This document shows, one piece after another, positions 1-37,561 of a stretch of 37,561 nucleotides of DNA (positions within the stretch are counted from its first letter, which is position 1; the number at the start of each line of letters is the position of its first letter). The stretch is from the NCBI GenBank assembly GCA_028696875.1, contig JAQVGF010000004.1:1-37561 (forward strand), written 5' to 3'. The notes below the pieces were generated by a model. It saw nothing but the letters and a program-made list of their open reading frames with translations. It did no database searches and was not told the origin of the DNA. Both the position numbers and the translations under genes were made by a program. The DNA is from Dysgonamonadaceae bacterium (GTDB lineage: Bacteria; Bacteroidota; Bacteroidia; Bacteroidales; Dysgonomonadaceae).

Positions 1-2364
1 CAAGGAAAAAGTATTGTCAACTCCATTTCGCTGAAAAATGGTGAAGAAGAATTCTTGCACCAAGCCCGGTTAATTAAATCGTACGGCGCAGCCGTAATGG
101 TAATGGCATTTGACGAAAAAGGGCAGGCAGACAGTTACGAAAGACGTATCGAAATTTGTGGCAGAGCTTATAAGCTGCTTGTTGATGAGGGAATCAATAA
201 ACAGGATATTATTTTCGATCCCAATATTTTGGCAATCGCCACAGGAATTCCGGAACACAATAATTATGCCGTCGATTTTATCGAAACCATCCGATGGATT
301 AAAGAAAATTGTGAAGGTGCAAAGGTTAGCGGTGGTGTAAGCAATTTATCGTTTTCGTTTCGCGGAAACGATTATATTCGAGAAGTGATGCACTCCGTTT
401 TTCTGTATCATTCCATCAAAGCAGGATTGGATATGGGAATTGTGAATCCATCTCAATCTATTATCTACGAAGAAATTCCTGAAGAGGTTAAAGCTCTTGT
501 TGAGGATGTTATTTTTAACCGCCATGAGAATGCCACTCAAAAATTAATCGATTTTGCCGTAAAAGAACAAAATTCAATCACAACTTCCACTCATCAACAA
601 CAAGCAAAATGGCGAGAACTTTCTCTGGAAGAGAAATTGAGCTATGCTTTGGTAAAAGGGATTGATGGTTTTTTGGAAGAAGATATTTCTGAAGCATTAA
701 AAAAATATCCTCGGGCAGTAGACATCATTGATAAACCGCTTATGAGCGGTATGAACAAAGTGGGAGAACTGTTTGGCAGCGGAAAAATGTTTTTGCCACA
801 AGTTGTGAAAGCGGCAAGGACAATGAAAAAAGCGGTTGCGATATTGCAACCTGTTATCGAGTCGGAAAAAGCTACTTCGGACGAAAGCAAAAATGCCGGA
901 AAAATCCTTTTGGCTACCGTAAAAGGCGACGTGCACGATATTGGCAAAAACATTGTCTCCATCATCCTTCAATGCAATAATTACGAAGTAATTGATTTAG
1001 GTGTGATGGTTTCTGCCGAATCAATCGTGAATAAAATACGTGAACACAAGCCCGATATTGTCGGTCTGAGTGGACTGATAACTCCTTCGTTGGAAGAGAT
1101 GAGTATTGTTGCCACCGAAATGCAAAAAGAAGGATTTGATATGCCGTTGTTGATTGGTGGTGCCACCACATCGAAGCTGCACACGGCTCTAAAAATTGAT
1201 AGTAGTTATCCAAACGGCTCCGTAGTATATGTGAAAGATGCATCGCAAAGTCCATTTATTATGGCAAACCTTATGAATCAGATATCCAGAACAGATTATA
1301 TTATAAAAATAAAGGAAGAGTACGAAGAGTTACGAACTACTTTTGAACAAAAAGAGACAGATTTAGTATCGTTAAAAACTGCTCGTGAGAAATCGTTTAA
1401 AATTGATTGGGATAATTTCGTTGCGGTGGAACCTAACTTTTCCGGGAGAAAAGTATTGAATGAGATAAAGATATCTGAAATTGTTCCTTATATCAACTGG
1501 AAGTTCTTTTTTTATGGCTGGAATTTATCGGCTAAGTTTGATAGTATAAAAAACGTAAGTCTTTGCGGACATTGCCGCGCACAATGGATTGCCATGTTTA
1601 AAGAAGATGAGCGTGAAAAAGCAATTGAAGCTGCAAAGCTTTACGACGATGCACAAGCTATGTTGCAAAAACTGATTGAACTTGATGCAGAATATATTAA
1701 AGCCGTTTTTGTTATTGGCAAAGCATACAGCGAAAACGACACCATCTACATTAACAACATTCCACTCCCCATGTTGCGCCAGCAAAAACGAAACTCCAAA
1801 GAGGAATATCTAAGCTTAAGTGATTTTGTTGCCACAAAATCTTCACATAAAGATGATTTCATAGGAGCATTTGCTGTAACTGCCGGAGCAGGAGCTGATT
1901 ACTTGTTGAAAAAGTATAGAGAATCGGGTGACGAATACAGTTTCTTGCTGCTTCAATCTCTCTTGGACAGATTAGCCGAAGGAGCCACAGAGTGGTTGCA
2001 CGAAAAAATCAGAAAAGAGTATTGGGGATATGCACACGATGAGGATTTAACCATTCCGGCACTATTTGCCGTAAAATATTCTGGCATTCGCCCTGCAGTT
2101 GGTTATCCTTCTATTCCGGATCAATCCATCAATTTTGATTTGCACAACACGTTGTTAAAATCAGAAGAAATAGGAATTTCGCTCACCAAAAATGGAATGA
2201 TGCATCCGAATGCCTCCGTTTCTGGTTTTATTCTCGCACATCCACAATCAAAATACTTTGCAGTAGGACCAATTTCTGAGGAACAAGCGAAAGATTATAT
2301 GAAACGTAGAGAAAAATCATTAACTTTGGATCTAAAGTTTTTAGCTGCTAACTTAATTAAGTAG
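1..2364 (+). CDS. metH: Cobalamin-dependent methionine synthase, 3' part (5' end outside window)
   Basis: This enzyme moves a methyl group from methyltetrahydrofolate via cobalamin to homocysteine in the cytoplasm. The frame is open from base 1, so the gene begins upstream; 787 residues are present of a family usually near 1,200, and the homocysteine-binding domain and start of the pterin domain are missing. In order one sees the rest of the pterin-binding domain ([11 protein letters not shown] at the very start), the cobalamin cap and Rossmann domains with GDVHDIGKN, whose His codon at 934-936 is the expected lower cobalt ligand, and the reactivation domain with the S-adenosylmethionine-binding motif [11 protein letters not shown] near 2089. 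All parts needed for cobalamin binding and reactivation are intact. A TTG at 55 is only an internal codon. The next gene follows after 55 bases. Identification is firm. Confidence 0.97.
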
Positions 2365-2419
2365 TCTTTGCAAGAAATAGCATGTTTTTTGTAAAGATGC
2401 TTCATAATAAAAAAATAAA

Positions 2420-3445
2420 ATGAGAAGTTTCGGAAGTGATAACAATTCGGGTGTTCACCCGCGCATCATGGATGCAATTGTAGCAAGTAACAGAGATCAT
2501 GCCATTGGTTACGGAGACGATGATTGGACAAGAGAGGCTGAGAAAGCGGTTCAAAATTTGCTCCAAAATGATTCTATCAAACCCTATTTTGTTTTCAACG
2601 GCACCGGAGCAAACGTCATTGCTTTGCAAGCATGTGTTTCTTCGTTTCACAGCATCATTTGTGCATCCACAGCGCACATTGCAGTGGATGAATGTGGTGC
2701 GCCAACAAAATTGACCGGTTGTCATCTGAAAGAAATTTCTACCAAAGACGGAAAACTGACACCTGAATTAGTTTATCCGCATTTGCAAGGTTTTGGAGTA
2801 GAACATCAGTCACAACCAAAAGTAATTGCGATTTCGCAAACTACTGAATTGGGTACGCTTTATACTCCAAAAGAGATAAAAGATTTGGCTGATTTAGCTC
2901 ACAAAAATGATATGTATCTCTTTGTTGACGGAACTCGCCTGCCAAATGCCTGTGCTATCTCGAACCTTTCTTTGAAAGAGATGACAGTTGATTGCGGAGT
3001 AGATATTTTTACGTTTGGTGGAACAAAAAATGGTTTGATGATGGGTGAAGTTTTAATCGCTTTACGACCGGAATTGCAGAAAAACTTGAAGTATTATCGC
3101 AAACAGACTTGTCAGCTTTTTTCTAAGATGCGTTACCTTTCAGCTCAATTAATTCCCTATTTCAATGAAAACATATGGCTGGAAAATGCAAAAAAATCAA
3201 ATGCCGCTGCACAAAAGTTAGCCAATGAAATGAGTCGAATAAAGGGCATTAAAATAACCCAAAAGGTAGAATCGAATGCCATCTTTTTTATATTACCAAA
3301 AAAAATTACCGACCAATTGCGTCAGCATTACTTCTTTTACGATTGGGACGCATCGCGTAATGAAATGAGGTTGGTTTGCTCGTGGGATACTACCGAGAAG
3401 GATGTTTCAGACTTCATTGATTATCTTACAAAAATAACAGACTAA
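2420..3445 (+). CDS. ltaE: Low-specificity L-threonine aldolase-like PLP enzyme
   Basis: A fold-type I pyridoxal-phosphate enzyme of the threonine aldolase / beta-eliminating lyase family (341 residues, normal length). Members cleave L-threonine or L-allo-threonine to glycine and acetaldehyde. The N-terminal motif SFGSDNNSGVHP, the central FVDGTRLPNA region that holds PLP-contacting residues, and FTFGGTKNG with the likely Schiff-base lysine at residue 203 are all present. The ATG at 2420 lies directly in front of the conserved N-terminus. It lies 55 bases after metH and 11 bases before the UPF0316 gene on the same strand, so the last two are probably co-transcribed. Exact substrate preference cannot be read from sequence. 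Confidence 0.9.
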   Translation: MRSFGSDNNSGVHPRIMDAIVASNRDHAIGYGDDDWTREAEKAVQNLLQNDSIKPYFVFNGTGANVIALQACVSSFHSIICASTAHIAVDECGAPTKLTGCHLKEISTKDGKLTPELVYPHLQGFGVEHQSQPKVIAISQTTELGTLYTPKEIKDLADLAHKNDMYLFVDGTRLPNACAISNLSLKEMTVDCGVDIFTFGGTKNGLMMGEVLIALRPELQKNLKYYRKQTCQLFSKMRYLSAQLIPYFNENIWLENAKKSNAAAQKLANEMSRIKGIKITQKVESNAIFFILPKKITDQLRQHYFFYDWDASRNEMRLVCSWDTTEKDVSDFIDYLTKITD

Positions 3446-3456
3446 ATATTAATATC

Positions 3457-4020
3457 ATGTTCGACTTTTTAGACACGTATCCCTATCTGCTGCCTTTCAT
3501 CATATTTTTCGGGAGAATTTTCGATGTTTCACTGGGTACCTTACGCATCATTTTTGTATCGAAAGGGGAAAGATTAAAAGCTCCAATCATCGGATTTTTC
3601 GAAGTTTTTATATGGGTAGTTATTATTTCACAAATTCTATCTCGTGCAAACGATATGATTGCCTATCTTTCATATGCAGGAGGTTATGCAGCAGGAAATT
3701 ATATCGGAATTTTACTTGAAAAACAGATTGCCTTTGGCATTGTTCTCTGCAGAGTTTATACGAACAAGCCGGGATTAAAGCTCGTAAATCTATTGAGTCT
3801 TAAGGGATTTGGTGCAACAATGATGCATGGTACCGGCTCGGTTAATGAAGTAGATATCATTGAAACAGTTTTTGATAGAAAAAAGCTAAAAGAAGTAACG
3901 GGTGTGATTCTGGAATTCGATAAAGAGGCATTTTATGTAATAGAAGATGTACGCACTCGTCAACGAGGAATTTTTCCTAAATCGTACAATTTATTGAAGC
4001 GTTGGCGACCGGGGAAATAA
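3457..4020 (+). CDS. UPF0316 membrane protein (DUF5698 plus DUF2179)
   Basis: A 187-residue integral membrane protein of the uncharacterised UPF0316 family. Hydrophobic segments occupy roughly residues 10-30, 44-62 and 66-90, with the family-typical GRIFDVSLGTLRII motif in the first. The C-terminal part from about residue 100 is soluble and corresponds to DUF2179 (segment containing GTGSVNEVDIIETVFDRK), a small alpha/beta domain also found in YitT-type proteins. It follows the aldolase gene by 11 bases and is likely in the same transcript. Biochemical function is unknown to me; family membership is clear. Confidence 0.88.
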   Translation: MFDFLDTYPYLLPFIIFFGRIFDVSLGTLRIIFVSKGERLKAPIIGFFEVFIWVVIISQILSRANDMIAYLSYAGGYAAGNYIGILLEKQIAFGIVLCRVYTNKPGLKLVNLLSLKGFGATMMHGTGSVNEVDIIETVFDRKKLKEVTGVILEFDKEAFYVIEDVRTRQRGIFPKSYNLLKRWRPGK

Positions 4021-4363
4021 AAAATAGAGCTCAACATGGTTAACTTGACATTAAACCCTTAGTAACAGGAGAATTAGCCCTGCAATCCGAACCTTATTAT
4101 CCCAGCTGGCGCAAATCTCTGGCTTGTGCCAAGGGCCAAAAGCCAACGACAGCGAGGGGAAAGTATTATTATTATGCTGTTTTTATCTGTAAATAAGAGT
4201 TTTGCATAAAAGGACAACTTTATACAAGAAAAATATATACAATTTGTTTTTTTATGATATAAGGAGTTTTTATATCTTTACCATATATAAACGAGTTAGC
4301 ATTCATGCAACAAAAAAACCTTCTCAAACTAAAGAGAATTGATTATTTTTGAAAGAAAACAAA
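4021..4363. other. Intergenic stretch entering the accessory island
   Basis: No coding sequence is visible. It holds one copy of a dispersed palindromic repeat (4105-4130) and, at 4291-4311, a short block (ACGAGTTAGCATTCATGCAA) resembling the block right of the RhuM gene at 5499-5517. The remainder is AT-rich. The conserved backbone gene order ends here. Confidence 0.5.
4105..4130 (+). repeat. Dispersed palindromic repeat, GCTGGCGCA...TTGTGCC family
   Basis: The block starts GCTGGCGCAAATCTCTGG and ends CTTGTGCC, an imperfect palindrome. Two further copies, facing each other, sit at 36947-36972 and 36987-37012. It resembles REP-like elements; function unknown. Confidence 0.6.
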
Positions 4364-5368
4364 ATGGCTAAAGAATCTGAAATCATATTCTATCAAAGCG
4401 AGGACGGAAATGTTAAAATAGAAGTTCTCTTCAGAGGTGAAACGTTTTGGATGACACAAAAGAAACTTGGAGAACTATTTGATGTCCAAAGACCTGCAAT
4501 TACAAAACACCTGAAAAACATATTTCAAAGCGGAGAATTAGAAGAAAAATCAGTTAGTTCCATTTTGGAACATACTGCCGAGGATGGGAAAAAATACAAG
4601 ACAACATTTTATAACCTTGATGCAATAATTGCTGTTGGTTACAGAGTAAATTCCAGTAGAGCAACTAAATTTAGAATATGGGCAACTAAAACGCTCAAAG
4701 AATTTATAATAAAAGGATTTGTAATTGACGATGAACGATTAAAGCAAGGTAAACACTTTGGAAAAGACTACTTCGACGAATTACTTGAACGGATTCGAGA
4801 AATTCGAGCCAGCGAAAGAAGATTTTACCAAAAAATTACTGATATATATGCACTTTCAATTGATTATGATAAATCAGACCATATAACCAAAGATTTTTTT
4901 GCCTCAGTCCAAAACAAATTACATTGGGCAATATCAGGTAAAACAGCTGCCGAAATAATCTACACATCAGCTGATGCTACAAAGCTTTATATGGGCTTAA
5001 CTAATTGGAAACGTGCTCCTGAAGGGAAAATTTTGAAATCCGACGTAACTATTGCTAAAAACTATCTCAATCAGCAACATATTAAAGAACTGAATAGAAT
5101 TGTATCAGCATACCTTGACTTAGCAGAAAATAGAGCAGAAAGACAAATCCCAACGAATATGGAAGACTGGTCTGTCTTCCTCAATCAATTCCTTGAATTA
5201 TCAGATTATCCAATATTGAAAGACAAAGGACAAATAAGTGCTTTAAAAGCAAAGCTTAAAGCAGAACAAGAGTATGAGAAATACAGAGTTATTCAAGATA
5301 AAAATTACATCTCAGATTTTGATAAAGAAATAAAACGAATCAAAGGAAAAGAGGAAGACAAAGAATAA
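4364..5368 (+). CDS. RhuM-family virulence/accessory protein
   Basis: A 334-residue protein of the RhuM family (named for a Salmonella pathogenicity-island gene, often carried on mobile DNA). The N-terminal third has the family signature, with IIFYQSEDGNVKIEVLF near residues 6-22 and FWMTQKKLGELFDVQRPAIT, a DNA-binding-like helix-turn-helix segment, near residues 27-46. The Fic/DOC-accessory-like middle part ends near ATKTLKEFIIKGFVIDD, and a long charged helical C-terminus follows. I chose the ATG at 4364; an in-frame TTG at 4349 is less likely. The gene has no operon partner and is bordered on both sides by similar short blocks plus a downstream imperfect palindrome, suggesting arrival as a mobile cassette. 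The molecular function of RhuM proteins is unresolved. Confidence 0.88.
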   Translation: MAKESEIIFYQSEDGNVKIEVLFRGETFWMTQKKLGELFDVQRPAITKHLKNIFQSGELEEKSVSSILEHTAEDGKKYKTTFYNLDAIIAVGYRVNSSRATKFRIWATKTLKEFIIKGFVIDDERLKQGKHFGKDYFDELLERIREIRASERRFYQKITDIYALSIDYDKSDHITKDFFASVQNKLHWAISGKTAAEIIYTSADATKLYMGLTNWKRAPEGKILKSDVTIAKNYLNQQHIKELNRIVSAYLDLAENRAERQIPTNMEDWSVFLNQFLELSDYPILKDKGQISALKAKLKAEQEYEKYRVIQDKNYISDFDKEIKRIKGKEEDKE

Positions 5369-5378
5369 AGCACGAAAT

Positions 5379-5506
5379 GCTAACATGTGGTATAAAAAAT
5401 TGCTGAGACAGTAGGTTATTCAAGGTTTGTAGCCCGCTTCAACTTTCTTGTAACTTGACAGGAAATCGCCCGCAATCGGCAACTTTTCATACTGTTAAAC
5501 GTTAGT
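5379..5506 (+). repeat. Long imperfect palindrome resembling a gene-cassette recombination site
   Basis: Directly after the RhuM stop, CTAAC (5380-5384) can pair with GTTAG (5501-5505), and GTATAAAAAATTGCTGA (5390-5406) pairs with TCGGCAACTTTTCATAC (5476-5492) with only a few mismatches. The roughly 70-base interior carries a further weak stem. The shape (short conserved ends ending in GTTAG, bulged arms, variable centre) recalls integron attC sites, but the ends do not match the canonical core sequence, so this is a structural analogy. Confidence 0.5.
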
Positions 5507-5592
5507 GCTTATGGCAAGAGACCACAAACTTGAAATCATCTGATTAAAAGAAAAAAAGCAAAAGTAGTCATCATTGATTCATAAAAAATCGT

Positions 5593-5600
5593 TACTTTTG
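5593..5600 (+). promoter_or_regulatory. Putative promoter -7 box of the MNT gene
   Basis: TACTTTTG matches the Bacteroidota -7 consensus TAnnTTTG and lies only 4 bases before the ATG at 5605. Transcription would then begin at or very near the start codon, giving a nearly leaderless mRNA. A TTG at 5574-5576 is a weak -33 candidate. Confidence 0.4.
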
Positions 5601-5604
5601 AATT

Positions 5605-5896
5605 ATGAAAACATTACAGGAAATAAAATCAACTCTGAGTAATCATAAACAACGCCTTTTTTCGTGATTATCCTCTAAAATCTATGGCAATTTTTGGTTC
5701 GTATTCTCGTAGAGAACAGAATGATAATAGCGATTTAGATATTATCGTTGAGTTTAAGGATAAAATTGGTATTCGATTTATAGATTTGGCTGACGAGATT
5801 GAGGACTTGGTTGGATTTAAGGTTGATTTAGTATCTAAAAATGGAATTAAAGAAAAATATTTGAAAGCAATTGATTCAGATTTAATTTATGTTTAA
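5605..5896 (+). pseudogene. MNT-type nucleotidyltransferase (MntA-like antitoxin), frameshifted
   Basis: Minimal nucleotidyltransferases of this type act as antitoxins that AMPylate a HEPN-domain toxin. The reading frame from the ATG at 5605 encodes MKTLQEIKSTLSNHKQRLF and hits a stop at 5665-5667. The rest of the protein continues in the next frame from DYPLKSMAIFGSYSR, with the catalytic GSYSR...SDLDIIVEF signature, to the stop at 5894-5896. Removing one T from the T6 run at 5657-5662 joins the two parts into a normal protein of about 96 residues. The ATG at 5684 gives only a 70-residue piece without the N-terminal helix. No HEPN (HepT) partner gene follows. It may be a true decay mutation, a slippage-controlled gene or a base-calling error in the homopolymer. 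Confidence 0.8.
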
Positions 5897-6104
5897 ATGT
5901 GACACAACATCAGATAAAATCTTGGACAAGTACTTCGGTTACTTGAAGAATTTGGACAACAACACTAAAAAGAAATTGATTATAAAGCTGACAAAGTCAA
6001 TCGAAACAAAATCTATAAAGTCGTTTGATATCAAAACATTTTTTGGTACTTGGGACGACGAAAGAACTTCTGATGAAATAATTGATGAAATCAAAGCTTC
6101 CTGA
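5889..6104 (+). CDS. VapB-like antitoxin of a PIN-toxin module
   Basis: A 71-residue protein resembling small Bacteroidota antitoxins that precede VapC/PIN ribonucleases. The segment ILDKYFGYLKNLDNNTKKKL is followed by a C-terminal toxin-binding tail, FFGTWDDERTSDEIIDEIKA. The first codons (MFKC) overlap the last 8 bases of the nucleotidyltransferase gene, so its start codon may be borrowed from that gene by a junction. Homology-like sequence seems to begin only around TTSDKILDKYF. Its expected partner, a PIN toxin, lies 29 bases downstream but is internally deleted, so this antitoxin is probably orphaned. No DNA-binding motif is obvious. Confidence 0.6.
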   Translation: MFKCDTTSDKILDKYFGYLKNLDNNTKKKLIIKLTKSIETKSIKSFDIKTFFGTWDDERTSDEIIDEIKAS

Positions 6105-6133
6105 GCTGAAAAGACAAACAGAGCGAGTTTAGA

Positions 6134-6294
6134 ATGAAATATTTATTGGACACAAATATCTGCATACATCTTTTTCGTGGGAAGTTTAATCTGATAAAGA
6201 AATTTCAAGAAATAAACCTTGACGACTGCGCTATTTTGTGAAAGAATTCGAACGAATCTTAGACATTGAAATAGAAAATTGGGTTGAACGTTAA
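6134..6294 (+). pseudogene. VapC-type PIN-domain toxin, internally deleted remnant
   Basis: An intact VapC is a roughly 130-residue metal-dependent ribonuclease. Here the ATG at 6134 begins MKYLLDTNICIHLFRG, with the first catalytic aspartate of the PIN motif, and runs to a stop at 6239-6241 after only 35 residues. Immediately beyond, in another frame from 6238, KEFERILDIEIENWVER followed by a stop at 6292-6294 reads as the conserved C-terminal end of the same family. About 80-90 central codons carrying the remaining acidic active-site residues are therefore missing, and the join is out of frame. The toxin should be inactive. Confidence 0.7.
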
Positions 6295-6400
6295 AACACT
6301 ATTTGCAACATTCTGTGAATTTCATGACTGGTGAGGGAATATTGTCTACGGAACACGTGTTGCCCCGATGTCCCTTGATTATTATTGAAAATGTAGTACA

Positions 6401-6709
6401 ATGGCTAAAAAGGAGATTGTAGAGATGTTGAAAAAATATATTTTTGTTTTACGTTCAGAGGGGATAATCATAGATAAAGCATATTTGTATGGTAGCTATT
6501 TGTCAAATACAGCTACCGATGAAAGCGATATTGATGTTATGATTGTGGTTGAAAAAGAGGATGACTATTTGACTGGAAAAATCTGGAGTTTAACTAAAAA
6601 AGTTAATTCAAAAATTGAACCTTATCTTGTGGGAAAATTGAGGTTCAATAATAATGAGGATTCTCCTTTGATTGATTTAGTAAAAAGGACGGGGTTGGAA
6701 ATAGCATAA
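6401..6709 (+). CDS. Small nucleotidyltransferase-domain protein
   Basis: A 102-residue protein with the polymerase-beta-like nucleotidyltransferase signature AYLYGSY near residue 29 and DESDIDVMIVV near residue 40, giving the two metal-binding aspartates. It resembles free-standing domain proteins of the MNT type, some of which are antitoxins to HEPN proteins, but here no HEPN gene follows. It is a different subfamily from the frameshifted gene at 5605. The segment after the active site is short, consistent with a minimal enzyme. The ATG at 6401 directly precedes the conserved N-terminal helix. Substrate and partner are unknown. Confidence 0.75.
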   Translation: MAKKEIVEMLKKYIFVLRSEGIIIDKAYLYGSYLSNTATDESDIDVMIVVEKEDDYLTGKIWSLTKKVNSKIEPYLVGKLRFNNNEDSPLIDLVKRTGLEIA

Positions 6710-6786
6710 AAAATTGCCCCATGGCTGGATTACGAAATTTACATTTTGTACTCATTGTCTATTAGTTAGATAATAAAAGATAGTAA

Positions 6787-6945
6787 CTATTAGGTGGTCA
6801 ATGGCACGGATGGATATCTGCGTTAGCTTGGGAACCAAAAGAGTTTGAATTTTGTCTACGCCTAACAGAAAACTTGAAAAGAAATGGACAAACTCCGCAA
6901 AGACTATCTAATTATTTTGTCCCTCTTTCGCTTTATATGCAATAG
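6787..6945 (+). pseudogene. Coding-like scrap of unknown protein
   Basis: An open stretch without a start codon reads as plausible protein in one frame (WHGWISALAWEPKEFEFCLR and then LTENLKRNGQTPQRLSNYF) between stops at 6784-6786 and 6943-6945. Its end overlaps the 3' end of sufE on the other strand. The composition is typical of real protein rather than chance translation, but I do not recognise the family. It may be a gene fragment left by rearrangement of the island. Confidence 0.3.
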
Positions 6946-7342
6946 CATAAAATCTGATTTGTTTGATAACAGAAAGCAAACCGTTGGAACGGGTTGGAGA
7001 TAGATGTTCCGTAAGTCCAACTTCTTTTAAAAAGCGCAGATCGGCTCCAATAATTTCATCCGGAGTTCTACCCGAAAAAACGCGTAAAACCAAAGCTAAC
7101 AAGCCTTTCACAATAACCGCATCACTTTCGGCACGAAAGTGCAGTTTGCCGTTTTCGTAATCGGTTTGTAGCCAAACACGACTTTGACAACCTTCAATGA
7201 TATTGTTTGGTGTTTTATATATATCATCTAATTTCTCGAGACTATTACCCGCTTCAATGATAAGTGCATACTTATCCATCCAGTCATCGAAAATGGCAAA
7301 TTCATCAATTATCTCTTCTTGTACTTCGTCTATTGTTTGCAT
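6908..7342 (-). CDS. sufE: SufE-family cysteine desulfurase sulfur acceptor
   Basis: SufE accepts persulfide sulfur from the cysteine desulfurase SufS and stimulates it during Fe-S cluster assembly in the cytoplasm. The 144-residue protein has the family fold and the acceptor cysteine, Cys52, in IIEGCQSRVWL. The C-terminal half contains FSGRTPDEI and LSPTRSNGL, both family-typical. No SUF operon genes accompany it in the window. It is the last gene of a minus-strand run, 93 bases after the glutaminyl cyclase gene. The ATG at 7342 gives the usual N-terminus. Confidence 0.95.
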   Translation of the reverse strand: MQTIDEVQEEIIDEFAIFDDWMDKYALIIEAGNSLEKLDDIYKTPNNIIEGCQSRVWLQTDYENGKLHFRAESDAVIVKGLLALVLRVFSGRTPDEIIGADLRFLKEVGLTEHLSPTRSNGLLSVIKQIRFYAIAYKAKEGQNN

Positions 7343-7435
7343 TGTAATATGTTTCGTTTTTAATTTTATTTTATATAATGTCGGCAGAAAGTGATTATTT
7401 CTTGAGTCTTTGATATGAAAACGAAAAAGACTTAT

Positions 7436-8458
7436 TTATTCTTCCAAATAAATAACCTCCATTACGGTCTGTCCCACTGCCTTAAGTGTTGATTTATTAA
7501 TAACGCTCATATCGTCGTTGTGTGTATGCCAAAAATCGCCAAATCCGTGACGTGAATCTTCGGATGTATGAATAATGTTCACACTGGGAGCTCTGTGAAA
7601 TTGATTCACGGGGACGTGGTCATCTGTAATATATCCTCCTCTTTTGTTAATAAAAAAACTGCCGTATCCTAAGCGTGAACCTAATTGCCAAATTTTTTCA
7701 GTAATATTCGAAGCGTATTGAACTGAATATCCTTCTTTATAAAAAGTTGCATTGGACGCACCAACCATATCAAGCAAAATACCGTAATTGGCACGATAGT
7801 TTGGCGTGTGTGGATTTTCAGCCCAATATTGAGCACCCATACACCACCAATCTCCCGGAACATGATTGCTCTCGTAACTTGGTTGTCCCCAATCTTCTGC
7901 ATCAAAAAAGATAATATCTATTCCGATATTTAGGGGAGAGAGATTCAATTGTCTTGCTATTTCAAGCAATACACCTACCCCACTACCACCATCGTTTGCA
8001 CCCGGAATTGGTTGAGTTCGTTTCGATTTGTCGGCTTCTTCGTCTGCAAAAGGGCGTGTATCCCAATGTGCAAAGAGTAAAACTCTTTTTTTGCTCTCAG
8101 AATTGTATACTCCAATTATATTGCGTGCATTTAAAGAAATACCGTCATAAGTTTTGAGCACCATTTTTTGTTCGGTAACGTCCGCACCAAACTCTTTCAA
8201 TTTCGCAACCAAATAATCTCCGGCCAATTTATGCGCTGCACTATTTGGCACACGTGGTCCAAAGTCTACTTGAGTTTTTATGTACAAAAAAGCGCTATCA
8301 GAATTAAATTCAGGTGAAACCTGTTCGTAAGAATAATCGGAAGAAGGAGCAGACGACTGAACTGTTGATTTATTTGTTTGACACGAGTTACATGAGACTA
8401 AAAGTAATCCAGCAGCAATAAATAGAAAAATGAATAAAACCTTATTGTGTAACTTCAT
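7436..8458 (-). CDS. M28-family glutaminyl-peptide cyclotransferase-like lipoprotein
   Basis: A 340-residue secreted zinc enzyme of the animal-type glutaminyl cyclase branch of peptidase family M28. Such enzymes in Bacteroidota convert N-terminal glutamine of exported proteins to pyroglutamate. A hydrophobic signal ends in a lipobox with Cys23 (LLLVSC), so it should be a lipoprotein of the periplasm or outer membrane. Metal and active-site positions are visible: HWDTRPF near 131, GANDGGSG with Asp156, FDAEDWG with Glu188/Asp189, DDHVP near 280 and FWHTHND with His311. An aminopeptidase role cannot be fully excluded, but the WHT...D ending is cyclase-like. It is 7 bases downstream of the antiporter gene and is probably co-transcribed. 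Confidence 0.87.
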   Translation of the reverse strand: MKLHNKVLFIFLFIAAGLLLVSCNSCQTNKSTVQSSAPSSDYSYEQVSPEFNSDSAFLYIKTQVDFGPRVPNSAAHKLAGDYLVAKLKEFGADVTEQKMVLKTYDGISLNARNIIGVYNSESKKRVLLFAHWDTRPFADEEADKSKRTQPIPGANDGGSGVGVLLEIARQLNLSPLNIGIDIIFFDAEDWGQPSYESNHVPGDWWCMGAQYWAENPHTPNYRANYGILLDMVGASNATFYKEGYSVQYASNITEKIWQLGSRLGYGSFFINKRGGYITDDHVPVNQFHRAPSVNIIHTSEDSRHGFGDFWHTHNDDMSVINKSTLKAVGQTVMEVIYLEE

Positions 8459-8465
8459 AATTGTG

Positions 8466-9983
8466 TTATTTGTTTTTATGATATGAAAATTCTGAAATTC
8501 CCATGCTTTTGTATGTTGCTTTCAGGGCGTGTTCATCGTCCGAAATAACGAGTAATTTATCTCCTACTTTTAATTCTGTTTGTCCGGTGGGAATAAAATA
8601 TTTCTCGCCGCGCTTCACCATAACAGCAAGCGTTTTGTCAGGTAATGACATTTCCATAAGGTTCTTGCCATGTTTTATCGCATCATCAGTAATAAGTATT
8701 TCGGTCATCGCCGATTTTATCTCTTCGGCAAACTCTACATCAAAATCTTCCAAACTTCTATATTGAACAGGATGTTGGGAAAGTTTCAGCCACGATGCAA
8801 CCCAATTTAAAAATGTTCCTTGCAGAATTAAAGATACCAAAGTAATTATAAAAACAATATTAAAGATCCAACGTGCATGTGGTACATCGGCCGCCAAAGT
8901 AAGAATTGCAAAAATAATGGGCACTGCACCACGTAAGCCAACCCACGAAATAAAAGTTTTATCTCGTAAAGAGATCCTTTTAAAAGGGATTAATGTTAAA
9001 AATACTGTTACTGGACGTGCAATAACAATAATGAAAGCAGAGATAATTAGACCCGGCACAAGAACATTGGCACTCAAAAGTTCGAGAGGATTTACCAGAA
9101 GACCCAATGTAAGAAACAAGATAATTTGACTCATCCAAGCCAAACCGTCCATAAAACGCATGGATGTCCGCTTGTGAACAAATTTTGAATTACCTATAAC
9201 CAATCCGGCAATGTAAATTGCTAAATAACCATTTCCTTGTAGGAAATAAGTAAGAGAAAATATAAACATTCCAAACGTAAAAAGGAGAATGGGATAAAGC
9301 GCACTGTTGTCTAATCTTATTCGGTTTATTAATATCACAGACAATTTGCCCAAATAATAACCGGCTAATGCTCCCACAACCAATTGGACTATGATGAGTA
9401 ACGAAACTTGCCAAAAATTGACACCGCCGGCATTAATTATGGTTATAAATGTTACTGTTAACATGTATGCCATGGGGTCGTTACTCCCGCTTTCCAACTC
9501 TAAGAGTGGGCGTAAATTATTTTTCAAAACAGTCCCTCGCGAACGTAAAATACCGAAAACAGATGCGGAGTCCGTTGATGATGTTGTAGAAGCCAATAAA
9601 AGTGCAGTTAACATACCTATTCCCAGTGAAGGAATTAGGGCGTGTGAAAGCCACCATATAAAAACGCCGGTAAATAGTGCAGTAAGTACCACGCCGCCCG
9701 TTGCTAATACCACACCGGGATATATTATTGGTTGAATCTCTAAGAACTTAGTATCTAAACCGCCCGAAAATAAAATAATGCTTAAAGCAATTGTGCCAAT
9801 TATTTGAGCAGTTTGAATGTTGTGGAACTGCAAACCAAAACCGTCTTGTCCAAATAACATTCCAACTCCCAAGAAAAGCAAAAGCACGGGTATTCCAAAT
9901 TTATGTCCGGCTTTACCCACAACCATGCTTACAAAGAACAGGACAGAAGAAATCAGTAATATTAGTTCTATTGAAATGGACAT
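8466..9983 (-). CDS. K+/H+ antiporter (CPA1/NhaP2 type) with TrkA_C domain
   Basis: A 505-residue inner-membrane cation/proton antiporter. About a dozen hydrophobic helices span residues 1-395, with the CPA-type motifs TSSTDSASVFGILRS near 130-145 and LELESGSNDPMAYML near 160-175. The acidic pair in the ND motif is the expected ion-binding site. A cytoplasmic C-terminal RCK_C/TrkA_C domain follows from about 415 to 500 (GEKYFIPTGQTELKVGDKLL), as in potassium/proton antiporters of the CvrA group. The start is one base from the LD-carboxypeptidase stop, which shows translational coupling in one operon. Ion preference (K+ or Na+) is inferred from the domain layout. Confidence 0.9.
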   Translation of the reverse strand: MSISIELILLISSVLFFVSMVVGKAGHKFGIPVLLLFLGVGMLFGQDGFGLQFHNIQTAQIIGTIALSIILFSGGLDTKFLEIQPIIYPGVVLATGGVVLTALFTGVFIWWLSHALIPSLGIGMLTALLLASTTSSTDSASVFGILRSRGTVLKNNLRPLLELESGSNDPMAYMLTVTFITIINAGGVNFWQVSLLIIVQLVVGALAGYYLGKLSVILINRIRLDNSALYPILLFTFGMFIFSLTYFLQGNGYLAIYIAGLVIGNSKFVHKRTSMRFMDGLAWMSQIILFLTLGLLVNPLELLSANVLVPGLIISAFIIVIARPVTVFLTLIPFKRISLRDKTFISWVGLRGAVPIIFAILTLAADVPHARWIFNIVFIITLVSLILQGTFLNWVASWLKLSQHPVQYRSLEDFDVEFAEEIKSAMTEILITDDAIKHGKNLMEMSLPDKTLAVMVKRGEKYFIPTGQTELKVGDKLLVISDDEHALKATYKSMGISEFSYHKNK

Positions 9984-9984
9984 T

Positions 9985-10893
9985 TTAGTAGCGTTGTTTT
10001 AATAAAATAACATCTTTTTTTACGGTCAATGTCGCGTTTCCACCAATAATCATTGGCAGGTTTGTTTTAACATGACCAACCGGAAATCCAAAACAGACCG
10101 GAAAAGAAAACTCCTTCACTGCAGAAAGTATCGACTCATACACTGTGCCATACATTTCATTGTCTTCTTCATAATCTGTAAATTGACCTATGATAAGCCC
10201 TTTGATTTTATCGAAAAATCCTGCCAATTTTAATTGATGAATCATTCTATCCACCCGATAAGGTTTTTCTCCGATATCTTCCAAAAACAAGATTCCATTT
10301 CTTGGAATCTTAACAAACTTAGATCCTAAAATTCCGGCATAAACAGAAAGGTTGCCACCAAAAATGGTTCCCGTGGCTTTTCCCTCTCGGTTTAAGTAAG
10401 GAAATTCAGATGGAATTGTGTAATTGAGTGGTTTGCCGGATATGGCAGCTTTTGTGTATAGAACCGACAAATCGGAGGGTCCTTCGTTGGAGAAATGTTC
10501 TGCCATGGGTCCGTGAATAGACATGATTCGATTAATTAAAAACGCCGATTGCAGTGCTGTAATATCACTAAAGCCAATCATCCATTTAGGGTTGTTTTTT
10601 ATTCCGTTAAAGTTTAATCTGTCAAGCAGATGAATTGCTCCATAACCACCACGTGAACAAAAAATTAATTTCACTTCCGGATCATCCATTGCAGCTTGCA
10701 AGTCATCCAGACGTTGCTTAACAAAACCACTAAAACATCCCGCTTCGCGCAGTGCATTTTCCGATGTTTTTACCTCTAACCCCCATTCTTGGAGAATAGA
10801 GATCGTGTTATTAACAAAAGTGGGAGAAATTTTTCCTGACGGAGAAACAATAACTGCTTTATCATTCAATTTTAGAAAAGGTGCCCGTATCAT
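9985..10893 (-). CDS. ldcA: LD-carboxypeptidase (peptidase family S66)
   Basis: This family removes the terminal D-alanine from the L,D-linked tetrapeptide of recycled peptidoglycan. The catalytic triad is visible with numbering from the chosen start: Ser109 in IGFSDIT, Glu205 in LEDIGEKPYR and His274 in GFPVGHVKTN. The length of 302 residues is normal. The reading frame extends upstream to an ATG at 10971, but that adds a basic 26-residue leader encoded across a long hairpin (10912-10948). The ATG at 10893 places the family-typical APFLKLNDKAVIVSPSG right at the N-terminus and is preferred. It is first of the tight run with antiporter and cyclase, suggesting an envelope-related operon. Confidence 0.92.
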   Translation of the reverse strand: MIRAPFLKLNDKAVIVSPSGKISPTFVNNTISILQEWGLEVKTSENALREAGCFSGFVKQRLDDLQAAMDDPEVKLIFCSRGGYGAIHLLDRLNFNGIKNNPKWMIGFSDITALQSAFLINRIMSIHGPMAEHFSNEGPSDLSVLYTKAAISGKPLNYTIPSEFPYLNREGKATGTIFGGNLSVYAGILGSKFVKIPRNGILFLEDIGEKPYRVDRMIHQLKLAGFFDKIKGLIIGQFTDYEEDNEMYGTVYESILSAVKEFSFPVCFGFPVGHVKTNLPMIIGGNATLTVKKDVILLKQRY

Positions 10894-10911
10894 ACATTTA
10901 AATTTAAGCAA

Positions 10912-10948
10912 GAAAATGAGAAGCAATTTCGATTTTGCTCTCATTTTC
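10912..10948 (-). terminator. Long hairpin between gyrB and ldcA
   Basis: GAAAATGAGA pairs with TCTCATTTTC, and GCAA with TTGC inside it, leaving an 8-base loop. Read on the minus strand it lies after gyrB and 18 bases before the ldcA start. The trailing T-run is weak, so it may be a gyrB terminator or an mRNA-stabilising 5' leader structure of ldcA. Confidence 0.5.
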
Positions 10949-11027
10949 AGGTTTTTCAAAAAAAACAACAAGGTTTTCTGGCAGACACTGTCAATTAATA
11001 TATTTGAGAAAATATTGCAATTAATTG

Positions 11028-13007
<1,980 letters not shown>

Positions 13008-13058
13008 TTATTGAATATAAGATTTTTATGAATTATACTTCGTTCAAAAACGAATGAA

Positions 13059-13089
13059 CAAATATACTAAATTTCTATGATATAGGCAA
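13059..13089 (-). promoter_or_regulatory. gyrB promoter
   Basis: On the minus strand TATATTTG (13059-13066) is a perfect TAnnTTTG -7 box, with TTG of a candidate -33 element at 13087-13089 about 20 bases upstream. The predicted 5' leader is about 70 bases and contains a 7-bp hairpin (ATCTTAT/ATAAGAT). Confidence 0.7.
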
Positions 13090-13199
13090 TAGAAATAGCA
13101 CCAATTAAGCCCTTTTTTTATATTATTGGGATATGGAGAATAGTGCATTAAATGGATTTAACGCCTAAGTAAAGAGTCCTCATTTTTTTTTCAAAAAAA

Positions 13200-13767
13200 C
13201 TAAAGCACATAATCTATTGCTGCGCAATGTGTCTTGACTTTTGAAATAAAAGAAACCACTTTTTGATGCTCCGGATGGTTTATGTATAAATTCAAATGGT
13301 TAATACTCTCAAATTCTGTCATTAAGATTAAATCATAATTCTCCGTTGATATCTCAGGATCGTTAATGTGTACTTCAATTTTCAGAAGAACAGGAATTAA
13401 CCCGTATTATTCACGTTTTTAGCTTTGCGTAGATGCAAGGCGTCGAACTCCGCTGATATGTACGCTGCCGCACGATTGTATCGTGTGGTATTGCAACCCT
13501 ATCTTAAACCACGCGAAAGATTCGCGCGGTAGCGACGTAAAGATAAAAGCGAACAATACCCAAAAATGGATATAAATATCAAAGCGTAATGAGGATACAA
13601 GTCATTGATTACTAAATGTATAGTGTTTACGTTCTTTAATTGTGATGAATAATGCGGGTTAAATGTTGCAAGTTCTCTAACTTTTCTTTCAGATAGAGTG
13701 CATTTTCTTGCTTAGAATTTCCTTTAGCAAAAGGAGCCAATTTAAATAGAACAATATGCTTAATCAT
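13200..13767 (-). pseudogene. Stress-responsive A/B barrel (Dabb) domain gene interrupted by a MITE
   Basis: On the minus strand the ATG at 13767 begins MIKHIVLFKLAPFAKGNSK, typical of small Dabb proteins, and runs to LENLQHL at the element edge. Beyond the insertion the frame resumes with IPVLLKIEVHINDPE and TEFESINHLNLYINHPEHQ and ends at a TAG (13200-13202). Deleting the 262 bases of element plus one TA copy leaves exactly 306 bases, a continuous 101-residue Dabb protein with QHLIPVLLKIEV at the repaired joint. Dabb proteins are small dimeric barrels of mostly unknown substrate. The split gene has a stop shortly inside the element, so it should be inactive. Confidence 0.88.
13398..13661. 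mobile_element. MITE with TA target duplication inside the Dabb gene
   Basis: The element core spans 13400-13659 (260 bp) and is flanked by TA at 13398-13399 and 13660-13661. Its terminal inverted repeats read ACCCGTATTATTCA (left) and, on the other strand, ACCCGCATTATTCA (right), with one mismatch. No transposase-sized open frame exists inside. TA duplication and short ends suit a non-autonomous element mobilised by an IS630/Tc1-mariner type transposase, which is not present in this window. The interior carries CGATTGTATCGTGTG, which recurs in part near 13840. Confidence 0.85.
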
Positions 13768-13863
13768 GTTTCAAATTTATTTTTAATTCCTACAAAAATA
13801 GTGCTTTTTAGTTTTATAAATAAATAAAATACTACATTGCGATTGTATCGTGTGCAGACAATC

Positions 13864-13944
13864 GAACATTGCGCCTCCAACCCGCATTGTCCATATTAGC
13901 AGTTTTTGTTCTTATGCACAATGCGGACTGAAGTCGCAATGTGC
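13864..13944 (+). repeat. Dispersed ~90-bp palindromic repeat, copy A
   Basis: It begins GAACATTGCGCCTCCAACCC and ends with the hairpin GCACAATGCGGACT...AGTCGCAATGTGC. Diverged copies occur at 32414-32505 and 33986-34071. No coding potential. The surrounding stretch 13768-14083 has no gene. Confidence 0.6.
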
Positions 13945-14083
13945 TTTTGATAAACTACCCTATACTGCTACACTTTCGTGCGATTGCATTGCGTGGTTTT
14001 AATTGCATTTCTTAAAAGTTCAATCCCGAGTTAAAACATATAAATTTAACAAGATCAACGGGGCAGAATCAAAAACCATCGAC

Positions 14084-14130
14084 ACAAAAAAAACGTTGAG
14101 CCAAACAAAATTTGTTCAGCTCAACGTTTT
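14084..14130 (-). terminator. rpsT: Rho-independent terminator of rpsT
   Basis: AAACGTTGAGC pairs with GCTCAACGTTT, extended inward by AACAAA/TTTGTT. On the minus strand the hairpin is followed by a run of eight U (A8 at 14085-14092 on plus). It lies just after the rpsT stop. Confidence 0.88.
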
Positions 14131-14153
14131 ATATTAAATAAACAATCTGTGTC

Positions 14154-14408
14154 TTAAGATAGTTTGCTCATATGAGCTGCTAACTTAGATTTCAAGTTGT
14201 TTGCTTTATTTTGATGAATCACATTTTTCTTCGCTAATTTATCAAGCATTGAACAAATTGAAGGATACATTGCTTGAGCTTCTTCCTTTGAAGTTAATTC
14301 GCGAAATTTGCGCACAGAGTTACGTGTTGTTCTCGAAACATATCGATTGCGCAAACGACGTGTTTTTGACTGTCTGAGTCTTTTTGCTGCTGATTGATGA
14401 TTTGCCAT
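14154..14408 (-). CDS. rpsT: 30S ribosomal protein S20
   Basis: An 84-residue, highly basic, three-helix protein that binds 16S rRNA in the small subunit. The N-terminus [18 protein letters not shown] is diagnostic and [17 protein letters not shown] is the typical end. The length is normal. It lies 36 bases downstream of tRNA-Glu on the same strand with no promoter between them, so both are probably transcribed from the promoter at 14569-14599 and end at the strong terminator at 14084-14130. Confidence 0.97.
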
Positions 14409-14444
14409 AACGTGTAAGTAATCTGAAAATTATATAAATTTATG

Positions 14445-14516
14445 TAGCCCATAGGGGAATCGAACCCCTCTTTCAAGAATGAAAATCTTGCGTCCTAACC
14501 GATAGACGAATGGGCC
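14445..14516 (-). tRNA. tRNA-Glu (anticodon TTC)
   Basis: A 72-nt cloverleaf on the minus strand: acceptor GGCCCAT/ATGGGCT with a G-U first pair and discriminator A, anticodon loop TTTTCAT with TTC, and T arm GGGGTTCGATTCCCC. CCA is not encoded. It precedes rpsT. Confidence 0.95.
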
Positions 14517-14568
14517 ATTTGTGCTTTGTTTATAGTGCTAATCACTACTACTGCCTCAAATGCGGGTG

Positions 14569-14599
14569 CAAATATAGAACCTTTTTTTATAGTGGCAAA
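14569..14599 (-). promoter_or_regulatory. Promoter of tRNA-Glu and rpsT
   Basis: The minus strand has TTTG (14596-14599), a 19-base spacer and TATATTTG (14569-14576), an ideal Bacteroidota -33/-7 pair. Transcription would begin about 45 bases before the tRNA. Confidence 0.8.
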
Positions 14600-14713
14600 A
14601 CTTTCACACTATTTTCTACACTATTTTTCGTAAACATCCAAATATGGAGAGGGAGGTTTTTTGATTTCTAAAATTAATATGGGTGATTCTTTCCGTAATT
14701 GGTTTTTTTTTAC

Positions 14714-14721
14714 TATTTTTG
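14714..14721 (+). promoter_or_regulatory. rpmH: rpmH promoter -7 box
   Basis: TATTTTTG fits TAnnTTTG, 43 bases before the rpmH start. No clear -33 element at 19 bases. It is divergent from the tRNA-Glu promoter. Confidence 0.5.
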
Positions 14722-14764
14722 CGCTCCAATATAAAACGATAAACATAATAAAAACGCAATAAAG

Positions 14765-14911
14765 ATGAAAAGGACATTTCAACCATCCAACAGAAAGAGA
14801 AAAAACAAACATGGTTTTCGCACACGTATGGCTACCGCCAACGGAAGAAAAGTGTTGGCTGCACGCCGTGCAAAAGGAAGAACAAGACTAACTGTATCTG
14901 AAAAGATGTAA
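14765..14911 (+). CDS. rpmH: 50S ribosomal protein L34
   Basis: A 48-residue, arginine- and lysine-rich large-subunit protein. The N-terminus [19 protein letters not shown] and the end [15 protein letters not shown] are diagnostic, and the frame has no interruption. It is short enough to escape length-based gene finding. A TATTTTTG promoter box lies 43 bases upstream, and a strong intrinsic terminator begins 25 bases after the stop, so it is a single-gene transcript. It stands away from any dnaA or rnpA gene, which is common in this phylum. Confidence 0.97.
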
Positions 14912-14936
14912 AGCTGGAATCAATAACATTGATAAA

Positions 14937-14978
14937 ATGAGCAAAAAGATAGATCGTTATCTCTTTGCTCATTTTTTT
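14937..14978 (+). terminator. rpmH: rpmH intrinsic terminator
   Basis: ATGAGCAAA pairs with TTTGCTCAT, extended inward by AGATA/TATCT, and is followed by a run of T at 14972-14978. It is placed 25 bases after rpmH. Confidence 0.9.
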
Positions 14979-15392
14979 ATTCGGATATCTCCTATAGTCT
15001 TTACGAGAAAAGAGTAAACCATGCGTTACTCTCGTTTTTGAAACAGTCATCTCGCCTTGGCGAGACTCTTTTCATTATAAACCACAAAAGCGAGAATAAC
15101 CTGTTATACTTTGAGCCTGACGAAATGCAGTATTTATCATTTTTTTGCAGAAACTATCTATATGAAATTAAATACTTTTAAATGTAGCAATCCGTTTTTT
15201 TTATACCTTTGTTTTATCATATAAAGAAAACAACTATTTTAGCGACGTTTTTTCTTACGAATAGACATTTTATTATTGAAGAGTATTATATTAGTAAAAA
15301 TCAAAAACAAAATGAGCAATATTGGTTTTTAAAAAGATTATCTTTACGATGATTTTCCAACTTACATGACATCAATTGAATCTTAAGAACAT
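14979..15392. other. Gene-free stretch with two hairpins and a candidate promoter
   Basis: At 15002-15034 ACGA...GAGTAA pairs with TTACTCTCGT and is followed by TTTTT, a possible second terminator. At 15050-15065 TCTCGCCTTGGCGAGA is a perfect palindrome. TACCTTTG at 15204-15211 fits the -7 consensus and may drive the PASTA operon with a leader of about 180 bases. No coding frame is convincing. Confidence 0.45.
15204..15211 (+). promoter_or_regulatory. Candidate promoter -7 box for the PASTA-rluD-ddl cluster
   Basis: TACCTTTG matches TAnnTTTG on the coding strand, 182 bases before the first gene. The -33 region is poor, so the call is tentative. Confidence 0.35.
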
Positions 15393-16076
15393 ATGAATGC
15401 AAAAAAGGCTAAAAAGAAAAATCCTATTAGAAATAGCATTATCAAAAACATATTATTAATTATTGCTACGGGCATTGCTTTGCTGATTATAACGTTGGTG
15501 TTATTGAGTGTATACACACGCTATAACAAATCAGTAGATGTGCCTCAAGTGAAAGGATTACAACTAAAAGAAGCAAAAGTTTTGCTCAAATCACAAGGAT
15601 TAAAGTTTGCGGTTGTAGACTCTCTTTACGATAAAGATGCGGTTCCGGGAGCAATTATTGAGCAAGTTCCAAGTGCAAACAGTCGCACAAAATCAGGTCG
15701 CGAGGTTTTTTTAACCATCTATTCCACAAATCCCCCGGAGTTAGCCGTTCCTGGATTGGTTGACTACTCTCATCGGCAAGCCGAAGCTTTACTTACTTCA
15801 ATGGGATTTGATCAATTAACTATTCTCGAAGTTCCTTCGGAATATAAAGGTTTGGTAAAAGCTGTTGAATATAGAGGAAAAGCATTGAAACCGGAAGAAA
15901 AAATTCCGGCGGGCTCTCCTCTCACAATTATTGTTGGAAGCGGCATCCTTTCGGATTCATTAGAGGCTGAAAGAGAATTTATTGTTCCTTCTTCTCAAAT
16001 AAAGAATGAACAATCAAATCAAAACAGAGAAAACAAATCGCAAGGAACACAAACAGTGGACGAATCGTTTTTTTAA
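15393..16076 (+). CDS. Membrane-anchored PASTA-domain protein
   Basis: A 227-residue protein with a basic cytoplasmic N-terminus, one transmembrane helix at about residues 20-42 and two PASTA repeats outside: VPQVKGLQLKEAKVLLKSQG (about 49-112) and VPGLVDYSHRQAEALL (about 118-187). PASTA domains bind peptidoglycan fragments in serine/threonine kinases and penicillin-binding proteins, but here no enzymatic domain is attached. The tail after 190 is polar and probably unstructured. It heads a same-strand cluster with an RluD-type enzyme (6 bases downstream), ddl and an acyltransferase, an arrangement consistent with an envelope role. The exact function is unknown. Confidence 0.88.
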   Translation: MNAKKAKKKNPIRNSIIKNILLIIATGIALLIITLVLLSVYTRYNKSVDVPQVKGLQLKEAKVLLKSQGLKFAVVDSLYDKDAVPGAIIEQVPSANSRTKSGREVFLTIYSTNPPELAVPGLVDYSHRQAEALLTSMGFDQLTILEVPSEYKGLVKAVEYRGKALKPEEKIPAGSPLTIIVGSGILSDSLEAEREFIVPSSQIKNEQSNQNRENKSQGTQTVDESFF

Positions 16077-16082
16077 ATTGAA

Positions 16083-17162
16083 GTGCAAAAAGAAGAATTT
16101 AATGAAATAGACGAACTGTTGAATGATGATGATGATTTAACAGAAAATTCGGTTAACACAACTGATCAGAAGTATATACATTATGAGTTCACAGCTGATA
16201 AAGGTCAGGGTTTATTACGGGTTGATAAATTTCTGATTGACAGAATTGAAGGTGTTTCGCGCAACAAGATACAGCAAGCTGCGGAAGCCGGCTATATTTT
16301 AGTTAATGGTCATCCTGCAAAATCAAATTATAAAGTAAAGCCTTTGGATAAAATTGCGCTGGCTATGGATAAGCCACGCATCGATTTTCAAATTATACCC
16401 GAAAATATTCCTCTAAATATCGTTTACGAAGATTCTGAGTTATTGGTTATAAACAAACCTGCGGGATTGGTTGTACATCCGGGACATGGAAACTATTCCG
16501 GAACACTTATTAATGCAATTGCCTATTATTTGAAAGATATGTCGGGGTTCGAAGCAAACGACCCACGTTTAGGTCTCGTGCATCGCATAGATAAAGATAC
16601 ATCGGGCTTACTTCTTATCGCAAAAAATCCGGAAGCAAAAACATTTTTAGCCAAACAATTTTTAAATAGAACCATCAAAAGAGAATATATTGCACTTGTG
16701 TGGGGATCGGTTGCTGAAAACGAAGGTCGAATTGAAGGAAACATTGGGCGCGATCCAAGAAATCGCATGCTTATGCACGTTACAACAGAAGATAAAGGCA
16801 AAACAGCCATTACTCACTACCAAGTAGAAGAACGATTGGGCTATGTAACTCTAATAAAGTGTCAACTCGAAACAGGGCGTACACACCAAATACGTGTTCA
16901 CATGAAACACATTGGACATACCGTATTTAACGATGAGCGTTATGGAGGAAACGACATATTGCGTGGAAAAAACTCATCGAAATACAAACAATTTGTACGC
17001 AATTGCTTCAAGGAGTGTCCGCGTCAATGCTTGCATGCTCAAACGTTAGGTTTTATACATCCGGCTACAAAAAAAGAGATGATTTTTAAAAGTGAACTGC
17101 CCGATGATATGTCATCTGTAGTAAATAAATGGAGAAGCTACATGCAAAACGAAGAGATTTAA
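16083..17162 (+). CDS. rluD: RluD-type 23S rRNA pseudouridine synthase
   Basis: An RluA/RluD-family enzyme that isomerises uridines in 23S rRNA. An acidic N-terminal extension of about 40 residues precedes the S4 RNA-binding domain (LRVDKFLIDRI...YILVNGHPAK, about 44-95). The catalytic domain has INKPAGLVVHPG near 124, LVHRIDKDTSGLLLIAK with catalytic Asp170, and GRTHQIRVHMKHIGH. The length of 359 residues is usual. The start is a GTG at 16083, 6 bases after the PASTA stop; no in-frame ATG occurs before the S4 domain. Exact target uridines (E. coli RluD modifies 1911/1915/1917) are inferred from the family. Confidence 0.92.
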   Translation: MQKEEFNEIDELLNDDDDLTENSVNTTDQKYIHYEFTADKGQGLLRVDKFLIDRIEGVSRNKIQQAAEAGYILVNGHPAKSNYKVKPLDKIALAMDKPRIDFQIIPENIPLNIVYEDSELLVINKPAGLVVHPGHGNYSGTLINAIAYYLKDMSGFEANDPRLGLVHRIDKDTSGLLLIAKNPEAKTFLAKQFLNRTIKREYIALVWGSVAENEGRIEGNIGRDPRNRMLMHVTTEDKGKTAITHYQVEERLGYVTLIKCQLETGRTHQIRVHMKHIGHTVFNDERYGGNDILRGKNSSKYKQFVRNCFKECPRQCLHAQTLGFIHPATKKEMIFKSELPDDMSSVVNKWRSYMQNEEI

Positions 17163-17194
17163 AATAAAAGAACAAATCGCAATATAAGAAAGTG

Positions 17195-18211
17195 ATGAGA
17201 AAAAAAAACATAGCTGTAGTTTGGGGAGGTTATTCTAATGAAAAAGAAGTGTCCGAAAGAAGTGCAGAAGGGATTTATAATTTTATCGATAAATCCCGAT
17301 ACAATCCCATAAAAGTATGCATTGACCGGAATGGATGGATAGTAGAGTTCGAGAACATCTTGTATGCTATCAATAAAAATGATTTTAGTTTCGATATAGA
17401 TGATAAAAAAGTAAATTTTGATTTTGCTTACATTATAATTCATGGGACACCGGGTGAAGATGGTCCGTTGCAAGGTTATTTTGATATGATTGGAATTCCT
17501 TATTCCAGTGCCGGATTATTATCTTGTGCGCTTACATTCAGCAAGTTTACTTGCAACAATTTTCTTAAAAGCTTCGGATTTAAAGTTGCCGATTCAATTT
17601 TAATACGGAAAAACGAGTTATATAACGAGAACGAAATAATTAATCGATTAAAACTTCCTATGTTTGTCAAACCAAATGTTGGGGGCTCCAGTCTGGCCAT
17701 AACAAAGGTGAAAAATCCTTCTCAGTTGCAGACAGCAATCGACGATGCATTTGAAGAAGCATCTGAAGTGTTGATTGAAAGTTTTATTGAAGGTGTGGAA
17801 GTTACATGCGGTTGTTTTACAACCGAAACCGGAAAAACTATCCTCCCAATAACTGAAATAGTTCCGCATAACGAATTTTTTGATTACGAAGCAAAATACG
17901 AAGGTCAAGTTGAAGAAATAACTCCGGCAAGGATATCGCGTGATATGACTGATTACATTCAAAATCTTACATCGGAAATATATGATCTTGTTGGAGCCAA
18001 AGGAATAGCAAGAGCCGATTTTATTATCTGCAACAACGAGCCGATATTGTTAGAATTAAACACCGTTCCCGGAATGACGGAAACAAGTTTTATTCCTCAA
18101 CAAGTTGAAGCAGCAAATTTGAATATGACAAATGTTTTGACCGATATAATTGAATACGAATATAATAAATTGGAAAATTTACGTAATAATGAGAAGCCCA
18201 AATACAGATAA
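17195..18211 (+). CDS. ddl: D-alanine--D-alanine ligase
   Basis: An ATP-grasp enzyme joining two D-alanines for the peptidoglycan precursor in the cytoplasm. The 338 residues contain GGYSNEKEVSERSAEG at the N-terminus, the GTPGEDGPLQGYFDMIGIPY substrate/ATP region, the ATP-grasp motifs MFVKPNVGGSSLAI and ELNTVPGMTETSFIP near the end, and the mobile-loop segment FFDYEAKYEG. An upstream GTG at 17192 is in frame, but the ATG at 17195 is the natural start. The acyltransferase start lies inside its 3' end, showing translational coupling. Co-location with a PASTA protein agrees with cell-wall synthesis. Confidence 0.96.
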   Translation: MRKKNIAVVWGGYSNEKEVSERSAEGIYNFIDKSRYNPIKVCIDRNGWIVEFENILYAINKNDFSFDIDDKKVNFDFAYIIIHGTPGEDGPLQGYFDMIGIPYSSAGLLSCALTFSKFTCNNFLKSFGFKVADSILIRKNELYNENEIINRLKLPMFVKPNVGGSSLAITKVKNPSQLQTAIDDAFEEASEVLIESFIEGVEVTCGCFTTETGKTILPITEIVPHNEFFDYEAKYEGQVEEITPARISRDMTDYIQNLTSEIYDLVGAKGIARADFIICNNEPILLELNTVPGMTETSFIPQQVEAANLNMTNVLTDIIEYEYNKLENLRNNEKPKYR

Positions 18212-19373
18212 AAAAAATAGTTTAAGAGAAACAACTTATGACGATATTCGTCCGTTTAATGACTCAGAAGTAAAGAAAGCAATAGATTCTTTGTTACGCG
18301 ACGAGCAATTTAAAAAAACTGTAGAATCAATTATTTTGCCCATTTCCTGGACAGATTTTTCGGCGGGAATGCGAAACTATGAAACTATATCAGATTTTCA
18401 GGAAAATGTTATTTACACCCTGATTTCGAAGTTTATACAAAAAAACATTGATAAACTCGAGTTGACAAATCCCGCCAATGTGGACATAAGTCAAAGTAAT
18501 ACGTACATATCAAATCATCGTGATATCATTTTGGATGCTGCTTTATTCAATATTCTTTTGCATGAAAAAGGATATCAAACTACCGAAGTGGCCATTGGCG
18601 ATAATTTACTTATTTATCCCTGGATTACGACTTTGATGAAACTAAATAGATGCTTCATTGTGAAACGAGGCGTTTCTATACGTCAAGTAATTATCGAATC
18701 AAAACATTTATCAAATTATATCCATCAAAGAGTTACCGCCGATAACCAGTCCGTATGGATTGCTCAGCGCGAAGGACGAGCAAAAGATTCAAACGATAGA
18801 ACGCAAACAAGCTTGCTAAAAATGCTCTCACTTGTGAATAGCAAAAACCCGATAGAGCCTCTAAAAGCATTAAATATGGTTCCATTGTCTGTTTCTTATG
18901 AATATGATCCGTGTGATTACCTGAAAGCCAAAGAATATCAACTCAAACGTGATTTCTCCGATTATAAAAAATCGAATGAAGATGATCTTGAGAATATGCT
19001 TACAGGCATTGTTGGATATAAAGGAAGAGTTTGTTTTAAATTAGGCAAACCTTTGAATGAAAAAATAGACTCCATAACAGATACACATAATAGAACAACT
19101 ATTTTACAAGAAGTTGCAAATCTGATTGATGAAGAAATTTTCAGAAATTATGAGTTTTATCCACATAATTATGTGGCTTATGATCTGATAAAGGATGCGG
19201 ATAAATTCACTGATAAATATACAGCGGAAGAGAAAGAAACTTTTATTGCTTACGTAGACAAACAAATTGATAAAATTGACATTCAGAATAAAGACACTGA
19301 TTTTTTGAAAGAAAAAATCATAGAAATGTATGCAAATACTTTAATCAATCACTTGTCGGTTGTACAAAATTAA
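18189..19373 (+). CDS. PlsC-like 1-acylglycerol-3-phosphate acyltransferase family protein
   Basis: A 394-residue protein of the lysophospholipid acyltransferase superfamily. The active-site motif appears as SNHRDIILDA (His with an acidic residue six positions on, a variant of HX4D common in Bacteroidota), followed by the phosphate-binding REGRAKD motif about 100 residues later. An all-alpha C-terminal third ends the protein. The ATG at 18189 overlaps ddl by 23 bases. An ATG at 18150 would lengthen the overlap and adds no conserved sequence. It probably acylates a glycerophospholipid or a related envelope lipid; the acceptor is not known. Confidence 0.82.
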   Translation: MRSPNTDKKNSLRETTYDDIRPFNDSEVKKAIDSLLRDEQFKKTVESIILPISWTDFSAGMRNYETISDFQENVIYTLISKFIQKNIDKLELTNPANVDISQSNTYISNHRDIILDAALFNILLHEKGYQTTEVAIGDNLLIYPWITTLMKLNRCFIVKRGVSIRQVIIESKHLSNYIHQRVTADNQSVWIAQREGRAKDSNDRTQTSLLKMLSLVNSKNPIEPLKALNMVPLSVSYEYDPCDYLKAKEYQLKRDFSDYKKSNEDDLENMLTGIVGYKGRVCFKLGKPLNEKIDSITDTHNRTTILQEVANLIDEEIFRNYEFYPHNYVAYDLIKDADKFTDKYTAEEKETFIAYVDKQIDKIDIQNKDTDFLKEKIIEMYANTLINHLSVVQN

Positions 19374-19391
19374 TATAATTAGCTGTTATAA

Positions 19392-19997
19392 ATGGGGAGG
19401 AAAAACATACTGTTATATTCATTTATTTTTCTGTTGCTTTTTTTTGGTTGTGATAAAGAGTCTACTCGTATTGATGATTTTTTAGTGGAATTTGCAATTG
19501 TAAAAAAGGTGGGCGATGATGTCACTTTTCGCTTGGATAACGGAACAATCTTAACTCCCGAGGGAACAACAAATTTAGAGATCGAGGATGGAAATCGAGT
19601 AATACTAAATTACACACCTTTGGAAAAAGGTGTTATAAAAGTAAATAGTGTTCGCCGAATTTTTATGGGCTCTATCAAGAAAGAAGGTTATCCGAATGAT
19701 GTAAAAACAGATCCGGTAAGAATTATTAGCGTTTGGGTTAGCGGCATCTTTTTAAACATCTCTTTTGAGGTAGATTATCACTCAAAATCGCATCGAGCCG
19801 GCTTATATAGAGATATGAGTGCTGACGAACAAACGCTTTATTTTAGCTATTCCCGCGAAGATGATCCTCTGGGAGCTCCTACCCTCTCTTATATGTCATT
19901 TAATCTGGAGAGTTTGCAAAAGAAAAACTTCACGGTTTTTATAAACACGTATGAGGGGCAAAGGAAGTTTGAGTTTGAAAAGGAGGGTGAAGAGTGA
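19392..19997 (+). CDS. NigD-like lipoprotein
   Basis: A 201-residue predicted lipoprotein: hydrophobic signal with lipobox ending at Cys20 (LLLFFGC). The layout of a small beta-barrel-like first half (DDVTFRLDNGTILTPEG) and a beta-sandwich second half agrees with NigD-like proteins, found almost only in Bacteroidales and of unknown function. It follows the acyltransferase by 18 bases and probably closes that operon. The last codons (EKEGEE) are encoded by the GAGGGTGAAGAGTGA word that also starts the adjoining 304-bp tandem array, so the natural C-terminus may have been replaced by repeat sequence. Confidence 0.65.
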   Translation: MGRKNILLYSFIFLLLFFGCDKESTRIDDFLVEFAIVKKVGDDVTFRLDNGTILTPEGTTNLEIEDGNRVILNYTPLEKGVIKVNSVRRIFMGSIKKEGYPNDVKTDPVRIISVWVSGIFLNISFEVDYHSKSHRAGLYRDMSADEQTLYFSYSREDDPLGAPTLSYMSFNLESLQKKNFTVFINTYEGQRKFEFEKEGEE

Positions 19998-20930
19998 AGA
20001 GTGGTATGGGGTGTGGGGTGTGGGGTAGCCGATATGATATTGAGATTGGTAGTGAACTTTGAACTTATTGAATTACAAATGACTAATTACGAATTACGAA
20101 TGAATGATCTCGATACTCGTTACAAGAATTAAATATTGCATTATGTTCCCAAATTCCGATTTTCGATTCTTGCATTTTAAAAACCTTATTTGGATTTGGA
20201 TTTGTATTTGAGCTTAGTAACCGTGAGAATCACCTCTAAACCTAACCTTATTACCTTATTAAATGGGGAGTGAGGAGTTAAGAGTGAAGAGTGGAAAGGG
20301 GTGTGGGGTATGAGTTTTGGGGTATGGGGTAGCCGATATGATATTGAGATTGGTAGTGAACTTTGAACTTATTGAATTACAAATGACTAATTACGAATTA
20401 CGAATGAATGATCTCGATACTCGTTACAAGAATTAAATATTGCATTATGTTCCCAAATTCCGATTTTCGATTCTTGCATTTTAAAAACCTTATTTGGATT
20501 TGGATTTGTATTTGAGCTTAGTAACCGTGAGAATCACCTCTAAACCTAACCTTATTACCTTATTAAATGGGGAGTGAGGAGTTAAGAGTGAAGAGTGGAA
20601 AGGGGTGTGGGGTATGAGTTTTGGGGTATGGGGTAGCCGATATGATATTGAGATTGGTAGTGGACTTACTCCTTATTGAATTACAAATGACTAATTACCA
20701 ATTACGAATGGTAAAATGCCGCGCGTTATGTATTATGAGTCTTAAATCCCCACTATTAACCTAATTCCGATTTTCGATTTTCGATTCCCGATTCCCGATT
20801 TTCGATTCTTGCATTAAAAAAACCTTATTTGGATTTGTATTTAGAGCTTAGTAACCGTGGGAATCACCTCTAAACCTAACCTTATTACCTTATTAAATGG
20901 GGAGTGAGAAGTGAGAAGTGAGGAGTGAAA
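19992..20930. repeat. Three-copy 304-bp tandem repeat built from microrepeats
   Basis: Units begin near 19992, 20282 and 20586. The anchor AGCCGATATGATATTGAGAT occurs at 20027, 20331 and 20635, an exact 304-base period. Units 1 and 2 look identical from the anchor onward; unit 1 lacks about 14 bases of the G-rich head, and unit 3 diverges in its middle. Each unit is a chain of short tandem words: GAGTGAGGAGT, GGGGTGT/GGGGTAT, ATTACGA, CGATTTT and GGATTTG. No open reading frame of note exists. Inverted ATTCGTAATTCGTAATTCGT at 20965-20985 mirrors the ATTACGA word. Confidence 0.92.
20298..20329 (+). other. Putative G-quadruplex motif in repeat unit 2
   Basis: Four GGGG tracts at 20298, 20305, 20319 and 20326 are separated by loops of 3, 10 and 3 bases. 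The same arrangement recurs in unit 3 at 20602-20633, while unit 1 keeps three GGGG tracts (20008-20025). It is located downstream of the NigD-like gene. Confidence 0.6.
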
Positions 20931-20992
20931 AGTTGATACGTGAAATTACCGTTGATAAAAAGGTCATTCGTAATTCGTAATTCGTAATTAAC

Positions 20993-21853
20993 CTACTCAC
21001 CACTCACCATCTCCTCTTCATCAATTTTAAAATCGATAGGCAAAATACATTTAACACTTACAGTTTCGTTGTTATTTTTGCCGGGTGTCCATTTTGGCAT
21101 CATGCTCAAAACGCGCAACGCTTCGTTGTCTAACTCGTTATCTAAACCGTTCACAATTTCCAGGTTTGAGATAGTACCATCTTTTCGGACAATGAATGCA
21201 CACAATATGCGACCTTGAATACCTTCTTGTTTGGCTCGCACGGGATATTGAATAAATTCTGAAAGAAATCTACCCAAACCTTCTTCTCCAGTAGGAAATT
21301 CGGGCATCTGATCCACGATGGTAAAAATCTCCTCGTTTGGATCGATTGGCATAACTTTGCGACTTTGTGCTCTTCTGGATGAACGAGCATTTTTATTTAA
21401 CTTAAAATACATGGGAACGTATTGGCGTGCTCTCACATTTTCCCCTTTATAGACTGCAGGTCGCCAGGCAGGCATCGATTTAATTATACGTAAAGCCTCT
21501 GCATCTAAAAGTGGATGAGCGCGATGCATAATTTCAAAGTTGGATAACGATCCATCTAATTCTACCACAAAATTATAGACCACCAATCCTTGTATATTTT
21601 TTTCTGCTGCCTCTCGCGGATATCTCAAAGATCTTGAAATAAAACGATTCATTTCGTGACTTCCACCCGTAAACATGGGGTCAATATCGGGAACTTCAAT
21701 TATTTTACCGGTCGGGCTGGGTGGATTTTGTTGTGCTATTAAATCGTGGGCTAATTCAATATTTTCTGTTGGCTTTGCTTCAATGTTTAAAACGTTTCCT
21801 GCAAACAGGATAATTGTAAACAGTCCGCATACCATCGTTGTGTTAACTCTCAT
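20993..21853 (-). CDS. Periplasmic protein with two TonB C-terminal domains
   Basis: A 286-residue protein with an N-terminal signal-like segment and two tandem TonB_C domains, about residues 55-155 (FTGGSHEMNRFISRSLRYP...GLVVYNFVVELDGS) and 180-280 (FPTGEEGLGRFLSEFIQYP...GRILCAFIVRKDGT). Classic TonB has one such domain on a membrane-anchored, proline-rich stalk and passes energy to outer-membrane receptors. This protein lacks the proline-rich stalk, so it may be a periplasmic adaptor. A TonB-dependent receptor gene lies on the same strand upstream. The final residues (MVSGE) are encoded by GTGAGTGGTGAGT, the same word as the neighbouring tandem array, so the 3' end may be repeat-derived. 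Confidence 0.85.
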   Translation of the reverse strand: MRVNTTMVCGLFTIILFAGNVLNIEAKPTENIELAHDLIAQQNPPSPTGKIIEVPDIDPMFTGGSHEMNRFISRSLRYPREAAEKNIQGLVVYNFVVELDGSLSNFEIMHRAHPLLDAEALRIIKSMPAWRPAVYKGENVRARQYVPMYFKLNKNARSSRRAQSRKVMPIDPNEEIFTIVDQMPEFPTGEEGLGRFLSEFIQYPVRAKQEGIQGRILCAFIVRKDGTISNLEIVNGLDNELDNEALRVLSMMPKWTPGKNNNETVSVKCILPIDFKIDEEEMVSGE

Positions 21854-21897
21854 CTGAATAAAAAATAGAAATGTCTGTTTGTAATTAATTAATAATG

Positions 21898-21905
21898 CAA
21901 ATATA
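21898..21905 (-). promoter_or_regulatory. Promoter -7 box of the double TonB_C gene
   Basis: TATATTTG on the minus strand, 44 bases before the start, with TTTTG about 16 bases further upstream. It separates this gene from the receptor transcript. Confidence 0.6.
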
Positions 21906-21987
21906 GGGAAATTTATTGCGACAAAATAACCTCTTTAGCAGATTCTGATAAATTTTAACTGAATAAGTTCCTCAAGCGACTAAAACA

Positions 21988-24033
21988 TCAAAAATCCCAA
22001 ATCAACCCGATATATGCGTGTCTTGGTAATCCCGGATAATAATAGCGGGGTTCGTCAGACCCAAATGCCTTGGCATTTACAATTACCATGGATGCATAGT
22101 GCGAATTGGTGATATTGTTTACACCTATATATGCTGTAAGAGAAGAATCTTTGAAAGCATCAAATCGATTTGAGATTTTCAAGTTGCTTAGAAAGTAAGA
22201 TGATTCGTACAGCGTGTTGGCATCGTCCAAAAACTGTCGACCAACGGATTGAAATTGCGCATCAATCAGTATAGATTTAATGGGAGACCAATGGAAACTT
22301 ATCTGAGTGGAATAATTAGGAATACCTGGCAATAGATTATCATCATAATTTATATCTTCACTTGTGAAATCGATAAATTTATTTTTCGAAAAGGTGTAAC
22401 TAATATCTGAGGTTAGATTGCCCGGGAATTTTTTATACGAAAACAGTCTGTTTCGAACAGATAGTTCAATGCCGCGATGGCGAGTTTTACCCGCATTTAT
22501 ACCGGTAAAGATATCTTCGGTATATCGTTTTGTAACCAACAGATTGTCTAATTCTATTGCATAGAGCGTACCATCAACTTCCATTTTTTTGTTAAACAAA
22601 AATAGGCGTGCGCCCAATTCATACTGAACTCCTTCTTCCGGTTTAATATCCGGATTGATGTTGCCTTCGGGCAACAAAGTTTCGTCGGGGGAAGGAAGCG
22701 AAAAACCGTGACCAACCGATGCATACAAAGCCAATTTTTGGTGTGGAGCATAGTTGATGCCAATGCGAGGCGAAAACATGGAGGGAAAACTCCGATTGCC
22801 TGATTTGTCGCCATCTTCCTTAAATTGGTCTTCCAATTTATAGCCAATTTTGTTGAAAGCACCTGCAATGGAAATATTTATTTTCGAGGTAGGTTGATAG
22901 TAAACAATACTAAACAGATTCAGGTGATTTCTGTTTTCTTTATTTTTATTTAGCAGGACATCATCCTTTTCCATCAACCATTTGTAATCGTCAGTAATCC
23001 ACTCAAAGCCCACAATTACATTTATCTTTGAAGAAGTGTAACTCAATTTATTTCTAATTCCTCCACCGCGTGACCCGTCATCTAAGTCGTTGAAAGGTCG
23101 TCTCTCAAAACTATCGTTCCATTTTCCAAACAGCATCAATTTATTTTGCCAGTGCTCATTCAATCGATTGATAAATGATGCTCCTGCAACACCTTTTTGA
23201 TATCTTTTATAGCCGGCAATCTCTTTCCAGTTTTGTGCTGCAGCTTTGGGATTAGTATCAAAAAGTGTTCTGCCAATAGAACTTGGTATCCCGGCATTCA
23301 TGTAAGTGGTATAGAAAAAGTATTCAAGATCAAACAACTTTAAATTTGCGTCCCCGGCAACAAGTGCTGTACGTTTTTTCAAATAATTGTTTTCGCGATA
23401 GCCATCTGAATTTGTGGCAGAAAGGTGAGCTTGCAAAGAGAGATTATTCGTGACAAAACTTTGGCTTATATTAGCTTTCAATGTATTGAAAGCTCCGTAA
23501 TGAAATTGTGCGTTGGTACCTGTCTGTTTCTTTTCGGATGTATACATATTGATTGTTCCACCCAATCCTGATCCGTACAAAGCAGAAGCGGGACCTTTTA
23601 CGATTTCTAATCTGTCAATCATTTGTAAATCTATATCCTCGGGATTGGAAACGCCGTCGGAGGAAGTAATCGGAATATCGTTTAAATAAAATTTAATTCT
23701 ATTGGTATTATAAGGTGTTCGGCTACCCATACCTCTGATAACAATTCTGCTGGTGGCATAAGTTCCGCTTTGCATAGAAACTCCGGGCAAAGAGTTGATA
23801 GTTGTTGCCATGGAATTAGCATCCCAAGCCGAAATAGACTTATTGATAAGAACCGATAAACTCCCGGGAACACGATTTAATTTACTGCTTGATTGATATG
23901 CATTTACAATTACTTCTCCCAAGGGTATAATAGTGTCTGTCTCGGAAACAGTGTTATTGCTTTGTGCAAATAAGTTCCACGTTGTGAAGATGAAAAACAG
24001 AAAAAAAAGAGAAGTTTGGAAGAAATTAATCAT
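21988..24033 (-). CDS. TonB-dependent outer-membrane receptor
   Basis: A 681-residue receptor with a signal peptide ending near LFAQS, a plug domain (about 38-165, with EVIVNAYQSSSKLNRVPGSL, IVIRGMGSRTPYNTNRIKFY and LYGSGLGGTINMYT) and a C-terminal 22-strand barrel ending in IWDF with terminal phenylalanine. There is no N-terminal carboxypeptidase-like domain and no SusD partner, so it is of the siderophore, haem or vitamin type rather than a SusC glycan importer. The ligand cannot be inferred; the LLPEGNINPDIKPEEG barrel segment is like CirA/FecA-type receptors. It may draw on energy delivered by TonB-family proteins such as its neighbour. Confidence 0.92.
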   Translation of the reverse strand: MINFFQTSLFFLFFIFTTWNLFAQSNNTVSETDTIIPLGEVIVNAYQSSSKLNRVPGSLSVLINKSISAWDANSMATTINSLPGVSMQSGTYATSRIVIRGMGSRTPYNTNRIKFYLNDIPITSSDGVSNPEDIDLQMIDRLEIVKGPASALYGSGLGGTINMYTSEKKQTGTNAQFHYGAFNTLKANISQSFVTNNLSLQAHLSATNSDGYRENNYLKKRTALVAGDANLKLFDLEYFFYTTYMNAGIPSSIGRTLFDTNPKAAAQNWKEIAGYKRYQKGVAGASFINRLNEHWQNKLMLFGKWNDSFERRPFNDLDDGSRGGGIRNKLSYTSSKINVIVGFEWITDDYKWLMEKDDVLLNKNKENRNHLNLFSIVYYQPTSKINISIAGAFNKIGYKLEDQFKEDGDKSGNRSFPSMFSPRIGINYAPHQKLALYASVGHGFSLPSPDETLLPEGNINPDIKPEEGVQYELGARLFLFNKKMEVDGTLYAIELDNLLVTKRYTEDIFTGINAGKTRHRGIELSVRNRLFSYKKFPGNLTSDISYTFSKNKFIDFTSEDINYDDNLLPGIPNYSTQISFHWSPIKSILIDAQFQSVGRQFLDDANTLYESSYFLSNLKISNRFDAFKDSSLTAYIGVNNITNSHYASMVIVNAKAFGSDEPRYYYPGLPRHAYIGLIWDF

Positions 24034-24102
24034 TGATATATATTGTAACTTTTCAGGTTTTTTGATTAAACAATTCGTTATTAGAGGTCGATTCTTTGTA
24101 AA

Positions 24103-24122
24103 AGACGCAAAATATTGCGTCT
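24103..24122 (-). terminator. Hairpin between sugar dehydrogenase and receptor genes
   Basis: AGACGCAA pairs perfectly with TTGCGTCT around a 4-base loop. On the minus strand it is followed by TTTTAC, a short T-tract. Lying after the sugar dehydrogenase gene, it is a weak terminator candidate or a leader structure of the receptor. Confidence 0.4.
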
Positions 24123-24182
24123 CTTCTACATTCTATCATTTATCATTTTTAATTCTAAGTTCACTCCAAAAAGATTCCAATA

Positions 24183-24281
24183 CTGATTATTAGACTTTTT
24201 CTGCCCTTTGTCCCTAAAGGGAGAAGCCTAATAATCAGCGTTCTGCCAAAGTTCCCTTCAGGGGATTTAGGGACGGGAATG
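24183..24281 (-). repeat. Dispersed palindromic repeat, copy 1 (second at 36558-36628)
   Basis: CTGATTATTAG (24183-24193) pairs with CTAATAATCAG (24228-24238), and CCCTTT with AAAGGG between them. Read on minus, CTAAATCCCCTGAAG, about 20 variable bases, GATTATTAGG and AAAGGGCA appear in the same order and spacing at 36558-36628 on plus. A short 9-bp tandem (AATTCTT words, 24309-24333) follows. The stretch 24034-24339 has no gene. Confidence 0.6.
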
Positions 24282-24339
24282 AGTGAGGTTAGCATTTCAA
24301 AGTGGGACTCAATTCTTAATTCTTAATTCTTAATTTTTT

Positions 24340-25764
24340 TCATTCCACCGGAATTAGCCTCACAATCCTACCCGGCTGTTCCAGTCCGATGTAAACCAAC
24401 CCATCGGGACTCATTACAACATTTCTTACGCGACCAATTCCTTCAACTAATTTTTCTTGATGAACCACCTTTTGCCCCTCTAATACAATTCGTTCAATGT
24501 AATCAAATCTGAGAGAACCAACAAGGATGTTATTCTCCCAATTTTTGAATCTCTCTCCAGTCACAAAAGTCATTCCGCAAGGAGCAATTGAGGGAGTCCA
24601 TTGAATAACGGGTTGTTCCATGCCTTCTTTGTGTGTTAATTCCGTTAAAACTGTACCATCATAATTTTTACCATACGATATAACAGGCCAACCGTAATTT
24701 AAACCGGGTTTTATCAAATTTAGTTCATCTCCGCCCATTGGACCATGTTCTGTTTCCCACAAATCACCTGTTTCAGGATGAAAGCTGTTGCCTTGTGGAT
24801 TTCTATTGCCATAGCAATAGATAGATTTTATTGCACCGGGAGTATCCACAAACGGATTGTCTACGGGAATTCTTCCATCGTCGTGAATTCTGTGTATTTT
24901 CCCATTGGAGTTGTCCAGCTTTTGTGGGAAATCAAAATGTTGTCCTCGTTCTCCTATTCCAAAGTACAGGTATCCTTTGCCATCGAAAGCCAATTTGCAA
25001 CCAAAATGATGTCCTCTATCCGTATCCGGAGTTCCTTTGTACAAAACCTCTTGATCAATAAGTTTATTGCCTTGCAAACGGGCACGCATCACTGCGGTAT
25101 TACCAATCCTCCTGTCGCTCTCTGTGTTTAACGCTGAATAAGAGATATAAATCCATCCATTTTCATCATAATCAGGATGAAGCGCTAAGTCTAACAATCC
25201 ACCTTGACCAAATGCCATTATGGGTGGTAAACCTTCTATTGGAGGTGATAATTCCCCATTGGAAAAAGTGTGCAGGGTGCCACTTCTTTCAGAAATCAGT
25301 AAATCACCATTTGGTAAAAATGCAAGACCCCACGGAACATCCAATCCCAACACAACAGTATCCATCACAAAACGATGAACCTCAGATTCTATAATTTGAT
25401 CGGCATGAACACTTGGTTTCAATAAATCTCTATCTGTAGGAATTCCTTTTCTAACATAGTGTGCTAATGCTTCAATTTCAGAATCAGAAAATGCTTTTTC
25501 GAAAGCAGGCATTCCAATTTCTATTATTCCATTTTTAATGCTCTCCTCAATTGAAGTTGTCCCTTCTTCATCCATCCATACTTTATTCTCAAATTTCTCC
25601 AGATTATCGCCATGACACCCGGCACAATAATTTACATAGTTTTCTGAAGCAACTCTCTCTTTATTGTTGCGCTGTTGAGAGGTAGAATTACACGATAAAT
25701 AGCCAATTAAAGTAACAAACAGTAGTAGTGCAATAGTTGCAAAATAATCTTTGGAAGTTTTCAT
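24340..25764 (-). CDS. Cytochrome c-PQQ-type sugar dehydrogenase fusion lipoprotein
   Basis: A 474-residue protein with a lipobox ending at Cys25 (GYLSC), a c-type haem site NYCAGCHG (Cys47, Cys50, His51) with likely axial Met85 in EIGMPAF, and a six-bladed glucose/sorbosone dehydrogenase (GSDH) propeller from about 135 to the end (VPWGLAFLPNGDLLISER, GIGERG, GNRNPQG, EHGPMGGDELNLI, LNYGWPVISYG). Such enzymes oxidise aldose sugars with pyrroloquinoline quinone and pass electrons to a cytochrome; the fused domain could be the first acceptor. It acts in the periplasm or at the outer membrane. Sugar substrate and cofactor status are inferred. It has its own TATATTTG promoter. Confidence 0.9.
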   Translation of the reverse strand: MKTSKDYFATIALLLFVTLIGYLSCNSTSQQRNNKERVASENYVNYCAGCHGDNLEKFENKVWMDEEGTTSIEESIKNGIIEIGMPAFEKAFSDSEIEALAHYVRKGIPTDRDLLKPSVHADQIIESEVHRFVMDTVVLGLDVPWGLAFLPNGDLLISERSGTLHTFSNGELSPPIEGLPPIMAFGQGGLLDLALHPDYDENGWIYISYSALNTESDRRIGNTAVMRARLQGNKLIDQEVLYKGTPDTDRGHHFGCKLAFDGKGYLYFGIGERGQHFDFPQKLDNSNGKIHRIHDDGRIPVDNPFVDTPGAIKSIYCYGNRNPQGNSFHPETGDLWETEHGPMGGDELNLIKPGLNYGWPVISYGKNYDGTVLTELTHKEGMEQPVIQWTPSIAPCGMTFVTGERFKNWENNILVGSLRFDYIERIVLEGQKVVHQEKLVEGIGRVRNVVMSPDGLVYIGLEQPGRIVRLIPVE

Positions 25765-25790
25765 AATGTTGGTTTTAATTGTGTTCTGTA

Positions 25791-25798
25791 CAAATATA
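25791..25798 (-). promoter_or_regulatory. Promoter -7 box of the sugar dehydrogenase gene
   Basis: TATATTTG on minus, 27 bases before the start; a TTTTG lies 22 bases upstream of it, slightly longer than the ideal spacing. Confidence 0.6.
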
Positions 25799-26250
25799 GT
25801 AAAACTACTTTAAAATAGATCAAAACTCACTTAAAAACGACTACAAATTGAAACAACTTGATAATTCACTCATGTTAAATTTGACAAAATCCTCGCTAAA
25901 TTCTAAAACATAAATGTGTGAAATAGCTGTTTTTACAAAGCAAATGACGGATGCATGGAATAAACATTTTGCAAGTTATCAAGGCTTTTAATTGTCACAT
26001 TGATTAAAATTCGATATTAAAATTTGATTACACTATTAAACACATCGGTAAATCTTTCAATTTATTATTTCACTTTCTATATTATATTAGATTTCTACAG
26101 TATAAAAGTGAGATTAACATAATTCCGTCACGTTCTCATTATAGAACTAAACTATGATTTGAGTGTTATAAAAAACGGACAATCTTTTTTTTTCAATCAA
26201 ACTTAATTACATAAAAACTTTAAATAACTTCAACTTAAAAGATTAGATAA
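25799..26250. other. AT-rich gene-free region upstream of pdhA
   Basis: About 450 bases without convincing open frame, repeat or hairpin. No good TAnnTTTG box is seen; TATGATTTG at 26153-26161 is one base too long. It likely holds the operon promoter and a long leader, but nothing specific can be identified. Confidence 0.4.
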
Positions 26251-27345
26251 ATGATTTTTAAAAAATTCAATCCATTAGAAGATAAAATGCTCAGGATTAT
26301 CGATAATGACGGTAAAGTTGTGAACCAAGAGCTAATGCCTGATTTAGACGATGAGACGATTATTAAAGCATACAAAGATATGCTTTATGAGCGCGTTGCT
26401 GATGAAATGGCTGTTTCTTATCAACGCCAGGGGCGTATGTATACGTATCCACCCAACCAGGGACAGGAAGCTATTCATATTGCTGCTGGAATGAACATGA
26501 AAGAAAACGACTGGCTTGTTCCGGCATTTCGAGAATTGGGCGTAATGCTTGCAAGAGGTGTAACAATGAAAGAAATTTTCTTATATTACAATGGTAATGA
26601 ACAAGGGAGCAATTTTAGTAACCCTAAAGCAAAAAATGTTTTACCGGTAAGTATCTCTATTGGAACACAATTCCAACATGCTGCCGGAATTGGTTACTCT
26701 ATTAAATATCAAGGCAAAAAAGATGTTGTCTTCCCCTTTATTGGGGATGGTGGAACATCGACCGGCGATTTCAATGAAGCATTAAACTTCGCTACTGTTT
26801 GGGATGCTCCTGTAGTATTTACAGTTCAAAACAATCAATATGCTATCTCCTTACCGGTTAGCAAACAGACAAAAGCAATTAATTTGGCAGTAAAATCTGT
26901 TGCTTACGGCATGAAAGGTATCAAAGTAGACGGAAACGATTTCTTTGCCATGTACTTAGCTTATAAAGAAGCAGCGGAACATGCGCGTTCAGGTAAAGGT
27001 CCTGTTTTGATAGAGGCACTTACCTATCGAAGAGGTGCTCATACAACTTCCGATGATCCCACTAAATATCGCACAAAAGAAGAGGAAGTGGAATGGGCAT
27101 TGTCCGATCCATTAATCAGATTGAAGAAATATATGGACAACAAAGGGTTAAAAGTGGAACATGAAGATGATCTAATAGAAAAGAAGAGAAAAGAAGTTGA
27201 TAAAGAGTTCTTAGAGGCAGAAAATTTCGGACCTTATCCATTGGATGAAGTATTTGACTATATGTATGTAGATATGCCCGAAGACCTAAAAAAACAAAAA
27301 GCAGAATACAAACAGTTTTTAAATTGGAAGGAGAATAGAAAATGA
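26251..27345 (+). CDS. pdhA: Pyruvate dehydrogenase E1 component, alpha subunit
   Basis: The thiamine-diphosphate-binding subunit that decarboxylates pyruvate and reductively acetylates the lipoyl group of E2. The 364 residues contain the ThDP motif from GDGGTSTGDFNEALNFA to QNNQYAIS and the phosphate-loop segment YRRGAHTTSDDPTKYRTKEE. The overall look resembles Gram-positive heterotetrameric PdhA (RQGRMYTYPPNQGQEA, IGTQFQHAAGIGYS), so pyruvate is the likely substrate. A branched-chain 2-oxoacid dehydrogenase is a second possibility. Its TGA stop overlaps the pdhB ATG by 3 bases. First gene of a four-gene operon. Confidence 0.92.
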   Translation: MIFKKFNPLEDKMLRIIDNDGKVVNQELMPDLDDETIIKAYKDMLYERVADEMAVSYQRQGRMYTYPPNQGQEAIHIAAGMNMKENDWLVPAFRELGVMLARGVTMKEIFLYYNGNEQGSNFSNPKAKNVLPVSISIGTQFQHAAGIGYSIKYQGKKDVVFPFIGDGGTSTGDFNEALNFATVWDAPVVFTVQNNQYAISLPVSKQTKAINLAVKSVAYGMKGIKVDGNDFFAMYLAYKEAAEHARSGKGPVLIEALTYRRGAHTTSDDPTKYRTKEEEVEWALSDPLIRLKKYMDNKGLKVEHEDDLIEKKRKEVDKEFLEAENFGPYPLDEVFDYMYVDMPEDLKKQKAEYKQFLNWKENRK

Positions 27346-28319
27346 GTGTAATGACATTGGTTAAGGCAATTAATAATGCCTTAGACATTAAACTTGCCGA
27401 AGATAAATCGGTGGTTGTATATGGAGAGGACGTAGGCGTTGAGGGTGGCGTTTTTAGAGTGACCGAAGGTCTACAAGTAAAACATGGCGTTGAAAGAGTA
27501 TTTGATACTCCTTTGGCAGAATCTGCAATTGTTGGAACAGGATTAGGGATGGCACTGTCAGGATTGCGTCCGGTTATAGAAATGCAGTTTGAAGGTTTTT
27601 CATATCCTGCATTTAATCAAATCATCTCGAATGTATCACGCATGCACAACCGCTCTCGAGGCAGATTTAAAGCCCCTTTAGTAATTCGTTTTCCATATGG
27701 TGGAGGAATTAATGCATTGGAACATCACTCCGAAAGCCCGGAAGCATTCTATTCTCATATTCCGGGTTTAAAAGTTGTGGTTCCCTCTACACCTCACGAT
27801 GCGAAAGGTTTGTTAATTGCAGCTATCGAAAGTGACGATCCGGTTATTTTTATGGAGCCAAAACGTATATATCGTGCGGTGAAACAAGAAGTTAATGATG
27901 ACAAATTCAGTATCCCTCTGGGAAAAGCTAAAGTGCTGAATGAAGGAACGGACGTAACTCTGGTAGCTTTTGGTGCTATGATTCGCGAATGCCAAAGAGC
28001 AATGGTGATGACCAAAGAAGCAGGCATATCTGTAGAATTGATAGATTTAAGGACCATTTATCCGATTGACAAAGAAACAATTATAAACTCTATTCAAAAA
28101 ACAGGACGTTTAGTGGTGGTTGCAGAAGCCCCAGAATCGTTTAGTGTTGGATCCGAATTGATTGCTATTGCAAACGAAGGAGCTTTCTTGCATCTTGAAG
28201 CACCGCCAAAACGGGTAATGGGTTTTGATACAATTGTTCCGTTGGCACAAGGTGAAAAGCACTATATGATTTCACCTGAGCAGATATTCTACGAAATAGA
28301 GAAAACAGTCAAATTCTAA
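27342..28319 (+). CDS. pdhB: Pyruvate dehydrogenase E1 component, beta subunit
   Basis: The partner of the alpha subunit in the alpha2beta2 E1 enzyme. The 325 residues show the transketolase pyrimidine-binding domain (YGEDVGVEGGVFRVTEGL, TPLAESAIVGTGLGMALSG, EMQFEGFSYPAFNQI) and the C-terminal transketolase domain (VTLVAFGAMIRECQ, IDLRTIYPIDKETI, VVVAEAPESFSVGSE). The start codon overlaps the pdhA stop in an ATGA arrangement, indicating translational coupling, and the E2 gene follows after 11 bases. Confidence 0.94.
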   Translation: MSVMTLVKAINNALDIKLAEDKSVVVYGEDVGVEGGVFRVTEGLQVKHGVERVFDTPLAESAIVGTGLGMALSGLRPVIEMQFEGFSYPAFNQIISNVSRMHNRSRGRFKAPLVIRFPYGGGINALEHHSESPEAFYSHIPGLKVVVPSTPHDAKGLLIAAIESDDPVIFMEPKRIYRAVKQEVNDDKFSIPLGKAKVLNEGTDVTLVAFGAMIRECQRAMVMTKEAGISVELIDLRTIYPIDKETIINSIQKTGRLVVVAEAPESFSVGSELIAIANEGAFLHLEAPPKRVMGFDTIVPLAQGEKHYMISPEQIFYEIEKTVKF

Positions 28320-28330
28320 ATTTTAATCAA

Positions 28331-29620
28331 ATGAGATATATATTTAATTTTCCCGATATAGGTGAAGGTCTTGAAGAAGGAACCATTCTTGAATGGTACG
28401 TAAAAAAAGGCCAAGAAGTGAAAACCGGAGATAATCTGGTACAAATGGAAACCGATAAAGTGGTTGCCGATATTCCCTCTCCGAAGGATGGGACTATTGT
28501 GGCACTATTTGGTGAAGTTGGCGAAGTAGCTATTGTAGGAGAACCATTGGTTGAAATAGAAATTGAAGGTGTACATGGTGAAGATGCGCAAGAAGAGGCT
28601 AAAAAAGAGTACGCTCCCGAGCCTGAAGAAGAGGATTTCGAAGAAGAAGAAGCTGCTGCTGTAGTAGGCACAATGGAAACAGCCGGAAAAGGTGCAGTAA
28701 TGGCAGCCAGCGACGAAGGCTCGGAGAAAGAACCTGAAAAGGAAGCAAAACCTGAACGTAAAGCTTTAGCTACACCGGTAGCAAGAGCTATGGCTAAGGA
28801 AATGGACATTGATATCAACGAAGTGAAAGGAACCGGTCCTTCCGGAAGAGTTACCAAAGCTGATATCGAAAACTTTAAACCTGCCAAAAAAGGCAAAGTA
28901 AAAAAACATGAAATTCCAACCGATGAGTTTACTTATGAGCCATTAAGCCAGATAAGAAAAACTATTTCGAGAAACATGCTAAACTCTAAACAGAGCGCAG
29001 CACACATGACTGTGTTTGAGGAAGTGGAAATATCAGAACTTATCAATATAAGAAGTAGATACAAAACATCATTTGCTGACGAAGATGTCAAATTGACCTA
29101 CTTACCTTTCATTGTCAAAGCTGTAGTTCATGCATTGAAACATCACAGACAAATAAATTCTCAAATGGATTTAGAGAATGATAGAATGATTTTCAACAAT
29201 CGGTATAATATTGGAATAGCTGTAGATACTGCTGAAGGACTTGTTGTACCTGTTATAAAAGATGCAGACCAATTAAGCATCAAGGAAATAGCACAACAAA
29301 TTACTGAATTGGCTGACAAAGCGAATAGTCGCAAACTTAGCATGGATGACATGAAGGGTGGCACATTTACTATCACTAATTATGGTTCTATTGGAGGCAT
29401 TTTTGCCACACCGGTTATCAACTATCCACAGGCAGGGATCTTAGGTGTTGGTCGCATTGTTAAGAAACCAATTATTAAGGACGATGCCGTAGTACCTGGA
29501 AATGTCTTAGCGTTATCTCTTTCTGTTGATCATCGTATTGTAGATGGTGGAGAAGCATCACGCTTTGTAAATAAAATTATGGAATACCTTTCTGATCCCA
29601 TTGCATTGATAATGGATTAA
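28331..29620 (+). CDS. pdhC: Dihydrolipoamide acetyltransferase (E2)
   Basis: The core acyltransferase of the complex. One lipoyl domain at residues 1-78 carries the lipoylation lysine Lys43 in METDKVVADIPSP. A very acidic linker (about 90-140) leads to the peripheral-subunit-binding domain (ATPVARAMAKEMDIDINEVK and GPSGRVTKADIENF, about 147-185), and the catalytic domain ends with SVDHRIVDGGEASRF, placing catalytic His401 in HRIVDGG. The length of 429 residues is usual for a one-lipoyl E2. It needs lipoate attachment, and a lipoate-ligase-like gene lies downstream of E3. Confidence 0.94.
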   Translation: MRYIFNFPDIGEGLEEGTILEWYVKKGQEVKTGDNLVQMETDKVVADIPSPKDGTIVALFGEVGEVAIVGEPLVEIEIEGVHGEDAQEEAKKEYAPEPEEEDFEEEEAAAVVGTMETAGKGAVMAASDEGSEKEPEKEAKPERKALATPVARAMAKEMDIDINEVKGTGPSGRVTKADIENFKPAKKGKVKKHEIPTDEFTYEPLSQIRKTISRNMLNSKQSAAHMTVFEEVEISELINIRSRYKTSFADEDVKLTYLPFIVKAVVHALKHHRQINSQMDLENDRMIFNNRYNIGIAVDTAEGLVVPVIKDADQLSIKEIAQQITELADKANSRKLSMDDMKGGTFTITNYGSIGGIFATPVINYPQAGILGVGRIVKKPIIKDDAVVPGNVLALSLSVDHRIVDGGEASRFVNKIMEYLSDPIALIMD

Positions 29621-29691
29621 CACACTAATCTATCCCTTATGAATAAAAGTTGGGGATAGATTTCTTTTATAACTTTAGAACAGAATAATAA

Positions 29692-31062
29692 ATGAACTCA
29701 CAAGAACAAAATAACATGGATTACGATCTTATAATTATAGGTGCCGGCCCAGCAGGATATGTCGCAGCAATTAGAGCCGGGCAATTAGGCCTTAAGACTG
29801 CTATTGTAGAAAAACAATATATTGGTGGCATGTGTCTTAACTGGGGATGCATACCCTCAAAATCAATGCTGGAAAGTGCTAAAGTGTTTGAGAAAACAAA
29901 AATACTTTCCGAGTTTGGAATCGATGGTGTCGATTTGGATAATATCTCTTTCAATTGGGATACCGTTAAAAAAAGAACTAAAAAGATTACAAAGAGGCTA
30001 ACAGCAGGTGTAAGCTTCCTTCTCAAGAAGAATGGCATTGAGGTTATCAATGGAACAGCAAAAGTTGGTTCAGACAAAAGTGTGTATGTAGACGGTAAAA
30101 AGATAACTGCAGAAAACATTATTGTTGCTACCGGATCTAAACCTAAAAAACTGGACGATAAATTAGAAAATGCTCCAAGTGTGGAAATGGAAAATCTTTT
30201 TGATTTAGATGATTTCCCCGAAAAAATAGTTGTAGCAGGGAATCATGTTTCAGCAGTAGAAATTGCTCAGTTCTTTAAACTAATTGACAAGAAGGTTACA
30301 CTTGTTGCCAATAGTTCGTACTTTTTGGATGGCATTGACCCATTCCTTATCGACTACATCACCAAAAATATAGCTTCAAACGGAATTGAGCTGATTCAGG
30401 AGGGCTACCCTTCAAAATACTCCGAAGGAAAATTAACTGTTGGCGATAAAAAAATAGAATGTGATTTGTTGGTAAATTGCAGTTCACGTAAAGCAATCAT
30501 CCCCGAAAGTGAAACACCTTTTGAACTAACCGAACGCGGTTTTATAAAAACTGATAACGACTTTAAAACAAACGTACCGAATGTATATGTCATTGGAGAT
30601 GCAGCCGGTAAAAGCTTTGTTGCACACATGGCATCAGCACAAGGCATTCACGTTGTGAATGCAATAAAAGGTGTGAAAGGAAGTTTTGACTATTCAACCT
30701 ATCCCATCAACATGTATACCAGTCCGGAGATATCACAGATAGGTATGACCGAGGATATGATAAAAGAAGAAGGTTACGAATATAAAGTAAATGAATTCCC
30801 ATTGTCGGCAAACGGAAAGGCAATGATTGAAGGTAACACCGAAGGCTTTATACGTATGCTTTCTGAAAAGAAATACGGACAAGTGTTGGGTGTTCAAATT
30901 GTGGGCAAACATGCCACCGATATGATTGCTGAAGCGGGAGCTTATCTCAAAGTTGAAGGCACAATATATGACGTAGCAAATACTATTCATGCTCATCCTA
31001 CGATTTCAGAAATATATTTTGAAGTGGGGTTTGATGCGTTTGACCAGGCAATTCATAAATAG
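29692..31062 (+). CDS. lpdA: Dihydrolipoamide dehydrogenase (E3)
   Basis: A flavoprotein that reoxidises dihydrolipoamide with NAD+. The 456 residues have the FAD site IIIGAGPAGYVAAIRAGQLG, the redox disulfide GGMCLNWGCIPSK (Cys48 and Cys53), a second FAD motif VYVIGDAAG and the C-terminal dimer-interface HAHPTISE with catalytic His435. The ATG at 29692 adds 8 residues; an internal ATG at 29716 (MDYDLIIIGAG) is an alternative start. The coding end contains a 20-base word duplicated just downstream, whose first copy includes the stop. Confidence 0.95.
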   Translation: MNSQEQNNMDYDLIIIGAGPAGYVAAIRAGQLGLKTAIVEKQYIGGMCLNWGCIPSKSMLESAKVFEKTKILSEFGIDGVDLDNISFNWDTVKKRTKKITKRLTAGVSFLLKKNGIEVINGTAKVGSDKSVYVDGKKITAENIIVATGSKPKKLDDKLENAPSVEMENLFDLDDFPEKIVVAGNHVSAVEIAQFFKLIDKKVTLVANSSYFLDGIDPFLIDYITKNIASNGIELIQEGYPSKYSEGKLTVGDKKIECDLLVNCSSRKAIIPESETPFELTERGFIKTDNDFKTNVPNVYVIGDAAGKSFVAHMASAQGIHVVNAIKGVKGSFDYSTYPINMYTSPEISQIGMTEDMIKEEGYEYKVNEFPLSANGKAMIEGNTEGFIRMLSEKKYGQVLGVQIVGKHATDMIAEAGAYLKVEGTIYDVANTIHAHPTISEIYFEVGFDAFDQAIHK

Positions 31063-31081
31063 ACCAAGCAATTCATAAACA
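31042..31081 (+). repeat. 20-bp tandem duplication at the lpdA stop
   Basis: GACCAGGCAATTCATAAATA (31042-31061) is followed at once by GACCAAGCAATTCATAAACA (31062-31081), with two differences. The stop codon (31060-31062) sits at the junction. A further 16-bp tandem pair, TTTACTTGGGGATTG, occupies 31109-31140. Confidence 0.75.
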
Positions 31082-31140
31082 GTCTTTGAGAGACTTAAAA
31101 GTAAGTATTTTACTTGGGGATTGATTTACTTGGGGATTGT

Positions 31141-31420
31141 GCCGAAACAACTTGACGCTTTGAACGTGCTGTTTTTCTGATTGTCATTTTATTTTATCTT
31201 GATAATAAGAAAATTTGAGATGTTTATTTTATGCGTTAAAAACGCTGCACCATAGACCCCTCGTTGCAGAAAGGGAGTGAAATTCTTTCTGCTTCGTAGC
31301 ATTCACCCTGTGGAATAAATCAAAGATTTAATACAAAGCATTATTCCACAGAGCAAGCCGACGGTCATTGAACGAAGTCGAAATGTTGTAAATTGGCGCG
31401 AGCGGTGAATTTGTCTGTTT
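31141..31420. other. Gene-free stretch with two hairpins downstream of lpdA
   Basis: GCAGAAAG (31266-31273) pairs with CTTTCTGC (31285-31292), and TGTGGAATAA (31309-31318) with TTATTCCACA (31341-31350). No coding frame is convincing. The hairpins look like decayed dispersed repeats. Confidence 0.45.
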
Positions 31421-31466
31421 AAAACGTGTGTTACATCGATGGATTTGAGTGTAACACACGTTTTTT
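31421..31466 (+). terminator. Strong intrinsic terminator before the lipoate-ligase-like gene
   Basis: AAAACGTGTGTTACA pairs with TGTAACACACGTTTT, a stem of at least 15 bp with T-run to 31466. It lies 360 bases after lpdA and would stop PDH-operon transcription before the ligase gene. Confidence 0.85.
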
Positions 31467-31532
31467 CAAATTACCAAAATCTTCTTATACAGTTTTTCGA
31501 TCAATTAATTCGCAAGAATAAAATAAATAAAA

Positions 31533-32171
31533 ATGGTAATCGTTTCTGAATACAATCTTCCTGATATCCATTTATTGAATCAACAATCCAATAAGTTTCT
31601 TTTGTGGATACCCGACAAACAATATATTGTGTTGGGTGCGTCTAACAAAGCTGATGACTCAGTGGTTGAATCACTTGTTCTGAGGGACAACATAAGTGTA
31701 TTAAAAAGACGAACGGGCGGACAAACAGTAATGCTAACACCCAACAACTTAATTATTTCGGCCGTAATTACCGACAAGAATGTAATGAAACCAAAAGATC
31801 TGTTCAATAAATTCAACAATCACATTATTGCAGCTATAGAAAAAGATCATTTTGTTAGGTTTAGAACGCGAGGGATATCGGATATTGCACTGGGGGAGAA
31901 AAAAATAATGGGTTCTTCGATGTATCGAGGCAAAGGTATGCTGTTTTATCATGCCGTACTAAATTTTGATGAACCAGCTACCACATTTCAGAAATACCTC
32001 AAACATCCCAAAAATGAGCCTGATTATAGAAAAGGGCGGTCGCATCATGAATTTGTTACATCGTTAAAAGAAACCGGGTACACAAAAAGTATTTTTCATC
32101 TTAAAAATGAGATAAATGACTCTTTAGAAAAAATGATACCCAGTTGCAAGATAATGGATGAAGCAATGTAA
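31533..32171 (+). CDS. Short lipoate-protein ligase A-like protein
   Basis: A 212-residue protein of the biotin/lipoate ligase superfamily. The signature RRTGGQTVML corresponds to the lipoyl-AMP-binding RRxSGGGAVxHD motif but is altered, with Leu where His is normal. GISDIALGEKKIMGSSMYR supplies the conserved lysine. The length matches the catalytic N-terminal domain alone; the C-terminal accessory domain of full LplA (about 330 residues in E. coli) is missing. Location next to the PDH operon suggests a role in lipoylation of E2, but a strong terminator separates them. Whether it ligates free lipoate or transfers octanoate or lipoate is uncertain. Confidence 0.8.
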   Translation: MVIVSEYNLPDIHLLNQQSNKFLLWIPDKQYIVLGASNKADDSVVESLVLRDNISVLKRRTGGQTVMLTPNNLIISAVITDKNVMKPKDLFNKFNNHIIAAIEKDHFVRFRTRGISDIALGEKKIMGSSMYRGKGMLFYHAVLNFDEPATTFQKYLKHPKNEPDYRKGRSHHEFVTSLKETGYTKSIFHLKNEINDSLEKMIPSCKIMDEAM

Positions 32172-32413
32172 CGAGATTCTATTTTTCTTCTTTCAGAATT
32201 GAAAACCTTAAACATCCGCTTTGCACCACCTCTAAAGGTCATATGTTTAATGCCTATTTATAAATATACCGTTGCGCGTGATTAATTATCCGGCTAATTA
32301 ATCACGAACAGACACACAGTTTACCCCGCAAATCCACCAACATATCATTTTCTAAATCCTGCTACCACGCACTTGCATGATTTGATAAGAATTTCCTTAT
32401 GGAGATTCTAAAT

Positions 32414-32505
32414 GAACAATGCTGTTCCAAAACCGCATAGGCAATAGATTACAATTGAAAGCATTGAAGTTTTATGCACAATACGGACTGGAAGCCTCAA
32501 TGTGC
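32414..32505 (+). repeat. Dispersed ~90-bp palindromic repeat, copy B
   Basis: It starts GAACAATGCTGTTCCAAAAC and ends with GCACAATACGGACTGG...CTCAATGTGC, parallel to copies at 13864-13944 and 33986-34071. It lies between the lipoate-ligase-like gene and the tRNA-Leu terminator. Confidence 0.6.
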
Positions 32506-32522
32506 TATTTAACTCTAAAATC

Positions 32523-32556
32523 AAAACCCCTGACTATCAACCGACAATCAGGGGTT
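32523..32556 (-). terminator. Terminator of tRNA-Leu
   Basis: ACCCCTGA (32526-32533) pairs with TCAGGGGT (32548-32555); on the minus strand it is followed by TTTTGATTTT. It lies 8 bases after the tRNA 3' end. Confidence 0.8.
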
Positions 32557-32563
32557 CCCTTCG

Positions 32564-32647
32564 TACCCGGAGCCGGGATTGAACCGGCAAGGAAATTAAT
32601 CCACTGGTTTTTGAGACCAGCGCGTCTACCGATTCCGCCATCCGGGC
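32564..32647 (-). tRNA. tRNA-Leu (anticodon CAA)
   Basis: An 84-nt cloverleaf on minus: acceptor GCCCGGA/TCCGGGT with discriminator A, anticodon stem CTGGT/ACCAG with loop CTCAAAA giving CAA, a long variable arm as expected for class II leucine tRNA, and T arm CCGGTTCAATCCCGG. CCA is not encoded. Confidence 0.95.
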
Positions 32648-32680
32648 GTTTTTTAAATAAGTAGATCAGTTTTGATACTG

Positions 32681-32711
32681 CAAAAATAGACATATTTTTT
32701 GGATTGCAAAA
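32681..32711 (-). promoter_or_regulatory. tRNA-Leu promoter
   Basis: On minus TATTTTTG (32681-32688) is the -7 box and TTTTG (32707-32711) the -33 element, 18 bases apart; 34 bases precede the tRNA. Confidence 0.7.
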
Positions 32712-32807
32712 CAGTTGAACACTTCTTTGTGATAATATTCTAAAATTAAATCTCCTTGGAGGTAAATATATGAACAAGTGATGCTGAAAAGACGTTATAA
32801 GCAGACA

Positions 32808-32815
32808 TATCTTTG
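32808..32815 (+). promoter_or_regulatory. Promoter -7 box of the mannose-1-phosphate guanylyltransferase gene
   Basis: TATCTTTG fits TAnnTTTG 55 bases before the ATG at 32870. The -33 region is weak. Confidence 0.55.
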
Positions 32816-32869
32816 TACATAGAAAGAATGAAGCAAATAGCTATTTGCTCACGCATAAAAATGAGATAA

Positions 32870-33949
32870 ATGAAAAACAACAATTACTGCATCATCATGA
32901 GCGGTGGCATTGGAAATCGCTTTTGGCCATATAGCAATGAGAAAATGCCGAAACAGTTTTTAGATTTTTTTGGTACAGGCCGTTCCCTCCTTCAAACAAC
33001 TTTTGACCGATTTAATAAAATAATTCCTCCAGAAAACATTTTCGTTGTCACACACGATGGGTATGCTGAGATAACCAAAGAGCAATTGCCTGAACTATCG
33101 GACGACCAAATTTTGTTAGAACCCATTCGACGGAACACGGCTCCCTGCATTGCATATGCAACCTATCGTATTCAGACCATTAATCCCGAAGCTAACATAA
33201 TAGTTGCTCCGTCGGATCATTTGATTCTAAAGAGCGATCAATTTATTGAGGATATCGAAAAGGGTTTAGAGTTTGTAACCAAACACGATGTGCTGCTTAC
33301 ATTGGGAGTTAAACCAACGCGTCCGGAAACGGCCTACGGATACATTCAAGTGTGTAAGGACAAAGTAGATGGTGTGCATAAAGTAAAAACATTTACCGAA
33401 AAACCCAACAAAGAACTCGCAGAGGCATTTGTGAAGAGTGGCGAATTTGTTTGGAATTCAGGGATCTTTATTTGGAGTTTAAAATCAATAATGAAAGCAT
33501 TCAGAATGCATTTGCCCGACATATCCAACACGTTTAACGAGGGCGCTCATCTTTTTAACACAGCCAAAGAAAAGGAGTTTATTAATACAAGTTTTCCATT
33601 TTGTCCCAATATATCCATCGATTATGGAATATTGGAGAAAGCAGACAATGTTTTTGTGATTATATCTACGTTTGGCTGGTCCGACTTAGACTCATGGACA
33701 TCACTACAAGAAGCATCGCCACGCGATGAGAACGACAATGTACATTTAAGAGGCGAAGTGATTTACATTGAAAGTTCGAACAACGTGGTTGCTACTAACA
33801 CGAAAAAATTAGTGTTAGTTCAGGGTTTAGATGATTACATAATTGCCGAATCGGACAAAATATTGCTTATTTGCAAAAAAGAGGACGAACACCGTATTAA
33901 ACATTTTATGAACGATGTAAGGTTTAAATTAGGTGAAGATTTTTGCTGA
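32870..33949 (+). CDS. manC: Mannose-1-phosphate guanylyltransferase
   Basis: A sugar-nucleotide transferase making GDP-mannose from GTP and mannose-1-phosphate for surface polysaccharide and fucose precursors. The 359 residues have the N-terminal pyrophosphorylase signature GGIGNRFWPYSNEKMPKQF, LLEPIRRNTAPCIAYA, VAPSDHLIL, the TFTEKP motif, GEFVWNSGIFIW and GWSDLDSW. The C-terminal isomerase domain of bifunctional enzymes is absent, so it is the short monofunctional form. It stands alone between tRNA-Leu and glnN, without other polysaccharide genes nearby. A promoter box is found upstream. Confidence 0.94.
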   Translation: MKNNNYCIIMSGGIGNRFWPYSNEKMPKQFLDFFGTGRSLLQTTFDRFNKIIPPENIFVVTHDGYAEITKEQLPELSDDQILLEPIRRNTAPCIAYATYRIQTINPEANIIVAPSDHLILKSDQFIEDIEKGLEFVTKHDVLLTLGVKPTRPETAYGYIQVCKDKVDGVHKVKTFTEKPNKELAEAFVKSGEFVWNSGIFIWSLKSIMKAFRMHLPDISNTFNEGAHLFNTAKEKEFINTSFPFCPNISIDYGILEKADNVFVIISTFGWSDLDSWTSLQEASPRDENDNVHLRGEVIYIESSNNVVATNTKKLVLVQGLDDYIIAESDKILLICKKEDEHRIKHFMNDVRFKLGEDFC

Positions 33950-33985
33950 TGAGAGTTAGTAGTTACTGAAATATAGGAAACATTC

Positions 33986-34071
33986 GGACAATGCGGTTCC
34001 AAACCGCACGGTCCATTTAATGCCCCTTTATTTTAAAATTATTCACAATACTGGTTAGACCCGCAATGTGC
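33986..34071 (+). repeat. Dispersed ~90-bp palindromic repeat, copy C
   Basis: GGACAATGCGGTTCCAAACC, followed by CGCACGGTCCAT, a variable middle and CCCGCAATGTGC, is the third diverged copy of the family at 13864 and 32414. It separates manC and glnN, whose transcripts converge here. Confidence 0.6.
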
Positions 34072-34158
34072 ACGTTGTGGGAAAACCCGGAAAAACAAAA
34101 GAGAAAAGAGATTAACACTCTCTTCAATCACTTTCTCTAAGATGCTCTTTTTATCTAA

Positions 34159-36357
34159 TTAGCTGATAAACAGCAACTCCCTATATTTTGGCAATGGCCA
34201 AATTTCATTATCCACAATAAGCTCCAATTTATCTACATGATACCGAATAACATTGAAGTAGGGCTCAACCATATTGCTATAAGCAATCGCTTTCTCACGT
34301 GCATCTTCCATTTTGTTGGCTACTTTTCGGGCTTCCACCATAGCATCAACATTCTTTTTAATTATGGAGATGTGAGTAGCAATTTGCTCAATGAGTGATG
34401 CATCCTCTTCTGATAACTCAGCCGCACGCACTTCATCGAACACAATTTTTATTTTATAGAGATTATCCAACAATGCCGATTGATATTTTGTGGCTACCGG
34501 AATGATGTGATTGATTGACAAATCGCCCAATACACGTGATTCGATCTGAATCTTTTTGGTATATACTTCCCATTTCACTTCGTTGCGTGCCGATAACTCA
34601 ACAGTGTTGAGTACACTCACACTGCGGAACATTTCAACCGATTGTTGCGAAGTATAAGCATCGAAAATAAGTGGGACACTGGTTTCGCAATCTAAACCGC
34701 GTTTCTGCGCCTCATCTTTCCATTCATCGCTATAACCGTTTCCATCGAAACGAATGGGTTTCGACTTTTTAATATAGCTGCGCAAAGTATCGAAAATGGC
34801 TTGCTCTCTGTGCATGCCTTCGTTAATTTTTGCAGAAACCTCTTTGGTGAAAGAATTTAATTGTGCTGCGACCACTGAATTGAGAACAAACATTGCTGAC
34901 GAACAGTTGGCCGAAGATCCTACTGCTCGGAACTCAAAACGATTACCTGTAAAGGCAAAAGGAGATGTTCTGTTGCGATCGGTATTATCGATTAATACTT
35001 CAGGCACATGGGCAACGCCCAGTTTCATGCGTTTGAGTTCATCCATGGTGATGATGTTATTTTCAGCGCTCTCTTCAATTTTATCTAACACAGCCGATAT
35101 GTGGGTTCCCAGAAACACTGATATAATGGCTGGAGGCGCTTCATTGGCTCCAAGGCGATGTGTATTGCTCGCAGACATGATGGAGGCTTTCAACAACGCA
35201 TTGTGTGTATAGACAGCCATAACTGTGTTTACCAAAAAAGTTACGAAAAGCAGGTTTTCTTCGGCTGTTTTACCGGGAGTAAAAAGTCCTACACCGGTAT
35301 CGGTTCCTAACGACCAATTGCAATGTTTGCCGGAACCGTTTACGCCTTGAAATGGTTTTTCGTGCAAAAGCAACCGAAAGTTGTGTTTATTAGCTATTTT
35401 GTGCATCAACGACATCACAATCAGGTTTTGATCGACTGCCAAATTGGTTTCTCCGTAGATAGGTGCAAACTCAAACTGATTGGGAGCAACTTCGTTGTGA
35501 CGCGTTTTGATAGGAATTCCATAGCGGTAAGCTTCAAACTCAAGTTCGCGCATAAACGCAGCAACTCGGGGAGGTATCGCGCCAAAATAATGATCTTCCA
35601 ACTGTTGATTCTTGGCGCTGTCATGTCCCATAAGTGTCCTGTCAGTCAACATCAAATCGGGACGAGCCGAATAAAGAGCTTGATCTACCAGAAAAAATTC
35701 TTGTTCCCATCCCAAAAAGGAATAAACCTTTTTCACATTCTTATCAAACAGGTTACATACCTCAACAGATGCTTTATCAATTGCTGAAAGCGATTTTAAA
35801 AGCGGAGTTTTATAATCGAGGGCTTCGCCCGTATAGGAGATGAAAACCGTGGGAATACAGAGCGTGTCCTCAACAATAAAAGCGGGTGATGACGGGTCCC
35901 AAGCTGTGTAGCCTCTCGCTTCGAAAGTATTACGAATACCTCCGCTGGGAAAGCTGGATGCATCGGGTTCTTGTTGCGCAAGCAATTTTCCCGAGAATCG
36001 CTCGAGGATATCACATTCCAATGGGCTACCGTTATATTCTATAAATGAATCGTGCTTTTCGGCTGTTCCCTCTGTTAGGGGTTGAAACCAATGGGTGTAG
36101 TGCGTTGCTCCCATTTCCATAGCCCACATTTTCATTCCGGCTGCAACATGCTCCGATATGTTGTGAGGCAACGTAACTCCTTCGTCAATAGCTTTGATAA
36201 TAACGTTCATGGTATCTTTCGATAAGTATTTCGACATTTTAGTGCGATTAAACACATATTTGCCAAAATATTCCGAAGGAAACTCTTTGGGGACAGTGAT
36301 AGAAACAGGCTCTCTTTTGAAAGCTTCTTCAACTACTTTAAATCGTAATGTGGACAT
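34159..36357 (-). CDS. glnN: Glutamine synthetase type III
   Basis: This is the large dodecameric class of glutamine synthetase common in Bacteroidota and cyanobacteria, assimilating ammonium into glutamine. The 732 residues match the class length, far above the ~470 of type I. Diagnostic segments are MGATHYTHWFQPLTEGTAEK near residue 82, FPSGGIRNTFEARGYTAWDP (about 139-158), NEVAPNQFEFAPIYGE, LLHEKPFQGVNGSGKHCNWS (active-site region) and NRTSPFAFTGNRFEFRAVGSS. A helical C-terminal extension ends the protein. It is transcribed singly from the promoter box at 36433-36440. No adenylylation site is expected for this class. Confidence 0.97.
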   Translation of the reverse strand: MSTLRFKVVEEAFKREPVSITVPKEFPSEYFGKYVFNRTKMSKYLSKDTMNVIIKAIDEGVTLPHNISEHVAAGMKMWAMEMGATHYTHWFQPLTEGTAEKHDSFIEYNGSPLECDILERFSGKLLAQQEPDASSFPSGGIRNTFEARGYTAWDPSSPAFIVEDTLCIPTVFISYTGEALDYKTPLLKSLSAIDKASVEVCNLFDKNVKKVYSFLGWEQEFFLVDQALYSARPDLMLTDRTLMGHDSAKNQQLEDHYFGAIPPRVAAFMRELEFEAYRYGIPIKTRHNEVAPNQFEFAPIYGETNLAVDQNLIVMSLMHKIANKHNFRLLLHEKPFQGVNGSGKHCNWSLGTDTGVGLFTPGKTAEENLLFVTFLVNTVMAVYTHNALLKASIMSASNTHRLGANEAPPAIISVFLGTHISAVLDKIEESAENNIITMDELKRMKLGVAHVPEVLIDNTDRNRTSPFAFTGNRFEFRAVGSSANCSSAMFVLNSVVAAQLNSFTKEVSAKINEGMHREQAIFDTLRSYIKKSKPIRFDGNGYSDEWKDEAQKRGLDCETSVPLIFDAYTSQQSVEMFRSVSVLNTVELSARNEVKWEVYTKKIQIESRVLGDLSINHIIPVATKYQSALLDNLYKIKIVFDEVRAAELSEEDASLIEQIATHISIIKKNVDAMVEARKVANKMEDAREKAIAYSNMVEPYFNVIRYHVDKLELIVDNEIWPLPKYRELLFIS

Positions 36358-36432
36358 ACTAATGTGGTAATGCTACAAAAAGTAGAATTATCTGAAACAA
36401 TGGATATACTACAATTTTGTATTAATTTATCG

Positions 36433-36440
36433 CAAATATA
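36433..36440 (-). promoter_or_regulatory. glnN: glnN promoter -7 box
   Basis: TATATTTG on minus, 75 bases before the glnN start. The upstream region contains an inverted pair of CAAAAAAC-type words, with no ideally spaced -33 element. Confidence 0.6.
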
Positions 36441-36557
36441 CGCATTATGACACAAAAAACAGGTTTTTTGTGATTTTTATTTAGTGGAGGAGCGAATAAG
36501 GTGTGCAAAAGTAATTGTGAGAATAATTATGAGTCTATTCCGATAAGTCTACTGCCA

Positions 36558-36628
36558 CTAAATCCCCTGAAGTGGAGACTCAGATTGAGTGCAGATTATT
36601 AGGTTTTCACCTTCATAAATAAAGGGCA
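36558..36628 (+). repeat. Dispersed palindromic repeat, copy 2
   Basis: CTAAATCCCCTGAAG, about 20 variable bases, GATTATTAGG and AAAGGGCA repeat the order seen on minus at 24183-24281. The outer hairpin arms are decayed here. Confidence 0.55.
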
Positions 36629-36758
36629 TAAAAGATTAACAATCAGCACTTGAGGATTTTCAAACTGGGTTTATAATTTTTAATTTTTGAAATTAGTTCT
36701 TTCTATTTTCTATTGCCCTTAACCTTAGTCAAGGGATTAAAGTTTGTGCATCTGTTAT

Positions 36759-36859
36759 TGGCTTTAGCCACTATTCCTTTCAGGTTTAAACAAAGAGTTT
36801 TAAAATGTGGCTAAAGCCAGGTTTCATCTAATTCTTATATCCGTCGGTTAAAACCGACG
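36759..36859. repeat. Two palindromic elements
   Basis: TGGCTTTAGCCAC (36759-36771) pairs perfectly with GTGGCTAAAGCCA (36807-36819). CGTCGGTTAAAACCGACG (36842-36859) is an 18-base perfect palindrome. Both fall in a gene-free stretch and look like REP-like elements. Confidence 0.65.
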
Positions 36860-36946
36860 TCTATAAAAACTCGAAAATATTTCATTCCGTTGTTTTCCAG
36901 AGACATAATTCGGTTATATTTTTCATAAACTCATCAACTTTCTTAC

Positions 36947-37012
36947 GCTGGCGCAAGTCTTCAGACTTGTGTCTTTTAACTCCCAAGGCACAGGTCAGAG
37001 ACCTGCGCCAGC
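36947..37012. repeat. Face-to-face pair of the GCTGGCGCA palindromic repeat
   Basis: GCTGGCGCAAGTCTTCAGAC (from 36947) and, inverted, GGCACAGGTCAGAGACCTG leading to CGCCAGC (36987-37012) can pair with each other as well as fold alone. A third copy is at 4105-4130. Confidence 0.7.
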
Positions 37013-37028
37013 CAGGGATTTTTTATCT

Positions 37029-37450
37029 CGCTAAGATGATAAGAACGCAAAGTGTTTATTTAATTGATAAAAAGAAGTTCAATAAATTCTCTTTTGCGTT
37101 CTCCGCAACTTTGCGTGATACATTCTTTTGTTTTCTCTCTCGCTAAGATGATAAGAACGCAAAGTGTTTATTTAATTGATAAAAAGAAGTTCAATAAATT
37201 CTCTTTTGCGTTCTCCGCAACTTTGCGTGATACATTCTTTTGTTTTCTCTCTCGCTAAGACGCTAAGAACGCCAAGTCTTTCTTTAAATTGATAAAAAGA
37301 AGTTCAATAAATTCTCTTTTGCGTTCTCCGCAACTTTGCGTGATACATTCTTTTGTTTCTCTCTCGCTAAGACGCTAAGAACGCAAAGTGTTTATTTAAT
37401 TGGAAAAAAGAAGTTCAATAAATTCTCTTTTGCGTTCTCCGCGATTTTGT
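37029..37450. repeat. 112-bp tandem repeat array, nearly four units
   Basis: CGCTAAGA marks unit starts at 37029, 37141, 37253 and 37365, an exact 112-base period. Each unit reads CGCTAAGATGATAAGAACGC (or the variant CGCTAAGACGCTAAGAACGC in units 3 and 4), AAAGTGTTTATTTAATTG, then AAGTTCAATAAATTCTCTTT and GCGTTCTCCGCAACTTTGCG. The first and last blocks are partly complementary (CGCAAAGT/ACTTTGCG). The last unit decays near 37450. No gene is seen from 36358 to the window end; an apparent 64-codon frame inside is a by-product of the repeat. Confidence 0.92.
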
Positions 37451-37561
37451 GTGAGATAAGATATCTTTTTTGCTAAAACATGATAGAAGCTAAGAATCTC
37501 ATCATAAGTTATTCGCAATTCGGGTTATTCCATCTTTGATTAACGCCTCATTAAAGTTGAT

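Follow-up and report, generated by a model that had tools for sequence, protein, structure and literature searches.

Between two convergent genes of a Dysgonamonadaceae bacterium lie three head-to-tail, non-coding units of about 304 bp (positions 19984–20935 of the window, by which we mean the whole 37,561-nucleotide stretch analysed here, part of contig C76). The array is probably a local tandem triplication of a composite repeat that is dispersed in the same genome and joins heptamer microsatellites to the arm of an inverted repeat linked to Y1 transposases. This composite unites two kinds of bacterial repeat that were previously described apart. Array and unit counts were read from a draft assembly (2.35 Mb, 258 contigs, 86% complete), and copy numbers taken from it are provisional because several composite copies elsewhere in it break off where a contig ends or a run of 100 N begins, in line with the caution about copy number in the earlier note on this DNA.

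Structure of the array

Tandem Repeats Finder (TRF) reports a period of 304 over 20003–20710 (2.3 copies, 97% matches, score 1346), and BLAST with unit 2 as the query returns copies at 19984–20277 (95%), 20278–20581 (100%), and 20582–20911 (80%), so the 304-bp tandem array that had been described from the letters alone is real. With GGTAGCCGATATG as the point of reference, units 1, 2, and 3 begin at 20024, 20328, and 20632. Shifted against itself by 304 positions, the sequence matches exactly over 338 bases (20021–20358); units 1 and 2 are therefore identical (304/304), their sole difference being the heptamer block that precedes unit 1. This exact run agrees with the earlier note, which had held the two units to be identical past the head through very recent duplication or conversion and had rightly called unit 3 diverged (about 80% alike to unit 2 by BLAST). 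The features of the locus are as follows:

19392–19997, plus strand: NigD-like lipoprotein gene (NigD family matches)
19984–20023, plus strand: heptamer block ahead of unit 1 (GAAGAGT, GGGGTGT; word search, TRF)
20024–20327, plus strand: unit 1, same sequence as unit 2 (exact match over 338 bp at lag 304)
20085–20101, plus strand: AATTACG heptamer tract of unit 1
20171–20263, plus strand: solo arm of the Y1-linked inverted repeat, unit 1 (profile match, 87 bits)
20328–20631, plus strand: unit 2 (lag-304 comparison)
20389–20405, plus strand: AATTACG heptamer tract of unit 2
20475–20567, plus strand: solo arm, unit 2 (profile match, 87 bits)
20632–20935, plus strand: unit 3, diverged, about 80% (BLAST, lag comparison)
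20768–20807, plus strand: CGATTTT heptamer tract, longest in unit 3 (TRF)
20809–20897, plus strand: solo arm, unit 3 (profile match, 93 bits)
20966–20989, minus strand: AATTACG heptamer tract immediately past the minus-strand gene's stop
20993–21853, minus strand: gene with TonB C-terminal domains (TonB_C), convergent with the lipoprotein gene

Every unit is bounded by heptamer blocks (before unit 1, at both junctions, and after unit 3) and contains others. The nested repeat levels noticed before are real, and the five short words then listed are all present, each corresponding to a 7-base period or part of one. The minus-strand AATTACG tract lies just beyond the end first given for the array (19992–20930). 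As to whether the unit is a known database element, on which the earlier note had made its reading depend, the answer is divided: its parts are of recognisable kinds, but the whole unit has no match in Rfam at the gathering score (the window gives two tRNAs only), in plasmids, or in phages. A plasmid or phage origin was rejected on the latter result and because no viral contig carries the arm pattern. A second tandem array lies near the contig end (window 37019–37454; period 112, 3.9 copies, 94% matches) and has GCGTTCTC/CTTTGCGT motifs.

A dispersed composite repeat

BLAST of unit 2 against its own genome yields 44 matches, and a profile built from the three array units and one other copy identifies a further 17 loci (E≤3e-10), all collinear with the array unit, though mostly partial. 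The genome search that had been suggested thus finds the unit at no fewer than these 17 other places, so it is not private to this site, and it is these collinear copies that lead us to read the array as a local triplication of something dispersed. A tandem second copy is also visible at two of the loci (L018 and L020).

The composite has a fixed order. It starts with purine-rich heptamers (GAAGAGT, AAGAATT) and GGTGTGA-type heptamers, then runs through GATATAGAGATTGATAGTGAAC, which is not repetitive; its middle consists of AATTACG heptamers, another stretch without repeats (GATACACATTACAAGAATTAAA), and CGATTTT-type heptamers; and it ends with a tail of about 95 bp with ACCTTA motifs, after which purine-rich heptamers appear once more. 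Within the arm at several loci (L009:1361-1450 and L018:2977-3066, with parts in L024, L014, and L208) sits a sequence of about 90 bp (TATATAACTAAATATAAC...GTTGAAAATCGYGGGG) that appears to be another small repeat inserted there.

The site in related genomes

The last codons and stop of the lipoprotein gene fall inside the first heptamer tract (run 19987–20003). The same convergent gene pair is found in ten relatives with an intergenic gap of 22–205 bp, and in two members of the same genus the conserved gene ends are 57 and 25 bp apart. A member of another genus (L043) carries its own, different heptamer array, made of TGACACC units, in the orthologous gap; the site has therefore gained heptamers more than once. 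At a second composite site (L012), the corresponding gap of a congener is without the composite.

The arm and its inverted repeat

The 3′ third of each unit is a single arm of about 95 bp, with ACCTTA motifs, of an inverted repeat of about 150 bp. The pattern CTTAGTAA-N22-45-CCTTATTANCTTATTAAA occurs in 36 stretches among 11.3 million genome contigs, mostly from Bacteroidales, Paludibacter, and Ignavibacteria, with single contigs of other phyla that are possibly misbinned. In many of these stretches an inverted copy comes after the tail, and the two form a palindrome of about 150 bp. Such palindromes fold as DNA at −18 to −33 kcal/mol, whereas the solo tails of the window, at −2.6 and −4.1, do not fold. 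A complete palindrome, with both arms joined, is also present in the genome under study, at C79. The palindrome looks like a gene-less form of a Y1 element: joined arms without a gene, as seen elsewhere and at C79, have both of the terminal repeats expected of a MITE, whereas the window units have one arm each.

Two further ideas about the arm were rejected. It does not always follow genes in one direction, as some arms stand in a divergent or an antisense context; and compensatory changes do not prove a folded hairpin, the variable inner pair being complementary in 9 of 15 palindromes and non-complementary in the other 6, for which reason we claim inverted termini and not a conserved fold. 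We found no earlier report of the arm in the open-licence literature. The window also contains a weak partial arm (21 bits; 4051–4101), 31 bp past the stop of a gene ending at 4020. Paludibacter sp. 221 has two identical full palindromes 587 bp apart (L126:253-410 and 840-997) inside a longer duplicated stretch.

Link to a Y1 transposase

A short IS200-like Y1 transposase gene (PF01797) adjoins the tail in several of the pattern-bearing stretches. A search by the transposase protein alone gave 14 further loci (63–76% identity), and arms lie within 600 bp of 13 of these 14 cognate genes, typically with a sense arm immediately ahead of the start codon and an inverted one directly behind the stop; among other Y1 loci, an arm is present at only 1 of 30, more than 500 bp away. 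One example of the cognate gene is that of Paludibacter sp. 221 (NZ_QVMH01000040, locus L123). Across 295 genomes of the order, the strict arm pattern is found in 12 and the cognate transposase in 14, and the two coincide in 4 where 0.57 would be expected (p=0.0013, relatedness uncontrolled). On both grounds—the flanking of cognate but not other Y1 genes and the co-occurrence—we identify the arm as the terminal repeat of a Y1 element family. The earlier statement that no known element explains the repeats therefore gives way: the 3′ third is a transposase-linked inverted-repeat arm of many Bacteroidota and Ignavibacteria, and the words belong to heptameric microsatellites, a described class that is common at gene ends here.

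The cognate transposase has the active-site motif Y---Q--HH (YILNQKEHH or close) and a Y1_Tnp domain, by which we provisionally assign it to TnpA-Y1 subclass 1.2 of a 2018 survey (PMC6006769). It shares with that subclass the motif, a length of about 150 aa, occurrence in Bacteroidetes, and low copy number; the survey places the subclass mostly in Cyanobacteria and Bacteroidetes. The difference is that subclass 1.2 was published as lacking REP sequences and generally lacking terminal structures (PMC6006769), whereas the present clade has them. Likewise, 11 of 27 other Y---Q--HH loci (two of which are the same place) have inverted flanks that exceed the 99% level for mismatched pairs. Individual genes of this type (L177:1489-1908 plus flanks; L142/L179) have long, near-perfect inverted flanks of their own, of unrelated sequence, so the whole subclass may consist of such elements.

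Two known systems invite comparison. REP/REPIN sequences with their RAYTs (TnpA-REP; PMC6006769, PMC3116915) are likewise inverted repeats, short and intergenic, which flank a Y1 gene and are also dispersed without it; the arm flanks cognate genes in other genomes, but not in the present one, where no cognate gene was found. The arms differ from REPs in being long and A+T-rich and in having no GT[AG]G foot, and a solo arm does not fold; moreover, the RAYT motif is that of class 2, Y---NP, and not of the Y---Q--HH type. The terminal-inverted-repeat Y1 transposases (TIRYT; PMC3733652) also combine Y1 genes with long inverted repeats and have gene-free copies, but most of them are assigned to subclass 2.1 and carry an HTH domain at the C terminus (PMC6006769).

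The cognate transposase gene is present in a congener (G001) and was not found in the 86% complete draft of the present genome. This result weighs against our explanation and lends support to a possible though unlikely alternative, namely that microsatellite growth alone (slippage and segmental duplication, with spread by recombination between tracts) produced the array, the arm being a passive passenger. Heptamers are indeed far more widespread than arms in this genome, and the units carry single arms, as that alternative would have it; the tie between the arm family and Y1 genes and the complete palindrome at C79 speak against it.

Heptamer tracts at gene ends

The 7-base periodicity is not due to chance: own-genome loci around the matches (220 kb) contain 43 lag-7 runs of 12 or more matches, compared with 0 in Markov shuffles, and the other lags from 4 to 12 give at most 4 each. 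Placement was surveyed in 269 kb of the organism's own DNA chosen away from unit matches, genome-wide figures being those of the searches and this sample. Here, a 7-periodic tract stands after 15 of 146 non-coding gene ends (60 nt past the gene), ahead of 4 of 150 gene starts, and inside 0 of 222 gene bodies, and other lags from 4 to 12 account for at most 2 each; genes in these counts are open reading frames called by a simple script, individual ends of which may be wrong, and the heptamer threshold, like the arm profile, was defined within the present analysis. The tracts commonly begin at or within the stop codon, and their coding strand is rich in G (G minus C averages +12.5, versus +1.1 at other gene ends), with G exceeding C in 33 of 41 tracts from own loci, selected and unselected. 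An AAGAATT tract at 24311–24335, 4 bp past the stop of a minus-strand gene (24340–25764), makes that gene end the third in the window to bear heptamers.

The class is already known. GGGNATC heptamers of Xanthomonas and Nostoc, which are mostly transcribed, are found on the coding strand within 50 bp past a stop, or on the non-coding strand ahead of a start (PMC4692102), and TAACTGA heptamers have been described from Beggiatoaceae, Cyanobacteria, and some Bacteroidetes (PMC4679880). The present tracts share with these heptameric SSRs (PMC4692102, PMC4679880) the period of 7, the intergenic position, and the multitude of words and loci, and with the former also the strand-dependent placement by stops and starts. 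They differ in that distinct words here stand in fixed order inside a dispersed composite with a transposon arm, and in that some words, AATTACG among them, do not form G-quadruplexes. What is lineage-specific is their abundance in this genome: three exact AATTACG units in a row occur in only 7 of 297 Bacteroidota genomes sampled.

The strong bias towards gene ends and the coding strand, as in the mostly transcribed repeats of Xanthomonas and Nostoc (PMC4692102), would suit a selected 3′-end element, in which G-rich sense heptamers act in the mRNA 3′ end (termination, nuclease protection, or G-quadruplex formation) and the array is an enlarged version. We think this improbable, given that tracts stand at only about 10% of non-coding gene ends, that the words vary from gene to gene, that none of the 21 gene ends seen at congener loci has a tract, and that relatives have no tracts at the present site.

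Proposed origin of the array

Under the triplication reading, heptamer tracts would grow after stop codons through slippage, and a Y1-family arm would have joined them, the joined unit then spreading to at least 18 loci. The arm may have arrived or spread via a Y1 transposase acting in trans; the composite could also have spread by recombination between repeats, which would leave the same picture. At the present site, the unit may have been tripled by unequal exchange or slippage between the bounding heptamer blocks, the last step presumably being recent; we infer this from the similar blocks on both sides of each unit, which are the expected trace of such a process. That single arms do not fold places mobilisation of the units by a transposase in doubt, and a target-site signature was not found.

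It is quite improbable that assembly gave a false unit number, with the exact duplication of units 1 and 2 made by the assembler: the 338-bp exact repeat is longer than usual short reads, and N runs and contig ends do fall inside such repeats at other loci, but the divergence of unit 3 from unit 2, together with the unique genes on both flanks, supports at least two units well, and the composite is present at many other loci.

Implications

There is no consensus on how bacterial heptamer repeats arise or what they do, nor an explanation of why they favour one strand and stop codons. Heptamers and Y1 subclass 1.2 have both been reported mainly from Bacteroidetes and Cyanobacteria, which raises the very doubtful prospect that heptamer tracts past stops and subclass 1.2 elements are causally linked, through a process at single-stranded DNA or transcript 3′ ends that would build sense-strand arrays joined to arms, its agent being the Y1 enzyme or a polymerase copying short words. 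A genome with heptamers at about one in ten of its non-coding gene ends is a good testing ground for questions of this kind. For subclass 1.2, which has been listed without a cognate repeat, the arm gives one clade a concrete DNA target, so that binding and cleavage become directly testable.
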